Made by a program: the position numbers and the translations under genes. Under the pieces are notes generated by a model, which saw only the letters and a list, made by a program, of their open reading frames with translations, did not search any database and was not told the origin of the DNA. This document shows positions 1 to 64,000 of a stretch of DNA of 64,000 bases, one piece after another. The DNA comes from Syntrophus aciditrophicus SB (lineage in GTDB: Bacteria > Desulfobacterota > Syntrophia > Syntrophales > Syntrophaceae): assembly GCF_000013405.1 (NCBI RefSeq), contig NC_007759.1, positions 434,001 through 498,000 of the forward strand, written 5' to 3'. Numbering within the stretch: position 1 is the first letter of the stretch; each line of letters begins with the position of its first letter.

Positions 1-2
1 AT

Positions 3-1073
3 TTGGAAAGCATCTTTTCTAGAGAATATGTGGGAAGAAAAGGTTTGATTGCAAAGTTTACGGGAGGATCGACGGGGACTCCGTTGGAAATCTGGGGGAA
101 TCATGACGATTATCGCGAAAATAATGTAATCATAGCCAGGCAGAGACGATGGGTAAACTGGGTGGGAGGAATGAAAACGATGACTTTGTTTGGCGGATCT
201 GTCGATCTACCAAGCAGTCTTCGGCGCATTACGAAAAGGGTTCTCATCAACGATACCATATTGAACATAATGGACCGGTCGAATACCGATTTTTCGTCAA
301 TTGTAGCCGTTATTCGAAAGAAGACCCCTCACGCTTTAATAGCATATTTCAGCATACTCAAAGAATTGTCTCAGGTTTGTGAATGTGAAAAGCGGCCATT
401 ATCGGGTATCAACGTTGCCATTGCCTGTGCGGAACCGATAGAGGAACGTGCACGACGACATGCTGAACAATGGCTTAATGCACCGATCTACTTTCAGTAT
501 GGCACCAGAGAAACCGGAACCTTCGCACAGGAATGCAGAGCGCAGAATGGTTATCATTATGCACAGGATATAATCTTTTGCGAGGTTCTTGACGATGACG
601 ACAATCCTTGTGAGTTCGGTAATCTGGTGATTACGTGGTTCGCAAACAAGGTCGTGCCACTCGTTCGTTACAAAATCGGTGATTCCGCTTCCATCGTGAC
701 TGAAGCCTGTGCATGTGGGTTGCCCTACCACAGGATCGATAGAATAGAAGGGCGCATGGCTTCCATGATCATAACGCCTGACAATCGCAGGATCACATCT
801 CTTATATTCCCACACTTGTTGAAAGATTATGACTGGATCATTGAATATCAGGCTGAACAAACTGCGAAAGACCACATTGTCATAAGAATAAGAACCAATA
901 GGAAAAGCAGTATTTCGGATGCGTTAGAAGACATCAAAAAGAAATTCAATGAACTGCTTGGTAGAGACATATGTTTGGAATTCAAGATAAATGAAGATTT
1001 CCTCAAAGTTCCCACTGGAAAGCACCTATACTTTGTATCCCATCTGAATTCGATTCCGGGATGCACAGAGTAA
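3..1073 (+). CDS. CapK/phenylacetate-CoA ligase-like adenylate-forming protein (5' partial)
   Basis: The frame is open to the left edge, so the true start lies outside the window and only the last ~356 codons are seen. The motif FTGGSTGTPL near the beginning is the phosphate-binding loop of the ANL adenylate-forming superfamily in the form used by phenylacetate-CoA ligase and CapK capsule proteins. Further on, YGTRETGTFAQEC resembles the A5-type motif and YKIGDSA the region before the C-terminal subdomain. In polysaccharide loci such proteins are thought to activate or attach acyl or amino acid groups. The following genes are glycosyltransferases, so a role in exopolysaccharide decoration is the best guess; the substrate cannot be told. 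Confidence 0.75.
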   Translation: MESIFSREYVGRKGLIAKFTGGSTGTPLEIWGNHDDYRENNVIIARQRRWVNWVGGMKTMTLFGGSVDLPSSLRRITKRVLINDTILNIMDRSNTDFSSIVAVIRKKTPHALIAYFSILKELSQVCECEKRPLSGINVAIACAEPIEERARRHAEQWLNAPIYFQYGTRETGTFAQECRAQNGYHYAQDIIFCEVLDDDDNPCEFGNLVITWFANKVVPLVRYKIGDSASIVTEACACGLPYHRIDRIEGRMASMIITPDNRRITSLIFPHLLKDYDWIIEYQAEQTAKDHIVIRIRTNRKSSISDALEDIKKKFNELLGRDICLEFKINEDFLKVPTGKHLYFVSHLNSIPGCTE

Positions 1074-1123
1074 TGACTGCCGTCCCTGAAAATCAAAAAA
1101 TCAAGATCTGACCCTGAAATTTC

Positions 1124-2296
1124 ATGTCCTCCTTCATGAAAATCCTTTTCGTTCATAACGACTATGCCAAGCCAAGCGGTGAAGAGCATGCGGTTCAGAA
1201 CATTGCCGGCCTTCTGACGTCTCACGGTCATCAGATTTCCTGGCTGAGAACCAGCTCCGACGTCATTGGGGATTCTGCATCTCAAAAGATAAAGGCTTTC
1301 TTTTCGGGAATTTACAGCACAGATTCCCGAAGGCGAATGGAAAGTCTTCTGGACCAGGGGAAATATGATCTCGTTCAGGTACAGAACCTCTATCCGTTTC
1401 TTTCACCTTCTGTCCTTGCACCTTGCCGGACCCGTGGGATTCCCATAGTCATGCGCTGTCCAAATTATCGGTTGTTCTGTCCCAATGGATTGCACTTATC
1501 GCACGGCCAGGTGTGCGAGCGCTGCGTGGGCGGCCGGGAATGGCAATGCATTCTTCGAAACTGCCTTGACGGCCGATTGAAAAGTGCCGGTTACGCGGTT
1601 CGGAATGCGTTTGCAAGAATGACCAGGATGATTCTCGACAATGTCACGATATTCGTTGTCCTTTCGGAGTTTCAGAAACGGCGCTTCATGGATGCGGGTA
1701 TTCCGGCTGAACGAATTGAAATCCTGCCGAATATTGCGCCGAAAATGGATGGGAATGTCGACGAAAATGATGAGAGTGACGCCATTTCTTTTGTTGGAAG
1801 AGTGAGCCCCGAGAAAGGCATTCTGGAGTTTCTCGATGCCGCCCGCAAGCTTCCCCGGAATCGGTTCGTTGTTGCCGGCAGTACGGATGCCATGCCGGAA
1901 GTCACAAGACTGGCTCCCGCCAATGTTGAATTTACTGGGTTTTTGCGGGGGAAGGATCTGGATGACATATTCTACAGGAGCAGGCTGCTTGTTTTCCCCA
2001 GTCTCTGGTTTGAAGGGTTCCCGAATGTGGTGGCCCAGGCGATGGCCTGCGGCAAACCCGTGGTCGCCATGAAAATCGGGGCTCTGGCGGAGATCGTGGA
2101 AGATGGGAAGACAGGTCTGCTGTGTGATCTGGAAGACAGGGATGAACTGGCTCAGAAGATCGATTTTCTGTGGAACAGGCCGGATCTTTGCCGGGAAATG
2201 GGAAAGGCCGGTCGAGAGAAAGCCCTGGCTGAGTATTCCGAAGAAAAGTTCTATTCCCGCCTGATGAAAATTTACGAGAAAGCCCTGAAGCGCTGA
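1124..2296 (+). CDS. Glycosyltransferase family 4
   Basis: Predicted GT-B glycosyltransferase of 390 residues. The N-terminal Rossmann domain starts MKILFVHNDYAKPSGEEHA, and the C-terminal domain has the donor-site pattern SLWFEGFPNVVAQAMACGKP, in which the E-x7-E arrangement of GT4 enzymes is recognisable. It probably adds a sugar from a nucleotide-sugar donor to a lipid-linked exopolysaccharide intermediate at the cytoplasmic face. Start choice is uncertain: ATG 1124 and ATG 1136 are in frame and neither has a strong Shine-Dalgarno sequence. The stop overlaps the start of the next gene by one base (TGATG), which implies translational coupling. Confidence 0.85.
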   Translation: MSSFMKILFVHNDYAKPSGEEHAVQNIAGLLTSHGHQISWLRTSSDVIGDSASQKIKAFFSGIYSTDSRRRMESLLDQGKYDLVQVQNLYPFLSPSVLAPCRTRGIPIVMRCPNYRLFCPNGLHLSHGQVCERCVGGREWQCILRNCLDGRLKSAGYAVRNAFARMTRMILDNVTIFVVLSEFQKRRFMDAGIPAERIEILPNIAPKMDGNVDENDESDAISFVGRVSPEKGILEFLDAARKLPRNRFVVAGSTDAMPEVTRLAPANVEFTGFLRGKDLDDIFYRSRLLVFPSLWFEGFPNVVAQAMACGKPVVAMKIGALAEIVEDGKTGLLCDLEDRDELAQKIDFLWNRPDLCREMGKAGREKALAEYSEEKFYSRLMKIYEKALKR

Positions 2297-3081
2297 TGGC
2301 ACAAACCGGCACCCAGAGCTTGTTCGGCTATCGCATCAGCAACCGCGGCCTGAGTGGGGATATCGAGTTTGCCTCTCAAGCCCTTCTGGGAAGATCGCGG
2401 CCTTTCGTCGTAGCCTGTGCAAATCCTCATTCGCTGGTTGTGGCTTCGCGGGATTCGGAATTCCGGGATGCGCTGCAGGATGCGGATCTGTTGCTGCCCG
2501 ATGGTTCCGGCATGATTCTGGCCGCGAGCATTCTGAAATTGCCCCTGCGGCAGAAAGTGGCGGGTTTCGATTTTTTTTACAATTTCTGCAACGCCGCCGC
2601 CGGCCAGAGCGGGCAAATCCGATTTTTTTTCCTCGGGGCATCGCCGTTTGTCCTGGAGCGTATCGTCTCCAGACTGAATACTGAGTTTCCTTCCATTTTC
2701 GTTTCCGGCACCTATTCACCTCCTTTCAAAGACTTGTTTACGGCACAGGACAATGCAGCCATGATCGAGGCCATCAACCGATCCGAAGCGGATGTCCTGT
2801 GGGTGGGCATGACCGCGCCCAAGCAGGAAAAGTGGATCCGGCAGAATAGAGACCGTTTGAATGTGCGGCTTGCCTGTGCTGTCGGGGCGGTTTTTGACTT
2901 TTATGCAGGCACGAAAAAGAGGTCGTCTCCTTTCTGGCTGAAACTCGGTCTTGAATGGCTGCCCCGCTTGCTGAAAGAACCGGTAAGGCTCTGGGAAAGG
3001 AATTTTAAATCGACTCCTGTCTTTCTCTCCTGGGTCGCAAGAGAAAAAATCCGCCAGATCGGGCGGAAAAACCCGGATTGA
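2296..3081 (+). CDS. WecG/TagA/CpsF family glycosyltransferase
   Basis: The 261-residue protein carries the WecG/TagA hallmarks: LLPDGSGMILAA near residue 73, which supplies the catalytic Asp, and VGMTAPKQEKWI near 175, followed by the C-terminal GAVFDFYAGTKKRSP-like block and the basic EWLPRLLKEPVRLWER segment that associates with the membrane in this family. Members transfer ManNAc or ManNAcA to GlcNAc-PP-undecaprenol. The same locus holds a WecA-like enzyme at 4715 that would make the acceptor, so the two probably perform consecutive steps of repeat-unit assembly. It overlaps the upstream GT4 gene by one base. Confidence 0.88.
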   Translation: MAQTGTQSLFGYRISNRGLSGDIEFASQALLGRSRPFVVACANPHSLVVASRDSEFRDALQDADLLLPDGSGMILAASILKLPLRQKVAGFDFFYNFCNAAAGQSGQIRFFFLGASPFVLERIVSRLNTEFPSIFVSGTYSPPFKDLFTAQDNAAMIEAINRSEADVLWVGMTAPKQEKWIRQNRDRLNVRLACAVGAVFDFYAGTKKRSSPFWLKLGLEWLPRLLKEPVRLWERNFKSTPVFLSWVAREKIRQIGRKNPD

Positions 3082-3106
3082 AAGCTTCAATCCGAGAAAG
3101 CATCTC

Positions 3107-4690
3107 ATGCCAATGAATGAAATTCTGACTTTCCTGAAAAGCGTCAAGCCGGCAAGCTGGCTGAAAGGAATTCTCTATAGCCTTCTCATCGTCCTGATCT
3201 ACCGGTCCAGTCTCCAGTGGCTGATCCTTCGCGACTGGCCGAGGGAAGACTATTCTTACGCCTGCCTCATCCCCCTGGTTGTCCTCTATCTGCTTTGGGA
3301 AAAGAGAAGCGAGCTGATATCAACGCCTTCAACGCCATCCTGGATGGGGCTGTTCCCTCTGGGCGTGGGATTGGTCCTGTTCTGGCTGGGCGAACTGGGG
3401 GGCGAGTTTTTTGCCCAGTATATTTCCCTGTGGCTTGTGATCGTCGGCGTGTGCTGGATGCATCTGGGCTGGCGGAAGCTGAAGACCGTCGGTTTTGCCT
3501 TCATCATGATGCTGGCCATGTTTCCGTTCCCCTATTTCATCAACGCGAAGATCTCCCTGACCCTGAAGCTCCTTTCCTCCCAGCTTGGCGTCTGGATGCT
3601 GCAACTTTACGGGATGTCGGCCTATCGGGAAGGGAACGTCATCGATCTCGGCTTTACGCAGTTGCAGGTCGTCGATGCCTGCAGCGGCCTGCGCTATCTT
3701 TTCCCGCTGATGATCCTGAGCCTCATCGTGGCTTACTGGTTCAAGGGCCGTTTCTGGAAAAAGGCGGTTCTTTTCCTCTCGTCCATTCCCATCGCCATTG
3801 TTGTGAACAGCTTCCGGATTGCCCTGACGGGGGTGCTGTACAGTTTCTGGGGGCCTGCCGTGGCGGAGGGATTCTTTCATGGATTTTCGGGCTGGCTGAT
3901 TTTTCTGTTCACCACGGCAATCCTGCTGGCAGAAATGTGGGTGTTGAAGAAGATCGGGAAAGGGATGGAGAAGGACGAGGAATCCATACGATCAGAGGTT
4001 GGCCAGGCGGCGGATAATGCGGCAGGGGCCTCGGTTGGCTGGAGCCGCTCTTTCCTTCAGCCCCAGTTTATCGCCGTGGGAGTGGTTCTGGGGTTGACGC
4101 TGGGCTTGTCGCAGGGCGTGGAATTCCGGGAAAAGATACCCATCAAGCAGTCTCTCGATCAATTTCCTCTTCAGGTGGGCGAATGGAGCGGCACCCGGGA
4201 AACCATGGAACAGCAGTTTATCGATGAACTGGATTTCAGTGACTATGTCATGGTTACCTACCGGGATCGACAGAACCAGACGGTTCACTTTTACACCGCC
4301 TATTATGAAAATCAGCAGAAGGGGGAATCCATCCATTCACCCGAAAGCTGTCTGCCCGGGAGCGGATGGAAATTCAGCCGGGCGGAGGAGATCGCCCTGG
4401 CGGCTGGAAACGGCGCTTCCCTGCGGGTCAATCGAGTTGTCATGGAAAAGGAAGGAGAACGGCAGTTGGCCTATTACTGGTTCGCCCAGCGGGGCCGCGT
4501 GCTGACCAAGCTCTATCAGTTGAAGCTTTATAACTTCTGGGATGCCCTGACACGGCAGCGGACCGATGGCGCGCTGATCCGGGTGATCACACCCATTGCG
4601 GGCTCGGAAAAGCCGGAAGACGCGGACACGCGGCTTCGAGGTTTCCTGAATGAGGCCATTCCTCTGCTTCCCGAATTCATCCCCAATTGA
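3107..4690 (+). CDS. Exosortase fused to EpsI domain (XrtD-like)
   Basis: The 527-residue polytopic membrane protein has an exosortase core with the three catalytic positions visible: Cys192 in VVDACSGLRYLFP, Arg237 in NSFRIALTGVL and His258 in GFFHGFSGW. After a cytoplasmic linker near 280-310 comes one more membrane segment and an EpsI-type domain (~330-527, DELDFSDYVMVTYRD, HSPESCLPGSGW). Exosortases are transpeptidase-like enzymes that process PEP-CTERM-type tails at the cytoplasmic membrane, and fused EpsI domains are typical of the XrtD class, which acts on VPLPA-CTERM tails. No substrate with such a tail is visible in this window. ATG 3107 and ATG 3113 are both possible starts. Confidence 0.85.
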   Translation: MPMNEILTFLKSVKPASWLKGILYSLLIVLIYRSSLQWLILRDWPREDYSYACLIPLVVLYLLWEKRSELISTPSTPSWMGLFPLGVGLVLFWLGELGGEFFAQYISLWLVIVGVCWMHLGWRKLKTVGFAFIMMLAMFPFPYFINAKISLTLKLLSSQLGVWMLQLYGMSAYREGNVIDLGFTQLQVVDACSGLRYLFPLMILSLIVAYWFKGRFWKKAVLFLSSIPIAIVVNSFRIALTGVLYSFWGPAVAEGFFHGFSGWLIFLFTTAILLAEMWVLKKIGKGMEKDEESIRSEVGQAADNAAGASVGWSRSFLQPQFIAVGVVLGLTLGLSQGVEFREKIPIKQSLDQFPLQVGEWSGTRETMEQQFIDELDFSDYVMVTYRDRQNQTVHFYTAYYENQQKGESIHSPESCLPGSGWKFSRAEEIALAAGNGASLRVNRVVMEKEGERQLAYYWFAQRGRVLTKLYQLKLYNFWDALTRQRTDGALIRVITPIAGSEKPEDADTRLRGFLNEAIPLLPEFIPN

Positions 4691-4714
4691 TCGATGTCCT
4701 TTTAACCCCACCTC

Positions 4715-6337
4715 ATGCCCATCCTTTTTGCCTTCATTCTGTCCCTGATCGTCACGATCGTGCTCATCCCGGTCCTGATTTCGGGGGCAAAGCGGACTTC
4801 CGCCTACGACCTGCCCGGCGAGCGGAAGGTCCATACGCATCCCGTGCCCCGCATCGGGGGGGTGGCCATGGCCGTGGGCGCGTTTGTCCCCATCCTCCTG
4901 TATGGCAATCAGGAAGCGGCTGCCTGGCCTTTTCTGGCCGGAGCGGCCGTACTTGTGGCTTTCGGGCTGATCGACGACCTGATCGGAATGCACTGGAAAA
5001 TCAAGTTCGCCGGGCAGATTATCGCCGCCCTGGTTGTGGTTCTCTATGGGGGGCTCCGGATCACCCACCTGGGATCCCTCCAGCCGGATTCCCTGGTCCT
5101 GACGGAATGGATCGGCGCTTTTCTGGCCGTGTTCGCCATCGTGGGGGTGACCAACGCGATCAACCTGGCCGACGGGCTCGATGGCCTGGCGGGCGGGCTC
5201 ACTCTCCTGATGCTGCTGTGCATCGGCTTTCTCGCCTGGAAGGGTCAGGATCTGTTTATCGTTCTGGCCTGCGCGGCGCTCTCCGGGGCCATCTTCGGGT
5301 TCCTGCGGTACAATACCTATCCGGCCACCATTTTCATGGGGGACACGGGCAGCCAGCTCCTTGGATTCTCGGCAGTCTGCCTGTCTCTTGCCCTGACCCA
5401 GGGGAATAAGGCCCTGAGCCCCATCCTGCCGCTCCTCATTATCGGCGGTCCCATCCTGGATACCGTGACCGTCATGGTCTCGCGCATTGCGGAGGGGCGG
5501 TCTCCCTTCTCGGCGGACAAGGGGCACTTCCACCATCGGCTCATGGGGCTGGGCTTCTATCACACCGAGGCGGTTTTTGTCCTTTATGTCGTTCAGTCCC
5601 TGCTGGTGCTGGCAGCCTACCGGTTCCGGTTTTATTCGGAATGGCTTCTTCTCGGGGGCTACCTGGCCTTTTCCGCTCTTTTCCTGATCGTCCTGCACCG
5701 GGCTGAAGCCTCGGGCTGGAACGTCCGACAGTTTACCGGCATCGACCGGGTCAAGAGGCGCCTGCGGCAGCTGCGGGAAGGGGGGATTTTTATTCGGCTC
5801 GTCTTCGAGCCCCTGAGGATTACAATCATTTGCCTGCTGGTTCTGCTGGCTTTCCTCTCCCGGGAAATCCCCGGCTATTTCGCCCTCTTCACGGCGGCTG
5901 GGGCTGCGGTGCTCACGGGAAGCTGGTTCTTTTTCCGAAAACAGACCCCATGGATCCTGACCACGCTGCTGTACCTCTCTATCCCCTTTCTGCTCTACTT
6001 TGCCGAAACCAGTCCGGTTCCCTGGATGCAGGGGACCCTGCACTATCTTTATGAACTTTCCTTTCTGCTCGTGGCCGCTCTGGGCTTCCTGACACTGCGT
6101 CTGACCCGTCGCCGCCAGGGCTTCAGGACGAACACCATGGATTATCTGCTCCTCTTCATTACGCTGGTGCTGGTCTTTCTGCCGGAGCTGCGGAAGGCGT
6201 TCGGGCTGTTGGGGGTAAAAACGATCCTGCTGTTCTTTACCCTGGAAATTATTCTGGGCGAAATCCGGAGGCAATTTGGCAAGCTGACCCTGCTGACCGT
6301 TTTCGTCCTGAGCGTTGTCGCACTTCGAGGAATTTAA
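4715..6337 (+). CDS. WecA/MraY-like undecaprenyl-phosphate sugar-1-phosphate transferase
   Basis: The N-terminal ~330 residues form a polytopic GT4/MraY-superfamily domain. Diagnostic motifs are NLADGLDGLAGG (~residue 150), FMGDTGSQLLGF (~208) and the cytoplasmic DKGHFHHRLM (~268), which is the His-rich loop of WecA-type enzymes. It would transfer a HexNAc-1-phosphate from a UDP-sugar to undecaprenyl phosphate, starting the repeat unit. The remaining ~200 residues add roughly six hydrophobic segments, making the protein much longer than WecA (~360 residues); the function of this C-terminal membrane extension is unknown. The downstream lipoprotein starts 20 bases after the stop. Confidence 0.88.
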   Translation: MPILFAFILSLIVTIVLIPVLISGAKRTSAYDLPGERKVHTHPVPRIGGVAMAVGAFVPILLYGNQEAAAWPFLAGAAVLVAFGLIDDLIGMHWKIKFAGQIIAALVVVLYGGLRITHLGSLQPDSLVLTEWIGAFLAVFAIVGVTNAINLADGLDGLAGGLTLLMLLCIGFLAWKGQDLFIVLACAALSGAIFGFLRYNTYPATIFMGDTGSQLLGFSAVCLSLALTQGNKALSPILPLLIIGGPILDTVTVMVSRIAEGRSPFSADKGHFHHRLMGLGFYHTEAVFVLYVVQSLLVLAAYRFRFYSEWLLLGGYLAFSALFLIVLHRAEASGWNVRQFTGIDRVKRRLRQLREGGIFIRLVFEPLRITIICLLVLLAFLSREIPGYFALFTAAGAAVLTGSWFFFRKQTPWILTTLLYLSIPFLLYFAETSPVPWMQGTLHYLYELSFLLVAALGFLTLRLTRRRQGFRTNTMDYLLLFITLVLVFLPELRKAFGLLGVKTILLFFTLEIILGEIRRQFGKLTLLTVFVLSVVALRGI

Positions 6338-6356
6338 CCGGGAGGTAGAAAAAGAC

Positions 6357-8264
6357 ATGAGAAAACTGTTTTCCCTGGGAATGGCTTTCCTGATCCTGGC
6401 CAGTCTGGCTGTTGCCTGCAGCGGACCGGAGGAGAAAAAAATGAAGTTCTTCAACAAGGGAAAGTCGCTCTACGAAAAAGGCGAGTTCGTCAAGGCGGGG
6501 CTGGAATTCCGCAACGCCATCCAGATCGATCCCAAATATGCCGACGCCCATTACATGCTGGGGATGGTGGAACTGCGGAAAGGCAATCTGAAGAACGCCT
6601 ACGGGTCTTTCTCCAAGGCGGTGGAGCTGAACCCGAACCTGACGGACGCCCACATCCAGCTTGGAAATCTGTATCTGGCAGCCCGCCAGCCGGACAAGGC
6701 GCTGAAAAAGGCGGAAACGGTCCTGCAGTTGTCGCCCGGCAACGAGGATGCCCTGCTTCTCAAGGCGGCGGCCCTGATTGCCTTGAAGGACAGCGCCGAT
6801 GCGCTGGCGATTCTGCGGGACATGCGTCAGCGGGGCGTGAAACGTCCGGAACTCTTTCTTCTGCTGGCTTCCTCTCATCTTCAGAACAACAGCATCAAAG
6901 AAGCCCAGGATGCCCTGAATACAGGGATTGCGGACAATCCCAAGGCTGTCATCCTCTATCTGACCCTGGCGGACCTGTACACGCGGGATAAGAAGATCGA
7001 CGAGGCGGCGGCGACCCTCCAGAAGGTTATCGCCCTGGAGCCGAAAAACAGCCGCTACCGGCTGACCCTGGCGGGCCTTTACTGGCATGTCGGCCAAAAC
7101 GACAAGGCGGTGGCGACTCTCCAGGAGGTTGTGGCAGCCGAACCCGCCAATGAAGAAGGGCGTCTGCAGGTCGGGGGATTCTACATCGCCCGCGGCCGCT
7201 TTGCCGACGCGGAGCGTGAACTGAAAGCGGGCATCCAGGCGATCCCCAAAAGCTTCAAACTGCGTTTTGCCCTGAGCGATCTTTACCTCAACACCGGAAT
7301 GCCGGACCGGGCCATATCCCTTCTGAACGAGTGCCTCGCCCTGGAGAAAGATGCCGGCAACCCGCAGATTCTGCAGACGAAAAACGCCCTGGCCCGGATT
7401 CATCTGGCCCGGCAGGAAGTAAAGGAGGCGTCCCGGTATGTGGATGAAGTGATCAAGGAAAACAGCAAGGACGTGGACGCCCATTTCACGAAAGGCAACA
7501 TTGCCCTGCTCAAGCGGGATGGGGCCGGCGCCGTTGCCGAGTTCCGCACCGTAACCAGTGAGAGGCCCCAGCTCATCCCCGGGCATATCCGCCTGGCGGA
7601 GGCCCACATGCTGAATAAGGAATACAACCTCGCTTCGGATACCCTGGAGAAGGCCCTGAAGGCGAATCCCCGGTCGGCGCCGCTCCTCTCGGCTCCTCTG
7701 GTGCAGGTTTACATGAAGCAGAAGAAATATGAATCCGCCCTGGCCCTGCTGGAAGAACGGATTCAGCAGAATCCGGGCGACGCCTTCGCGCTCAACCTGA
7801 GAGGGCAGGTCTACAACGCGCAGGGCGACGAGCTCAAGGCGGCGGAGTCCTATCGGCAGGCAATGGCGGTGTACGAGAAAGTCCTGCAGAAGCAGCCGGA
7901 GAATTGGGTTGCAGCCAACGATCTGGCATTTCTGCTCAGCGAATACGGCAGCAAACCCGGCGATCTGGACCGGGCGCTGGCCCTGGCCCGGAAGGCCTAC
8001 GGGCGGAACGCGGAAAATCCCGCGGTGCTCGATACCCTCGGCTGGATTTATTACAAAAAGGGCGACTACCGCCAGGCCGAAGCACTGATCGTCAAGGCCA
8101 TCAACAAGGCGCCTGAAAGTGTCATGCTCAATTATCACCTGGGGATGATCCAGCTCAAAACGGGTCAGGCCGAGCAGGGAAAGCAGAGGCTGAACTTTGC
8201 GGTACGCAGCGGCGATGGGTTTGCCGGCCGGCCGGATGCCCTCAAGGCATTGGGAATGCAGTGA
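6357..8264 (+). CDS. PrsT-like TPR-repeat lipoprotein of the exosortase/EPS system
   Basis: Start chosen at ATG 6357 because GGGAGGT (6340-6346) lies at good spacing and the product then opens with a lipoprotein signal (MRKLFSLGMAF...LAVACSG; lipidated Cys at ~20). The rest of the 635 residues is a run of tetratricopeptide repeats, from EKGEFVKAGLEFRNAIQIDP to KGDYRQAEALIVKAINKAP. Long TPR lipoproteins of this type (PrsT) recur in exosortase-associated polysaccharide loci, where they are thought to organise the envelope assembly or export complex. It sits between the WecA-like and Wza-like genes. The last codons lead into the export-protein leader region. Confidence 0.82.
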   Translation: MRKLFSLGMAFLILASLAVACSGPEEKKMKFFNKGKSLYEKGEFVKAGLEFRNAIQIDPKYADAHYMLGMVELRKGNLKNAYGSFSKAVELNPNLTDAHIQLGNLYLAARQPDKALKKAETVLQLSPGNEDALLLKAAALIALKDSADALAILRDMRQRGVKRPELFLLLASSHLQNNSIKEAQDALNTGIADNPKAVILYLTLADLYTRDKKIDEAAATLQKVIALEPKNSRYRLTLAGLYWHVGQNDKAVATLQEVVAAEPANEEGRLQVGGFYIARGRFADAERELKAGIQAIPKSFKLRFALSDLYLNTGMPDRAISLLNECLALEKDAGNPQILQTKNALARIHLARQEVKEASRYVDEVIKENSKDVDAHFTKGNIALLKRDGAGAVAEFRTVTSERPQLIPGHIRLAEAHMLNKEYNLASDTLEKALKANPRSAPLLSAPLVQVYMKQKKYESALALLEERIQQNPGDAFALNLRGQVYNAQGDELKAAESYRQAMAVYEKVLQKQPENWVAANDLAFLLSEYGSKPGDLDRALALARKAYGRNAENPAVLDTLGWIYYKKGDYRQAEALIVKAINKAPESVMLNYHLGMIQLKTGQAEQGKQRLNFAVRSGDGFAGRPDALKALGMQ

Positions 8265-8350
8265 TAAATATCAAACAATTTCTTGATATATTGGACATAT
8301 CGGAAGAAATGAGCTATAAATTCCAAATGTATATTGAAGGGGGACATCAC

Positions 8351-8977
8351 ATGAAGCACAGATACTTACCGCTTTTCTTGACTGTTCTGTTGATCTGCAT
8401 TTTTGCATTGGCGGCTGGGCCGCTTTGGGCAGCCGGGCCGAAGGAAGCTCCTGCGGCAGCCGGAAAGGCCAAACCTGAGTCTCTGGGGCCGACTGGGGAT
8501 TATGTCATCGGGCCGGGGGATGTTCTGGACATCGCGGTCTGGAAGGACGAAGCCCTGACGAAATCCGTCGTGGTCCGTCCCGACGGGAAAATCTCCTTTC
8601 CGCTGGTCGGTGAAATAGCGGCAGGGGGAATGACCACCGCCGAATTGAAGAAAGAGCTGGAGACACGGCTTGCCCGTTACGTTCCCGATGTGGATCTTTT
8701 CGTCAACGTTGCCCAGATCAACAGCATGATCGTATACGTCATCGGCAAGGTCAACAGCCCCGGGCGCCTGGTCTTGAATGCCCCCATCAATGTCCTGCAG
8801 GTTCTGGCCACCGCCGGCGGAATGAATACCTATGCCAAGCGGAACAGCATCCGAATTTTCCGGCAGGAAGGGCTTAAAACCCGCATTTTTTACTTTAATT
8901 ATGATGATGTGTCCGAAGGCAAAAACGTGGAGAAGAATATCCTGCTTCAGCGGGGCGATGTGATTGTCATTCCTTAG
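8351..8977 (+). CDS. Wza-like polysaccharide export protein
   Basis: Start taken at ATG 8351, which follows AAGGGGGA and gives a standard signal peptide (MKHRYLPLFLTVLLICIFALAA...). The mature part has the Poly_export domain (DYVIGPGDVLDIAVWKDE ... VRPDGKISFPLVGEI, ~50-130) followed by an SLBB-type segment (VYVIGKVNSPGRLVLNAP) that binds the periplasmic stack. At 208 residues it is shorter than E. coli Wza and lacks the amphipathic C-terminal helix, as is common in exosortase-linked loci. It would form the periplasmic or outer-membrane conduit for the polymer, working with the Wzz-like protein encoded 36 bases downstream. Confidence 0.88.
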   Translation: MKHRYLPLFLTVLLICIFALAAGPLWAAGPKEAPAAAGKAKPESLGPTGDYVIGPGDVLDIAVWKDEALTKSVVVRPDGKISFPLVGEIAAGGMTTAELKKELETRLARYVPDVDLFVNVAQINSMIVYVIGKVNSPGRLVLNAPINVLQVLATAGGMNTYAKRNSIRIFRQEGLKTRIFYFNYDDVSEGKNVEKNILLQRGDVIVIP

Positions 8978-9013
8978 CAACTTCAGCACGGGAAGGAATT
9001 GGAGAGGGAATAC

Positions 9014-10576
9014 GTGGAAGAAAATACGCTGGAATTCAAAAAACTGATCGGGATTCTGAAACGCCGGAAATGGGAGATCCTGTTGCCGGCTGCAGCAATC
9101 TTTCTTATCGCCGCAATCGGGGCGTTCTACTGGCCGCCGACCTATCGATCCACATCGACCGTTCTGATCGAAGAGCAGGAAATCCCGAGGGAATACGTGA
9201 CCACCACGGTAACCGGCTACGCAGAGCAGCGTCTGCAGACGATCAGTCAGCGGATCATGAGTTATAACAAACTGATGGAGATCATCAACCGGTTCAACCT
9301 CTATGCCGATCTCCGCCGCAAGTCCAACATGGAAGCAGTCATCGAGAAAATGCGCGAAGCAATCAAACTGGAAACCATCAGTGCCGATGTCAAGGACAGA
9401 TCGGGATCGGCCAAGTCGGCCACCATCGCCTTCACCGTTTCCTACGAAGGAGAAAAGCCGGAAGTCGTTCAGCAGGTGGCCAATGTCCTGGCGTCTCTTT
9501 ACCTTGAAGAGAACTTGAGAAGCCGGGAAGAGAAATCCGCCGGGGCGTCCAAGTTCATCGAGACCGAGGGGAAGCAGATTCAGGCTCAATTGGCGGAAAT
9601 AGACGGCAAGATCGCCGCGTTCAAGTCAAGCAACCTGAATTCCCTGCCGGAGCTCGCGCAGTTCAACCTCCAGACCCTGGCGCAATCCGATCAGGAGATC
9701 GATCAACTGAACGATCAATTGCGGACGCTCAAAGAAAAGGAAAGCTATCTGCTGACCCAGTTGGCCAGCATTCCCCAGGATCTGGCCAATCCGGACAAGG
9801 AACGGCTCAAGGAACTGCGGGCGCAAATCGTCAATCTTCGGACCCGTTATTCTGAGGAATACCCCGATGTCGTCAAGGCGAGGCAGGAGATTGCGGAGCT
9901 GGAGCGCCGGTTGGGATCCGCAGGAAAGCAGAGCGCTTTGGGAGGACAGTCGGACAATCCGGCGTATGTGGCCATGTCCGCTCAACTGGCAGGCACACGT
10001 TCGGATATTCGCTCCATCAATCGGCAGCTCGGTCTTGTCAGGAGTAAAAGGGAAGGGTACCGTCACCGCATCGAGGCCTCACCGCGGACGGAAGAGCAGT
10101 ACAAGCTTCTGCTCAGTGAGCGCAACAACCTGCAGGCCAAGTATGATGACCTGATGAAAAAGCACATGGAGGCCAAGGTGGCCCAGGGGCTGGAAGAAGT
10201 TCAGATGGGGGAACGCTTTACCCTGATCGACCCGGCCCGGCTGCCGGGAGAGCCTATCGAGCCGAACATCCCTGCGGTACTGCTCATCGGTCTGATCCTC
10301 GGGACGGGTGCAGGCGTCGGGACGGCTTCCCTGCGGGAATTTTCCGACAAGTCGGCGCATTCAGCGGAGGATCTTGAACTGGCAACGTCCATGAATGTTC
10401 TTGCGGCCATTCCCGAAATCGTGACTCTGGAAGACCGGGAGCGGGGAAAGAAGAAATGCAGGACCCTGATGATGAGCGCGGGGGCTGTGGCCGTGATCGG
10501 TCTGATCGTTTTTCATTTTTTCGTTATGAATGTCGATGTCTTCATCGCCCGGCTCATGCGGCGGTTTTCGATATGA
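9014..10576 (+). CDS. Wzz/GumC-like chain-length determinant protein
   Basis: Polysaccharide co-polymerase of ~520 residues. An N-terminal transmembrane segment (ILLPAAAIFLIAAIGAFYW) is followed by a Wzz domain with the usual RSTSTVLIEEQEIP pattern, a long periplasmic coiled coil (~170-380), a second segment with the GNVR-like EQYKLLLSERNNLQAKYDDL motif, and transmembrane helices near 415-435 and 480-500. No kinase domain is attached; that is encoded separately by the next gene. GTG 9014 is preferred over TTG 8999 because GGAGAGGG (9001-9008) is properly spaced only for the former. It controls polymer length and couples the inner membrane to Wza. Confidence 0.85.
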   Translation: MEENTLEFKKLIGILKRRKWEILLPAAAIFLIAAIGAFYWPPTYRSTSTVLIEEQEIPREYVTTTVTGYAEQRLQTISQRIMSYNKLMEIINRFNLYADLRRKSNMEAVIEKMREAIKLETISADVKDRSGSAKSATIAFTVSYEGEKPEVVQQVANVLASLYLEENLRSREEKSAGASKFIETEGKQIQAQLAEIDGKIAAFKSSNLNSLPELAQFNLQTLAQSDQEIDQLNDQLRTLKEKESYLLTQLASIPQDLANPDKERLKELRAQIVNLRTRYSEEYPDVVKARQEIAELERRLGSAGKQSALGGQSDNPAYVAMSAQLAGTRSDIRSINRQLGLVRSKREGYRHRIEASPRTEEQYKLLLSERNNLQAKYDDLMKKHMEAKVAQGLEEVQMGERFTLIDPARLPGEPIEPNIPAVLLIGLILGTGAGVGTASLREFSDKSAHSAEDLELATSMNVLAAIPEIVTLEDRERGKKKCRTLMMSAGAVAVIGLIVFHFFVMNVDVFIARLMRRFSI

Positions 10577-10639
10577 GGGTTGTTCTCATAGAGGTTCTGA
10601 ATAAAGTATCTGACGACTGATCAATAAAAGGTGAATGCC

Positions 10640-11500
10640 ATGAGTAAATTGCAGAAAGCGCTGGAAAAGGCCAAGGAGGAGCGGGAAAGTACCTTGCTGG
10701 AATTAAGGCAGCTCCTGGAAAATCCACAGGATAACGAGGACCGGCCCGCGTTGAAGCTGCTTGACACGCCGGACAGAATAACCCAGCCGGCGGATGTGGA
10801 TGAGAAAGTCGACCGGGTATCGCCCGTCTACAGCCAGTCCCGCGCCGTGACGCTGAACCCGGATGTGATGGAGCGCAACCGCTGTGTGGCCATGTTCCCG
10901 AATCAGGAGGAAGTCGAGGCCTACCGGGTCCTGCGGACGCAGATCCTGAACCGGACAAGGGAGACCGGCGGCAATCTGATCATGGTCACCAGCGCCCTGC
11001 CGGGGGAGGGAAAGACCCTGACGGCGATCAATCTGGCCCTGACCTTTGCGAGGGAATACAAGCAGACGGTTCTCCTTGTGGATTGCGACTTGAAGAAGCA
11101 GAACATTCACGAGGTGATGGGTTTTGAAAGCGACAAAGGGCTGGTGGACAACCTGCTTGGGGAGTGCTCCGCGGGCGACCTTTTCGTCTGGCCGGCCGTC
11201 GAGAAGATGACCCTGATTTCAGGAGGAAAAACCACCGGTGAAAGCAGTGAGATGATGGGATCGCCGAGGATGAAGAACCTGGTGGCGGACATGAAGCACC
11301 GTTATCCGGAGCGGTACATCTTTTTTGATGTTCCTCCCATCCTCACCGGCGCCGACGCGCTGGCCTTCGCCCCCCTGATGGATCACATCCTGATGGTCGT
11401 CCAGGCCGACAAGACCCCCGTGGGCGAAGTGAACAAAGCCGCCCAGCTGCTCCCGAAGGAGAAACTCCTGGGACTGGTGCTGAACCGCTATCACGCCTGA
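10640..11500 (+). CDS. BY-kinase-type tyrosine autokinase / CpsD-like ATPase
   Basis: Start at ATG 10640 after AAAAGGTGA; the product then begins MSKLQKALEKAKEER, the usual opening of exosortase-associated tyrosine autokinases. The 286-residue protein has Walker A SALPGEGKT (~118-126), Walker A' VLLVDCDLKKQ (~148) and Walker B YIFFDVPP (~222). These are the three ATP-site motifs of the BY-kinase family, which regulates capsule polymerisation through autophosphorylation. The C terminus ends NRYHA with a single Tyr, so the Tyr-rich tail of Wzc/CpsD is not evident. It is the last gene of the exopolysaccharide run; a terminator-like hairpin follows. Confidence 0.85.
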   Translation: MSKLQKALEKAKEERESTLLELRQLLENPQDNEDRPALKLLDTPDRITQPADVDEKVDRVSPVYSQSRAVTLNPDVMERNRCVAMFPNQEEVEAYRVLRTQILNRTRETGGNLIMVTSALPGEGKTLTAINLALTFAREYKQTVLLVDCDLKKQNIHEVMGFESDKGLVDNLLGECSAGDLFVWPAVEKMTLISGGKTTGESSEMMGSPRMKNLVADMKHRYPERYIFFDVPPILTGADALAFAPLMDHILMVVQADKTPVGEVNKAAQLLPKEKLLGLVLNRYHA

Positions 11501-11569
11501 GGTCTGAGGACTGAGGCGGGCTGATAATCCGTCTCGACAGAAAATTCTCAAATTCTTCATTAAAAAAAG

Positions 11570-11605
11570 AGATTCCGGCTGCAAGAGAGCTTGAATCTTT
11601 TTTTT
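11570..11605 (+). terminator. Putative rho-independent terminator of the EPS operon
   Basis: AGATTC (11570-11575) can pair with GAATCT (11593-11598), with an inner CAAG/CTTG helix, and a run of nine T follows. It lies 70 bases after the kinase stop and before the trp promoter, as expected for the end of the polysaccharide operon. Confidence 0.6.
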
Positions 11606-11671
11606 TGCCTGTTGACGGCGAGACCTGTCCAGGGACTCAAATGTGCAAAATCGCAGAATATGAGAAAGGGC

Positions 11672-11701
11672 TTGACAAGAAACGGAAGATTTATTTACTC
11701 T
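11672..11701 (+). promoter_or_regulatory. Putative sigma-70-type promoter of the trp operon
   Basis: A perfect TTGACA at 11672-11677 is followed after 17-18 bases by a weak -10 (TTACTC or TACTCT, 11695-11701). It lies 30-60 bases upstream of the trp leader peptide, the place where transcription must begin for attenuation to work. The -10 match is poor, so the assignment rests on the -35 and the position. Confidence 0.5.
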
Positions 11702-11732
11702 TGATTCGCCTCTTGAAGAAAGGAAAGAGTCA

Positions 11733-11822
11733 GTGAATTACGCTTCATACATTGAAAGATGGGCAATGCTCTGGTGGTGGACCAACATTTTCTGGTCTGC
11801 CGACACGATTGCTCATCAGTAA
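11733..11822 (+). CDS. trpL: trp operon leader peptide
   Basis: A 29-codon reading frame from GTG 11733 to TAA 11822, preceded by AGGAAAG at 11721. Its product has Trp at residues 10, 14, 15, 16 and 21, i.e. five Trp in 29, including a WWW run at 11772-11780. A shorter version from ATG 11766 would still hold four Trp. Tryptophan scarcity would stall the ribosome on the triple Trp codons and change folding of the downstream RNA. It sits directly upstream of trpD, trpC and trpF. Short leader frames are usually missed by gene callers. Confidence 0.88.
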   Translation: MNYASYIERWAMLWWWTNIFWSADTIAHQ

Positions 11823-11878
11823 TCTACAAAAAACGTTCTGAGACCGTGGGCAGATTCTTCTCCACGGTCTTTTTTTTT
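11779..11878 (+). promoter_or_regulatory. trp attenuator: competing hairpins and terminator
   Basis: Three exclusive pairings can be read. Segment 1:2 pairs GGACCA (11779-11784, over Trp codons) with TGGTCT (11793-11798). The antiterminator pairs TCTGCC-GA-CACG (11796-11807, GA bulged) with CGTGGGCAGA (11845-11854). The terminator pairs AGACCGTGG (11841-11849) with CCACGGTCT (11862-11870) and runs into nine T (11870-11878). The antiterminator uses bases of both the 1:2 stem and the terminator stem, the classical trp attenuation layout: ribosome stalled at WWW frees segment 2 and allows read-through. Confidence 0.85.
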
Positions 11879-12004
11879 GCAAAAAAGGGGCGGTGAGGCG
11901 GTGAGTTTTTTTTCAGCCCCCTTTTTAAGAAAGGCTCAGCAGACGGCGTCGCGTGTGTCGTCGTGGTAAATTAACGTGTCATTTAAAACAGGAGAACCAA
12001 TCGG

Positions 12005-13351
12005 ATGATCACTGCACTTGTTCTTTTCAGAGTGGAAAAAGGAAAAATTCAGCGCCTGGCCAACCAGCTGGGTGCCATCGAGGAGGTCGTGGAGGTGCTT
12101 TCCATTACCGGGGAGTATGATCTCATGGCTAAGATCCAGGTCCAGGAATATGAAAGCCTTTCCGACATCGTGACAGATAAGATGCAGAACACGGAAGGTG
12201 TTTTGTCGACGAGGACAATGATGGCCTTCAAGACTTACAAATTCCATGAGCTGGCAACTGGGGCTCCCAATGGAATGATGATCCCGCAATCATTGGAAGA
12301 GACGGCCTTGGCCATCGAGACCGGCAAGAAGATGATCAAGCCGATTCTTGCCAAGCTGACGGAAAATTTTGATCTGGAAAAAAGTGAAATCAACAGTGTT
12401 ATCGACGCCATCAATGCCGGAGAGCTGTCTGACGTCCAGATTGCCGGTTTTCTGGTTGGCATGCTGAGCAAGGGACCAAGTATCAAGGAAGTTGCCTGCA
12501 TCGCCCAAGCCATGCGCCGAAACTGCGTTCCCATTCATGTTTCAATTAAATCGGAACTTACCGATACCTGTGGTACCGGAGGCGGTTCGGCCACCTTCAA
12601 TGTGAGCACGGCAAACGCCATCCTGACGGCCTCGGCTGGCGTTCCGGTTGCCAAGCACGGCAGCCGTTCCATCTCATCTTCCTCGGGAAGCGCGGATGTT
12701 CTGGAGGCCCTTGGTGTCAATATTGATCTCACACCAGAGCAGTCTGCCCGGCTGATTGAAGATATCGGGATCAGTTTCCTCTACGCGCCGAATTTTCATC
12801 CCGTCATGCTCAAGGTATTCGGGCCGGAAAACCAACTCGGCATCAAGACGATTTTTTTCACGATCATCGGTCCGCTGATTAATCCGCTGGGCGCCCGGAA
12901 CCATACCATCGGCGTCTATAAACCGGAACTGGTCAGCATGATGGCCAACGTCGTGGCGGAAATGGATTTCAACCACGTCATCGTGGCCCACGGCATTGAT
13001 GGTTTGGATGAAATATCGCTGATCGGGAAAACCTCGCTGGCGGAGATCAGAGGAAAAGAGATCAAATATTATGAAGTCACTCCTGATGATTTCGGCCTTA
13101 AACGCTGTACCCTGAACGATATTTCCGGCGGATCGCCGGAATTCAACGCCCAGATCACCCGGAACATATTTTCAGGCGCGGAGCGTGGACCGAGAAGAGA
13201 TTTCCTCGTCCTGAACAATGCGGCAACGCTTTATGTCAGCGGCAAGGTGTCGAGCATCCGGGAGGGAATCGACCTGTCCCGTTCTCTTATCGATTCGGGG
13301 GCCGCCTCGCGCAAACTCCAGGAATTCGTGGAAAAATCCCATAAGGTTTAA
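12005..13351 (+). CDS. trpD: RAM (Lrp/AsnC effector) domain fused to anthranilate phosphoribosyltransferase
   Basis: The 448-residue product has two parts. Residues ~1-85 match the stand-alone Lrp/AsnC ligand-binding (RAM) fold: ALVLFRVEKGK, then the hallmark ITGEYDLMAKIQV, then the closing strand TRTMMAFKTYKF; no helix-turn-helix is present. From ~110 on it is TrpD: DTCGTGGGSATFNVST (PRPP loop), AKHGSRSISSSSGSADVLEALG, HGIDGLDEIS and VLNNAATLYVSGK. In the KHGNR/SSKSG region the family Asn and Lys are Ser here. It joins anthranilate to PRPP. ATG 12005 has AGGAG upstream, and no internal Shine-Dalgarno suggests a separate TrpD start. It follows the Trp attenuator and precedes trpC by 12 bases. 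Confidence 0.88.
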   Translation: MITALVLFRVEKGKIQRLANQLGAIEEVVEVLSITGEYDLMAKIQVQEYESLSDIVTDKMQNTEGVLSTRTMMAFKTYKFHELATGAPNGMMIPQSLEETALAIETGKKMIKPILAKLTENFDLEKSEINSVIDAINAGELSDVQIAGFLVGMLSKGPSIKEVACIAQAMRRNCVPIHVSIKSELTDTCGTGGGSATFNVSTANAILTASAGVPVAKHGSRSISSSSGSADVLEALGVNIDLTPEQSARLIEDIGISFLYAPNFHPVMLKVFGPENQLGIKTIFFTIIGPLINPLGARNHTIGVYKPELVSMMANVVAEMDFNHVIVAHGIDGLDEISLIGKTSLAEIRGKEIKYYEVTPDDFGLKRCTLNDISGGSPEFNAQITRNIFSGAERGPRRDFLVLNNAATLYVSGKVSSIREGIDLSRSLIDSGAASRKLQEFVEKSHKV

Positions 13352-13363
13352 TAGGGTGCGGTC

Positions 13364-14101
13364 ATGTTGAAAAAAGATGCTTCTGCGGGACAGGGACTAA
13401 GACTGTCTCTGTCCGCATCCATCCGGAAAAGACAAAGTGAGAAGTACTTTCCCGTGATCTCCGAGGTCAAGGTGAGATCGGACAAGGAAGGTGATCTGCT
13501 GCGTGGCCGTGACCCCGTGGCGCTCGCGCAGGAAATGGCGCGGTGTCCTGTTGCGGGAATCAGTGTTGTCACTGAATCGGAGCACTTCGGAGGGCACATG
13601 GGCCTGTTGAGTGCAGTCGCCGCCGCCGTGGACATTCCCGTCCTCCACAAGGATTTCATCAGGAACGAGCGGCAGATCGAAGAATCGGCCGACTGCGGCG
13701 CTTCGGCGATCTTAATCATTACCGCCCTGCTGGAAACGAAGCAGATGGAACGGCTGATTGAAAAGGCAATGTGCTGCGGCCTGGAGACCCTGGTTGAGGC
13801 GCATAGTCTTGCAGAGATAAAAAAAGTGGAAGACCTTTCGTTTGATCTGATGGGAATCAATAACCGGGACATTACCGTCTTCGAGTTGGATGACAACGAT
13901 GTGAGCAGGACGGAGGAGCTTGCCGGCTTCTGTAAAGGCTCGCGTATCCTGATCAGTGAAAGCTCGATCAGCTCTGCGGTGGAAGCCCGGCGTGCCGGGA
14001 AAGGCGGCGCCGATGCCGTGCTGGTTGGTACGGCTGTTTTGAAAGCGGCCAGCGTGAGAAATTTTCTGGATGAACTGACGTCTGTCGGATGGCCGCCATG
14101 A
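13364..14101 (+). CDS. trpC: Indole-3-glycerol-phosphate synthase
   Basis: A TIM-barrel protein of 245 residues converting CdRP to indole-3-glycerol phosphate. Active-site landmarks can be seen in order: SEVKVRSDKEG (phosphate/substrate loop; differs from the usual KxxSPSKG), LHKDFI with the catalytic Lys, VEAHSLAEI with the catalytic Glu, GINNRD with the substrate Asn, and SESSI near the phosphate. It lies 12 bases after trpD, and its stop overlaps the trpF start in an ATGA. The first barrel motif is somewhat diverged, but the other catalytic positions are intact, so an active enzyme is expected. Confidence 0.9.
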   Translation: MLKKDASAGQGLRLSLSASIRKRQSEKYFPVISEVKVRSDKEGDLLRGRDPVALAQEMARCPVAGISVVTESEHFGGHMGLLSAVAAAVDIPVLHKDFIRNERQIEESADCGASAILIITALLETKQMERLIEKAMCCGLETLVEAHSLAEIKKVEDLSFDLMGINNRDITVFELDDNDVSRTEELAGFCKGSRILISESSISSAVEARRAGKGGADAVLVGTAVLKAASVRNFLDELTSVGWPP

Positions 14102-14838
14102 CACGGATCAAGATCTGCGGCATTATAACCGGAGAGGACATCCGCATCTGTGTCGCAGCAGGCGTCGATGCACTGGGATTTGTCGTGGAGTATCCCATCG
14201 ATGTGCCGTGGAATCTCGACCGGCACACTGCCGGAGAACTGATCCGCTGCGTTCCGCCTTTTGTTTCGCGGGTCATTGTGGTCGGGGACGTTCCCGACGT
14301 GGTCGTCGAATTGACGGAGATTCTGAGGCCGCACGTCGTTCAACTGCACGGAAATGAACCTCTTTCGGTGACGGCAACCCTCGTTGCGGCTATCCACAAA
14401 CTTGGGGCACAGGTGATCAAGCCCCTTCGGTTTTCAGTGGAAACGGGGAAGTTCCGGTCTTCGTGTGAAGACCCAATTGATGCGGCGAGGCTGATCGAGG
14501 ATGCCAAGGTGGATGCCCTGCTGCTGGACTCGGTCAGTGATTCCCGGCCGGCGGGAACCGGCCGGAGCATTGACTGGGGGCTTGCACGGAGGATACGCGA
14601 CAAAGTGCGACTACCCGTCATCCTTGCCGGTGGCCTGGATGCGGGCAATATCGGCAAGGCCATAGAGGCTGTTAATCCCTATGGCGTCGATGTGATCAGC
14701 GGTGTTGAAAACCAGGAGGAAAGAAAAAAAGACCCTCAAAAGGTAAGGGCATTTGTTAAAGCGGTTGTGGATGCACAGCCCGTTCTCTCCTCAACATTTA
14801 ATGAGAACTGTTACGAAAATTTCACTCAAAAAAGGTGA
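14098..14838 (+). CDS. trpF: Phosphoribosylanthranilate isomerase
   Basis: Start placed at ATG 14098, which overlaps the trpC stop (ATGA) and gives the typical opening MTRIKICGI with the catalytic Cys. Later motifs are VVQLHGNE, LLLDSVSDSRPAGTGRSIDW with the catalytic Asp, and LAGGLDAGNI/GVDVISGVE for phosphate binding. The enzyme catalyses the Amadori rearrangement of PRA to CdRP. It is the last gene of this trp run; trpE, trpG, trpB and trpA are not in the window. An inverted repeat AAGGTGA/TCACCTT (14832-14838 with 14852-14858) spans the stop but lacks a T run. Confidence 0.9.
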   Translation: MTRIKICGIITGEDIRICVAAGVDALGFVVEYPIDVPWNLDRHTAGELIRCVPPFVSRVIVVGDVPDVVVELTEILRPHVVQLHGNEPLSVTATLVAAIHKLGAQVIKPLRFSVETGKFRSSCEDPIDAARLIEDAKVDALLLDSVSDSRPAGTGRSIDWGLARRIRDKVRLPVILAGGLDAGNIGKAIEAVNPYGVDVISGVENQEERKKDPQKVRAFVKAVVDAQPVLSSTFNENCYENFTQKR

Positions 14839-14955
14839 CAGTACCTGAACCTCACCTTGACACAACATCGTCATTCATATAATCACAAAAAAATCAAGTT
14901 CTTATCCTTATCAAGGCATTGTCAATGGACGTCTTGTTTGACACTGCATGTCCTC

Positions 14956-14980
14956 GTCATTTCCGAAAACTTCTTCCTGT
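14956..14980. repeat. Dispersed repeat, copy 1
   Basis: Twenty-five bases here are identical to 23009-23033. Weaker similarity continues for ~50 more bases on the right. Read on the minus strand, both copies encode EEVFGND in an open context (QLQEEVFGNDEDM here, RQQEEVFGNDKDN at 23 kb), so they look like remnants of the same coding element. Confidence 0.65.
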
Positions 14981-15604
14981 AGTTGTTCAGTTTCGCTTAT
15001 CAGTGGGTATGCAAGATTTCAAATACAAGTATTAAGAGTGATTTTTTGAGTTGATGATTGAATTCCGGTTGAAACTTTAAACTCCTTGCCAGCCAATTTT
15101 CAAACGACCTTTCAGAAGAGCCATGCCTTTAAGTGGCATTGACTATCTCCGAGGCGGAATCTCGTGGACAATTAGAACCTAATAAGATATGGCATGTCGA
15201 CCTATGGATTATTGCAGTTAAATAACGAGATTGGTTATCTGCATATACAAGGGCTTTGATTTGTTCACGATGTGGGAGGGTTTCTGCCCATATCAAGTCC
15301 GGTGTATCCTTTCGACTCCTCTATATTGTCGCGTGGAAGGACTTGGAAACAATGAGCATATCTAAAAGGACTTATAGGCGGCCAAAAAGATGAGTTGGTG
15401 CGGGATGTATCTATCAGCAGACATTTATCGAAACATATAGCAAGCAAAATGGCATTTGCCAAGCTTATGACCGGAAGAGCGCCCTTCTAGCTGCTGACAT
15501 GCCAATGACAAGGCCCGTATTTTTAAGCATGTCAAAAACAGACATGATTTCGTAACATGTTGATTATGTACGCATAAATAAGAGAACAGCCATGTCAGAT
15601 TTTT

Positions 15605-15651
15605 CGGCCTCTCGCACCGGAAACCGGGGGTCGATCCCCGTGGAACTACCA
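15605..15651 (+). other. 3' half of a tRNA-Glu(CUC)-like gene, probable att site
   Basis: The segment has the layout of a tRNA from the anticodon arm to the CCA end. It shows an anticodon loop CTCTCGC (15609-15615, U33 then CUC) closed by TCGG/CCGG pairs, a short variable loop, a T-arm CGGGG/CCCCG (15625-15629 with 15636-15640), seven acceptor bases, discriminator A and CCA (15649-15651). The T loop is one base short. No matching 5' half (acceptor, D arm) precedes it, so it is not a working tRNA. Integrases often recreate exactly such 3' halves, which makes an attachment-site scar the best reading. Confidence 0.6.
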
Positions 15652-15836
15652 AAGCTTGTTATATAATCTAAGACAGTTACCCAGTTCGAGATTTCATGTT
15701 TTGACAGACTTGAGTTCATAGTCGCGAAGGACCGACCTGTTTTTCGTTTGACGGAATCTCCAGTGTCAGTCTGACCCTTTCAAACACGCTGGTGACTGCC
15801 AACATGCATCAGATCACTTCTTGAAGGCCGCTTAAC

Positions 15837-17597
15837 ATGTTTATCGGAAAAAAGACAAAATCGCAGCTCATTGAAGAATTGGAAGAATCGAGAAACAGAA
15901 TTACCGAACTGGAATTTGTAGTCGCCGAGCAACAGCAGAACGTAAAGCAAAGATCGGCTGAAGAAAAATACAGAAACATTTTTGAAAATGCCTTACGCAA
16001 AGGACTTGAAGAGAACTACGAAGCATTGTTTGAAAGTACAGGTGTGGCAATTGCGTATGTCGATTCACAGGGGAATTATCTCCGTGCTAATGACAACTTT
16101 GTTGAATTTATCGGCTACTCCCGGGAAGAACTGATCAAGATGAACATTATGGAAGTAACGCATCCTGATTACATGGAGCAAACGAGGGAGTTCCTGGCCA
16201 AGCAGATTAAGGGCGAGATCGATCAGTTTACTCTCGAGAAGTATTATGTCCGCAAAGACGGGACGTTGCGCTGGGGAGAAATGAAGTACTCCCCAATCCT
16301 CGATGATCGGGGAAGAGCTCTTTCCGCTGTTGTCGCCATCATTGACAGGACCCAGCGGAAGCAGGCAGAAGAAAGGCTGAAGAAGTATCTGGCACAAATC
16401 GAAGATCTTTATGAGAATGCACCCTGCGGCTTCCACTCCCTGGGAAATGATGGAACGGTTCTTCTGATGAATGACACTCAACTCGGCTGGCTGGGTTATT
16501 CCCGGGATGAAGTGATCGGGAAAATGAAGTTTACCGATATGGTGACTCGAAAAGATATGGAACGGTTCCGCCGTCTCTTTCCCATTTTGAAGGAGCAGGG
16601 ACGGTTAAGCGATGTAGAGGGTGAATTGATTCGAAAAGACGGCAGTGTGTTTCCTGTAATCATCAATACGACCGCGATTTATGATGAAAACGGGAACTAT
16701 CGGATGAGTCGGGCTGTCGTCTTTGACAATACCGACCGGAAGCAGGCGGAAGATGCCCTGGCAAAGAGTGAAGCACTGTATCGAAATTTGTTTGAAAACG
16801 CGTCAATTGGCATGTTCCAGACGACTCTCGAAGGGACGTTCCTGCGCATTAATTCCGCCTTTGCAAAAATGCTCGGCTATGATTCGCCGAAAGAGGTTAC
16901 TGAGACCATCACGGATACTTACAGCCAGATTCACCCTGATTCCCGAAATCGTACCATACTCCTTGCCGCCCTGCAGCAGCAGGAATGGTTTTATGCCGAG
17001 CAGCCCTATCTGCGAAAAGACGGCAGTATCATGATCGGGAAACTGGCAATCCGTAAAGTTATCGGTCAGAACGGTACTCCCGATTACCTTGAGGGGATTG
17101 TGGAAGACGTCACTGAGCGGAAACAGGCGGAGGAAGCTTTAATAAGAAGCGAGCAGGAGTTGCGGCTCAAGGCACAGAATCTGGAGGAGATGAATGCCAC
17201 ATTGAAGACTCTTTTAAATACCATAGAAAAAGACAAGGAGGAATTGAAGGAAAGAATTTTAACAAACATCAAGCAACAGGTTCTGCCTTATCTGGATAAA
17301 CTGAAAAAAACCCCCATGAGTGCCATCCAGAAGGACTTTGTCAAAATCGTAGAGCAAGCTCTGGATGAGATCGCCTCACCCTTTGTACAGGTGTTAACGT
17401 CCAGGTATTTGAATCTTACCGCAAAGGAAATCCAGATTGCCGCGCTGATCAAGGAAGGCATGACATCGAAGGAAATCGCCGAACTTTTGAATATATCCAA
17501 GCGCGAGATCGATTTCTACAGAGGTAAAATCAGGAAAAAGATGGGCCTGAAGAATAAGAAATTCAACCTTCAACTTTTACTGCGAAACTTTTCATAA
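15837..17597 (+). CDS. Triple-PAS regulator with LuxR-type HTH
   Basis: A 586-residue cytoplasmic sensor-regulator. After a coiled coil (~5-50) come three PAS modules (~55-175, 185-305, 310-430), each ending in a PAC-like DRTQRKQAEE, DNTDRKQAED or DVTERKQAEE junction. A second coiled coil (~435-480) leads to a C-terminal LuxR/GerE helix-turn-helix (LTAKEIQIAALIKEGMTSKEIAELL ... ~515-586; recognition helix around SKREIDFYRGKIRKKMG). There is no kinase or receiver domain, so signal and DNA binding are in one chain. Genes of this class are numerous in syntrophic deltaproteobacteria and often sit beside acyl-CoA metabolism genes, as here (CoA transferases downstream). The ligand is unknown. Confidence 0.85.
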   Translation: MFIGKKTKSQLIEELEESRNRITELEFVVAEQQQNVKQRSAEEKYRNIFENALRKGLEENYEALFESTGVAIAYVDSQGNYLRANDNFVEFIGYSREELIKMNIMEVTHPDYMEQTREFLAKQIKGEIDQFTLEKYYVRKDGTLRWGEMKYSPILDDRGRALSAVVAIIDRTQRKQAEERLKKYLAQIEDLYENAPCGFHSLGNDGTVLLMNDTQLGWLGYSRDEVIGKMKFTDMVTRKDMERFRRLFPILKEQGRLSDVEGELIRKDGSVFPVIINTTAIYDENGNYRMSRAVVFDNTDRKQAEDALAKSEALYRNLFENASIGMFQTTLEGTFLRINSAFAKMLGYDSPKEVTETITDTYSQIHPDSRNRTILLAALQQQEWFYAEQPYLRKDGSIMIGKLAIRKVIGQNGTPDYLEGIVEDVTERKQAEEALIRSEQELRLKAQNLEEMNATLKTLLNTIEKDKEELKERILTNIKQQVLPYLDKLKKTPMSAIQKDFVKIVEQALDEIASPFVQVLTSRYLNLTAKEIQIAALIKEGMTSKEIAELLNISKREIDFYRGKIRKKMGLKNKKFNLQLLLRNFS

Positions 17598-17945
17598 AAG
17601 AGACAATCCCTCAGGGACCTTGATCTGTGTAGTTATCGCTATTCCCTCAACTGCACTTCCCTTTTACATTCTAACTTCAAACATTCATAACTAACTGTTC
17701 GTAAAGCTTATTTACTACAGAATACTGACATATAGTGTTATAAATTCGCCACTAATTCAGCATTGTATTCCTCGCCATTACTGTTATGAGTGCCGCCTTA
17801 AATCATGAAACATTCTTTTCTTGACCAACGGATATGAGCTAAACGCCGGTATCTGAGAAAGACGGTCTTGTAACCGGGGGGTGGAGCTTTGCCCCTTAAC
17901 ACTGAAGTTTCACGAAAACAATCATTCAAGAGCTGGGAATCAAAG
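17598..17945 (+). other. Intergenic region upstream of the CoA transferase-GNAT gene
   Basis: About 350 bases, AT-rich, with no gene found. The frame of the next CDS is open back to TTG 17889, but ATG 17946 is the more likely start. No clear promoter or operator was found. Confidence 0.5.
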
Positions 17946-19841
17946 ATGAACTGCAGAAACAAGAACCATTTCCTTGAAATGTGGAAAGCGACTTATTCCG
18001 AAAAGTTCGCTGACGAAGTGGAAATATTCAGCAAAATTCGCCGGGGGGATCGCATTTTCGTCTCTTCCGGCTGCGGAGAGCCCCAGTATCTGGTCAAGTC
18101 ACTGGTTAAATACGTGGAATCCAACCCCAAGGCCATCTTCGACACGGAAATCATCCAGATTTATTCCTTTGGGGTCACACCTTACAGCGACCCGAAATTC
18201 CAGTCCAATTTCCGCCACAACACTTTTTTCATCGGCGACAACACCAGAACATCCGTAAACGATGGCACTTCCGATTATACCCCCATCTCCATGTCCAACG
18301 TTCCGACACTCCTGCGGAGCGGCTTCGTCAGAATCGATATTGCCCTGATCCAGACCTCTCTCCCGGATGAGAATGGTTTCCTCAGCCTGGGCGTGAGTGT
18401 CGATATGGTCAAAGCGGCCACGGAAAAAGCGTCCCTGGTTATCGCTCAGGTCAATACAAATATGCCGTATACTCACGGAGACGGATTCATCCATATTTCG
18501 GATGTCGATTATCTCATTCCCCACGATGAGCCCGTTCTGGAGTTACAGGGCTCCATTTCCAGCAAGACGGCGCAAAAGATAGGCAATTATGTCTCCCGTC
18601 TTATTCAGGATGGCGATACGATTCAAGTAGGCTTCGGAATTCTGCCTAATGAAGCCGTGGCTCATCTCAACAATAAAAAACATCTGGGAGTTCACACCTC
18701 TCTCCTAAGCGACGGCCTCATCAACCTGATCAAGCTCGGCGTGATTGACAATTCCAGGAAAAAACTGAATCGAGGCAAGACAATCGCTTCATTCTGCATG
18801 GGATCAAGAGAGGCCTACAAATACATCCATGACAATCATTCCATCTGTTTTCGAACTATTGACTATACGAACGATCCTCTTGTCATCGCTCAGGAGGACA
18901 ATATGGTGGCCATCAACAGTGCCCTGGAAATCGACCTGACCGGACAGGCCACCTCGGAGTCCATCGGCGGACGGTTTTACAGCGGCGTCGGCGCTCATCA
19001 GGATTTCATGCGCGGTGCGGCCATGGCTCGCAATGGGAAGACTGTCTTGGCCCTGCAGTCAACTGCCATGGGCGGCAAGCTCTCCCGCATCGTTCCCACC
19101 CTGTCTGAATCGGCCGGGGTTACGCTGAATCGAAGCGATGTCCGTTACGTCATTACGGAATACGGTATTGCCTATCTTCACGGCAAAACGATCCGTGAGA
19201 GGGTCATGGAGCTCATTGCTATCGCGCACCCGAAATTTCGTCCGTGGCTGCTGGAAGAAGCGAAGAAACGCGGACTCATTTACCGTGATCAGACCTTCAA
19301 CCACGGGCAAAAGGGAAAGTATCCGGAACATCTTGAAACACACTGGACAACAAATTCGGGAATGAGTGTCTTTTTCCGCCCCGTTAAAGTTACGGATGAG
19401 CCTCTTTTCAGAGATTTTATTCATGCATTGTCCGACACCAGTCTTTATCTCCGGTTCTTTTCAAAGCGTTTCGACATGCCTCACGAAAGGATACAGAGCA
19501 TGATTACGACGGATTATACCAGGCAAATGGCCATCTGCGCCGTAGTTCCGCTGGACAGGAAAGAAATGATCGTGGGTGTGGGTCGTTACCAGATCGATGA
19601 CAGCACTTACTGGGCCGATATCGCATTCGCTGTCCGCGATGATTACCAGAGAAGAGGCATTTGCTCGGCGTTGCTTTCCTACATGACCCATCACGCAAAG
19701 AAGAAGGGGCTTCTTGGCTTTACCGCCGCGGTACTGATGGAAAACGAGCCGATGCTTAAAACATTCGCCAAAGGAGGCTTTGATATCTCAGGAAAATTGG
19801 AATTCGGATTCTATAATTTAAAACTTGCCTTCCGGAATTGA
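17946..19841 (+). CDS. Acetyl-CoA hydrolase/transferase fused to GNAT acetyltransferase
   Basis: Residues ~1-455 are a family I (Cat1/ACH-type) CoA transferase: GFGILPNEAVAHL (CoA-binding glycine loop), the segment SALEIDLTGQATSESIGG with its conserved Glu, GVGAHQDFMRGA, and VITEYGIAYLHGKTIRERV. Residues ~470-630 are a GNAT domain (FFRPVKVTDEPLFRDF ... VRDDYQRRGICSALLSYM, the latter being the acetyl-CoA pyrophosphate loop). The fusion suggests either acyl transfer to a protein lysine or regulation of the transferase by acetyl-CoA. ATG 17946 is chosen over the upstream TTG because the homologous N terminus starts shortly after it. Upstream lies a PAS-LuxR regulator, downstream small DUF2080-like genes and another CoA transferase. 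Confidence 0.85.
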   Translation: MNCRNKNHFLEMWKATYSEKFADEVEIFSKIRRGDRIFVSSGCGEPQYLVKSLVKYVESNPKAIFDTEIIQIYSFGVTPYSDPKFQSNFRHNTFFIGDNTRTSVNDGTSDYTPISMSNVPTLLRSGFVRIDIALIQTSLPDENGFLSLGVSVDMVKAATEKASLVIAQVNTNMPYTHGDGFIHISDVDYLIPHDEPVLELQGSISSKTAQKIGNYVSRLIQDGDTIQVGFGILPNEAVAHLNNKKHLGVHTSLLSDGLINLIKLGVIDNSRKKLNRGKTIASFCMGSREAYKYIHDNHSICFRTIDYTNDPLVIAQEDNMVAINSALEIDLTGQATSESIGGRFYSGVGAHQDFMRGAAMARNGKTVLALQSTAMGGKLSRIVPTLSESAGVTLNRSDVRYVITEYGIAYLHGKTIRERVMELIAIAHPKFRPWLLEEAKKRGLIYRDQTFNHGQKGKYPEHLETHWTTNSGMSVFFRPVKVTDEPLFRDFIHALSDTSLYLRFFSKRFDMPHERIQSMITTDYTRQMAICAVVPLDRKEMIVGVGRYQIDDSTYWADIAFAVRDDYQRRGICSALLSYMTHHAKKKGLLGFTAAVLMENEPMLKTFAKGGFDISGKLEFGFYNLKLAFRN

Positions 19842-19910
19842 CAGTGCCTGACGCTTGATTTTTCAGGAAAGCAACCCATGGCGGCATTCCCAGTTTTCAT
19901 CCGCAAAAAA

Positions 19911-19927
19911 TCTCACGATGAGTGAGA
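19911..19927. promoter_or_regulatory. Perfect 17-bp palindrome, operator-like (copy 1)
   Basis: TCTCAC-GATGA-GTGAGA forms perfect 6-base arms around a 5-base centre, 28 bases upstream of the first DUF2080-like start. A near copy (20146-20162) precedes the second paralogue at about the same distance, which argues for a protein-binding site. Confidence 0.6.
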
Positions 19928-19954
19928 TGAATATTTATCCCGGAGGGATTGATT

Positions 19955-20131
19955 ATGAATAGTAAAGAATACTTGAGAACGGATAATCACCTAGACAGTC
20001 CTGTCCTGAAATTTGAAACCTACGGTCTAGAGGTCATATCCAAGGAAGTAAAGAAGCACGGTGACAGCGGCCGGATTGACGTGCCTCTGGACTGGGTCGG
20101 GAAACATGTCGAAGTTATTCGGATTGACTGA
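19955..20131 (+). CDS. Small AbrB/DUF2080-like protein, copy 1
   Basis: A 58-residue protein with a clear ribosome site (GGAGGG 19942-19947) before ATG 19955. The core ISKEVKKHGDSGRIDVPLDW followed by VGKHVEVIRI matches the swapped-hairpin pattern of DUF2080 proteins, small AbrB-like products often annotated as transposon-encoded (consensus near GNSGRIYVPxxWxGKxVxVI). It may bind DNA; a palindrome stands just upstream. The next gene is a paralogue and the pair forms a tandem duplication that includes the upstream palindrome. Confidence 0.65.
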   Translation: MNSKEYLRTDNHLDSPVLKFETYGLEVISKEVKKHGDSGRIDVPLDWVGKHVEVIRID

Positions 20132-20145
20132 GTTGCAGCAAAAAA

Positions 20146-20162
20146 TGTCACGATAAGTGAGA
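20146..20162. promoter_or_regulatory. Near-perfect palindrome, operator-like (copy 2)
   Basis: TGTCAC-GATAA-GTGAGA is the counterpart of 19911-19927 with one arm mismatch. The flanking GCAAAAAAT is also shared, showing that the upstream region was duplicated with the gene. Confidence 0.55.
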
Positions 20163-20180
20163 TCCCTGGACGGATTCATT

Positions 20181-20477
20181 ATGAGTAGTGAAGAGTACTT
20201 GAAAACAGATCATCAGCTAAGCAGTCCTGTATTTAAATTTGAAGTCTACGGCGAAGAGCTCATATGCAAGAAAGTAAAGCGGAGCGGGGGTTGCGGCCAC
20301 TTTTACGTGCCTGCGAGCTGGAGCGGTAAACATATCAAAATTATGGATGGAAAATCATTGCCAATGTCGGGATTGGACCCGGCTGTTTACCAGTCAGGTC
20401 AATATAGAGGAAAAGGCGATCACGAAGCGGGAAACCGTCATCTGAGGAGAATCATAGGGATGATGACACCAAAGTGA
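20181..20477 (+). CDS. Small AbrB/DUF2080-like protein, copy 2 with C-terminal tail
   Basis: ATG 20181 begins a 98-residue protein whose first ~55 residues parallel copy 1 (MSSEEYLKTDHQLSSPVFKF; then VKRSGGCGHFYVPASWSGKH). The glycine-rich turn is altered (GGCGHF instead of GDSGRI), and an extra ~40-residue tail rich in basic residues follows. It ends 36 bases before the CoA transferase gene and could be cotranscribed with it. The duplicate may have diverged towards another DNA target or partner. Confidence 0.6.
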   Translation: MSSEEYLKTDHQLSSPVFKFEVYGEELICKKVKRSGGCGHFYVPASWSGKHIKIMDGKSLPMSGLDPAVYQSGQYRGKGDHEAGNRHLRRIIGMMTPK

Positions 20478-20513
20478 TCTTTCTTAAATTTGAATTTAAA
20501 GGAGAAAGGAAAG

Positions 20514-22085
20514 ATGTCCAAAGTAATCAGTGCAGAAAAGGCGGCGGAGCTGATCAAAGACGGAACGACGGTAGCATGGACCACGTCGGTCTTGTCCGGT
20601 TTTGCCGAAGAGATGGCAATAGCCATCGAAAAACGTTTCCTGGAAACGGGAGCCCCGCGCGATCTCACCATCACGTTCAGTAGCGGCAACGGGGATTATC
20701 CCTACGGAGATGTCAAAGGAATGAACCACCTAGCCCACGAGGGCCTGATCAAAAAAGTAATCGGCAGTCATATCGGCCAGTCTCCCCGCCTGGGCAAACT
20801 GGTGACCGAAAATAAAGTTGAATGCCATCTATTCACCCAGGGTATCCTGGTCCATCTCTATCGGCAGATGGCCGGCAAGAAAGTGGGGGTGATCACTAAA
20901 ACGGGGCTGGGCACCTTCATCGACCCCCGCTTGGACGGCGGCAGAATAAACGAGATCACGAAGGAAGAACGCGTAAAGCTGATCGAATTCGAAGGAGAAG
21001 AATACCTCTACTTCAAACCCTTTCCCATTGATGTGGCCATCATTCGCGGATCCGTTTGTGACGAAAAAGGCAACATGGCGATGACTCACGAGCCGCTGCT
21101 CCTCGAATCACTGTCTCTGGCCAGCGCCGTCCACAACCGCGGCGGCATCGTCATTGCACAGGTACTGTACCTTGCCAAAACAGGCACCCTGCATCCCCGG
21201 AGAGTGAATGTGCCGGGCGGGCTCGTGGATTATATCGTCCAAGCAAAGCCGGAAAATCATCTCATGACCACAGGCACTTTCTTCGAGCCCGATCTTTGCG
21301 GCTACTTCCATACCCCCATGGGCTCTATTCCCCCCCTGCCTCTTGATCAACGTAAGGTTATCGTGCGCCGCGCGGCCATGGAAATGTTGCCCGATTCTAT
21401 CCTCAACCTCGGCTTCGGCACGCCCACGTACGTAGCCAGCGTGGCCGTCGAGGAAGGTGTCCTCGAAAAGGTGACCCTTACTACCGAGTTGGGCAACTTT
21501 GGCGGCGTTCCGTGCAGTGGCCTTGATTTTCCCGCAAGCCACAACGCGGAATGTACCGTTGCCCATGAGGCCATGTTCGACTTTTACGACGGAGGCGGCC
21601 TCGACACCGCCATCCTGGGCTTTGCCCAGGCCGATGCTGACGGGAACCTCAACGTCAGCAAGTTCGGCGGCCGGATATCCGGACCGGGCGGCTTCATCAA
21701 CATCGCGGACTCCGCCAAGAAAGTCGTCTTCGTCTCCCCCATGACCATCGACGCGAAGACTGCGGTGAAGGATGGCAAACTCGTAATCCTCAAGGAAGGC
21801 AAAGGGAAAAAGTTCGTAAATCAAGTCGAACAGGTATCTTTCAGCGGCACATACGCCCGGAAAAAAGGCAAGCCGATCTTTTTTGTCACGGAACGAGCTG
21901 TCTTTTCCCTGGAAAATGAAGGGCTGACGCTGATCGAAATTGCCCCGGGTCTCGAGGTGGAAAGAGATGTCCTATCCGCTATGGAGTTTAGACCCAGGAT
22001 TTCTCCGGCATTAAAGGAAATGCCACGGGAATTGTTTATGCCACAGTGGGGAAAACTCCGACAAATCATGGAAGAAAACAGGTAG
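20514..22085 (+). CDS. Family I CoA transferase, fused alpha-beta (propionate/acetoacetate type)
   Basis: Start at ATG 20514 after AAAGGAGAAAGG. The 523-residue chain joins the two CoA-transferase halves found as separate subunits in Sco/AtoDA enzymes. The first half has VISAEKAAELIKDGTTVAW and IRGSVCDEKGNMAMTHE; the second has LNLGFGTPTYVASVA followed by LTTELGNFGGVPCSG, in which the Glu is the residue that forms the glutamyl-CoA thioester. It would move CoA between acetate, propionate, butyrate or related acids, a step that fits syntrophic fatty-acid or benzoate metabolism. Substrate range cannot be read from sequence. Confidence 0.88.
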   Translation: MSKVISAEKAAELIKDGTTVAWTTSVLSGFAEEMAIAIEKRFLETGAPRDLTITFSSGNGDYPYGDVKGMNHLAHEGLIKKVIGSHIGQSPRLGKLVTENKVECHLFTQGILVHLYRQMAGKKVGVITKTGLGTFIDPRLDGGRINEITKEERVKLIEFEGEEYLYFKPFPIDVAIIRGSVCDEKGNMAMTHEPLLLESLSLASAVHNRGGIVIAQVLYLAKTGTLHPRRVNVPGGLVDYIVQAKPENHLMTTGTFFEPDLCGYFHTPMGSIPPLPLDQRKVIVRRAAMEMLPDSILNLGFGTPTYVASVAVEEGVLEKVTLTTELGNFGGVPCSGLDFPASHNAECTVAHEAMFDFYDGGGLDTAILGFAQADADGNLNVSKFGGRISGPGGFINIADSAKKVVFVSPMTIDAKTAVKDGKLVILKEGKGKKFVNQVEQVSFSGTYARKKGKPIFFVTERAVFSLENEGLTLIEIAPGLEVERDVLSAMEFRPRISPALKEMPRELFMPQWGKLRQIMEENR

Positions 22086-22105
22086 AGGCCAACAGTCCGA
22101 AACAT

Positions 22106-22178
22106 CATAACGGGGGTTAGCTGATCATTTAAGCCCCCATTATGGACCACTAATGTCCGGAGATACGGTCATTTTTTT
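22106..22178 (+). terminator. Hairpin pair and T-run after the CoA transferase
   Basis: CATAA/TTATG with GGGGG/CCCCC (22106-22116 with 22134-22144) forms a strong stem. It is followed by GACC/GGTC (22145-22148 with 22167-22170) and seven T (22172-22178). Confidence 0.6.
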
Positions 22179-22343
22179 GAGGAAGCTTCTGAAATGCTCC
22201 GTCCATTTTTACTGACTCGAACCAGAAATCATTAAGAGGTTATCCCCAAATAGAATAGACTCTTTTCTGACGAGTTTAATTTGAGCAAAAAATTTGTTAG
22301 ATGTTATCAATTACCGTAGAGTATTAAATAAATGGAGGTTGAT

Positions 22344-22529
22344 ATGGATATCGATCAATTTAAGAGGGACTTAGAAGCCCTGGAAGAGCATAAAAGTGAA
22401 TTGAAGGATGAATTGAAGACTACTGATGACAGAATCAAGCGGTTAAGGCGGTTTTTGAAAGATTATGAAACAATCCAAAATCCTGACGCGGCAAAAAAAA
22501 GAGGACTGAAGAAAGAAGTTACTGAATAA
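22344..22529 (+). CDS. Small coiled-coil protein of unknown function
   Basis: GGAGG (22334-22338) decides for ATG 22344 rather than ATG 22332, giving 61 residues. The protein is highly charged and almost entirely helical with heptad-like spacing (FKRDLEALEEHKSELKDEL ... RIKRLRRFLKDYE), so a dimeric coiled coil is likely. It is followed by a strong terminator and has its own AT-rich upstream region, which supports a real monocistronic gene. No family is recognised. Confidence 0.6.
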   Translation: MDIDQFKRDLEALEEHKSELKDELKTTDDRIKRLRRFLKDYETIQNPDAAKKRGLKKEVTE

Positions 22530-22552
22530 TCAGTTCTAAATAATCGGTTCTA

Positions 22553-22600
22553 AACAAAGGCGGGGAGAACCAATTGGATGCTACCCGCCTTTGTTTATTT
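22553..22600 (+). terminator. Strong rho-independent terminator
   Basis: AACAAAGGCGGG (22553-22564) pairs with CCCGCCTTTGTT (22584-22595) over a 19-base loop, followed by T-rich sequence. It ends the small coiled-coil gene. Confidence 0.8.
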
Positions 22601-23176
22601 GAAACGGTGATGAGTTCACTGACAAGTAATTGGTCACTTCCGTGCATTAACAAGTGAAATCTACTATGCGAAAGTATTCTCTGGAAATCTCAACTTCAAC
22701 AAATAACTGTTGATCTGGTGATGCAATGGATAGTGTGGACTCGTAGATGCAATGGCCAATGTGACATAACGCAATGTATTTATAGGCATATTTATTGTAC
22801 GGCACTGGCCATCCATTTTTCATCCTTAGTTGGAATCTCCTCGCAAAATCGCCTCAGCATTAACTGATGAAATCGTCATGTCAATTCTTTAATCAAAGTT
22901 GATTAGACCGTGGAAACGACATTGGCAAGCAGAAAATTACAGAAAGAAAGGTGTCAACTTAGAGGCGAGAAAATTGATGTTTCTAAACCGTTTATCAAGA
23001 TTGTCTTTGTCATTTCCGAAAACTTCTTCCTGTTGTCGTTGGTTGAATGATTTTGTAGCAAGATATAGAATACAAATCAGTAAAAGATGGCTGTGTGCTC
23101 TTTTGTCGGCGTAATTTTGTTGAAGTGTGAGATTACCAACTGATAGTGAAACCATCGTAATAGGAAGGAGGTTAAA
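22601..23176 (+). other. Gene-free, AT-rich region with relic sequence
   Basis: No gene is supported in these ~575 bases. The minus-strand frame 22937-23191 shares the EEVFGND element with the relic at 14.96 kb but overlaps the promoter and ribosome site of the next gene, so it is treated as a remnant. Confidence 0.5.
23009..23033. repeat. Dispersed repeat, copy 2
   Basis: Identical over 25 bases to 14956-14980, with diverged similarity continuing to about 23080. It lies in a gene-poor stretch beside truncated genes. Confidence 0.65.
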
Positions 23177-23566
23177 ATGAAAGCCGCACAACGAAGTTGC
23201 CCTTCCCTATGCATTCAGACTGTCCGTGTTGTCCTTTTTGTAATTATCGTTACGGGCATGATTTCTCGCTTCGCAACTGGCGCGGAGCAGCCAGACTGTA
23301 CTACTCCGTTGGATATTTACACGCCAGTCTACGCTGGTACAAAAGTGATCGGTCATGAAAACGGCACGCATGGTTGCCGGGTCCTGATTTATGCAGACGC
23401 CGATCCCAATCCGGTTGGAATCAGCGAAGTCTCTTTCTTGGGTTGGGGCAAAGTCATTCTGAACCGTGCCCTGAAGGAGGGCGAGACGATCACGGGAAGG
23501 CAGGACGCGGTTGGCTATTCTACCTTTCCCCAAAAATCACCCAAGGTATGGGCGGTCGAACGATAG
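23177..23566 (+). CDS. Secreted protein of unknown function, C terminus possibly truncated
   Basis: AGGAAGGAGG stands directly before ATG 23177. The 129-residue product has a signal peptide (hydrophobic VRVVLFVIIVTGMI, cleavage near ATGAEQ) and a small beta-rich part with VLIYADADPNPVGISEV and KVILNRALKEGETITGRQ, a pattern seen in repeat units of larger secreted proteins. Two Cys (DCTTP, HGCRV) could form a disulfide. The stop at 23564-23566 coincides with the edge of the helicase fragment on the other strand, so the original 3' end may have been lost in a rearrangement. Confidence 0.6.
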   Translation: MKAAQRSCPSLCIQTVRVVLFVIIVTGMISRFATGAEQPDCTTPLDIYTPVYAGTKVIGHENGTHGCRVLIYADADPNPVGISEVSFLGWGKVILNRALKEGETITGRQDAVGYSTFPQKSPKVWAVER

Positions 23567-24345
23567 TTGTCGATCAGATAAGCTGGCTTGGCATCATAAT
23601 CGCTCTCAAAGCGGCGAATAAATTCGACAGAGGCCCCATCGAAAGCGTAGATGTTCTGGTCGTCGTCACCTACCGCGAAAAGGCTTAGCCTGCCATCTTC
23701 ATCCTGCGAAGTCCGTCCGGCTAGAGCGGAGATGAGTTCATACTGCTCTGGACCGATATCCTGATACTCATCCACAAGGATCCAGCGGAAGCCCGCAAGC
23801 AACCGATCACGCTGTTCGTCGGCTTCCTCTGGCGGCAGACCCTCTCTTTTCAAAAGTGCTACCGCCTGCTGAAGTACCTTCTTGAATGCATCGTCGTCCA
23901 ACATCTCCGTGTGCCCGGCAAAACTCACACCAGCGAGGCGCATAGCGAGCGCGTGACACGTGAGCACCGTGACACCCCTTGCGTCATCGCCTATCAAATC
24001 TGCAAGACGCCGTCTAATTTCGACCGCTGCATGGCGGTTATAGGCCAAGGCAAGAATTCCACGTGCATTTTCCCTTTTTACCCGAACAAGATACGCAATA
24101 CGATGCACAAGTACGCGAGTCTTTCCGGAGCCAGGGCCGGCCAACACCAATACATTGGTCTTCTCGCGATCATCGGTGACAATATGTTGTTGCACGGGGT
24201 TGTTGAGGCTTTCGACGATGTTCCGCCAGGATTCGGGGGTGGTCTGCCGAGCCAACTCTTTCTGGCGCTCCGGCAGCCAGTGGCTGATGAAGACGTCACG
24301 CTCCAAGCTGAAGTAGGCCATGGCTAGGTGAAGTGCCTCGGCCAT
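23560..24345 (-). pseudogene. Fragment of a UvrD-like (RecQ/UvrD fusion type) helicase
   Basis: An open minus-strand stretch carries superfamily I helicase motifs: LAGPGSGKTRVLVHRIAYL (Walker A), LALAYNRHAA, VLTCHALAM, WILVDEYQDI (Walker B), VGDDDQNIYAFDGAS and LIDNYRSTA. Homology begins mid-protein (around AEALHLAMAYFSLERDVF) and stops abruptly after YRSTA, so both the N-terminal region and the whole second half, including motifs V and VI, are missing. Full proteins of this type exceed 1,000 residues. It joins a phosphorylase fragment head to head at about 24346. It has no intact start context and is judged a non-functional remnant. Confidence 0.8.
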
Positions 24346-24346
24346 C

Positions 24347-24745
24347 CATGCAGCCTTGGAGGCGACGGCAGCCAACACGGTGTTTACAACCCATACACCG
24401 GTGCCGGCAGGACATGACCTCTTCGAGCAGGAAATGATCTGGGGCTACTTCAGAGATTGCTTTAACGATCTGGGTGTGCAGCGCGACGATTTCATGAGGC
24501 TGGGCGGCGCGAGTTACGGCCGGGATTTTAACATGACGAAACTGGCACTCAGCGGGACACGCCACCATAATGGCGTGTCCCGAATCCACGGAAGGGTTTC
24601 CTCTATAATTCTGTCCGATATGTGGCCTCAGGTACGTCCATGTGAGTCCCCTATGGACTTCATCACCAATGGAGTCCATGTTTCCACCTTCCTTGCCAAG
24701 GAATGGCAGGACCCGTTCGAGATGGGCTTGATGATGTGGCTGTGA
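24347..24745 (+). pseudogene. Fragment of an alpha-glucan (glycogen) phosphorylase
   Basis: The translation LEATAANTVFTTHTPVPAGHD, MTKLALSGTRHHNGVSRIHG and FITNGVHVSTFLAKEW is the central catalytic-domain signature of alpha-glucan phosphorylases. Only ~130 residues of a protein normally over 700 are present; both ends and the pyridoxal-phosphate lysine are absent. The left edge abuts the helicase fragment on the other strand; the right edge ends in a stop after EMGLMMWL. It is a gene remnant brought in or left behind by a rearrangement. Confidence 0.82.
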
Positions 24746-25093
24746 GAACCATGCTGAAACGACCGGCACATGTCCGTAACTTCTTCAAACACCCAAAGGC
24801 GGCCTGCGCCGCCTGAGATGAACCTGTTAAATTGCTGGAGTTATAACACTGCAGGTTTTCCGTAAACATTCAGATTATTCACACTTTTTCCAGGTTAAAC
24901 CCGCTATGAGCACTTTTGAGAAAAATCGTCAGGCTATTGACCGTTCTTTTACACAAGCGCCGGTTGAGTGATGGTGAACTGATAATTGTGAATGAAAGAA
25001 AGTGAAGACGAGCCTAAAATAGATGGAGATCAGCTGACCGAGCAGTCGCCCCGGTCAAAGAAATTGAATTAATGTTAGCCTTATGTCAACAAG
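24746..25093 (+). other. Gene-free stretch between the phosphorylase remnant and the toxin gene
   Basis: About 350 bases with only short frames (for example ATG 24907, ~21 codons). Nothing recognisable was found; it appears to continue the decayed zone. Confidence 0.5.
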
Positions 25094-25357
25094 CTATTCG
25101 TAATGTGTCCACATACGGATAACTTTAACTGTTTTGATATCATCAAGTATTTGATAAACCAGCCGGTGCTGAATGCTTGTCCTGCGAGAGCACGCCCCTG
25201 ATAGATCTCCCAGAAGTTTCTCAAATGGTGGGGGTGTCTGATAGGGATCTTCTTTGAGAATTTTCAGCAGGTGCTCTACTTGAGATTTTAAGCCGGAGTG
25301 CGATATTTTCTTGGCGTCTTTCTCCGTCTGCCTGGTGAAAACTATTTTCCAAGTCAC
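25094..25357 (-). CDS. YoeB/Txe-family toxin
   Basis: The 87-residue product is a RelE-superfamily mRNA interferase of the YoeB/Txe type, which cleaves mRNA on the ribosome. The family signature is nearly complete: FTRQTEKDAKKI, PPPFEKLLGDLSGACSRRTSIQHRLVY and the C-terminal RMWTHYE, giving the catalytic Glu, Arg and His and the terminal Tyr-Glu. The start is GTG 25357, which overlaps the stop of a short upstream frame (25354-25416) as expected for translational coupling to an antitoxin. That antitoxin appears broken, so whether the module still works is unclear. Confidence 0.85.
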   Translation of the reverse strand: MTWKIVFTRQTEKDAKKISHSGLKSQVEHLLKILKEDPYQTPPPFEKLLGDLSGACSRRTSIQHRLVYQILDDIKTVKVIRMWTHYE

Positions 25358-25416
25358 CAGTTTATTTCCTCGTCACATTCCTCTATGGGAGTTCCGTAAT
25401 CGATATCAACCGGCAT
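25354..25416 (-). pseudogene. C-terminal remnant of the cognate antitoxin
   Basis: A 20-codon frame ending DYGTPIEECDEEINW overlaps the toxin start (TGGTGA). Upstream in frame there is a stop (TGA 9 codons before), while a neighbouring frame reads NGRLIRLADAG, resembling the preceding part of an antitoxin. A single frameshift near 25415 would join the two, so the antitoxin looks frameshifted or truncated. Confidence 0.45.
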
Positions 25417-25584
25417 CAGCCAGCCTAATCAGGCGGCCATTTCCATGTAAAATCCCGGCAACTTTCCTGCGTGTCGCCCTATTCAAGCCTTGAAAAATCA
25501 GGAGGGCTTTGATAGGGTCCGTGACACAAATTTGTGCCGAATCGCGGTGCGCACTTTTCGATTTCAAGGAGAAAGGATTTTCTC

Positions 25585-27705
25585 ATGGACTTTTCAGAAC
25601 GCGTGTTTTGCGGGCATCTGACGCCGGATCATACGGGCCGCAGGGTGCTTTTAGCCGGATGGGTGGATGCCTTCCGGGATCATGGCGGGTTGCTGTTCAT
25701 TCACCTGCGGGATCGCAACGGCATCATCCAGATTGTTTTCAGCCCGGAAGCGGCGTCGGCCGACGTCTACCGCCAGGCCGCGTCCCTGCGCGCCGAGTAT
25801 TGCGTCGCCGTTCAGGGCGAAGTTCGAAAGCGCCTCCCGGGCACGGAGAATCCCCACATCGAAACGGGCGATATCGAGGTCTTCGTCTCGGAGCTGACCG
25901 TCCTGAGCGAGTCGGAGGCGCTGCCCTTCGCCATTTCCGACAAGGCCATGGTGGCCGGGGCGTCATCCGCCGGCGCGGACCATGTGAACGAGGATCTGCG
26001 GATGCAGTACCGCTACCTGGATATCCGCCGCCCGGCCATGCAGAAAAACCTGATCCTGAGGCACCGGATTTCCCAGTGCGTCCGGGAATTTCTTGACAGC
26101 CGGGGCTTCGTGGAAGTCGAAACGCCCGTGCTGACGATGAGCACCCCTGAAGGGGCGCGGGACTATCTCGTTCCCAGCCGCATCCATCCCCGGAGTTTCT
26201 ACGCCCTGCCTCAGTCTCCCCAGCTCTTCAAGCAGCTCCTCATGATCGGCGGCATGGAGCGCTACTTTCAGCTTGCCCGGTGTTTCCGCGATGAAGACCT
26301 GCGCCCGAACCGCCAGCCGGAATTCACCCAGCTCGACATCGAGGCGTCTTTCATCGACGAGGAGTTCCTCTATGAACTGATCGAAGAACTGACGGTGAGG
26401 ATGTTCGCCATCGGCGGGATAGCCCTTTCCCGGCCCTTTCCGCGCATGACCTACGCGGAGGCGATGGATACGACGGGCTCCGACCGCCCCGATCTGCGCT
26501 TCGGCCTGCGCATGGCGGATGTCACCGGAGTGTTCTCCCGGACGTCCTATTCCATTTTCAAACAGATCCTGCAGCGCGGCGGTTCCATCAAGGGCATCAA
26601 TATCAAGGGCCAGTCGGAAAAGCTCAGCAAAAATGTCCTGCAGAACGAATACGCGAAGGAAATCGCCCCGTCTTTCGGCGCCAAGGGCATGACCTGGATG
26701 CGCGCCGAAGAAGGGAAGCTGGAATCCAATATTGTCCAGTTCTTCAGCGCCGATGAACTGGAGGCGCTGAAGCGGGTCTTTCAGGTGGAGGACGGGGACG
26801 TCCTGATCATGGTCGCCGATCCGTCCTGTGCCATTGTGAACTCCGCTCTGGGCCAGTTGCGCCTCCATCTGGGCAATCGCCTCGGCCTGATTCCCGAAGG
26901 CGTCTTCTACCCGGTGTGGATCACGGAATTTCCCCTGTTCGAACCCACGGACGAAGGGGGAGTCACGTCCAGCCACCATCCCTTCACCGCGCCGGACCGC
27001 ACCGATTTCGATCCCGGCAACATCGAAGAGCTCCTGAGCCTGCGCTCCCGCGCCTACGATCTTGTGGTCAACGGCGAAGAGCTGGGCGGCGGCAGCATCC
27101 GCATCAACGACCGCGAGGTGCAGCGCAGAATCTTCGCCGCTCTGGGCCTTACGGAAGAGGATGTGAAGAACAAATTCGGCTTTTTCCTGCGGGCCTTCGA
27201 TTTCGCCGCGCCGCCCCATGGCGGCCTGGCCCTGGGCATGGACCGCGTCGTTTCCATGATCCTCCAGACTCCGTCCATCCGGGAGGTGATCGCCTTCCCG
27301 AAGAACCGCTCCGCCGCCTGTCCCCTTACCGGCGCGCCTTCCGAGGTCAAACGCGAACAGCTGGCCGAGCTGGGGCTGCTGAACCTGGGCGATAAGGACG
27401 TCCTGCCCGGAGACGCCGAGAAGGAGGACCGGATCGATCATCTTTCCTGGGTATCGCGCATCGGCATTGCCGAAGGAGAGCGTCCCGTGATGGAAAGCAT
27501 TCTCGCCCAGGCCGAGGAACTGGCTGCCCAGGTTGGGGATCTGGCGGGGAACGAAGAGCCGGTGCGGAGTGTGGCGCCCGTCGCCAACCGCGTCCGGGAG
27601 GGCCTCGAGGCCGTGCGGTTGTCGTTTTCCGGTACCGGCCGGCTGCTCAAGAACGCCCCGGCGGTCAAGGGAGATTACTTCAAAGTCGCCGGCATTCTGG
27701 ATTAA
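25585..27705 (+). CDS. aspS-gatC: Aspartyl-tRNA synthetase fused to GatC
   Basis: ATG 25585 follows AAGGAGAAAGG. Residues 1-~590 are a bacterial class II AspRS: anticodon-binding OB fold, motif 2 (CFRDEDLRPNRQPEFTQLDIE-type), the GAD insertion (~285-420) and motif 3 (LALGMDRVVSMIL). RDHGG in the OB fold and LPGTENP nearby are the residues reported for non-discriminating AspRSs, which charge both tRNA-Asp and tRNA-Asn. The last ~105 residues are not AspRS: EDRIDHLSWVSRIGIAEGE aligns with the GatC N-terminal helix and LLKNAPAVKGDYFKVAGIL with the GatC C terminus. It is one open frame without an internal start. gatA-like and gatB genes follow 25 and 1,227 bases later. Confidence 0.9.
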   Translation: MDFSERVFCGHLTPDHTGRRVLLAGWVDAFRDHGGLLFIHLRDRNGIIQIVFSPEAASADVYRQAASLRAEYCVAVQGEVRKRLPGTENPHIETGDIEVFVSELTVLSESEALPFAISDKAMVAGASSAGADHVNEDLRMQYRYLDIRRPAMQKNLILRHRISQCVREFLDSRGFVEVETPVLTMSTPEGARDYLVPSRIHPRSFYALPQSPQLFKQLLMIGGMERYFQLARCFRDEDLRPNRQPEFTQLDIEASFIDEEFLYELIEELTVRMFAIGGIALSRPFPRMTYAEAMDTTGSDRPDLRFGLRMADVTGVFSRTSYSIFKQILQRGGSIKGINIKGQSEKLSKNVLQNEYAKEIAPSFGAKGMTWMRAEEGKLESNIVQFFSADELEALKRVFQVEDGDVLIMVADPSCAIVNSALGQLRLHLGNRLGLIPEGVFYPVWITEFPLFEPTDEGGVTSSHHPFTAPDRTDFDPGNIEELLSLRSRAYDLVVNGEELGGGSIRINDREVQRRIFAALGLTEEDVKNKFGFFLRAFDFAAPPHGGLALGMDRVVSMILQTPSIREVIAFPKNRSAACPLTGAPSEVKREQLAELGLLNLGDKDVLPGDAEKEDRIDHLSWVSRIGIAEGERPVMESILAQAEELAAQVGDLAGNEEPVRSVAPVANRVREGLEAVRLSFSGTGRLLKNAPAVKGDYFKVAGILD

Positions 27706-27730
27706 ACACACAACAGAAGGAGAAGCCTTC

Positions 27731-28930
27731 ATGGAAGACATTTTTTGCTATACCAGTCCTCAAACTGCCTCCTCCGGGAGTGGCCCCCTGCGGGGACTCA
27801 AAACGGCGATTCAGCCCTGTTTCTGTGTGGCGGAATGGCCGACCGATGCCGGTTCCAGGGCTCTGGCCGGTTTTACAGCCCTGGAGGACGCGACCGTCGT
27901 GGAGCGCCTGCGCCAGGCCGGCGCCGTTCTGACCGGTCTGACCCGGATGAGCGAATTCGGGTTCGGCCTCGATGACAGCCGGGCCGGCATGGCCATCCGG
28001 AATCAGGCGGCCGATGTCGAACTGTCGCTGGACCTGATGGGCGAGACCCGCCTGGCCGCGGCGCGGGCTTCGGTCTGCGGTTTCAAACCCAGTTGGGGGA
28101 TCGTTTCCCGTTTCGGACTCATCGGCCTGATGCCGTCCATGGAATGCTGCGGCCTCCTTTCCGGCGGTGTGAAGCAGATCCGGGAGGTCCTGAAAGTCAT
28201 CGCCGGCCCCGATGAGCGGGACTTTTCCCTTCCCGATGAGAAAACGCCGGATTTTTCCCAGGGTGAAATAAACCCCCGGGAAACAACCATCGGTGTCGTT
28301 CCGGAAGGGCTGAGCAACATGACTTCCGAACAGAGGGACGCGTTCGAGGCCGCCCTTGCGGAGTTGAGGGAAGCGGGCTTTTCCCTCAGGGAGATTTCCC
28401 TGCCCGATTTTTCTCTTTTTGCGCTGGTTCATCGGATCGTCGGCTCCGTGGAAGCGTCGTCCAGCGCCGGGCGTTACGATTCGGTGCGCTACGGTCAGCG
28501 GGCAAAGGGGGCAAAAAACTGGAATGAGATGTATCTCCTTTCCCGCGGCGCCGCCTTCGGGACCCTTGTGAAAAGCTATCTGTTTCAAGGGGCTTTTTTC
28601 CAGTTTGAACGCTACGACGCCTATGAAGACGCCTGCCGCGTCCGGGCCCGCCTCCTTGCGGCCATGGCGGAAATCAGCGCCCAGGCGGACTTTCTGGCCC
28701 TGCCTGCGGTCAATCCCGGGGTTCCTGACATGGCTGCATCGTTGGATGATACGTACCGGCAATTCTTCTATACGGCCTTCGCCAACGTCACCGGCCAGCC
28801 GACTCTGTATCTGCCGCCCGGCGCGGGTGCGATTACACCGGGCCTGCAGCTTGCGGGACCGAGGCTCGGCGACGCCCGCCTTCTCGCCTTGGGCGAATAT
28901 CTTCTGAGTGCACGCCAGGGAGGTAAATAG
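27731..28930 (+). CDS. GatA-like protein without amidase catalytic triad
   Basis: Clear GatA homology over 399 residues: DATVVERLRQAGAVLTGLTRM, FKPSWGIVSRFGLIGLMPS, SSAGRYDSVRYG, SRGAAFGTLVKSYLFQG and a normal C terminus. It is ~85 residues shorter than GatA (~485). About 50-60 N-terminal residues are missing. The catalytic Lys in the AIKDN motif is Gln28 (AIQP). The GGSSGGSAAAVA loop with the second Ser is deleted between residues 90 and 98. The nucleophile Ser of DTGGSIRQP aligns without gaps to Glu105 (DLMGETRLA). Glutaminase activity is therefore not expected, while the scaffold and frame are intact. It sits between aspS-gatC and gatB, so it most likely assembles with them. Confidence 0.85.
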   Translation: MEDIFCYTSPQTASSGSGPLRGLKTAIQPCFCVAEWPTDAGSRALAGFTALEDATVVERLRQAGAVLTGLTRMSEFGFGLDDSRAGMAIRNQAADVELSLDLMGETRLAAARASVCGFKPSWGIVSRFGLIGLMPSMECCGLLSGGVKQIREVLKVIAGPDERDFSLPDEKTPDFSQGEINPRETTIGVVPEGLSNMTSEQRDAFEAALAELREAGFSLREISLPDFSLFALVHRIVGSVEASSSAGRYDSVRYGQRAKGAKNWNEMYLLSRGAAFGTLVKSYLFQGAFFQFERYDAYEDACRVRARLLAAMAEISAQADFLALPAVNPGVPDMAASLDDTYRQFFYTAFANVTGQPTLYLPPGAGAITPGLQLAGPRLGDARLLALGEYLLSARQGGK

Positions 28931-28932
28931 TC

Positions 28933-30369
28933 ATGGAATTTGAAGCGGTTATCGGATTGGAGATTCACATCGAACTCAATTGTCCGACCAAGTTGTTCTG
29001 CGATTGTCCCAACAACCCCGGCGACGAACCCAACGTCAACACCTGCCCGATCTGCCTGTGGTTTCCCGGAGCCATTCCCCGCCTCAGCCAGGCGGCCCTG
29101 GAAAAGGCGTCGCTGCTGTGCCTGGGACTGGGCGCCGAACTTCAGCCCCGCAGCGCCTTCGACCAGAAGGTTTACTACTACCCGGATCTGCCCAAGGGCT
29201 ACCAGCTGTCCCAGGCCCATCTGCCCCTGGCCCGGGGAGGCGGGATCGACATTACGGATGAAAACGGCCGGCCGAAGCGGCTGCGCATCCACCATATCCA
29301 CATGGAAGAAGACGTTGCCAAACTGGTCCATGAAATCGAGGGACGAACCCCCATCAGCCTCGTGGATTTCAACCGCGCCGGAGCGCCCCTCGTGGAAATC
29401 GTCAGCGAACCCGATTTTCGCACTCCCCACGACGCCATGGAGTTTCTCAAGGCCCTCCGCACGCAGGTGCGCTACGTGGGCGCTTCCGAATGCAGTATGG
29501 AAAACGGCACCATGCGCGTTGATGCCAACATCTCCGTGCGTCCCCGGGGAACGGACCAGATGAATACCAAGGTGGAAGTCAAGAACATGAATTCCATCCG
29601 GCATGTGGGAGATGCCGTTGCCTATGAGATCAGCCGCCAGAGCGCCTGCGTCTCGTCGGGGGAGGCCGTGGTTCTCCATACCCGCCTCTGGGATCCTGAC
29701 AGGAAGGCGACGTTCCCCATGCGGGCCAAGTTTGAAGGGCCGTGCGTCCCCGATCCGTCGGTGCCTTTCATCGATCTGTCTCCGGAATGGATAGAAAAGA
29801 TGCGGGCGAGACTTCCCGAAATGCCTGCCGCGCGGGCCGAACGCTTCGTCGCCCGGTACGGCCTGACCGACGAAGAGGCAGTCTATCTGAGCGCCGATCC
29901 GGAAACGGCCTCTTATTTCGAAGCCCTCATCGCCGAGAAGGTCGCGCCGCGCACTGCCATGCACTGGCTCACCACCCAGCTGCTTGCCGCCGTCAGGGAG
30001 CGTGGGCAGGAGTTGAGCGGCACGCCGGTAACTCCCGCGCGCTTTGCCGCCCTGCTGAAAATGCTGGCCAAAGACGAAATCAACGCCAATGCCGCCCGGC
30101 AGGTCCTGATCGAGCTGTTTGATTGCGGGGAGAGTCCGGAGAAGATTGTCGAAGCCCGGGGGATTCGGCAGGTATCCGATCACGACGCCCTTGAGGGCCT
30201 TATTGACAGGGTGCTGGGTGAAAATCCGGCGGCGGTTGCCGATTACCGGGGCGGCCAGGGAAAGGCCGCGGGGTTTCTCATCGGCAAGGTGATGCAGGCC
30301 TCCGGAGGCAAGGCCAATCCGAAGATTATCAGGGAATTGCTTACAAAAAAACTGGACGCCCTGGGATAA
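28933..30369 (+). CDS. gatB: Asp-tRNA(Asn)/Glu-tRNA(Gln) amidotransferase subunit B
   Basis: A full-length GatB (478 residues) starting 2 bases after the GatA-like stop, with GGGAGGT before ATG 28933. VIGLEIHIEL gives His12, IHMEEDVAKL and APLVEIVSEPD give the two Glu that bind Mg in the kinase/transamidase site, and the zinc-type cysteines (FCDCPNN, NTCPIC) are present. The C-terminal GatB/YqeY tail (MLAKDEINANAARQVL ... GKAAGFLIGKVMQASGGKANP) is complete. One difference stands out: the usual DYRYFPDPDL loop is shortened and changed (KFEGPCVPDPSVPF). Activation and amidation of Asp-tRNA should still be possible if ammonia is available. Confidence 0.88.
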   Translation: MEFEAVIGLEIHIELNCPTKLFCDCPNNPGDEPNVNTCPICLWFPGAIPRLSQAALEKASLLCLGLGAELQPRSAFDQKVYYYPDLPKGYQLSQAHLPLARGGGIDITDENGRPKRLRIHHIHMEEDVAKLVHEIEGRTPISLVDFNRAGAPLVEIVSEPDFRTPHDAMEFLKALRTQVRYVGASECSMENGTMRVDANISVRPRGTDQMNTKVEVKNMNSIRHVGDAVAYEISRQSACVSSGEAVVLHTRLWDPDRKATFPMRAKFEGPCVPDPSVPFIDLSPEWIEKMRARLPEMPAARAERFVARYGLTDEEAVYLSADPETASYFEALIAEKVAPRTAMHWLTTQLLAAVRERGQELSGTPVTPARFAALLKMLAKDEINANAARQVLIELFDCGESPEKIVEARGIRQVSDHDALEGLIDRVLGENPAAVADYRGGQGKAAGFLIGKVMQASGGKANPKIIRELLTKKLDALG

Positions 30370-31067
30370 CCGGGAGCCCTGACAACAGAAATATCAGCCG
30401 ACAGTCTTTGCAGGGGAAAATGATGAATATGAAAGACTGCGGCTGATTTGCCTGCAACCCCGCCCGATCTGCTGTCGTTCAGGAATGACGGGGGTGCGGG
30501 GGTAATCGGCATCCGGAAGATGTTTTTTTTCATTGACAACTTCCGTTGCGACGTATTAAAGGGAGCGCCATAAGGATTTCACATATCGTACCAGGCATCA
30601 GAGTGAAGGTTGTTTCACGCGTTTTTCAGGTTAATGAGTTTCCCTCGGTTTTGAGATTTTAGATTCCTCCTGATTTTAAAGACCCTTCCTGATATTCTCC
30701 GCCGCGTTTTAGTCTTGATTTGTTTTCCTGTAGTGCTGTTCCTGCCGTTGATCCCGTCCTTATGAAAAAATTTATAACGGGCGCTGTGTCAAAACGTCTG
30801 ACTGACATTTGATGAGACGTTGCCGACAGGAAGCGCGCGTGACAGACGATTGGATATCTGCTGCGACAAAAGACTGGAGCGGCGGTCTTCATGTGTTGCA
30901 TGGAGAGTCTGGTAAGAGCAATCAAAGGAAGAGGTGATTATGAAGGACAAATCCGGAGGTGAGTCAACAGGAGGGCTTGTTCTTTATGTCCTTCGGTCGT
31001 TGAATCCTTGAATTGGGTGTTGTTAAAAGATTTACAGTCGAGATTTTACTCGACAGGGAGGGAAACC
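30370..31067 (+). other. Intergenic region after gatB with hairpins and a possible promoter
   Basis: About 700 bases without a supported gene. It holds a long hairpin after gatB (30393-30409 with 30432-30447: ATCAGCCG/CGGCTGAT plus CAGTCTTT/AAAGACTG, one base bulged, no T run). TTGACA (30533-30538) with TATTAA at 30554 could be a promoter. A second inverted repeat AACGTCT/AGACGTT lies at 30793-30799 with 30815-30821. The minus-strand frame at 30659-30925 shows no recognisable motif. Confidence 0.5.
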
Positions 31068-32543
31068 ATGTTGAAAAAGTATCTACTTTCAGTTCTCTGC
31101 ATTTTGTTGGCCCTTGTTGCCGATAATCCCGCGTTCGCATTACCGGCTTTTCCCGGGGCGGAAGGCTACGGTTCGACTACGGTCGGAGGCCGTGGCGGGA
31201 AGATCTATAAGGTGACCAACACGAATGCGACCGGTGAGGGAAGTCTCGGGGCCTGCATTTCCGCGAGTGGGCCGCGAACCTGCGTATTCGCCACCGGTGG
31301 GACAATAACGGGAAACTTCAAAATCAATAATCCTTATATTACCATTGCCGGTCAAAGCGCCCCGGGTGGCGGGATTACGATCAAGGGTTCCCTGGGCGTC
31401 GCCACGCATGATGTTGTCGTCAGATACCTGACTGTTCGCGGAGGGAGCGACACGCTGTCCGTTTATGACAATTCCCCGGTCAATAACGTCTATAATGTCG
31501 TGATTGACCATTGCAGCGTAAGCTGGGGTTCTGACGAAAACTTGACCAGCTGGTATGATCCGAAAAATGTAACATGGTCATATAACATGACCTATGAGGG
31601 GCTGCTGTCACACAGCATGTGCATGATGGTCGGCGGCTATGCCGATGGCAGCGGCAACAGGAAAAATCCGGCGCAGCAGTTTTCCGTTCACCATAACTTC
31701 AGCTCGAGCTGCAATGACAGGAATGGACCCTATATTCGTGGTGCGGGGTACGTCGATATCGTTAACAATATCTTTTATAACCCCGGGGGAAACAATTTTA
31801 CGTATCCGGCGCAGGAGGCCGATATGCTCCTGAAAATCAATTTAGTGAAAAACTATTATAAACGGGGTCCAGCCGGCGGCGGAACGAGAGGTTATCGGGC
31901 CCTGGATTACATGGAAGGCGGCCTGGGTGTTGAAACCTACATGCAGGGCAACTATCACAGTTCCCTGAGAACCAGGGATACTCAGCCGGAAACCGACATT
32001 TGCAGCCAGTCCAATGATAAAACCTATTTGGGTGTGGATACGACCGGATCGCCGCTTGCTCATCTTGTGTCGTCACGCTGGAGCAATCCACCCGCCATCA
32101 CGCAATACAACGCGTTTGACGGATCATTGCTGGCTATTCTGTCAACTGTTGGAAATTCGCAGAGATTAGACTGCAACGGCAATTGGGTGAACAAAAGAGA
32201 CGCCCATGATGCGCGGGTCATTGCGGATTTCAAGGCCGGAACGGGCAAATTGATCAGCAGCCCTTCGGAAGTCGGCGGCTACCTGACTATTGATCCTGGA
32301 ACACCTTGTAAAGATGTGGATAACGATGGAATGCCGGATGCGTGGGAGTCGGCAAACGGCTTGAATCCCGGGAGTGCTTCAGATGCCCTGTCCGATGCCG
32401 ATGGAGATGGTTATACAAATCTGGAGGAATTTCTGAATGGAACCAATCCCAGGGGAAGCGGCGCTCAAACGGGCACGACAAGTTCGACGACCACGAGTTC
32501 AACGAATCCGCCGACTGCGCCCACGGGACTGAAAGTTCAATAG
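31068..32543 (+). CDS. Secreted pectate-lyase-like beta-helix protein with calcium-binding tail
   Basis: ATG 31068 after GGGAGGG begins a standard signal peptide (MLKKYLLSVLCILLALV, cleavage after AFA). The mature protein starts LPAFPGAEGYGSTTVGGRGG, the typical opening of PL1-type pectate lyases, and continues with beta-helix turns (TIAGQSAPGGGITIKG, VVRYLTVRGG, VVIDHCSVSWGSDEN). Near the C terminus DVDNDGMPDAWE and DADGDGYTNLEEF are EF-hand/type-3-like calcium sites, followed by a Ser/Thr-rich tail ending TGLKVQ. Function is probably polysaccharide binding or cleavage outside the cell. Catalytic Arg/Lys assignments cannot be made with confidence. The gene stands alone. Confidence 0.82.
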   Translation: MLKKYLLSVLCILLALVADNPAFALPAFPGAEGYGSTTVGGRGGKIYKVTNTNATGEGSLGACISASGPRTCVFATGGTITGNFKINNPYITIAGQSAPGGGITIKGSLGVATHDVVVRYLTVRGGSDTLSVYDNSPVNNVYNVVIDHCSVSWGSDENLTSWYDPKNVTWSYNMTYEGLLSHSMCMMVGGYADGSGNRKNPAQQFSVHHNFSSSCNDRNGPYIRGAGYVDIVNNIFYNPGGNNFTYPAQEADMLLKINLVKNYYKRGPAGGGTRGYRALDYMEGGLGVETYMQGNYHSSLRTRDTQPETDICSQSNDKTYLGVDTTGSPLAHLVSSRWSNPPAITQYNAFDGSLLAILSTVGNSQRLDCNGNWVNKRDAHDARVIADFKAGTGKLISSPSEVGGYLTIDPGTPCKDVDNDGMPDAWESANGLNPGSASDALSDADGDGYTNLEEFLNGTNPRGSGAQTGTTSSTTTSSTNPPTAPTGLKVQ

Positions 32544-32635
32544 TCTGTCCCCTTTCAGATCATCTTGAATCGTTATCCGTCACGGTGATTGCTTCCCTAT
32601 TGCTGCCGGTCTCCTGACGGAGAGGCGATGTCTGC

Positions 32636-32678
32636 AGCCGTTCCCCCTTCCGCTGTGCAGGGGGGACGGCTTTTTCTT
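32636..32678 (+). terminator. Terminator after the pectate-lyase-like gene
   Basis: AGCCGTTCCCCC (32636-32647) pairs with GGGGGGACGGCT (32660-32671), with one mismatch at the centre, followed by TTTTT. It lies between two convergent genes. Confidence 0.75.
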
Positions 32679-32766
32679 TGTGCAGCGGCGTAAGAGGCCG
32701 CCGGCGCCTGCCCTGTCGCCTGCGGCGAAAAGGCCGACAGACCGGTCGGTGCCAGCTGATTCGCCG

Positions 32767-35466
32767 TCATTTCAAACGCAGGCTGACGATGAGAGTCCCA
32801 CCCTCCTGCCACTTCCTTATAAATCCCAGCTTCCTGGCGAGGCCGAGCATCTTGTCGTTGTCGGTCATGATCTGCCCTTCGATTTCCCCCAGACCTTTCC
32901 GCCGGCCGTAGTCGATGATGAGGTGCAAGAGCTTGGAGGCCAGTCCTTTTCTCTGATAGTCGTCATGAACAAGCAGGGCGAATTCACCGGAGTTTTTAAC
33001 CGGGTCCGCGTGAAGCGTCCCCACGGCGATGATTCTTCTCTTACCGCTTTCCACGATTTCCGCGACAATGGCCAGGTGCCGGTCGTAGTCCGTGTCGCAG
33101 AACAGGACGAGCCACTCGTGGGTGATGCTGGTCAGGGAAGAGAAGAACCGGGTGCGAAGCGTTTCCGGTGACAGGCTGGAAACAAACTCGCGGGCCAGGG
33201 GTTCGTCTTCCGGTCGAATCGGCCTCAGCACGACCGGGGTTCCGTCCGTGAGCCTCCAGTTCTCGATCAGCTTGATCGGATAAGGACTGATGACCAGGTG
33301 TGGATACTGCGAACGGTAGTCGATGAACAGCCAGTCTTCGCTGGATTGGATTCCGAGGACAATCCGGGCATTGAGGGCGCAGGGTCTGCCGTCTGAGATG
33401 ACCAGCGGATTGATTTCAATTTCCGCGATTTCCGGGAAATCGACGATCAAATTGGAAAAATTCACGAGAACTTCCTCGAGCGCATTGAGATCCGCGGGCG
33501 TTTTACCGCGATACCCCTGAATCAGGCTGTATGCCTTCGTCTCTTCCATCAGCCGTTTGGCGAGTGTGCGGTTGAGGGGAGGCAGGCCGATGGAGAAATC
33601 CCGGATCAGATCCGCGTTTCTCCCTCCCATCCCGAAGAGGATGAAGGAGCCGAAATCCTTGTCTCTTTGTGATCCCACAATGAGCTGGTAATCCACGTTT
33701 TCGATCATCTTCTGCAGAGTGATTCCCTCGATGACCGCGTCCGGGGCGCGTTGTTTTACCGCGCTCATCATTCTTCCCCAGGCGGCCCGAAGTTGCTCTT
33801 CCGAAAAAATTCCCGATATCACACCGCCCGCTTCCCTTTTGTAGAGGATCTGCGGAGATGCAATTTTAATTACCACGGGGTAGCCGATTTCCTTCGCGAG
33901 GGAGAGAGCTTCTTCCAGGGTTCCGGCGAGATGCGAATCCACTGAGGGAATGCCGTAACCTGCCAGAAAGGCTTTAGATTCCCTGTCGCTTAAGAGCGTC
34001 CTTTCCTCCGAAACGGCTTTTTCGATGATCCTTCTCAGCGGCGGTTTCGAAGGGGCTTTACGTTCAGGCAATTCCGAGGGGGTCTCATAGAGCAGATCCA
34101 GGTTTCTTCGATATTTGAACATGCTGACGTAGGCCCGGACCGCTTCCTCCGGAGTTTCATAGGTGGGGATGTTGTTCTGGACCAGGAGCTCCCTGGCGTT
34201 TCTCACCTGCCTTCCCCCCATCCAGGCGGCGACGATCGGCTTGGTGGTCTTTCTCGAGCTGTCGATGACCGCCCGGGCAACGTCTTCAGGGCCCGCGATG
34301 TTCATGGGAACGTAAAGGACCAGAACGCCGTCGACTCCCGGATCATTGAGGCAGGCGTCGATGGCCTTAACATATCCGGCGGTGTCCGTATCCCCGAGCA
34401 CGTTGACGGAACTGCCTTCGCTCCATTGCGGCGGCAGGGTGTTCTTCAGCGTTTCGATGGTTTCCGGGGAAAGTCTGGCCGGTTCTCCCCCGAGATCGAT
34501 CAGGGCATCCGTCGCCATGAGGCCCGGCCCGGCATAGGCGAATTCCAGACCGGCTGCCGTTACGACGGCCAGCCTCGGTCCGCGGGGCAGTTTTCGGGAA
34601 TCCAGAACTCCGGCGGCCTGGAACAGACCCGCAATGTCCTTGACCCGGATCACGCCCACCCTTTTGAACGCCGCTTCGTATATCGCGTCGTTGCCTACCG
34701 CGGCATCGGTGTATTTCGCTGCCTTCGTCATCTCGGTCAACCTTCCGGGCTTGAGGACGACAATGGGCTTGCGGAGGGCGAACGCCCTGGCGGCGCTCAT
34801 GAATTTTCTCGCGTTGCCGACTCCCTCCATGTAAATCAGGATGCTCTTCGTGTTCCAGTCATCACTGAGAAAGTCGATCAGATCTCCGAAGCCGATATCG
34901 ATCATCGAGCCCAGGGAGGCGAACATGCTGAAGCCCACATGGGCATCGATCGCCCAGTTCAGGATCGCGCTGCCCAGGGACGCGCTTTCGGAGATGAAGG
35001 CGATATTTCCGGGCGGGGGGGTGTTTTCGATGAAAGTGGTATTGAGTCCCACATCGGGCCTGATGAAGCCCAGACAGTTCGGACCCAGGATGCGCATGCC
35101 GTACCGCTGACGGATATCCGATATCCGGCGCTCCCGAAGCAGTCCCCCCGCTCCCGTTTCCTTGAAGCCGGCGGAGATGATCACGGCGCCGTCCACACCG
35201 GCTCTGCCGCATTGTTCCACCACATCGGGCACCCCTTCTGCCGGGGTGGCGATCACCGCGAGGTCCACATGTTCGGGAATGCCGCGGATGTCAGGATAGC
35301 ATGCGCGATTTAACAGGGTGCTCCTGCGCGGATTGACAGGAAAGATCTTTCTGTCTTTTGAACTGAGCAGGTTGGTCAGGAGAAGCCTGCCGACAGAGCC
35401 TGTTCTGTCCGAGGCGCCGATCAACGCGATGGTTTTCGGGTCGAAAACACTGGAAAGAATCGCCAT
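32767..35466 (-). CDS. Pat-like NDP-forming acyl-CoA synthetase-GNAT protein
   Basis: An 899-residue protein: CoA-binding and ligase domains (~1-460, GASDRTGSVG, RILGPNCLGF, AFISESASLGSA), ATP-grasp domain (~480-700, GYPVVIKIASPQILYKREAGGV, EIEINPL) and a C-terminal GNAT domain (~725-899, VLRPIRPEDEPLAREF, VHDDYQRKGLASKLLH). This order is that of the lysine acetyltransferases Pat/PatZ, which inactivate acetyl-CoA synthetase. The phospho-histidine required for ADP-forming synthetase activity is Tyr252 here (KAAKYTDAAVGND), so the first part is likely a sensor or pseudo-enzyme. A paralogue with His at the same position is encoded at 36222-38324. Confidence 0.85.
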   Translation of the reverse strand: MAILSSVFDPKTIALIGASDRTGSVGRLLLTNLLSSKDRKIFPVNPRRSTLLNRACYPDIRGIPEHVDLAVIATPAEGVPDVVEQCGRAGVDGAVIISAGFKETGAGGLLRERRISDIRQRYGMRILGPNCLGFIRPDVGLNTTFIENTPPPGNIAFISESASLGSAILNWAIDAHVGFSMFASLGSMIDIGFGDLIDFLSDDWNTKSILIYMEGVGNARKFMSAARAFALRKPIVVLKPGRLTEMTKAAKYTDAAVGNDAIYEAAFKRVGVIRVKDIAGLFQAAGVLDSRKLPRGPRLAVVTAAGLEFAYAGPGLMATDALIDLGGEPARLSPETIETLKNTLPPQWSEGSSVNVLGDTDTAGYVKAIDACLNDPGVDGVLVLYVPMNIAGPEDVARAVIDSSRKTTKPIVAAWMGGRQVRNARELLVQNNIPTYETPEEAVRAYVSMFKYRRNLDLLYETPSELPERKAPSKPPLRRIIEKAVSEERTLLSDRESKAFLAGYGIPSVDSHLAGTLEEALSLAKEIGYPVVIKIASPQILYKREAGGVISGIFSEEQLRAAWGRMMSAVKQRAPDAVIEGITLQKMIENVDYQLIVGSQRDKDFGSFILFGMGGRNADLIRDFSIGLPPLNRTLAKRLMEETKAYSLIQGYRGKTPADLNALEEVLVNFSNLIVDFPEIAEIEINPLVISDGRPCALNARIVLGIQSSEDWLFIDYRSQYPHLVISPYPIKLIENWRLTDGTPVVLRPIRPEDEPLAREFVSSLSPETLRTRFFSSLTSITHEWLVLFCDTDYDRHLAIVAEIVESGKRRIIAVGTLHADPVKNSGEFALLVHDDYQRKGLASKLLHLIIDYGRRKGLGEIEGQIMTDNDKMLGLARKLGFIRKWQEGGTLIVSLRLK

Positions 35467-35652
35467 CTGTCGCCTCCATCATCCCTGCCGAAGCCTGTTG
35501 AATTCTGATATTGTCTTATAAAGTCTTGAATTTCCGTAAAAAAAGGAAAATTTTCCATTCTATAGCGGAAAAAACCGGGAAAGAAAACAAATTTATTCCG
35601 CCTGAACCAGGAGGATAAAATGAAAAAAATTCAGACGGGTTTATGGACGGGT

Positions 35653-36204
35653 TCATGTCTGTTTCTCGAAATGGTGATAATCCCGGATATGAAGAAAAAG
35701 GCCGCCCCAGCGCCAGCCCAGCCGCAGAAAGGCCTGGACGACGGGAGAAGATTCCGTCAGGGCGCCCGGGGCCTCCGGACGGTAAAGGGCTCCCGGAGGA
35801 AGTATCGCGCCGTTTTCATAGACTACGGGGTTCTGGAAGGGGTTGAAATCGACGGCCAGGCCCGAGGCGTGACGGGAGAGTCTCCGGGTTCCGGCGATAA
35901 AACGGTAATTGAAGGCCGAGGAATTGTTGGCCGCCATGGAGGCCTCATCCGACCAGTCGTATCGCGCGATAGGAATGACCGAGCGCAGAGGGAAGCGCGC
36001 CTCCCGGATCAGGCTGAAAATTTCGTGAATATCCCGTTCGACGGACGAATGGACCAGAAGCTGACCGCCATGGAGCCTCCCATCAAAGCCGTAATAGGAA
36101 ACGTTAACAAGGCAAAGGGCGGCCAGGACGGCTTCCGGGGCCGGGCAGCCGGAAACCGCTTCCCTGAAGGTCATGGCGCTGTCGGAAACAGCGATTTCGT
36201 TCAC
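35653..36204 (-). CDS. M15-family D-Ala-D-Ala carboxypeptidase-like protein
   Basis: The 183-residue product has the zinc-site pattern of M15 peptidases: SRHASGLAVDFNPF (first His and Asp ligands) and DYHHFEK (last His ligand) near the C terminus, with ARYDWSDEASMAANNSSAFNY between. No signal peptide is obvious, so it may act in the cytoplasm or be exported another way. It starts 18 bases after the acyl-CoA synthetase stop on the same strand and may be cotranscribed with it, though no functional link is evident. Confidence 0.78.
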   Translation of the reverse strand: MNEIAVSDSAMTFREAVSGCPAPEAVLAALCLVNVSYYGFDGRLHGGQLLVHSSVERDIHEIFSLIREARFPLRSVIPIARYDWSDEASMAANNSSAFNYRFIAGTRRLSRHASGLAVDFNPFQNPVVYENGAILPPGALYRPEAPGALTESSPVVQAFLRLGWRWGGLFLHIRDYHHFEKQT

Positions 36205-36221
36205 AGGGCGTTCCTCCGTTT

Positions 36222-38324
36222 TTATCCCGGCACGTTGTCGTCTTTGATGAGAATCCGGGCATCGGCCAGCGATATTCCCTGTCCGGCCGCATGAACGAAA
36301 ACGGGATTCAGATCGATTTCGGCGATCTGGGGAACGGCGTTAAGCAAAGCCGCGACCCGGCAGATGAGATCGCTCAGGGCCTCCACGTCGCGCGGAGCCT
36401 GCCCCCGGCTTCCCTGTAGAATCGGCCACGACCGGAGTTCCTGCAGCATATCCAGCGCCTCTGAGGGGGTTACCGGGGCGATGCGGACAGCGGAGTTTCG
36501 GAATATTTCCAGGAATATCCCGCCCACACCGGCCACCACGACAGGTCCGAAAACGGGATCCTGTCTGCCGCCGACAAAGCATTCCAGACCTTCGGAGACC
36601 ATTTCCTGAACGAGAAACCCCTCTACGGAAACATTTGGGAATTTTTCCTTGACGGAGATGCGGATTTCCGCCAGGGCTCGCATCAAAGAGATCCGGTCGG
36701 TCAGATTCAATCTAACCCCGCCGACGTCCGACTTGTGCGAGGCCTCGCTGGAAAGAAGCTTAACCGCTACGGGGAAGGTGATGTTCAGGCCGTCCAGATC
36801 GTCGGCCTCCGATATTTTCCAGCTTCTGACAAAGCTCAGCCCCGCGGCGGTCAGCAGGTCGATGCATTCATCGGCCAGGGGATGCCGTTTTTCCCGGATC
36901 AAGCGGTCCAGGCGGGCATGGGCCTCCGGAAGGACAAAGGAAAAGGTTCTGCTTCTGCCCCGGGTGTCCCGCCGCTCTCTCTGCCGCGCGTAGGCCGCCG
37001 AGGCATTGAGGGCTTTGATGGCCGCCAGGGGGCTGGCATAGACGGGATAGTTTTTGACGAGCTCCGTGGTTTCCGCAACGTCGGTGATGGCGGCGACCGC
37101 CACAGGCTTATTGTATTTCCGGATCAGGCCGTCCAGTTCCCCCAGAAACGTTCGCGACATTTCCGCCTCGTAGTGGGACTGGTAGATGTGATTGAAAAGG
37201 ACGCCGTCGACGCAATCGAGCTTGAGCGTTTCTTCCAGAATCCGGCCATAGATCCGGTAATCGAAGATTTCTCCCAGATCGAGAGGGTTCTGACGGGCAA
37301 TGACCCGCTGCCGATAAAGGGTGTCCAGTTTATCGAAAAAACTGTCGGGGAAAGGAACCAGTTCGAAACCATACTGGGAACAGGCATCGGCGCTGATGAC
37401 GGCATGTCCTCCAGAACGGGACAATACGGCGATCCGCCGGCCCCGCATCAGAGGCTGCTGGAGGATTTTGACGGAGCGAATCGCTTCCTCATCGTCCTCC
37501 ACCCGAATGATGGCTGCCTGACGGCAGAGCCCGTCGACTACATCGTCACTGGCGGACAGAGCGGCGGAATGGGAGCGGGCGATCAGGGCGCTCTGGGGGT
37601 TGCGGTTGGCTTTGTGAAGAATGACGGGCTTGGACGCGGACAGGGCGGTATGGAAGAAATCCCGCCCTCGTTTGAAGCCTTCCAGATAAATGATCACCTG
37701 GTCCGTATGTTCGTCTTCAAGAAAATATTCGAGAAAATCCGTTTCGTCGATCTGGAGCTTATTGCCGATGCTGACCATCTTGCCCGGCCGGACGGAATTC
37801 TCCGGAAGGTGCTCGAGGTAATAATGGCCGATGCCGCCGCTCTGGGAGATGATGCCCACCCGTCCGCCGGGCAGAGTATTTTTGTAGAGAAGAAAAGGCA
37901 TGAGAAGGTTGAGATCGTAGTTGACCGCTCCGATGCAGTTGGGGCCGATGAAACGGATGTCGTGGCAGGCGGCGATATCCAGGAGTTTTTCCTCCAGGGC
38001 ATTGCTTTTTTCTCTGGAAAATTCGCTGAAACCGCCGGACTCGATCACCACGCGGCGGATTCCCAGCTTCCCGCATTCCTCCAGCTGATCGGGGATTGCA
38101 GCCGCCGGGATAATGAAAAGAGCCAGGTCAGGTACTTCCGGAAGGTCAGCGACATTTCTATATACATGAACGCCGGCGATTTCACCTTCTTCGCTGCCCA
38201 CTCCGTATAACCTGACTGTACAGCCCCGCTGAACATTGTTGATCAGGATGAGATGGCCCAAGTTCTGCTTCGTGGGAGACGCCCCCACCACGACCATGCT
38301 TCGCGGATAAAAAAAAGTTTTCAT
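36222..38324 (-). CDS. ADP-forming acyl-CoA synthetase (fused alpha-beta)
   Basis: A 700-residue NDP-forming acyl-CoA synthetase. It has a CoA-binding domain (MVVVGASPTKQNLGHLI), ligase domain with RFIGPNCIGA and GIISQSGGIGHYY, the phospho-histidine motif ARSHSAALSASDD (His252), and a C-terminal ATP-grasp domain (FPVAVKLLSSEASHKSDVGGV, QEMVSEGLECFVGGRQDP, EIDLNPVFVH). These enzymes convert acyl-CoA plus ADP and phosphate to acid, CoA and ATP and suit an energy-limited fermenter. Compared with the paralogue at 32767-35466 it keeps the catalytic His and lacks a GNAT domain. Acyl specificity is unknown. Confidence 0.85.
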   Translation of the reverse strand: MKTFFYPRSMVVVGASPTKQNLGHLILINNVQRGCTVRLYGVGSEEGEIAGVHVYRNVADLPEVPDLALFIIPAAAIPDQLEECGKLGIRRVVIESGGFSEFSREKSNALEEKLLDIAACHDIRFIGPNCIGAVNYDLNLLMPFLLYKNTLPGGRVGIISQSGGIGHYYLEHLPENSVRPGKMVSIGNKLQIDETDFLEYFLEDEHTDQVIIYLEGFKRGRDFFHTALSASKPVILHKANRNPQSALIARSHSAALSASDDVVDGLCRQAAIIRVEDDEEAIRSVKILQQPLMRGRRIAVLSRSGGHAVISADACSQYGFELVPFPDSFFDKLDTLYRQRVIARQNPLDLGEIFDYRIYGRILEETLKLDCVDGVLFNHIYQSHYEAEMSRTFLGELDGLIRKYNKPVAVAAITDVAETTELVKNYPVYASPLAAIKALNASAAYARQRERRDTRGRSRTFSFVLPEAHARLDRLIREKRHPLADECIDLLTAAGLSFVRSWKISEADDLDGLNITFPVAVKLLSSEASHKSDVGGVRLNLTDRISLMRALAEIRISVKEKFPNVSVEGFLVQEMVSEGLECFVGGRQDPVFGPVVVAGVGGIFLEIFRNSAVRIAPVTPSEALDMLQELRSWPILQGSRGQAPRDVEALSDLICRVAALLNAVPQIAEIDLNPVFVHAAGQGISLADARILIKDDNVPG

Positions 38325-38930
38325 GACATTTTCCTTTTTTTCAGAGAGGGTAAGAGAATCTCCTTTACCAGGACAGTTTCAGCAATCGATCCCGCTTTCA
38401 TTGCCGCTGCTCCGCATCGGGCCTGACCGGGGTGCGTCAACGTCAAAAGCAGGAAGAGTACACAAAGAGGTGACTCGGAAGTTAACAGAAAACCGGCAGC
38501 AAAGGAAAGAATGTAATGGAGGAGTTTCTAATAAATTGCCTGGAGAGTGTCAACCGCAAAAATTTTTTGCCGGTTGAGCCCTTTCCATACGAAGGCGGGC
38601 ACCCGCCGTACAGGATTCGACAGGGGCTCCCCCTCGTACCCTCGTACGGGTTGCAGACGGGTTGGCATTCAGCCCCCGGCGGGGAAATTCAGGGGCTTCC
38701 CTCGCGCGGGTTGCAGACGGGACGCAAATCAGATTGAAAAACTGGTGACCTCGGCTCCTTCTCGCTCAGGTTGCAGACGGAGAAACCTGCCCGTGACCGT
38801 TTTTGCGCCAGGAGGAATTTATTCCTCGCCTGCAACATTGAGGTTGCGTTCAGAGGATTCCAGAGCATAATGGTGCTGCCTGTTCCATCAGGAAGCTTGA
38901 AAGGAATGGAATCGCGGGAGAAAAAATTTC
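38325..38930 (+). other. Intergenic region containing a 60-base-period repeat
   Basis: About 600 bases between divergent genes. A weak small frame starts at ATG 38516, but its coding status is doubtful. The frame 38547-38870 is open through all three repeats (arginine-rich GCRR every 20 residues), yet looks like a product of the repeat. The 3' part would contain the promoter of the DUF1460 gene. Confidence 0.5.
38641..38782. repeat. Three short repeats at exact 60-base spacing
   Basis: GGTTGCAGACGG occurs at 38649-38660, 38709-38720 and 38769-38780, each preceded by CTCG and two variable bases (starts 38641, 38701, 38761). Similarity extends to ~24 bases between copies 1 and 2 and less in copy 3. 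The intervening ~35-40 bases are unrelated. No cas genes are near, and the copies are imperfect. Confidence 0.65.
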
Positions 38931-39743
38931 ATGAACCCTTCAGAAGAAAACGAACAAGCCATTCTTCATACCCCGGAAGACATCCGGATTTTTAGGGAGA
39001 TTGCTGGTATGCCGGTGCGCGGCGGAGGCTGTGATTTTTCCTCCGGCGCCGGCATTGCGGCTGCGGGGCTCGCCTTTCTGGGCAGGCCGTATGGGGCGCA
39101 TACGCTGGAAGGGGAAGGACCGGAGCGGCTGGTCATCAATCTACGGGAGCTGGACTGTTTTACCCTGGTGGAAAATGCCGTGGTTCTGGAGCGGCTGTTT
39201 CGGACCGGAGCGACGGGGTTTCCCGATTATGCCGCGACTCTGAGGCGATTGCGCTATCGGAACGGAATCCTGGACGGTTTTGCCTCCCGGCTCCATTATT
39301 TTTCGGACTGGCTTTTCGATGCCGGGGCGAAGGGATTTCTCCGTGATGTGACGGCGGACCTGGGGGGGCAGTGGCTGGTCAAGTCGATTTCTTACATGAC
39401 GGATCACCCGGAACGTTATCCCGCCCTCGAAGACGAAGAAACCTTCCTGCGGTTGAGGGAGATCGAGGGGCGCCTGTCCGCGCGGCCACTGGTTTTCCTT
39501 CCCCGGGAGAAGCTGAGGAGAGTCGAGGATCGGTTCCAGGACGGCGATATCCTGGCGATCACGACCGGCAAGGGCGGCATGGATGTAGTCCATGCGGGGA
39601 TCGCCCTCCGCCTGCGACGCCGGGTCCACTTTCTCCATGCTTCGAGCCTTGCCGGAAAGGTGCTGATCAGCCCGGAAACGCTTTATGGATACCTGATGAA
39701 AAAGAAGGGGCGCACCGGGGTGATCGTGGCAAGAGTCGTTTAA
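38931..39743 (+). CDS. DUF1460 (NlpC/P60-like) protein
   Basis: The 270-residue product matches the DUF1460 family, predicted N-acetylmuramoyl-L-alanine amidase-like cysteine enzymes. Visible signatures are NLRELDCFTLVENAVVLE with the presumed nucleophile Cys, LHYFSDWLFDAG, FQDGDILAITTGKGGMDVVHAGIA with the His, and FLHASSLAGKVLI. No signal peptide is seen from ATG 38931; the N terminus MNPSEENEQAI is hydrophilic, although most family members are exported, so the start could be elsewhere. The upstream neighbour is divergent and the gene appears monocistronic. Confidence 0.8.
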   Translation: MNPSEENEQAILHTPEDIRIFREIAGMPVRGGGCDFSSGAGIAAAGLAFLGRPYGAHTLEGEGPERLVINLRELDCFTLVENAVVLERLFRTGATGFPDYAATLRRLRYRNGILDGFASRLHYFSDWLFDAGAKGFLRDVTADLGGQWLVKSISYMTDHPERYPALEDEETFLRLREIEGRLSARPLVFLPREKLRRVEDRFQDGDILAITTGKGGMDVVHAGIALRLRRRVHFLHASSLAGKVLISPETLYGYLMKKKGRTGVIVARVV

Positions 39744-39808
39744 CGACACCCCGGCGCGCCCACGGAATCAGGTTAAACCTTGAAGCTCGAACTTTGAACC
39801 TTCACCGT

Positions 39809-40144
39809 TTATCCCTTGATCATGATCAGCAGCATCTTGAACGGCTTTTCCGCCATGAGGGAATGGGGAGCTTCGGCGGGCATGATCAGCATGTTCCCCG
39901 CGGAAACGACGTGCGGTTTTCCCGACAGGGTAATCTTCGCTTCTCCGTCCAGGATATAGACGACGGCGTCAAAGGGGGCGGTGTGTTCGCTCAACCCCTG
40001 GCCGGCATCGAAGGAAAATAGCGTGATATTGCCGACATCCCTGTTCAGAAGGGTTTTGCTGACGATGGATCCGTCCGCGTAAGCGACCTCGGCATCCAGG
40101 TTGAAGGGGATTCCCTTCTCTTTTTCTTTTTTCTCTCCTTCCAT
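39809..40144 (-). CDS. Small cupin-domain protein
   Basis: A 111-residue single-domain cupin. The first motif is GLSEHTAPFDAVVYILDGEA and the second MLIMPAEAPHSLMA, with His, Glu-like and His positions that could bind a metal. It lies 18 bases downstream of hcp on the same strand and is probably in the hcp transcript, suggesting a role in nitrosative or oxidative stress or in sensing small molecules. No further function can be assigned. Confidence 0.8.
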   Translation of the reverse strand: MEGEKKEKEKGIPFNLDAEVAYADGSIVSKTLLNRDVGNITLFSFDAGQGLSEHTAPFDAVVYILDGEAKITLSGKPHVVSAGNMLIMPAEAPHSLMAEKPFKMLLIMIKG

Positions 40145-40161
40145 GACAATCTCCTTTCTCT

Positions 40162-41790
40162 TTAACCGAGGATCGCTTTCAGATCCTCGTCAGGTGTCGA
40201 TATGGGCATGATGTTGAAGTTCTGCACCAGGACGTTCAGGATGTTGGGGGTGACGAAGGCCGGAAGACTGGGCCCCAGCCGGATATCCCGAATTCCAAGA
40301 TGGAGCAGGGTCAGGAGGATGGCCACGGCCTTCTGCTCGTACCAGGAGAGAACCATGGACAGGGGCAGGTCGTTCACCCCGCAGCCGAAGGCGTTGGCGA
40401 GCGCCCCGGCGATGGCGATGGCCGAGTAGGCGTCATTGCACTGGCCGATGTCGAGCAGCCGGGGAATGCCGCCGATGTCTCCCAGATCCTTGTCGAAGAA
40501 GCGGAATTTTCCGCAGGCCAGGGTAAGGACCACGCAGTCCTTCGGAACCTTTTCCACGAACTCCGTGTAGTAGTTCCGTCCCGGCTTGGCGCCGTCGCAG
40601 CCCGCAACCAGGAAGAAATGGCGGATGGCCTTGCTCTTCACGCCTTCGATGACCTTGTCGGCCACGCCGAGAACGGCATTCCTGCCGAAACCGACTAATA
40701 CCGATTTCCCGGGAACATCTTCCGGAAATCCGTGCAGGGCCAGGGCTTTCTCGATTACGGGAGTGAAGTTCCGGTCGGCGATATGGGTGACCCCCGGCCA
40801 TCCCACGAGTCCGGCGGTGAAGATGTTGTCCTGGTAGGACTCCGCGGGTTTCTGGATGCAGTTGGTCGTCATGAGGATGGCGCCCGGGAAGGCGGCAAAT
40901 TCCTTTTTCTGGTTCTGCCAGGCCGTCCCGTAATGGCCGTAGAAATGGGGATGCTTCTTCAGCCCCGGATAACCGTGAGTGGGGAGCATCTCTCCATGGG
41001 TGTAGACGTTGATCCCCTTTCCGGCGGTCTGTTGCAGGAGTTCATCCAGATCCTTGAGATCGTGTCCGGAAACGAGGATGGCTTTCCCTTTCTTTGCCCC
41101 CAGGGGAACGGCGGTGGGAACGGGGTGTCCATAGGTTTCCGTGTGGGCGGCGTCGAGGAGTTCCATGGTCTTGAGGTTGATCTCCCCGCATTTCAGCACG
41201 AGGGAAACCAGGTCGTTGACTCCCAGTGCTGCATTGCGCGTAGCGGCCAGGGCTTCGTAGAGAAACCGCGTTATTGCCGCATCGGTTTTCCCGAGGATGC
41301 GGGCATGATCGGCGTAGGCCGCGACCCCCTTGATGCCGTAGATGAGGAGTTCCTTCAGGGCCAGCACATCGGGATCGGCCTGAGGATCGGATTTGATGCC
41401 CACTTTATCGCCCTGGGCGACCAGGCCCTCCAGCGTTGCCGCAGGCTGGAAAAGCGCTGACTCGTCGGCGAAGTCGGCCTTTCCTCCGGCTTTTTTCACT
41501 TTTTCCCTGAGCTGTTCGCGAAGCTTCACACCCTGGTTCAGAAGAACGACGAAACGGTCGGGATCGAAATCCACATTGGTCAGGGTGGAAAAGAGTGCTT
41601 CAACCGTAAAGCGGTCGACTTCCTCGTCGTGGATACCGACTTTGTCCGCTTCGAGGGCGCCCAGGGACAGCCCCTTCAGCTCGTAGATCAGAAGATCCTG
41701 CAGAGCCGCCACTTCCGGCGTTTTCCCGCATACGCCGCCTTTCGTGCATCCTGTTCCACCAGCCGTCTGCTCACATTGAAAACAAAACAT
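40162..41790 (-). CDS. hcp: Hydroxylamine reductase (hybrid cluster protein)
   Basis: Start set at ATG 41790, which follows AAGGAGGAAG and gives the canonical opening MFCFQCEQTAGGTGC; the frame continues upstream to 41835 but without homology. The N-terminal cysteines (CFQCEQT ... GCTKGGVCGK) bind the cubane cluster. The C-terminal half carries the hybrid-cluster ligands around LVAGCDGAKPGR, VLTLACGKFRF and DIGQCND. At 542 residues it is of normal length. Hcp reduces hydroxylamine and detoxifies NO. A TTGA-N6-TCAA site upstream (41905-41918) and the ferredoxin and Crp/Fnr genes nearby indicate an HcpR-type regulon. Confidence 0.92.
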   Translation of the reverse strand: MFCFQCEQTAGGTGCTKGGVCGKTPEVAALQDLLIYELKGLSLGALEADKVGIHDEEVDRFTVEALFSTLTNVDFDPDRFVVLLNQGVKLREQLREKVKKAGGKADFADESALFQPAATLEGLVAQGDKVGIKSDPQADPDVLALKELLIYGIKGVAAYADHARILGKTDAAITRFLYEALAATRNAALGVNDLVSLVLKCGEINLKTMELLDAAHTETYGHPVPTAVPLGAKKGKAILVSGHDLKDLDELLQQTAGKGINVYTHGEMLPTHGYPGLKKHPHFYGHYGTAWQNQKKEFAAFPGAILMTTNCIQKPAESYQDNIFTAGLVGWPGVTHIADRNFTPVIEKALALHGFPEDVPGKSVLVGFGRNAVLGVADKVIEGVKSKAIRHFFLVAGCDGAKPGRNYYTEFVEKVPKDCVVLTLACGKFRFFDKDLGDIGGIPRLLDIGQCNDAYSAIAIAGALANAFGCGVNDLPLSMVLSWYEQKAVAILLTLLHLGIRDIRLGPSLPAFVTPNILNVLVQNFNIMPISTPDEDLKAILG

Positions 41791-41833
41791 GTTCTTCCTC
41801 CTTTTCCCTGCCGGGATCGTGAATTTTTTTGTC

Positions 41834-41940
41834 ATGGGGGAAAAACTTCCTGAAAGCCCCCTTGATTTCTGGGGCCATTACCTCATAATGTTTACATTTT
41901 CTCCTTGACTTGGATCAAGAGCAAGGAATTTTTTAGGGAA
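41834..41940. repeat. Duplicated promoter block, copy A (upstream of hcp)
   Basis: About 105 bases that recur at 43013-43117 at roughly 80 percent identity by eye, in the same orientation. Shared parts include CATGGGGGAAAA, CTTCCTGAAAG, CTCATAATG and the palindromic TTGACxTGGATCAA. Each copy stands just upstream of a minus-strand gene, hcp here and the ferredoxin for copy B. Confidence 0.75.
41905..41918. promoter_or_regulatory. HcpR/FNR-type operator upstream of hcp
   Basis: TTGACTTGGATCAA has the TTGA-N6-TCAA symmetry of Crp/Fnr-family sites. It lies ~115 bases upstream of the hcp start, and a near-identical site precedes the ferredoxin and regulator genes. Confidence 0.65.
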
Positions 41941-42054
41941 AGCTTTCTTGATTGACCCGATGGGAATAAACTATTATAAAAAAACATAGCGTTTCATTCG
42001 TATCGTTTTACCGTGTCAACATAAACCAACGTATAGAAGCAAACTTCGACGAAT

Positions 42055-42219
42055 ATGGGTACACACAGGAAAACGATATCCCTTCTTGCCGCCGGTATTC
42101 TCGCGGGGGTCGTTCTTGCCGTCCTGACGGCAGCCGGCTATCATTACGCGGGAAGCACGGAATGGCGGGTGTGGCCTGCGCGGGATTGCGCCATATCAGG
42201 CGGACCTGTTCCGCCTTGA
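42055..42219 (+). CDS. Short membrane-anchor-like frame, possibly a decayed cytochrome gene
   Basis: A 54-codon frame with one strong hydrophobic helix (SLLAAGILAGVVLAVLTAAGY) followed by HYAGSTEW. This resembles the anchor of NapC/NrfH-type cytochromes, but no heme-binding CxxCH follows before the stop at 42217-42219. It may be a truncated gene or a small membrane protein. It lies downstream of the HcpR-like site on the plus strand. Confidence 0.3.
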   Translation: MGTHRKTISLLAAGILAGVVLAVLTAAGYHYAGSTEWRVWPARDCAISGGPVPP

Positions 42220-42318
42220 CCCATCCCCTTGGTTCCGACTCTTCAGGTGGCGCCTGAATATCTCGACTGAATTTCCTTTTTTTATCTTTCCGGCTGTTCA
42301 TGGCGGACTCATCTCCGC

Positions 42319-42996
42319 TTATGCAGTTTTGTCGAGAATTTCTCCGCGGGTGCTGATTACCGCCACTTCCATGGGAACCCGGACACCGGCCAGTTCCATG
42401 CCCTTCCGGACGAGAATCGGCAAGCCGGAACAGCAGGGCACTTCCATCGTGAGCACGGTGACGCGCCTGATCCCGGCATTGTGGAAGATTCCGGCAAACT
42501 TCTCGATGTAAGGCTGCGCTTCGTCAAATTTGGGGCATCCCGCCATCACGACCTTTCCCGGAAGAAACCTGCCGTGCAGATCCGAAAAGGCCACTGGAAC
42601 GCAATCCGCAACCACGAGAAGGTCGGCGCCCTTGAGAAAAGGGGCGTTTTCCGGAATCAGGCGGATCTTTACAGGCCAGTGGGAAAGGGCGGAAGGACGG
42701 GCTTCAGAAGAGGGCGTACCCGCGGTAAAAGTCATGACCATCCGGGTGGACGGACAGCTCCGGGCGATTTCCACGGCCTGGGCATCAAATTCCTCCGCTT
42801 CCCGCTCCACGATTTTCAGGGCTCCCGTTGGACATTCCCCGATGCACGTACCAAGGCCGTCACAGAGGTTGTCGGAGACAACCCTGGCCTTGCCGTTCAC
42901 AAGGGCCAGCGCGCTTTCCGCGCAGGCGGATATGCACTGTCCGCATCCGTTGCAGAGTTCCTCGTTGATTTCTATGATCTTGCGCAATTTTTTCAT
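42319..42996 (-). CDS. Ferredoxin-type iron-sulfur protein linked to hcp
   Basis: The 225-residue protein has two N-terminal [4Fe-4S] motifs (CNGCGQCISAC and CDGLGTCIGEC, each with a following CP or Cys) and a C-terminal domain with extra cysteines (VVADCVPVAF, VMAGCPKFD, EVPCCSGLP) that may bind another cluster. Proteins of this design are regular companions of Hcp in HcpR regulons and probably supply electrons. It is divergent from the Crp/Fnr gene, and the space between them holds copy B of the duplicated promoter block. Confidence 0.82.
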   Translation of the reverse strand: MKKLRKIIEINEELCNGCGQCISACAESALALVNGKARVVSDNLCDGLGTCIGECPTGALKIVEREAEEFDAQAVEIARSCPSTRMVMTFTAGTPSSEARPSALSHWPVKIRLIPENAPFLKGADLLVVADCVPVAFSDLHGRFLPGKVVMAGCPKFDEAQPYIEKFAGIFHNAGIRRVTVLTMEVPCCSGLPILVRKGMELAGVRVPMEVAVISTRGEILDKTA

Positions 42997-43012
42997 GACT
43001 GTTCCTCCAGTT

Positions 43013-43117
43013 CCATGGGGGAAAACTTCCTGAAAGTCCCCTTGATTTTCAAAGCCATTATCTCATAATGGCTTTATTGCACCTTGACCTGGATCAAGTG
43101 GAGGGCAAATTTTTTTC
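43013..43117. repeat. Duplicated promoter block, copy B (ferredoxin/regulator intergenic)
   Basis: Counterpart of 41834-41940. It fills the space between the ferredoxin (-) and the Crp/Fnr regulator (+) and so probably serves both directions. Confidence 0.75.
43084..43097. promoter_or_regulatory. HcpR/FNR-type operator between ferredoxin and regulator
   Basis: TTGACCTGGATCAA differs by one base from the site upstream of hcp. Its position ~40 bases before the regulator start suggests autoregulation. Confidence 0.65.
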
Positions 43118-43135
43118 CAATGAGTGGGGTGAATT

Positions 43136-43825
43136 GTGGACAAGGTTCTGGAAATTATCGGGTCAATTCCTCTTTTCAACGGGCTTTCCGAGCAACAACT
43201 CGGCGAGATCCGGGGCATTGCGCGGGACCGCTTTTACGATAAGGGGAAAGAGATCTTTGCCGAGGGGGATGAGGGGGGCGGATTTTATATCGTGGCCTCC
43301 GGGCAGGTGAAAGTCTTCAAGCTCTCCCCGGAGGGAAAGGAGCATATCCTTCATATCTACGGGCCGGGCCATTCCTTCGGCGAGGTGCCCGTCTTTTCCG
43401 GAGAGCGATTCCCCGCCAGCGCGGAAACACTCCTGAAAAGCCACCTACTTTTCTTCCCCCGGACGGACTTTGTGGCGCTGCTCTCCGGCAACCCCTCCCT
43501 TTGCATGAATCTGCTGGCCGATCTTTCCCTGCGCCTGCGGCAGTTTACGATTCAGATCGAGAACCTGACCCTCAAGGAAGTTCCCGGACGACTGGCCTCC
43601 TACCTGCTCACCCTCAGCGACGAAGAAGGACAGGGGAACTCTCTGTCCCTCAATATCTCCAAGGGGCAACTGGCCGGCCTCCTGGGGACGATCCCGGAAA
43701 CACTTTCGCGTATTTTCCTTAAAATGAACAACGCCGGTCTCATCGAGGTCAAGGGAAAGGAAATCACGATTCTGGACAGAAATGGCTTGCAGGCACTGGC
43801 GGAAACAGGAAAATTCGGCGGTTAG
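43136..43825 (+). CDS. Crp/Fnr-family transcription regulator (HcpR-like)
   Basis: A 229-residue regulator starting at GTG 43136. The N-terminal cyclic-nucleotide-binding fold is clear (IPLFNGLSEQQLGEIRGIA, EGDEGGGFYIVASGQVKVF, GHSFGEVPVFSGE), followed by a dimer helix and a winged HTH whose recognition helix lies in LLGTIPETLSRIFLKM. It lacks the N-terminal Cys cluster of FNR. HcpR proteins of this type respond to nitrosative stress, in some species through heme, and control hcp. The adjoining hcp and ferredoxin genes and the two matching palindromes support the assignment. The 3' end overlaps the convergent gene by 4 bases. Confidence 0.82.
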   Translation: MDKVLEIIGSIPLFNGLSEQQLGEIRGIARDRFYDKGKEIFAEGDEGGGFYIVASGQVKVFKLSPEGKEHILHIYGPGHSFGEVPVFSGERFPASAETLLKSHLLFFPRTDFVALLSGNPSLCMNLLADLSLRLRQFTIQIENLTLKEVPGRLASYLLTLSDEEGQGNSLSLNISKGQLAGLLGTIPETLSRIFLKMNNAGLIEVKGKEITILDRNGLQALAETGKFGG

Positions 43826-44844
43826 TCCGCCATCCGGGAGAGTTGGCGGCTCCATTCTTCAAGCCGGGCTGAATCGACGGACACTTCCCGATAGATATGA
43901 CGGATAAGATCAGGCGTGAGCCGCTGAAAGTCCCTTTCCACGGGGGCGACCAGCAATCCTCCCATTTCGGCGCTTCCCGGACTGATCAGCACTCGATCCG
44001 GCCCTTCCAGCTCGTAAAGATCGGGGCGGTTTTTCTTTCGGGGGAAGATCAGAATCCGCCATTTTCCATCTTTAAACGCGGCGTGGAGATTCAACATGGG
44101 TTCCGTCCCGGTGCCAACGACGGACCTCATGACGGCCAGAAGCTTTCTTATGGCTCCGTTCAGGGCGTCGGCATCGGGGGACTCGATCATCAGCACGGCC
44201 CGCCCGAGGTTTTCCACGCGGGAGACCGTGGCGGAGCGGTTCTTCATGACCGGCAGGAGAGGGCGGCCGTCATTCACTTGGGATTCGATGGGCAGGCTGC
44301 CGGCCGGGCAGGCCTGAAAATGCAGATGATCCGGAGCGGAGGCGCCGCATTGGGGGCCATTGTAAAAAAGGGACAGGGACGGAGCGAAATCCCGGGCAAG
44401 AAGAGGGAGCAGATCCAGATGAGCCTCCAGGGATTGCGGGCGGTGGTTCAGATCGTTGATCGTGAAATGCTGTGAGAAAATGGGAAAAGGGTTGCAGAGG
44501 ATCAGGAAGGTCCGGCGATAGAGAATCCCCTGCTGTTCCTCGGGAAGGCTGGCCGGGCAGAGGAAGCAGGGCCGTTTCGAAATGGAGGCCGGATCCACCC
44601 GAGCGCTGCTGCTGACGATCCGCTGGGGATTGAACTGAAGCAAAACCGAAAAATCACCGCAATCCAGGGTACGGACATGGGAGGCCGCAACCGCTTCATA
44701 ACCGCTTTTCAGCTTCGGCCAGGCATCTTCCTGCCGGGTCAGGAGCTGTCCACACAGATCCGGCAGGCTCGTGCCGGCATCTTCTTTTCTTTCCGGGTTG
44801 AATTCGGCAAAAACGCGTGAATCGGGAAGATCTTCCGGTTTCAT
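43822..44844 (-). CDS. DUF4922 (HIT-like nucleotidyltransferase) protein
   Basis: A 340-residue protein with the HIT-like signature APDHLHFQACP (HxHxQ) expected of GalT/ATP adenylyltransferase/GDP-L-galactose phosphorylase-type enzymes, plus a CFLCPASLP cysteine pair and FPIFSQHFTI before it. These features match DUF4922 proteins. It probably transfers or phosphorolyses a nucleotide group on a sugar substrate. The gene lies 88 bases downstream of a double-domain glycosyltransferase on the same strand, suggesting a joint sugar-related task. Confidence 0.75.
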   Translation of the reverse strand: MKPEDLPDSRVFAEFNPERKEDAGTSLPDLCGQLLTRQEDAWPKLKSGYEAVAASHVRTLDCGDFSVLLQFNPQRIVSSSARVDPASISKRPCFLCPASLPEEQQGILYRRTFLILCNPFPIFSQHFTINDLNHRPQSLEAHLDLLPLLARDFAPSLSLFYNGPQCGASAPDHLHFQACPAGSLPIESQVNDGRPLLPVMKNRSATVSRVENLGRAVLMIESPDADALNGAIRKLLAVMRSVVGTGTEPMLNLHAAFKDGKWRILIFPRKKNRPDLYELEGPDRVLISPGSAEMGGLLVAPVERDFQRLTPDLIRHIYREVSVDSARLEEWSRQLSRMAD

Positions 44845-44932
44845 CGGAAAAAGTCGTTCTCCTTGTTTTTTGTCTGCAGAAAGGCCGTGATTCCCGGGCT
44901 AACGTGATCTCGAACCGGGAATGAAGCCCGCG

Positions 44933-46414
44933 TCACGGCTTGCACCCGTTCTGCCGCTGCCGGGCAAGGATTTCCAGCGTCCGGATCCGATCCTTGAAGA
45001 GGTCGTTACGGTTGATTTTTTCGATTGGCAGGGCGGCATCGGTGTTGTCCGTCCAGCGGCGGCAGAGGTAGAGACTCTCGTAAATCCTGCCGATTTTGTA
45101 ATACCGGGAGAGTTGCAGGGCCAGGGCGTAATCCTCTCCGTAGCCAACATTGAGAAAGCCGGTTTTCCGGAGAATTTCCGTGGAAAAAGCACGCGGCGCG
45201 CCAAGGCCGTTAATCCGCAGGGCGTTGTTGCGTCCGTTTTCAGGGGTCCATTCCCTGTGGTCAACCAACCCGGGAGAAATTTCCTCCAGGTGCTCGTTTA
45301 CCAGGGTGTAGGACCCGATGACCATGGCATAATGGCCGGTCCGCAGAAGATTTACCAGCTGCTGCAGGGCATCGGGTCGGCTGTAGAGATCGTCCGAATC
45401 GAGCTGGACGGCATAGCGCCCGCAGGCGGGATCGCTGACGGCTTCGTTCCAGCAGCCGCCGATATCCAGATCGTCCCTGACGGGAATGCGGGAGTGCAGG
45501 GCCGGGCAGGTCTTTGCCCGCTCGGCCAGGAGTTCGGTGGTGCCGTCGGTGGAAAAATTATCCACGACGATCAGGTTGAAGGGAAAATCCGTTTTCTGGG
45601 AAAGGGCGCTGTCCACGGCTTCGAGAATGGTTCGCTTCCGGTTGCGCACGGGAATGATGACACTGGCTTCCACGGGAAAATCCTGACTGCCGGGGGGCAG
45701 AGGCTTGAATATCGGAGACAGAAATGCGCCGAGGCGCTGCAGATGGTCCATGGCTACGTTTTCCATTTCCTTCTGGACGGCCTGCTGATCGGAGCGAACA
45801 TAATCGAAGATCTTCTCGCCGCTGCTGCGGGAATCGATTTCCGTACGGGTGCACAGGAATTCCTGGAGGTGAAAGACGGCGGAATCGAGGGAAAGCTTCA
45901 GCCGGAGATCATACAGGGCCGCGTGTTTCAGAGGAGGGATTGCTCCCCGGATTTTCAGGGTCTGGGAAATCGCCGGAACGGAAAAGAGCATCAGGGGGCC
46001 GAAATCGAAGGTGTCCCGGATGCTGCCCATCGAATAATCGATCAGGGGATGGTCGTGAAGACGCCCGTCCGTCCCGCGATCCCGGAAATCGGCATAAACC
46101 AGACCGGCCCCGGTAATTTCGGCGACCTCCAGGAGGCGTTCCAGAGAGGGCGGGGGAATCTCCAGCCTCCGGGCATCGGGGATCATCAGGAGCCAGGGCG
46201 TCTCGATCCGGCAGAGCAGGTCATTCAGAGCGGCGCCGGAAGAGAAGGCATCCGGCGGGGCTTGGCGGCACCTGGGGGGCAACGGTTTGCCGAGTGGAGA
46301 CCGGGAGGCGATCCAGATGGTTTCCACGAGGGGAGAGCCAAGAAACGGGGCCAGCATCGATTCCGCCTGTTCCTGATTTTCCGGCGGCTGAAGAACCACG
46401 GACAGAACAGCCAT
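44933..46414 (-). CDS. Glycosyltransferase with two GT-A domains
   Basis: A 493-residue protein. The second half is a family 2 glycosyltransferase: EASVIIPVRNRKRTILEAV, LIVVDNFSTDGTTEL, the metal-binding LDSDD and GEDYALALQLS. The first ~230 residues have a weaker GT-A-like pattern (LSVVLQPPENQEQAESMLAPF, WLLMIPDARRLEIP) without a clear DxD, so this half may be inactive. No membrane segment is present. It is followed by the DUF4922 gene. Acceptor and donor are not evident. Confidence 0.8.
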   Translation of the reverse strand: MAVLSVVLQPPENQEQAESMLAPFLGSPLVETIWIASRSPLGKPLPPRCRQAPPDAFSSGAALNDLLCRIETPWLLMIPDARRLEIPPPSLERLLEVAEITGAGLVYADFRDRGTDGRLHDHPLIDYSMGSIRDTFDFGPLMLFSVPAISQTLKIRGAIPPLKHAALYDLRLKLSLDSAVFHLQEFLCTRTEIDSRSSGEKIFDYVRSDQQAVQKEMENVAMDHLQRLGAFLSPIFKPLPPGSQDFPVEASVIIPVRNRKRTILEAVDSALSQKTDFPFNLIVVDNFSTDGTTELLAERAKTCPALHSRIPVRDDLDIGGCWNEAVSDPACGRYAVQLDSDDLYSRPDALQQLVNLLRTGHYAMVIGSYTLVNEHLEEISPGLVDHREWTPENGRNNALRINGLGAPRAFSTEILRKTGFLNVGYGEDYALALQLSRYYKIGRIYESLYLCRRWTDNTDAALPIEKINRNDLFKDRIRTLEILARQRQNGCKP

Positions 46415-46640
46415 AAGGAGATCCTCCCGGGGATGAAAGAAGAAAAAATCCGGCCTGGGATATCCAGCACCATTGCCGCGCTTTATATACTATCCGCCGC
46501 GCTTCGGCAAGGCCGTATTCCCATGGGCATCTTTTTTCCCCCGGACGGGGGCAGGGTACTCCTTTCAGGATTCCGACTTCCATCCATCCGGTCAGGATCC
46601 GTTAGAAGTCAGATGAGGGAATTTGATCACGAGCAGTTGA

Positions 46641-47399
46641 TCATTCCTTTCTGATCAAATCCCGCTGAGTTTCCAGAGAGAGTTGAGACTTTGTTCTGAA
46701 ATCCCGCCATTTGTTTTTCAGCACTTCATCCCGGTCCTTTTCGTTAAGATACAGCGTGTTGTTTAAAGGAGGCGTAAAGGGAAGGAGCTGGAACGTCATG
46801 CCGGCCATGATGCCATTGGAGTGGTTATGGGATAAGATAAAGGCATGAAAAAACTCATGCACAAAGGTGCGGCAGTCCCTGGATTTCAAAACGATGATTT
46901 TCCTGTACGTATCATCGATATATCCTTGGTACATCGGTACGGGAAGAAACAGGTTCATCAGGCCCAGGGCGATATCCAGTGTTCCATAGCCGGCCGGATT
47001 GATCATGATGTCCCAGTCATTGCGACCTTCCCCTGCGGAGTGGAGGGCTGTCAGACGGCCGCTGATGTCGTTGACGGAAGGCAGGTTCTTTACCTGAACG
47101 AACTGAGCCGGCTTCAGGGTAATGCCGACCTGCTCATCGATCGTCCTGCCGCAGGTTTCAAGCCATTGCGTGAGTTCCCGCGTATCCGGCTCCTCTTCCG
47201 TAACAATCATGACATTCAGGGTCCGCTTCGGATGATTTTGAAGCGCGAAATCAGGGTTGTGAACGAGATCTTTCACGGTCCGGCCACAGGAACATAATAA
47301 ACAGGGGATCAGAAGAATGGCGGACAGGAAAATTCTTATTTCCTGCAACTCGACATTCCGTTGCCTTTCTGAACGGAATGTCCTGGATTTGGCCATCAT
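46641..47399 (-). CDS. Putative zinc-metalloprotease lipoprotein (HExxH)
   Basis: GGAGGTGACC positions the start at ATG 47399, giving ~252 residues. A hydrophobic stretch ending LLIPCLLCSCG provides a plausible lipobox Cys. The core motif VHEFFHAFILSHNHSNG contains HExxHxxxxxHxxxxG, a metzincin-like zinc site. Upstream parts (LTQWLETCGRTIDEQVGI, DWDIMINPAGYGTLDIALG) resemble no family I know. It is likely an envelope-anchored peptidase of unknown target. The gene appears monocistronic. Confidence 0.6.
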   Translation of the reverse strand: MMAKSRTFRSERQRNVELQEIRIFLSAILLIPCLLCSCGRTVKDLVHNPDFALQNHPKRTLNVMIVTEEEPDTRELTQWLETCGRTIDEQVGITLKPAQFVQVKNLPSVNDISGRLTALHSAGEGRNDWDIMINPAGYGTLDIALGLMNLFLPVPMYQGYIDDTYRKIIVLKSRDCRTFVHEFFHAFILSHNHSNGIMAGMTFQLLPFTPPLNNTLYLNEKDRDEVLKNKWRDFRTKSQLSLETQRDLIRKE

Positions 47400-48032
47400 G
47401 GTCACCTCCAATTGCTTCGCGTCTGCCGGGGGGAAATAATTATTTCAATTCTTTTTCAATAACCTGCGGATGGCATCCACTGCCCCTGTTCCTCTTTTAG
47501 AAGCCGCATTTGCCCGTGATCCGGCTCCTGAGGATCACCAGAGGAATAAACCGAGCCGTTTTCATCAGGATCGAGCGGAACGCGTACGGGACTTCCGGGT
47601 TTTGATTAATATGACCCGACGATATGATTAAGAAAATCCGGAAAGGGCTGATTTTCGGGTTCGAAAAGAATGAAATTTGAGTAGGAAGAGAACGCATGCG
47701 AAGCAGGGATGGCGTAGTCTATCTAATGAATTATGCTGCACCTTTTAAGGGTTTTATGCACTGATCACCGCAGGGATCAGTGCAGCGGAGACAGGGTCAT
47801 CCAGAGGAAGGTTTAAATATGGGGCTTATTTACAGGATAGTCTGAAACCTTTTTAAGATGAGAAAAAGAAATAGCAATTTGAAAGGGGTTCATTTTAAAT
47901 AGAAAAAAGAGGTGCGCTTTTCTGACGACAGCAGGCTGCCCGCTACTTCTCCAGGATTTGCGTCATTGCAGGAAGGGGCGGAGGGGCAGGTTTTTGCACA
48001 ATTTCTGCTCAAGAACAAAGGAGGGTACGGAC
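47400..48032 (+). other. Long leader region upstream of the AdoMet synthetase gene
   Basis: About 630 bases without a supported gene. Two inverted repeats lie on the metK side: GCACTGATC/GATCAGTGC (47758-47766 with 47775-47783) and AAGGTTT/AAACCTT (47808-47814 with 47845-47851) followed by TTT. No known SAM riboswitch consensus was recognised, though the long structured leader could be regulatory. Confidence 0.45.
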
Positions 48033-49235
48033 ATGATCCTGGTAGAAACATTAAAAGGAAAATCTGTAACCGAGCATCGGGTTGAAATTGTTGAACGCAA
48101 AGGCATCGGTCACCCCGATTACATGTGCGATTCCATAATGGAAGCGATTTCCGTCGCCCTGTCACAGGAATATATCCGGGAGTTCGGAACTGTGCTCCAT
48201 CATAACATCGATAAGGGGTTGTTGACCGCCGGCAGGGTGGAGAAGAACTTCGGCGGAGGTCAGGTCCTTGAACCCATGGAACTGATTATCGGGGACCGGG
48301 CTACTCTCCATGTTGCAGGCCGGAAAATCCCGGTTGTCGAGATTGCCGTCGACACTGCCAAACAATGGATTCGCAGCCATATGCGGTTTATCGACCCCGA
48401 CAGGCATCTTAAGTGTCGTGTCGTCCTTTCGCCGGGGTCCGAGGAACTGACGGATATTTTTACCCGGCCCGGAAAAGTCAGGGCTGCGAATGATACCTCG
48501 GCGGCAGTGGGATATTATCCGCTGAGTCCTGCCGAGAAGGTCGTTCTGAACCTGGAGCGGCAGCTCAATTCCTCTGAATTCAAGAAAATCCATCCTGAGA
48601 CAGGCGAAGATATCAAGATCATGGGCTTGCGGAACGGAAAGACGCTGGAGTTAACAGTTGCCATGCCACTGATCGCCTCTTTTGTCAGCTCTGAAAAGGA
48701 CTATTTTGAGAGAAAAATGATTATTCAGAAAGAGATGGAGCAAATGCTCGGCGGGCTGCCTGAATTCAAAGGAATAAATGTCCATTACAACAACCTCGAT
48801 GAGCGGGGGAGAGGGCTTGGCGGCGTTTATCTGAGCCTCCTCGGGACATCGGCGGAGGATGCGGATTCAGGTCAGGTCGGACGCGGAAACCGGGTCAACG
48901 GACTCATCTCCGTGAACAGACCTCTGGGGACAGAGGCTGCCGCGGGGAAGAATCCTGTCAGCCATGTCGGAAAGATATACAACATACTGGCCCATAAGAT
49001 CGCCCGGGAAATCTACGAAAATATCGAAGGGATCAAGGAGGTCTACGTCCTGCTTTTAAGCCGTATCGGAACGCCTGTCGACAGCCCGCAGATGGCAACA
49101 GCCCAGGTTCTTCTTGAGCGTGGGCGGGGAATTGATGAAGTTGCAAAAAGGACGGAAGAAATTTTCGAAAAGGAATTCTCGGAAATCAACGGGTTCTGCG
49201 AGGAATTAAGCGCTGGGAAATATTCCGTCTGTTAG
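48033..49235 (+). CDS. S-adenosylmethionine synthetase, archaeal type
   Basis: ATG 48033 follows AAAGGAGGG. The 400-residue product matches the archaeal MAT family, which is very distant from bacterial MetK: GIGHPDYMCDSIMEAIS, DKGLLTAGRVEKNFGGG, NDTSAAVGYYPLSPAE, DERGRGLGGVYLSLLGTSAEDADSGQVGRGNRVNG and RIGTPVDSPQM. It makes S-adenosylmethionine from ATP and methionine. Archaeal-type enzymes occur in scattered bacteria, probably through transfer. It stands alone with a long leader; whether a bacterial-type MetK is also encoded cannot be seen here. Confidence 0.9.
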   Translation: MILVETLKGKSVTEHRVEIVERKGIGHPDYMCDSIMEAISVALSQEYIREFGTVLHHNIDKGLLTAGRVEKNFGGGQVLEPMELIIGDRATLHVAGRKIPVVEIAVDTAKQWIRSHMRFIDPDRHLKCRVVLSPGSEELTDIFTRPGKVRAANDTSAAVGYYPLSPAEKVVLNLERQLNSSEFKKIHPETGEDIKIMGLRNGKTLELTVAMPLIASFVSSEKDYFERKMIIQKEMEQMLGGLPEFKGINVHYNNLDERGRGLGGVYLSLLGTSAEDADSGQVGRGNRVNGLISVNRPLGTEAAAGKNPVSHVGKIYNILAHKIAREIYENIEGIKEVYVLLLSRIGTPVDSPQMATAQVLLERGRGIDEVAKRTEEIFEKEFSEINGFCEELSAGKYSVC

Positions 49236-49255
49236 AGTCGTTTTTCTGTTCCTCG

Positions 49256-50404
49256 TCATTTCCTGAAAACGTCCGTCGCGCCGGGCTCCGGGGATTCCGG
49301 GTGGAGAGCGAATTTTAACTGCTTTTCGATGACTTCCATCAGCCCCTTAAGCTCCGTTGTGGTTCCGTGTTCTTTACGGATGTTTAATTCATCCTGCAGG
49401 GCTTGAATTTTCAGGTGTTCTCTCGTGCATTGATAAACCTCAAGGTCAGCCCCTCTCAATGATTCCATCTCGTATTCCTGAATCTGCCGTTCGAGGTCGG
49501 ATATCTCCCTTGCAAGCTCTTTAAACTTTTCCCTGTCTTCGTTTGTCATCGGTCCTTTTCCGACACGCTGAAGCGCGTAGATGGTCGCTTCATACGAGTA
49601 TTTGCCATTGCGATGGGCGAGTTTCCCTCTGAGAATCTCGGCCTGCCTTTGCAGCCAGTAGATTTCCGCAAGCGCCTTGTGCAGGTTGAGAAGGGCGCCG
49701 GAATCCGCATTGGCCGGGTCCTTCTCCATCATAAGCAGCTGCTCGGCCGCATTTTCGATTTCGCCGTCACTGGGCGGTTTTGTCAATTGGGCGGCCATAC
49801 GAATCGCAATGTAGGCGCACAAAAGATTTCTGTCGCTTTTGTCTCCGGGCAGCCATTTGACCAGCGTGCTCATGTCGCTGAACTGTTCCGAGTAGATGGC
49901 TTTTGTGGTGAGAGAGATGATCTGCCTCATCTGCTGGGCAATCTGGGTTTTTTCAGGTAAATCGGGTTGGACAATTCTGGCTTCCGGATCGGCGACATCG
50001 GAATCATCTCCGGCGAACGGATTTCTGCTTATATCGTTTGCTGCGGCTTCCGTTTCGGCATCCATTTCTTCCGAAACAGGGATGGAGATCCGTTCATTGG
50101 AGTTTTCTCTGTGTTCCTTGAGAGAAAAGGCATCCAGGGCGCCGAGAAGGTGTTCAGAGGAAGAAGGTGTAAAAGTTCTGGTCATTTTTTCGATCAAGCC
50201 GGAAGTGCGGCGATAAAGGGGCAGGGTGAGAAAACCGAAAAGGTTGGACATGACAATAAAGACGGGAAGGGCCTCAATCAGAGCAAGAATCCGATTCTGC
50301 TTCCAGATCAGAAAAACGGCAAACCCCGATGATACGAAGATCAAAAGATATCTGAAGATGTCTAGAAATTGAGTTCTTGCCGGTTCTTCCCGCTGCCATG
50401 CCAT
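49256..50404 (-). CDS. Membrane protein with long coiled coil, unknown function
   Basis: A 382-residue protein with two N-terminal membrane helices (FRYLLIFVSSGFAVFLIW, LPVFIVMSNLFGFLTLPLY), an acidic low-complexity linker (~105-150), a helical domain (~155-250) and a charged coiled coil (~290-375; REISDLERQIQEYEMESLRG). No enzyme motif is visible. The layout suggests a membrane-anchored scaffold. It converges with the AdoMet synthetase gene with only 20 bases between. Confidence 0.65.
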   Translation of the reverse strand: MAWQREEPARTQFLDIFRYLLIFVSSGFAVFLIWKQNRILALIEALPVFIVMSNLFGFLTLPLYRRTSGLIEKMTRTFTPSSSEHLLGALDAFSLKEHRENSNERISIPVSEEMDAETEAAANDISRNPFAGDDSDVADPEARIVQPDLPEKTQIAQQMRQIISLTTKAIYSEQFSDMSTLVKWLPGDKSDRNLLCAYIAIRMAAQLTKPPSDGEIENAAEQLLMMEKDPANADSGALLNLHKALAEIYWLQRQAEILRGKLAHRNGKYSYEATIYALQRVGKGPMTNEDREKFKELAREISDLERQIQEYEMESLRGADLEVYQCTREHLKIQALQDELNIRKEHGTTTELKGLMEVIEKQLKFALHPESPEPGATDVFRK

Positions 50405-50751
50405 GTGGTCTTAATCCCCTTTCCCAAGTGATGGTGTGGATTCGATGACTTTCGCTCTTCAGCGTCAGGATGCCATATTCTAAAGAAATTGCATAATAAT
50501 ATTTCAAGTCGGATAGCTCTCGTCCCTGGGACTCGAGACGGGGGAGTTATTTGTGAATAACCAAATAAAAAAAGGACTTAGCATCTTTCAGCTAAGTCCT
50601 TTTTCATTGTTCATGGTTGGGCTGTGTGAATAGAATCACACTATCGCCCACGGAATCGCTATTCCTGCATGCTACAGGGCACTTTTTTGTTGCGGTATAC
50701 CCTATTCAGGTCAATTTGTAAAATTCTTGCTAACTTCGTCGGGTTCTTTTA
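50405..50751. other. Intergenic region containing a strong terminator
   Basis: About 350 bases with no gene apart from the terminator at 50571-50605. It separates the coiled-coil membrane protein from the small gene at 50752. Confidence 0.5.
50571..50605 (-). terminator. Strong bidirectional terminator
   Basis: AAAGGACTTAGC (50571-50582) and GCTAAGTCCTTT (50591-50602) form a perfect 12-base stem over an 8-base loop, with A and T runs on the two sides. It ends the minus-strand gene 50752-50976. Confidence 0.85.
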
Positions 50752-50976
50752 CTAAGTCGATTCTTCCGCGTTTTTTAAATTTTCGCTGATTTCGTCAAGT
50801 TCTTTTACAAAGTCAATTCCCCCGAATTGTTTGAAGCCTGGTCTAAAAATCGTGCCAGGTTCTAAAGCGATTACAGTTCCGCCTTTGGTATTTACATATG
50901 AAATTTTAACACTAACCCAGGAACCATCCGGTTGCTTCTCGAAATCACCAATATTTACTTTAGCAAGTTCGCCCAT
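50752..50976 (-). CDS. Small protein of unknown function downstream of bam genes
   Basis: GGAGAGGAG selects ATG 50976 as start, giving 74 residues (MGELAKVNIGDFEKQPDGSW...). The first part is predicted beta-rich (WVSVKISYVNTKGG, VIALEPGTIF), the last ~25 residues form an acidic helix. No family is recognised. It has its own ribosome site and terminator and lies 115 bases after bamF on the same strand, separated by a hairpin. Confidence 0.6.
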   Translation of the reverse strand: MGELAKVNIGDFEKQPDGSWVSVKISYVNTKGGTVIALEPGTIFRPGFKQFGGIDFVKELDEISENLKNAEEST

Positions 50977-51007
50977 TATATATCTCCTCTCCACCTTTGG
51001 TATTTCT

Positions 51008-51039
51008 AGAGGGGCTTAACCTTTCGGCCAAGCCCCTCT
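51008..51039 (-). terminator. Hairpin after bamF
   Basis: AGAGGGGCTT (51008-51017) pairs with AAGCCCCTCT (51030-51039). A T run is lacking on the minus strand, so it could act as a partial terminator or 3' stabiliser. Confidence 0.5.
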
Positions 51040-51091
51040 CCATGTGAATATTGTTTCCATTGTTGATACCCGGAATCAATATTTCTGCATT

Positions 51092-51931
51092 TTATGCAGT
51101 TGCTTCCTTGCTCTTTTTGACGACCGCTCGCTGGCCTTCAGGCAGAGGGGGCGGAGCAGGCTGGCCGACCAGCTTCACGATGGCGCTGAATTGAGGCGGA
51201 CAGGCTGCAAAGCATGCCCCGCAGCGGATACACTTGTCCTGCTCAATGATGTGAACCTCCTTCTTGGCGCTGATGATCGCATCCATCGGGCATCTCCGCG
51301 CGCAGGTCATACAGGCCTGGCACTTTTCCGGATCAATATAGTATGAGATCTTCTCGCTGAATAACTTCTCCACGTCCTCCGTGGTGAAAAGCTTCTCCAC
51401 ATCCTCGTGATTCGTCAGCTGCTTCGCCAGCTTCTCATTCGTCATGATCTTGATGTAGGGGACCTGCCTGATCAGTTCGGCAAGACGGGCGTCAAGATCC
51501 TCCTTCCCGATTCCCTCCATCACGCCAAGAGGACCGAGTTCCTTGATCTTCTTGACAAAACTGTTCACGTGTTCCGTGTAAAGGTTCGCTTCCGCACCGG
51601 ACATGAAAGCCATCCGCAGGCGCTCGGGGTTTAGCCCGATGCGCTCCAGCAGCTTCTTTGTCAGAGCCACCATGTTCTGCGCGTGATAATTCCCGTTCGT
51701 GATGTAATTGCACTCGCCGAGATGACAACCACCTACGAACACCCCGTCACATCCGTCGGCAAAGGATCGTAATATATGGGTAAAGTCCACCCGTCCCGTG
51801 CACATGACACGGACAAGCCTCATTTCTGATGTATATTGCAGTCTGGAAACTCCAGCCAGGTCAGCGGCGCCGTATGCTCACCAGTGGCACACGAAACCGA
51901 TGATCCGGGGCTTAAATCTAAGATCAGCCAT
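51092..51931 (-). CDS. bamF: BamF, MvhD-like selenoprotein of class II benzoyl-CoA reductase
   Basis: GGAAGGAGAG precedes ATG 51931. The product begins MADLRFKPRIIGFVCHW, then an in-frame TGA (51880-51878, residue 18), then AYGAADLAGVSRLQY and on to MRLVRVMCTGRVD. In MvhD/BamF proteins the residue at this place (CNW-C/U-xYGGAD) is Cys or selenocysteine, so the TGA is read as Sec. Total length is 279 residues. The MvhD domain (VGGCHLGECNY) is followed by two [4Fe-4S] motifs (CQACMTCARRCP, CIRCGACFAACP). BamF passes electrons between BamE and other Bam subunits. Frames starting at ATG 51823 miss the first 36 codons. Confidence 0.9.
51843..51855 (-). promoter_or_regulatory. Candidate SECIS hairpin of bamF
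   Basis: On the minus strand CUGGA-GUU-UCCAG forms a 5-base stem with a GUU loop, starting 22 bases after the UGA (51880-51878). Position and loop composition suit a bacterial SECIS element, although the stem is short. Confidence 0.5.
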
Positions 51932-51973
51932 TCTTCTCTCCTTCCTAAGTTCTTCTTTGTTCCTGCTTCCTTC

Positions 51974-54900
51974 TCAGTCGACTTCGACCGACACCTGCTC
52001 CGGTACGATCGCGTCTATCTGGGCCAGGAGTTCATCCTCGGTATAGTGCCTCAGGGAAATCGCTCCGGTCGGACACATGGCGTTGCACAGACCATCCCCC
52101 TTGCAGAGAACGGGATTCATGGTCGCTTTCCGGCCCTGCTTGGTCTCGCGCATTTCGATGGCCCCGTAAGTACAGACCGACGCGCAAGCCCCGCAGCCCA
52201 TGCACCTCTTCTCATCCACCTCGCAGACGGAACCCGAGGCGGTGACCGTGTCGCGGGACAGAAGGGTGATGACCCGGCCCGCCGCACCATACGCCTGGTT
52301 GATCGTCTCATTGATGTGCTTGGGATATTGAGCCAGCCCACAGAGGAAAACACCGTCCGTCGCAAATTCCACCGGACGCAGCTTCACATGGGCTTCCTTG
52401 AAGAAGCCGTCCAGGCTCAATGTCACCTTGAACTGATTCGCCACTTCCCTGGTCGCTTCCGAGGGAAGCACCGCGGCCGACAGAACAAGGTGATCCGCAT
52501 CCAGGGCAAGACCCTGACCCAGAATCGGATCGAGAACACTCACCCGCAGCACCGGCTTCCCTTCCTCCACAACGGCTTCCACCTCGGGGGCGGTCTCCGG
52601 CTCATAGCGGATAAACTTGACATCATTCTCCGAAGCCTGCCGGTAATAATCCTCGGCAAACCCGTAAGTCCTCATATCCCGGAAGAGGATGTAGATATCC
52701 TTCGCGGGATTCTTCTCCTTGAGCTTCAGGGCATTCTTGACCGCATGACTGCAGCAGATCCGGGAACAGTAGTTCCGGTCTTCGTTCCGGCAGCCCACAC
52801 ACTGGATCATCACCAGGCTCTCGCCATTGATGACCGCTTCGTCGCCCCGGGCAATCTTTTCTTCCAGCTCCAACTGGGTCATCACCCGCTCGTCCTGCCC
52901 GTAAAGGTATTCCGTGGGCTTGTATTCCTCGGCGCCGATGGCGATGACGGCGGCCCCGTGTTTGATCTCCGCGGGACCTCTTTCCGAAGTCACCCTGGTG
53001 ACGAAATTGCCGATATAACCCGTCGCCTCCGTGATGGTGGCCCCGGTGTAGACATGAATCAGCTGATTCCCGTAGACCTTCTGGATCAGGTCTTTCAGGT
53101 AGGCCTGGACATCCATCCCTTCCAGCGTGGTGTGAATCCTTCTGGCGTTTCCGCCCAACTCCTTCTCCTTCTCCAGGAGGTAGACCTCATGACCCTGTTC
53201 GGCGATGGAAAGGGCGCAAACCATGCCGGCAACACCGCCGCCGACGATGAGCGCATTGTTGTTCACCGGCAGGTCAAATTCCTGCAGGGCCTGCAGACGA
53301 CGAGCACGAGCCACGGACATCCGGAGGAGATCCTTGGCCTTCTGGGTCGCTTCTTCTTTTTCCTTCGCGTGAACCCAGGAGTTGTGCTCCCGGATGTTGG
53401 GCATTTCATAATAATACTGGTTGATCCCCGCCTCGCGAACGGTATCCCGGAACAGGTTCTCCAGGGTTCGCGGCGAGCAGGCGGCGACGATCACGCGGTT
53501 GATCCCCTTCTCCCGGGTCATGTCGGTGATCTCCTGGGCGGAGTTCGTCGCGCAGGAGAAGAGCTGCTCCTGCGCGTAGACCACGTTGGGCAGCGTCAGG
53601 GCGTACTCCACGACCTCGGGGACGTTGACGATCCGACCGATGTTCGCGCCGCAATGGCAGACGAAGACGGCGATCCTCGGCTCTTCCCCGGAAACATCCT
53701 TTTCCTCGGGATAAACCCTTTCCCTGGACAGGTTCCCCCGCCGGTAGTCCAGAAGCTCGCCGCACTGGGAGCCGGCCCCGCTGGCGCCGAAAACCGACTC
53801 GGGAATATCCAGCGGCCCCTGGAAGCCTCCACTGACAAAAATCCCGGGCCGGCTGGTCTGCAACGAATTGCGGGGATCGACCTTGCAGAAATTATGTTCG
53901 TTCAACTCGATGCCGAACTTCTCCGCCATCGCCTTCACCTCCAGCGGAGGAGCCAGACCGACCGACAGAACCACCATGTCGAATTCTTCTTCCTTGACCC
54001 CTTCATCAGGCGTGGAATACCGGACGAAAACATTCTTCGTGACCGGGTCCTCTCGAACGATGGACACATAGCTGCGAATGAACCGGATCCCGGGAAGGGC
54101 CTCCGTCCGGTCGACGTAGCGCTCGAAATCCTTCCCATAGGAACGCACATCGTTATGGAAGATCGTGCACTCCGCATCGGGGTCGTGATCCTTCGTCAGG
54201 ATGGCATGCTTCTGACTGTAGGTGCAGCAGACCATGGAGCAGTAGCTGTTCTCGCCCTCGGTCACCCGTCGGGAGCCGACACAGGAAAGCCACGCGATTT
54301 TATGGGGATGCTTCAGGTCGGAGGCGCGCAGGATCTCGCCCCCATAGGGACCGGTGGCGCACAGCAGCCGCTCGAAGTCCATGCCGGTGACCACGTTGGC
54401 AAACTCCCCGTAATGGTATTCCTTGCTCAGCCGGGGATCGAACGGCTCAAGACCTGCCGACAGGATGATGGCCCCCACATTGACCTCCATCTGCTCGGGA
54501 ACCTGACTGAAGTCGATGGCGTCCTGCTTGCACACGGCTTCGCAGATCCGGCACTTGTCCTCCTTCAGGTAAAGGCAGCTCTCATCAATGTATGTCACCA
54601 GGGGAATGGCCTGGGCGAAGTACACATGAACCGCCTTGTTCTTTGATATCTCCTGATTGTAGACATCGGGATAGACGACCGGACAGTACTCCACGCAGGT
54701 AGTACAGCCCGAGCACTTGTCCTCGATGATGTATCTGGGTTTTTTCGTCAGTGTGACCTTGAAATCTCCCACCTCCCCGGCTACACGATCCACTTCCGTG
54801 TAAGTCAGGACCTCGATATTCGGATGCCGGCCGACCTCGACCAGTTTAGGTGCGAGAATTCACATGGAGCAGTCATTGGTGGGGAAGGTCTTGTCCAGCT

Positions 54901-55045
54901 GGGCCATGTGCCCGCCAATGCTGGGCGACTTCTCCACCAGGTAAACCTTGAAACCGGCGGTGGCCAGATCTAAAGAGGCTTGAATGCCGCTGATCCCGCC
55001 GCCGACGACCATTACATCTCCAAAATTACTGTTTGCTTTTTCCAT
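51974..55045 (-). CDS. bamE: BamE, double HdrA-like selenoprotein of class II benzoyl-CoA reductase
   Basis: ATG 55045 opens [21 protein letters not shown] (FAD site 1). At residue 62 an in-frame TGA (54862-54860) follows NDCSM and is followed by [18 protein letters not shown], exactly where HdrA proteins have Cys or Sec (NDCSMxI). Reading it as Sec gives one 1,023-residue protein. Then come ferredoxin-like cysteines ([11 protein letters not shown]), HdrA core ([18 protein letters not shown]), a second FAD module ([28 protein letters not shown]) and two C-terminal [4Fe-4S] motifs ([22 protein letters not shown]). It is thus a fused HdrA-HdrA. BamE is the presumed flavin site of electron bifurcation. 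Confidence 0.92.
54836..54856 (-). promoter_or_regulatory. Candidate SECIS hairpin of bamE
   Basis: Four bases after the UGA (54862-54860), minus-strand CUCG pairs with CGAG and ACC with GGU, with a bulged C and apical loop UAAACU. The distance is short but within the range of bacterial SECIS elements. Confidence 0.5.
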
Positions 55046-55076
55046 TTATATCAACCTCATCGGATGTGATGATTTC

Positions 55077-56234
55077 CTAAATCAATTCCGAAATCACTTC
55101 CGTGATCTCTTTAACCTCGATCCTGTCATCCAGACCCATGGTGACCCGGCTGTCCTCGAAGTTGGTGATGCAGTACGGACAGGCGGTGACCAGCACCTCC
55201 GCCCCGACATCGACCGCCTGATCGATCCGCAGATCGCAGAACCGCTCTCCCTTGATCGTCTCCATCCAGATCCGACCGCCGCCGCCGCCACAGCACAGAC
55301 TGGCGACATGGTGTTCCGGCAGTTCCGTAAACTCCAGACCGGGTACGGCCTGCAGAACATTGCGGGGCTCGTCGTAGATGCCGTTGTGCCGCCCCAGGTA
55401 ACAGGGATCATGCCAGGTGACCTTCTTCTCATACACCTTGTCCGGATCAAGCTTAAGCCGTCCCTCGCCAATGAGCTCGGCCAGGTACTGGGTGATGTGA
55501 ACGATCTCGAAGTTCACCCTGAATTCGGGATACTCGTTCTTGAAGGTATGGTAGCAATGGGGGGACGAAACAAGAATCTTCTTCACACCCGCATCGATAA
55601 AGGCCTTGATGTTCTCCTTCGCCAGGCGCTGGAACACCTCCTCATCGCCTGCCTTGCGGATGCTCTCGCCACAGCAGACTTCCTTGTCGCCCAGGATGCC
55701 GAAATCCACCCCGGCCGCCTGCAGAATCCTGGCTGTGGCAACCGCGACCTTCTTCATCCGCGGGTCATAGCAGGCATAGCAGTCGGGAAAATACAGAATC
55801 TCCATCCCCTCGGCAAAAGGCTTCACATCCAGGCCCCTGGCCCAGTCCGCTCGCTTGCCCCGCTCCTCGTTCAGCGGGTTCCCTGAACCGACAAGGCTGC
55901 CTCTGATGCTCTTGATCGGCTGTACGGAATGGGGAAATACGCCGTACTCCGTGGCAATCCTGCGCAGGGCAACCCCGGATTCGATCTGTTTTACGTCCCG
56001 CGGACACTGCTGGGGACATCTTCCGCAGGTGGTGCAACGCCACATCTCTTCACTCTCAATGTCCGTCAGGCCGAACGTGGCCTCGCGGACGATCTTGCGC
56101 ATGCTGAACTGCCGCACCTTGTTCCAGGGACAGACGGCATCGCACAAGCCGCATTGGAAACAGCGTTTGAAGGCGTCTCCACCGTGCGCTTTAACTTCCT
56201 CTATAATTTCCTTGAAGGGGGCTATAGTCTCCAC
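55077..56234 (-). CDS. bamD: BamD, HdrD-like iron-sulfur protein of class II benzoyl-CoA reductase
   Basis: Start is GTG 56234 with GGAAGGAAA just upstream. The 385 residues comprise two [4Fe-4S] motifs (CFQCGLCDAVCPW, CTTCGRCPQQCP) in the first 80 residues and two CCG domains typical of HdrB/HdrD/GlpC (VCCGESIRKAG ~200 and SLCCGGGGGRIWME ~310, with DPCYLGRHNG between), which hold non-cubane clusters. In the Bam complex this subunit links the BamBC active-site module with the HdrA-like BamE. The gene lies 24 bases after bamC and 31 bases before bamE. Confidence 0.88.
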   Translation of the reverse strand: METIAPFKEIIEEVKAHGGDAFKRCFQCGLCDAVCPWNKVRQFSMRKIVREATFGLTDIESEEMWRCTTCGRCPQQCPRDVKQIESGVALRRIATEYGVFPHSVQPIKSIRGSLVGSGNPLNEERGKRADWARGLDVKPFAEGMEILYFPDCYACYDPRMKKVAVATARILQAAGVDFGILGDKEVCCGESIRKAGDEEVFQRLAKENIKAFIDAGVKKILVSSPHCYHTFKNEYPEFRVNFEIVHITQYLAELIGEGRLKLDPDKVYEKKVTWHDPCYLGRHNGIYDEPRNVLQAVPGLEFTELPEHHVASLCCGGGGGRIWMETIKGERFCDLRIDQAVDVGAEVLVTACPYCITNFEDSRVTMGLDDRIEVKEITEVISELI

Positions 56235-56257
56235 CGGTTTCCTTCCTTTTTCCTTTT

Positions 56258-56818
56258 TTATTTTTTCGATTCGACGGATTCGCCCTTTTTGGCTACCCGG
56301 GCGGCAGTATCCAGGACCTTCTGCAGGCCGTATTTGTCCACCATGGCTAACAATCCGGTCTCCACGTCCTCCATCTCAATCCCTTCCTCGACTTCCTCTT
56401 CCCGCTCCTCGTAAATCAGGGCGTCATTAAGGCACCACTTGACACAGAGGGGAACTTCCTGGGGAGGGTCGTCTTCACACATATCGCATTTGAGCGGAAG
56501 GCCGGAATCGGGTTCATGGAAAATGTCCCGGGACGGGCAGGCCGCCCGGCAGAAGGCGCACTCTTCGTACTCCCTGCCGTCAATGACATAGACGTCTCTG
56601 CCCATGCACTCGGCGGCTGTATACTCGCCGGCATAAACGGGAAGATACAGGTCGTTTCTCACGTCGCGATACATCCGGATGCGCGACCTCTCCGGATTGA
56701 TGGTGCTGTACTTCGGAGTGGAATGGAAGGCGGAGCAGATCATCTCGCATGCCCGGCAGCCATTGCATTTCGACTCGTCAATCTTGATCGTCTTTATTTT
56801 TTTCTTTATCTTGGCCAT
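56258..56818 (-). CDS. bamC: BamC, iron-sulfur electron-transfer subunit
   Basis: Start at ATG 56818, one base after the bamB stop (TAA-A-ATG), preceded by AGAGAGG. The 186-residue protein is a DMSO-reductase-B/HycB-like ferredoxin with four cysteine groups: CNGCRACEMIC, CAFCRAACP, CDMCEDDPP and CVKWC, sufficient for several [4Fe-4S] clusters. BamC forms the BamBC heterodimer and feeds electrons to the tungsten cofactor in BamB. The acidic and lysine-rich C-terminal ~50 residues are a low-complexity extension. Confidence 0.88.
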   Translation of the reverse strand: MAKIKKKIKTIKIDESKCNGCRACEMICSAFHSTPKYSTINPERSRIRMYRDVRNDLYLPVYAGEYTAAECMGRDVYVIDGREYEECAFCRAACPSRDIFHEPDSGLPLKCDMCEDDPPQEVPLCVKWCLNDALIYEEREEEVEEGIEMEDVETGLLAMVDKYGLQKVLDTAARVAKKGESVESKK

Positions 56819-56819
56819 T

Positions 56820-58793
56820 TTAGAAAATACCTCTCTTCTCAAAGTCTTCAGCAACGAAACCCAGATCCAGTGACTCCAGAGACTCTTTTGTCGGAATGCC
56901 TTCCGTATCCCAGCCCTTGTATGCCTGGTAGCCTTCCAGAAGCTGCTTTTCGTATTCGGGAAGTCTCTTTGCCCAGTGATCTTCAGGCGGCATATCGTCG
57001 ATCTGCCTCCAGCCTCTGCGGACGTTGTTGGCCCGGATTAACTGACGATCCCTCTTGGTGATCTTGATCAGCTCTTCTTCGCTTATATCCATTCCGGTCG
57101 CCGCGGAGATGATTTTCGGGTAATTGTGAATATGATAAGGGGGCTTCAGGTGGAATGCCGAGATTCCGGTGCAGACCCCGCACATGTCGTCGATCAGGTG
57201 CATCCTCTCCATCCAGTCCACGATCTCAAAGATTTCCGGGATGCCCGGGAAATACGGCAGGGCGTGTTCGCCTTTCATCTCCCAGAGCTTGAACCACTCC
57301 TTGAACCGGTCATCGGGAACCTGGAACCAATCCTTCACATACGCCTCTCTGTCCTCCGGCTTGGAGTAAGGCATCTGGGGCCACTGCCCTTCAATCTGGG
57401 TGATGTTCAATTTTTCGTTGGTGCAGTACATCAGGTAGTAAATGGGGTTGACAGCGCCAAGCTTGAGCGGCGCCTGCTCATGTTTCCGAATGTTGTTGTG
57501 GGCGTATTTTTCCGCGCCCTTGCCGATCGTTTTGCCCGCCCAGTAGGTGCCGTCGGCGAAGATGTTGCCGATCCCTTCCCGGCGGACGATGCGGTCCAGC
57601 ATCCAAAGGAATCTTCCCGCATTATCTTCCGGACAGGGAGGATAGGCATCCGTTCCGGCAAAATCTTCCTCGGTCAGAATCCCGGCTTCCTTCAACTCAA
57701 AGGCGTAGGCAACGACCTGGGGACAGGAAAATCCGTCCACGCCATACTCGATGGCCTTTCCCGCGGTCTGGAGACCCCACTCCAGGTCGTCCACGAAGGC
57801 GCCCATGGCGTAGGTCAGTTTCGTGAAGCATTTCATCATGTAAGCGGCGACTCCCGGAACGGAGATCAACGCACCGCATTTGATCGGACAGTTGTAGCAG
57901 CTGATCAACCGCTTCCGCGCGCTAAGCTGCTGCCTGGTCCACGCCTCCTCGATTTCAGGGGTCCAGAAATTCTTTCTCCGAACACGGGAATTTCCCCAGG
58001 AGAAGTTCTCCGTGTGCCACTTTTCGTCACATTCCAGCATCTCCTGCGGAGACCCGAGAATGGCCATGATGGGCATCATCTTGGGAATCGGATTCTCCTG
58101 CCGCCACCACATGTACTCCATCTGCCAGTTGTTGATCTCGATCAGTTCGGCCGGACGGGCCACATTGAGGTCCTTGGTTCCCCGAATGGCGATCGCCTTG
58201 ATTCCCTTGTCTCCCATGACGGCGCCCAGTCCCAGACGGCTGGCGCTGGACCGGCCCTGTTCGATGGAGGCAAAAAAGACCCTGTTTTCACCGGCCAGCC
58301 CGATGGCCGCCACGTGAGCCCGCGGTTCCTTCAATTCCTGACGAATCAGTTCCTGAGTTTCCACGGAGCCTTTGCCGGACAGATGGGATGCATCCCGGAT
58401 TTCCACCTTGTCATCCTTGATCCAGATGTAAACCAGTTTCGGGGACTTGCCGCGGAAGATGATCTTGTCGTAGCCGGCGTACTTCATTTCCGGCGAAAAA
58501 AATCCGCCCATCATCGAATAGGCCACGAAATCCGTCTGGGGCGAAACCGATGTAATCATGGTGCGGTTCGCTCCGGGACAGGACGTGCCGCATAAGAGTC
58601 CCGAACTGAAGATGAGCAGATTCTCCGGATCGAAGGGCTTGACTTCAGGACCGACCCTGTCCCACATGATCTTCGAGGATGTCCCCACGCCCCCAAGTAA
58701 AAATTCCGTGTCTTTCGGGTCCGTCTCGACCCTCTCAACGTTGCCTGTGGTTAAATCAATCTCCAAATTGTACCCAGTTTCTGAATACCTCAT
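56820..58793 (-). CDS. bamB: BamB, tungsten active-site subunit of class II benzoyl-CoA reductase
   Basis: A 657-residue member of the aldehyde:ferredoxin oxidoreductase family, of the length and start (MRYSETGYNLEIDLTTG) typical of BamB. Seen in order are LLCGTSCPGANRT and AAIGLAGENRV (bis-pterin cofactor environment), IEQGRSSASRLGLGAVMGDKGIKAI, the cluster ligands ISCYNCPIKCG (~305), KHEQAPLKLGAVNPIYYLMYCTNEK and the C-terminal DDMCGVCTG. BamB carries out the two-electron dearomatisation of benzoyl-CoA to cyclohexadienoyl-CoA. It is first gene of bamBCDEF. bamG, bamH and bamI are not found next to the operon. Confidence 0.9.
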   Translation of the reverse strand: MRYSETGYNLEIDLTTGNVERVETDPKDTEFLLGGVGTSSKIMWDRVGPEVKPFDPENLLIFSSGLLCGTSCPGANRTMITSVSPQTDFVAYSMMGGFFSPEMKYAGYDKIIFRGKSPKLVYIWIKDDKVEIRDASHLSGKGSVETQELIRQELKEPRAHVAAIGLAGENRVFFASIEQGRSSASRLGLGAVMGDKGIKAIAIRGTKDLNVARPAELIEINNWQMEYMWWRQENPIPKMMPIMAILGSPQEMLECDEKWHTENFSWGNSRVRRKNFWTPEIEEAWTRQQLSARKRLISCYNCPIKCGALISVPGVAAYMMKCFTKLTYAMGAFVDDLEWGLQTAGKAIEYGVDGFSCPQVVAYAFELKEAGILTEEDFAGTDAYPPCPEDNAGRFLWMLDRIVRREGIGNIFADGTYWAGKTIGKGAEKYAHNNIRKHEQAPLKLGAVNPIYYLMYCTNEKLNITQIEGQWPQMPYSKPEDREAYVKDWFQVPDDRFKEWFKLWEMKGEHALPYFPGIPEIFEIVDWMERMHLIDDMCGVCTGISAFHLKPPYHIHNYPKIISAATGMDISEEELIKITKRDRQLIRANNVRRGWRQIDDMPPEDHWAKRLPEYEKQLLEGYQAYKGWDTEGIPTKESLESLDLGFVAEDFEKRGIF

Positions 58794-59459
58794 AATTTTC
58801 TTTACCCCTCTATCTATAAATGTTCTTTAAACGTCACTTACGTTTCCTGCTTCCTGATTTGTGCAAAAAACAACTGACATCCGGCTGTTAGTTGGAAACG
58901 AATGGCTTTTTAGATTGTCCGGCAGACCGAGGTTCAATTCCATGGTCTGTTGATTCTGTCCATCAAAACTGGAACAGTAGAATTAAGGGTTATGTCACAC
59001 CTTGAATACATCAAAAAAAATTGCTCCAATTGAGCAGACAAAATACATTTTCATCTTTAGTTACAATAGGTGTCAACATGTAGCCATATCGTAATTACTT
59101 TGTCAAGAGAAAAAGTGTCTTTTTTGAATATGTCCATGCATTATTTAAGTAAGAAATATCGTGATTTTTTCCCGTAAAACAGGAGTGGAAGATCGGGAGG
59201 GGAGGGTGAATTTATCCGGATAAAATTCAATCTGTCCGTCCTGCAGGGAGCGAACTTAGAATAGGCACATTATCTGGGGGAGAAGAGGCCTGAAGGACTT
59301 ATTAAGTTACAATACAGAAACGAAACAGCCGCCATCGAAGAAAAGTGAAATTGCCGCTGACAACGGGATCAGTCCTTGTTCTGGCGGGGGGCAGGCGGTA
59401 TCCCAATTTCTGCATGATGGCATGCATCCTGCACAATCAGGGGAGCTAAACACAAGGGA
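58794..59459 (-). other. Promoter region of the bam operon and 3' flank of the next gene
   Basis: About 670 bases, AT-rich near 59000-59200. An inverted repeat TGCTC-CAATT-GAGCA lies at 59022-59036, ~230 bases upstream of bamB, and could be an operator. No -24/-12 or strong -35/-10 could be assigned with confidence. Confidence 0.45.
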
Positions 59460-59981
59460 CTATTTCACCCCGATATTCTCGAGGTATTGCTTCACGCTTC
59501 TTATGGTTGAGATGAACATCCTGGATCCGGTCATTACCGTGAAGACGTCATCCCTGTTGCCGCAGGCATTCGCAAATTCCGGCCCGATGACGACCGCCGG
59601 TTCAGGGGCGTCGAGTTTCTGCTGCAGGGCGCTGACGTACGTGTCCAGGCGTTCCCTGAGAACCTGAAAGTAATCGATGGACTGACCGGCAAGCAGTCCG
59701 AATGTTTCGGACAGGCTTTGCGAAAAATTCTGAATAGCCTGCCAGTAGCACGCGCCGATCAGATCCTTTTGCGGGGAGTTTCCCAGGTAATAGGGAACGG
59801 CCCAGCCCACGCTGATGATTTTCAGGATCTGCAGTTCGTATTCGACGGAGCTGCGCTGAATGTCGGCCGATTCATCAAGGTGCGTCATCAGCGCCTTGAC
59901 GTCGTCACGTTCTACGGCGAAATTGAAAAGATCTTCCGCTGCCTTCTCGATGCCGGATTTTTGTTCTGATAAATTTTCCAT
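59460..59981 (-). CDS. Helical protein of unknown function
   Basis: AGAGGATC before ATG 59981 decides the start over ATG 60020, giving 173 residues. The protein is almost all helical and acidic (GIEKAAEDLFNFAVERDDV, VLRERLDTYVSALQQKLD), without membrane segments. One Cys-containing site (ANACGNRDD) has no clear function. The gene is monocistronic and reads towards the bam operon promoter. No family is recognised. Confidence 0.6.
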   Translation of the reverse strand: MENLSEQKSGIEKAAEDLFNFAVERDDVKALMTHLDESADIQRSSVEYELQILKIISVGWAVPYYLGNSPQKDLIGACYWQAIQNFSQSLSETFGLLAGQSIDYFQVLRERLDTYVSALQQKLDAPEPAVVIGPEFANACGNRDDVFTVMTGSRMFISTIRSVKQYLENIGVK

Positions 59982-60338
59982 AGTGAAGATCCTCTTACAT
60001 GGAAACGAAATTTCCATCAACCTTTTTAAATTTTACGGTGTCGTAAAACATTCTGTTGCCGTGTCGTGGATTATTGTCTATCGCATAGTCCAACCGGGGA
60101 ATTGATGATCAGGGACTGAACGGTTGTTTTTATTGAAATACTGCGCCGCAGTTACGCAATATCCCGCATACAATCCCTCCTCTGATTCACAAAAACGAGT
60201 CGGCCGGTAGATACAATGAAGGGCCTTATGAAGATATGGATCATGGTCGCGGCTGAAAGATCATGCTAAGATGTCCCCTGTATGGGGAAATGTCGGTCTG
60301 GAAGAATTCAGCCCCTGTTACATGAATGGAGAGGTGAG
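59982..60338 (+). other. Intergenic region with divergent promoters presumed
   Basis: About 360 bases between divergent small genes. No RNA gene or clear motif was found. Confidence 0.45.
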
Positions 60339-60617
60339 ATGAAAAAAGTACTTATATTCCTGATGCTTTGCATGATGTTTGCCGGGTGCGCCAATGCCCG
60401 GAAATACGCCAACCTGTCTTCCGGCGTCATCGGATGCAACCCTGATGAGATAGATATCGAGCATGCGACTCTGATCGCTGTCGGAGGCGTTCACAGCTGG
60501 GAAGCGATCTGTAAGGGAAAGCGGTATGTCTGCAGGTATCAGTCGACATCCGGCGTGCAGTGCGTGGAGAAGTTCATTCCCTTCGTACCCGAAGGAAGCC
60601 CTTCCGACACCCGATAA
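60339..60617 (+). CDS. Small lipoprotein of unknown function
   Basis: GAGAGGTGAG selects ATG 60339; the 92-residue product begins MKKVLIFLMLCMMFAGCAN, a good lipoprotein signal with Cys at ~17. The mature part has four Cys (GCNPDEI, ICKGKRYVCRY, VQCVEK), which could form two disulfides in the periplasm, and the pattern HSWEAICKGKRYVCR resembles small outer-membrane lipoproteins of proteobacteria. No specific role can be given. Confidence 0.65.
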   Translation: MKKVLIFLMLCMMFAGCANARKYANLSSGVIGCNPDEIDIEHATLIAVGGVHSWEAICKGKRYVCRYQSTSGVQCVEKFIPFVPEGSPSDTR

Positions 60618-60667
60618 TGATGAGGATAATCTTACGCGATCAGACAGAAATCGGTGAAATGGAATTG

Positions 60668-61075
60668 TCAGATATGCTTATCCTCATTCTGCTCAAAATA
60701 CCACGGACAGGGCAATAATTCTGATAAAGGAATGGTCTTTTCAGTATCTACAATGACCAAAGTATTTTTATTTTGACTGTCAATTTGTATGATCATCTCG
60801 CGGCATCTGCCGCACGGTACAATGATCTTTCCTCCTTCATAAACACTGACGATCATGGCTATTTTCGTTTCGCGCATTTTGAGCATATCGACTATGGCTG
60901 CGTGTTCGGCGCAACTGCCGACATTACAAGCCAGATTCACGGAGATCCCCGTATAGATGTTACCCCTGTCCGTAATCAGGGCTGCCCCGACTTTTCCGGC
61001 GTAATTTGTTGGATAAGTATCAAACTGGAAGGGGCCGATAACTTTTGATGCTTCTGCAATGAGTTTTGATTTCAT
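60668..61075 (-). CDS. Cytidine deaminase-like protein
   Basis: A 135-residue CDA-fold protein with zinc motifs SCAEHAAIVDML (Cys/Glu; the first ligand is Cys as in tetrameric CDAs) and VPCGRCREMI. The length matches the homotetrameric CDD type. N-terminal FDTYPTNYAGKVGAALIT replaces the YSxFxVGAAL pattern of true cytidine deaminases, so the substrate may differ. It is followed on the same strand direction by a phosphoribosyltransferase gene located upstream (61132), hinting at base or nucleoside salvage. Confidence 0.8.
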   Translation of the reverse strand: MKSKLIAEASKVIGPFQFDTYPTNYAGKVGAALITDRGNIYTGISVNLACNVGSCAEHAAIVDMLKMRETKIAMIVSVYEGGKIIVPCGRCREMIIQIDSQNKNTLVIVDTEKTIPLSELLPCPWYFEQNEDKHI

Positions 61076-61131
61076 ATTGTAGTTCCGCTCAAGGCATCAA
61101 GAGGCATCTTTTGCATCTGCCGATACAAAAG

Positions 61132-61746
61132 TTATCCGATGAACGATAAGACTTCTCGGATGGTATTGATCGAGGCATCGATATCATATCTCTGTTTCAG
61201 GATGCTTCTCAACTCATCCTCACTGGAGACGCCCCCGGCTTTCAGTCTTTGTATCAGTTCAGTCAGATCTTCCATGACATGCCAGGGAAAAATGACCCAC
61301 CGCCATTTAATGATCTTTTTGAGAAAGTAATCAGGAGTGACCGCGGAGCGGGTTTTATGTACCAGAACCGCTGTCCTTACTTCCTGTGGCCTGAACTTTT
61401 TCAAGTGCTGGAGCGAGACCTTCAGTGTATCGCCGCTGTCAGTCACGTCATCGACGAGAAGGACTTTCCTGTTCCTGATCGGAGCGCAGAGCGGAAACTT
61501 GACGATCGCCTCTTCTTTCATAACGGCAGTTCCCCAGTGCTCGACTTTGATCGATGCCAGATCATGAATGAGGAGATAGTCACAGAGAATTCTGGCAGGG
61601 ACATAGCCGCCTCTGCCGATTGCTATGATGATCTCCGGTTTATATTCCGAATCTCTTATCATCCATGAAAGCCTTCGAGAGTCCCTGACAATACCTCCCC
61701 ATGACAGGATATCGCATCTGAATTTTTCTTCGGCAGGCAAAGGCAT
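61132..61746 (-). CDS. Phosphoribosyltransferase (xanthine/hypoxanthine type)
   Basis: The 204-residue protein has the PRPP-binding loop VLLVDDVTDSGDTL and the earlier IIAIGRGGYVPARIL of type I phosphoribosyltransferases. The C-terminal ~50 residues (EELIQRLKAGGV...) form a helical extension not found in standard Gpt. The family likely salvages a purine base. It is located 57 bases upstream of the deaminase-like gene on the same strand, so the two may be cotranscribed. Confidence 0.82.
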   Translation of the reverse strand: MPLPAEEKFRCDILSWGGIVRDSRRLSWMIRDSEYKPEIIIAIGRGGYVPARILCDYLLIHDLASIKVEHWGTAVMKEEAIVKFPLCAPIRNRKVLLVDDVTDSGDTLKVSLQHLKKFRPQEVRTAVLVHKTRSAVTPDYFLKKIIKWRWVIFPWHVMEDLTELIQRLKAGGVSSEDELRSILKQRYDIDASINTIREVLSFIG

Positions 61747-62109
61747 GGCTTACCTCAAATTCGGTGTCTTATTAAGGAAATTGATAAAAACCCGGTTTCA
61801 TCCAGTTACGTAATTCTGATCAACATCCCGCTTTTCCATCTGTTTCGTTATGAGCTCCCTTTGTGTGGACCTGATTTTGTGCCATCATCTTATTGACCCG
61901 TTCCTTTGCCATCAAAGACGTCAAAACGTCGACGACGGACCGCTTCGGCTACCACCGTCCTGTGAAGTTCCTGAAGCGCCCATTCAATCCATCTGCAGCA
62001 TAGCGGATTTTTATTCTTCCTACCCGCAATAATTTTTTTAATTATACCTGAATAACCAGAGCGGATCAATAATTCCTCAACGCGCCGTCCCCCGCCGGAT
62101 TCACAGACA
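61747..62109 (-). other. Intergenic region without recognisable gene
   Basis: About 360 bases; a minus-strand frame (61890-62171) overlaps the end of the AEC permease gene and has no known motif. Nothing else is supported. Confidence 0.45.
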
Positions 62110-63045
62110 TTAACCAGCCAGATTTCCGTGGAAAATAAAAAGCACAGGGAGGACAAAAACGATAAAAACAACCGTGTTTATGACAAAGAGATTGGTTGCA
62201 AGCCTCGTGTCCAGATTAAAAAGAACCGGCGCCACAACGGAGTATATGGCTGTCGGCATGAATGATTGAATCAGGATCACTTGTGAAACCAGATTATCCA
62301 GAGGTATGATTTTAAGGGTGATAAGGGTCATCATGGGTAGAAATAGAAACTTGATCGCGATGAGCGCGCCATTTTCCCTGAAGCACGAGAATATATTCTT
62401 CACGTTAAAGTTGATTCCGAGGGTGAAATAATACACACTGACAGAGATCAAAAGGATCAAGTCAACAGGAAAGAATATACTCGGTCTTTTTATTCCGAGA
62501 AGTTGCAGACAGAGCGCCGCCATAATCGCATATAACGGCATGTTCTGCATGTTGATGATGTTCTCCCGCAGGAATTTCATGCTGAACCGGACCTCTGATG
62601 ACAATGATCGCGCGTAGGGAAACACAACCAGAAATATGCATGGCATAAAATACGATGTAAAGATCAGAGACAGGCCAAGCCCACGTTCCCCCAGAAAAAG
62701 ATAACATAAGAATCCTCCCATGGTAAAACCATGATTCGCTAATGAGGAACTGATAATGAAAGTAGCTCTCGATTTTCCATGGAGGCGAACGAAAGGCATA
62801 AACAGATAGCCCATGGCTCCACCGGCGAGGACCAGACAGAATCCTGAAAAGGGGAGAGCGATGTAAGTCGACTCGAGGTTTAACCCCCAGATGCTCCACA
62901 AAGCAATGAGAGGTTCCAGACAGATCAGGTTCATCCTGATCAATGTCTGTGGCGCCTGTGCCATCTGTCTTTGCACAAGTGATCCCATGACGAAGGGTAT
63001 GAGAATGACCAGCTGAAAGATGATGAATTTTGAAATGATACTCAT
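62110..63045 (-). CDS. AEC-family permease
   Basis: A 311-residue protein with about ten hydrophobic helices in the two-fold arrangement of auxin-efflux-carrier (AEC) transporters. The conserved broken-helix regions are visible as RATFIISSSLANHGFTMGGF in the first half and VILIQSFMPTAIYSVVAPVLF in the second. AEC proteins usually export or import carboxylates or amino acids. The gene appears monocistronic; the substrate is unknown. Confidence 0.78.
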   Translation of the reverse strand: MSIISKFIIFQLVILIPFVMGSLVQRQMAQAPQTLIRMNLICLEPLIALWSIWGLNLESTYIALPFSGFCLVLAGGAMGYLFMPFVRLHGKSRATFIISSSLANHGFTMGGFLCYLFLGERGLGLSLIFTSYFMPCIFLVVFPYARSLSSEVRFSMKFLRENIINMQNMPLYAIMAALCLQLLGIKRPSIFFPVDLILLISVSVYYFTLGINFNVKNIFSCFRENGALIAIKFLFLPMMTLITLKIIPLDNLVSQVILIQSFMPTAIYSVVAPVLFNLDTRLATNLFVINTVVFIVFVLPVLFIFHGNLAG

Positions 63046-63239
63046 TATATTTATATCCCTTAATAACCGTGTTCAAGATCTCAGACTGTGAACCCCGGTT
63101 AGTTGATAAACGTAATCATTTGAAGATTTACGGGTGAATTCTGTACAGATGACACATCTTTCACTTATGATGCCCGCTTTTCTCACAGCATCTGATCGTC
63201 AAGTCATTGAACAGAGCGCGTTCAAGCGAAAGGGAAACA

Positions 63240-64000
63240 ATGATTAAAACGACCTTCCATATATCGAAAATGGACTGTCCTTCAGAAGAACGAATGATAC
63301 GAATGAAATTGGAGGAATTGAACGGTATTCACTCCTTACAGTTTGATATACCTGGACGCAAATTGGAAGTATACCATACGGATAGCGGTGATAAAATTTA
63401 TAACGCCCTTGACTCCCTGCAGCTTGATACTCAGTTTGTTTCCTCTGAAGTGACAAAGCCGGCAAGTATCAGCGATGATCAACATCAGGAAAGCCGCGTT
63501 CTATGGCAAGTTCTCATTATCAACTTTTTCTTTTTTGCTTTGGAAATCATAACAGGTTTTATCGCGGGTTCAATCGGGCTTGTTGCTGACAGTTTGGATA
63601 TGCTGGCGGACAGCATGGTGTACGGGCTTGCACTGTTTGCCGTTGGAAGCCAAATTTCCAGAAAGAAAAAAGTAGCTGGCATTTCAGGTTATTTTCAACT
63701 CACACTGTCCATTCTTGGATTTGCGGAAGTTGTCAGGCGTTTCTTGGGGCATGGAGAAAATCCGGACTTTCTCATGATGATCGTCATCTCTTTGATGGCT
63801 CTTGCGGGGAATGCAAGTTGTCTGTACCTGCTTCAAAAGTCCAGAAGCCAGGAAGCTCACATGAAAGCAAGCATGATATTCACGTCAAATGATGTCATTG
63901 TGAACCTTGGCGTTATCGCTGCGGGGGGACTCGTGTATCTCACAGCATCAAAAGTGCCTGATCTGATAATCGGGACCATCGTTTTTATCCTTGTCGCGAC
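63240..64000 (+). CDS. Cation diffusion facilitator-type transporter (3' partial)
   Basis: The frame opens at ATG 63240 after AAAGGGA and is still open at the right edge (253 codons seen). Residues ~1-75 look like a heavy-metal-associated domain (FHISKMDCPSEERMIRMKLEEL), where only one Cys of the usual MxCxxC is kept. From ~90 on, CDF transmembrane helices follow with the metal-site motif GLVADSLDMLADSMVYGLAL and a second in SMIFTSNDVIVNLGVIAA (Asn/Asp in place of the common His/Asp). It probably exports divalent metal ions. The cytoplasmic C-terminal domain would lie beyond the window. Confidence 0.8.
   Translation, partial: MIKTTFHISKMDCPSEERMIRMKLEELNGIHSLQFDIPGRKLEVYHTDSGDKIYNALDSLQLDTQFVSSEVTKPASISDDQHQESRVLWQVLIINFFFFALEIITGFIAGSIGLVADSLDMLADSMVYGLALFAVGSQISRKKKVAGISGYFQLTLSILGFAEVVRRFLGHGENPDFLMMIVISLMALAGNASCLYLLQKSRSQEAHMKASMIFTSNDVIVNLGVIAAGGLVYLTASKVPDLIIGTIVFILVA

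Follow-up and report, generated by a model that had tools for sequence, protein, structure and literature searches.

Two questions are raised by positions 11733-11878 of the window (the whole 64,000-nucleotide stretch of Syntrophus aciditrophicus SB DNA analysed here): whether they form a tryptophan-sensing attenuator and of which genes, and whether its control ends at a single stop signal, as in the textbook trp attenuator with its one terminator. In the E. coli trp attenuator a Trp-rich leader peptide is combined with four RNA strands (1-4), an antiterminator that overlaps both of the other hairpins, and a terminator followed by a U run. The window leader has the same parts as this proteobacterial system (RF00513, Trp_leader), and differs from it in a matching second terminator-like hairpin and in a gene set of trpD-C-F only.

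The leader peptide ORF (MNYASYIERWAMLWWWTNIFWSADTIAHQ) was located on the plus strand at 11733-11822, from GTG at 11733 to TAA at 11820-11822. It has 29 codons, of which codons 10, 14, 15, 16 and 21 encode Trp (WWW at 11772-11780), and it is a short ORF that looks translated and places neighbouring Trp codons 5' of trp biosynthesis genes. A purine-rich, Shine-Dalgarno-like stretch (GAAAGGAAAGAG, read from the sequence) precedes it at 11718-11729 (+). A candidate promoter was picked out by eye at 11672-11699 (+), consisting of TTGACA at 11672-11677, a 16-nt spacer and a weak -10 element, TTTACT, at 11694-11699; TTGACA was also found within 59 bases 5' of the leaders of loci L003, L004, L005, L008, L009, L013 and L014. 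A consensus scan reported neither a terminator nor a plus-strand promoter at the leader region. Trp is scarce in the window (19 of 4172 residues over nine window ORFs), and the probability of finding at least five Trp among 28 residues is therefore P = 1.8e-7. Among 997 short ORFs of the window (10-60 aa, six frames), the leader ORF alone contained WWW. In genome G036, which belongs to the same genus, an identical leader peptide was found on contig C2. Folding of 11733-11890 was 4.6 SD below that of dinucleotide shuffles, none of 200 shuffles being as good, and on the strength of this and the Trp enrichment a chance origin was rejected.

Local folding on the plus strand gave the arrangement expected of an attenuator. 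Strand 1 (11758-11784) holds the WWW codons and strand 2 (11793-11817) can pair with strand 1 or with strand 3. The 1:2 region folded with pairs over 11758-11817 at -29.8 kcal/mol and the 2:3 segment with pairs over 11794-11856 at -18.8 kcal/mol. Strand 3 (11836-11857), placed like strand 2 by duplex and local fold, can pair with strand 2 as the antiterminator or with strand 4 (11859-11878, the 3' arm of terminator 1 plus its U run), so that antiterminator and terminator share strand 3. Terminator 1 (3:4, 11840-11878) has its stem at 11840-11871 and nine T at 11870-11878; its local fold gave -18.1 kcal/mol, and it has counterparts in relatives. The original prediction had described a leader of 29 codons, five of them for Trp, and overlapping hairpins, the last a terminator with nine T, all of which the ORF and the local folds bore out. 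Its 10-bp antiterminator with a GA bulge lies inside the best 2:3 duplex (8 + 4 pairs, two of them G.U); the local fold of 2:3 differed somewhat from that duplex in its inner arrangement and had identical outer arms.

We estimate at about 0.9 the probability that window positions 11733-11878 govern RAM-trpD, trpC and trpF as a ribosome-mediated trp attenuator. The steps of stalling and termination are drawn from the anatomy, its conservation and the way known trp attenuators work. With ample charged tRNA-Trp, the ribosome would clear the WWW codons and keep strand 2 from strand 3; with strand 2 unavailable, 3:4 would form and transcription would end at terminator 1. In Trp shortage the ribosome would stall at WWW over strand 1, and 2:3 would form in place of terminator 1.

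The first gene downstream (12005-13351, +) encodes a RAM (Lrp/AsnC ligand-binding) domain fused to TrpD (Pfam PF01037, PF02885 and PF00591; NCBIfam TIGR01245 above its cut-off). It is followed on the same strand by trpC (13364-14101, PF00218) and trpF (14089-14838, PF00697); trpE and trpG are absent from this operon. A trpE-G-D-C-F-B-A operon followed by a DAHP synthase gene is present elsewhere in the genome (one contig, 3,179,300 bases) with its own WWW leader, and RAM-trpD-C-F is therefore a second, partial trp set. The trp attenuator reading of the original prediction was thus supported, and it had missed that the regulated genes are this second, RAM-fused set. All 11 aligned fusion proteins differed from the canonical TrpD of this genome by GTGGD to GTGGG and KHGN to KHGS, and by RR to EN or ES in GP..QLG, motifs that we take to belong to the active site. 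Because of these changes the anthranilate phosphoribosyltransferase activity of RAM-TrpD is uncertain, although the NCBIfam trpD cut-off was passed. The accompanying TrpC and TrpF passed Pfam and fell below the cut-off of every NCBIfam model that they matched (best 203 vs. 284 and 147.3 vs. 215 bits). The operon may be an altered branch, or one that uses anthranilate. On a fusion of RAM to TrpD, a literature search returned nothing on point. Another fusion in the window, at 17889-19841, joins an acetyl-CoA hydrolase/transferase to a GNAT acetyltransferase domain.

Few genomes have the RAM-TrpD fusion. With the genome of the window counted, at least 10 out of 155 in the class and at least 3 out of 395 in the phylum sample had it at E ≤ 1e-95, counts that are lower bounds because split genes fall under the E cut; in G048, RAM-TrpD fragments were found at 86-92% identity. 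In seven loci (L003, L004, L005, L008, L009, L014 and L016) trpB and trpA stand ahead of RAM-trpD; the RAM-TrpD proteins of these loci were 79-84% identical to that of the window, and trpC/trpF 58-73% where scored. Eight related RAM-trpD loci had a WWW leader with a downstream terminator. Leader and T run were located 5' of trpB in six of them (L003, L004, L005, L008, L009 and L014) and 5' of RAM-trpD in L007 and L013, as in the window. The filters found no WWW leader in six RAM-trpD loci (L006, L010, L011, L012, L016 and L018). L015 ends at a contig edge and L017 is without the RAM part. L018, in which the RAM part is present and is followed by a change of frame in translation, and L017 are MAG contigs titled Planctomycetaceae and Armatimonadetes; they hold 58% identical relatives, which could reflect either transfer or MAG contamination.

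The original prediction had called the attenuator complete. Its sensing switch stood, and its extent did not, since a second terminator-like hairpin (strands 5 and 6; 11881-11926, +) lies beyond the point at which that description ended. The stem ends in CCCCCTTTTT, and its folding energies were -16.1 and -16.8 kcal/mol. Counterparts of this hairpin were found in L003, L004 and L005 and in trpE leaders. Thus, of the RAM-type leaders, those of the window, L003, L004 and L005 carry a second hairpin that ends in T; in L007 and L013 the hairpin at the second position has no T run, and in L008, L009 and L014 the second hairpin is absent. Two terminator-like hairpins likewise come after the WWW leader of the trpE operon in the same genome.

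The trpE leaders of the order were therefore surveyed on a larger scale. From 113 trpE matches, seven were left out (G119, G136 twice, G008, G047, G045 and G127:C78), six for want of a gene start and the seventh, G136:C128, inadvertently, and 106 regions remained. A region passed the leader filter if it had WW or at least three Trp, plus at least one terminator. Ninety-nine of 106 upstream regions passed, with WWW in 94 of the 99; in one of the regions (L172) the ORF chosen by the script was a chance one, and TGGTGGTGG is located further downstream. Seven regions lacked a leader plus terminator, four of them being ended by contig edges (L089, L152, L156 and L169). Hairpin 2 was present in 98 of the 99 leaders, 90 by script as two clean terminators and 8 by eye, and was absent from L092 alone. 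A run of at least four T followed hairpin 1 in 89/90 leaders and hairpin 2 in 89/98. Six of the nine hairpins 2 without a four-T run belong to genus g15 (L113, L114, L141, L145, L146 and L154), in which the hairpin is kept, the T run is broken and the stem is longer in some. For the phylum, in which 276 genomes matched (the order accounting for some), 75 trpE upstream regions were examined. Twenty-nine passed the filter, several of which look like chance hits (e.g., L193, L223, L229 and L242), and 46 had no such leader. Outside the order, both one- and two-terminator trp leaders occur in the phylum. The Trp codons and pairings, whose lack of conservation in close relatives the original prediction had named as its refutation, were conserved at the eight RAM loci and in 99 of 106 trpE regions, and cognate pairings were the stronger ones in the swap comparison given below.

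We compared these leaders with known RNA families and regulatory systems. RF00513 gave no match in the window at gathering (41 bits) and none at 11650-12010 up to E = 1; the genome's own trpE leader gave a weak sense-strand match (22.6 bits vs. the 41 needed, E 0.044). Among Rfam matches at E ≤ 1 in the window leader, nothing was relevant. A known Rfam family as the identity of these leaders was rejected, none reaching its gathering threshold across the window, the nine trpE leader loci and the eight RAM loci searched, except for one tRNA in L013. The trpB motif RF04312 was rejected as well, with 26.6 bits in L052 vs. a gathering threshold of 59 and no match at gathering in the eight RAM loci; this motif is described from Firmicutes and Fusobacteria (PMC11109978). 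The rimP-leader of several Gammaproteobacteria is described as having two terminators in tandem, with a potential antiterminator at the first; in contrast to the leaders studied here, the motifs of its two terminators are inverse with no shared core, and the description mentions no Trp leader peptide (PMC2965389). Four HMGL-family loci and one hisG locus of the same genome gave no leader by a crude filter. At 1429-1459 of another locus of this genome (L262), a single strong hairpin with A/T tails (AAAGGCCATGGGC...GCTCATGGCCTTT) was observed just 5' of a leuA-like gene. In his-type attenuators, strands A-F pair alternately along a six-strand chain and the last hairpin alone is known as a terminator, whereas the order leaders mostly have U runs on both 3:4 (89/90) and 5:6 (89/98). 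The ermK attenuator of Bacillus licheniformis, which works by ribosome stalling and has more than one leader termination site, would resemble the window leader in these two respects and differs in sensing an antibiotic and in belonging to the Firmicutes. A literature search, with most subscription journals outside its scope, met no description of two coupled terminators behind a Trp leader. Earlier comparative studies of attenuators in proteobacteria could already mention such leaders.

How the second hairpin might be tied to Trp sensing is suggested by strand 4, for which pairing with strand 5 is an option that competes with both 3:4 and 5:6. In the window this proposed second antiterminator spans 11856-11901 (+; local fold -14.3 kcal/mol), and the successive energies are balanced (2:3 -18.8, 3:4 -18.1, 4:5 -14.3 and 5:6 -16.8 kcal/mol). 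We tentatively propose, at odds that we put just short of even, a six-strand relay in which one Trp leader drives two terminators through the mutually exclusive pairings 1:2/2:3/3:4/4:5/5:6. Under starvation, 2:3 would leave strand 4 free to capture strand 5 before strand 6 is made, and terminator 2 would be disarmed. Under Trp-replete conditions 3:4 would form, and polymerase leaking past terminator 1 would meet terminator 2. The 3' arm of terminator 1 would in this way double as the antiterminator of terminator 2, a double lock that appears to be kept in nearly all order trpE leaders examined, to recur in other orders of the phylum and to have been reused at the RAM-trpD operon.

To evaluate 4:5, cognate pairings were compared with between-family swapped pairings in 105 leaders divided into 30 groups (one per family, except that each of the four RAM leaders, although related, formed a group of its own). 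All 11 phylum rows with two terminators were used, including L237, which has no clear Trp leader; L220, whose second hairpin was seen by eye, was not used. The median z of cognate vs. swapped pairings was -2.9 for 1:2, -8.2 for 2:3, -11.5 for 3:4, -5.6 for 4:5 and -11.0 for 5:6, and the control pairing 2:5 had no cognate advantage (z +2.2). Without the RAM leaders the z for 4:5 was -3.5, and -2.8 after the A/U tails were stripped (median p 0.0045). Inside the order alone the 4:5 signal was weak (median p 0.054 with tails and 0.033 without); in the other orders plus RAM leaders z was -4.6, or -2.7 when stripped. At least eight 4:5 pairs could form in the 4-5 segment of 104/105 leaders, with a median shuffle z of -3.3. 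The mean energy of this segment was -16.7 kcal/mol vs. -17.3 kcal/mol for terminator 2, and in 40 of the 105 its stability equalled or exceeded that of terminator 2. The cognate strand 5 paired with strand 4 better than shuffled strand 5 by 2 SD in 89/90 order leaders. As a further control, the 5' arms of 68 unrelated terminator-like hairpins gave a mean of -9.9 vs. -17.1 for the cognates, of which, however, only 51/105 were below the control's 5th percentile. The 4:5 duplex of the window is among the weakest (-11.1 vs. the mean of -17.1).

The stem cores of terminators 1 and 2 match within one leader, and this likeness might have a simpler origin. One terminator may be derived from the other and the two kept alike by recombination, slippage or mutation bias, with 4:5 as a by-product; we regard this as rather unlikely. 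If terminator 2 were merely a copy of terminator 1, a pairing of strand 3 with strand 6 no weaker than that of 4 with 5 would be expected, and overall this is what is seen: 4:5 was stronger than 3:6 by more than 0.5 kcal/mol in 8/30 groups and weaker in 14/30 (Wilcoxon p 0.26), and with tails stripped the cognate advantages were similar (median z -4.1 for 4:5 and -3.9 for 3:6). Site by site, in a comparison in which a few rows are out of register (L073, L110 and L138), 4:5 was better kept than 3:6 at core length 6 in 20 leaders vs. 4, the sign test over groups being not significant (10 vs. 4, p 0.18); the group counts were 13 vs. 10 at length 7 and 11 vs. 10 at length 8. Other details fit copying less well. 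In the order leaders the two terminators differ outside the core (GTGGAG vs. GTGA), and the differences between terminators 1 and 2 in L217 and L241 are accommodated as G.U in 4:5 but are mismatches in 3:6, whereas L225 and L233 go in the opposite direction, against 4:5. In L073, known from a single assembly, terminator 1 is without a U run and terminator 2 has one; strand 5 is fully paired with strand 4 despite an A.C mismatch in 5:6, and 4:5 predominates in the fold of the 4-6 stretch, being kept at the expense of 5:6. Here terminator 1 has apparently been reduced to a relay hairpin, which would leave the work to terminator 2, and L073 offers a natural experiment for the relay.

The second terminator could also be an independent fail-safe that starvation does not relieve and that lowers the expression ceiling. 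In 89 of the 98 order leaders that have hairpin 2 it is followed by at least four T, and its mean energy is -17.3 kcal/mol; both agree with such a role, as does the fact that some leaders in other families of the phylum have terminator 1 alone, which makes the second terminator optional. A fail-safe of this kind would cap the operon during starvation, however. Nothing would then hold its stem sequence in place, yet in leaders of different families its core corresponds to that of terminator 1 in the same leader; we consider this role unlikely. That hairpin 2 is mainly a 5' UTR hairpin serving mRNA stability or start-site exposure, and not a terminator, strikes us as improbable. It lies shortly 5' of the gene start in trpE leaders, and 9/98 leaders keep the hairpin with a broken U run and, in some, a longer stem; but the U run is the rule (89/98), and the match to the stem of terminator 1 would be left unexplained. 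The six-strand relay would account both for the persistence of a second terminator that does not shut off the operon in starvation and for a stem that tracks that of terminator 1. For peTrpL of Sinorhizobium meliloti, action in trans is reported (PMC7298713). A similar additional action of the leader peptide or of the short leader RNA seems very improbable here: the peptides are alike beyond the Trp run, with SA a few residues after WWW in the window, L003, L004, L005, L007 and L013, but the part of the peptide behind WWW is encoded by strand 2, itself constrained by RNA pairing.

The matching second stop signal in relatives may mean that one sensor controls two stop signals in a chain. About a hundred natural leader variants are now available as a testbed for how a pairing choice is handed from one terminator to the next. 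If the relay is true, it shows a route to tighter shut-off without loss of induction. In S. aciditrophicus, the probable Trp-sensing switch is now placed on a trpD-C-F set whose TrpD has a regulatory ligand-binding domain and altered motifs in what is presumably its active site.
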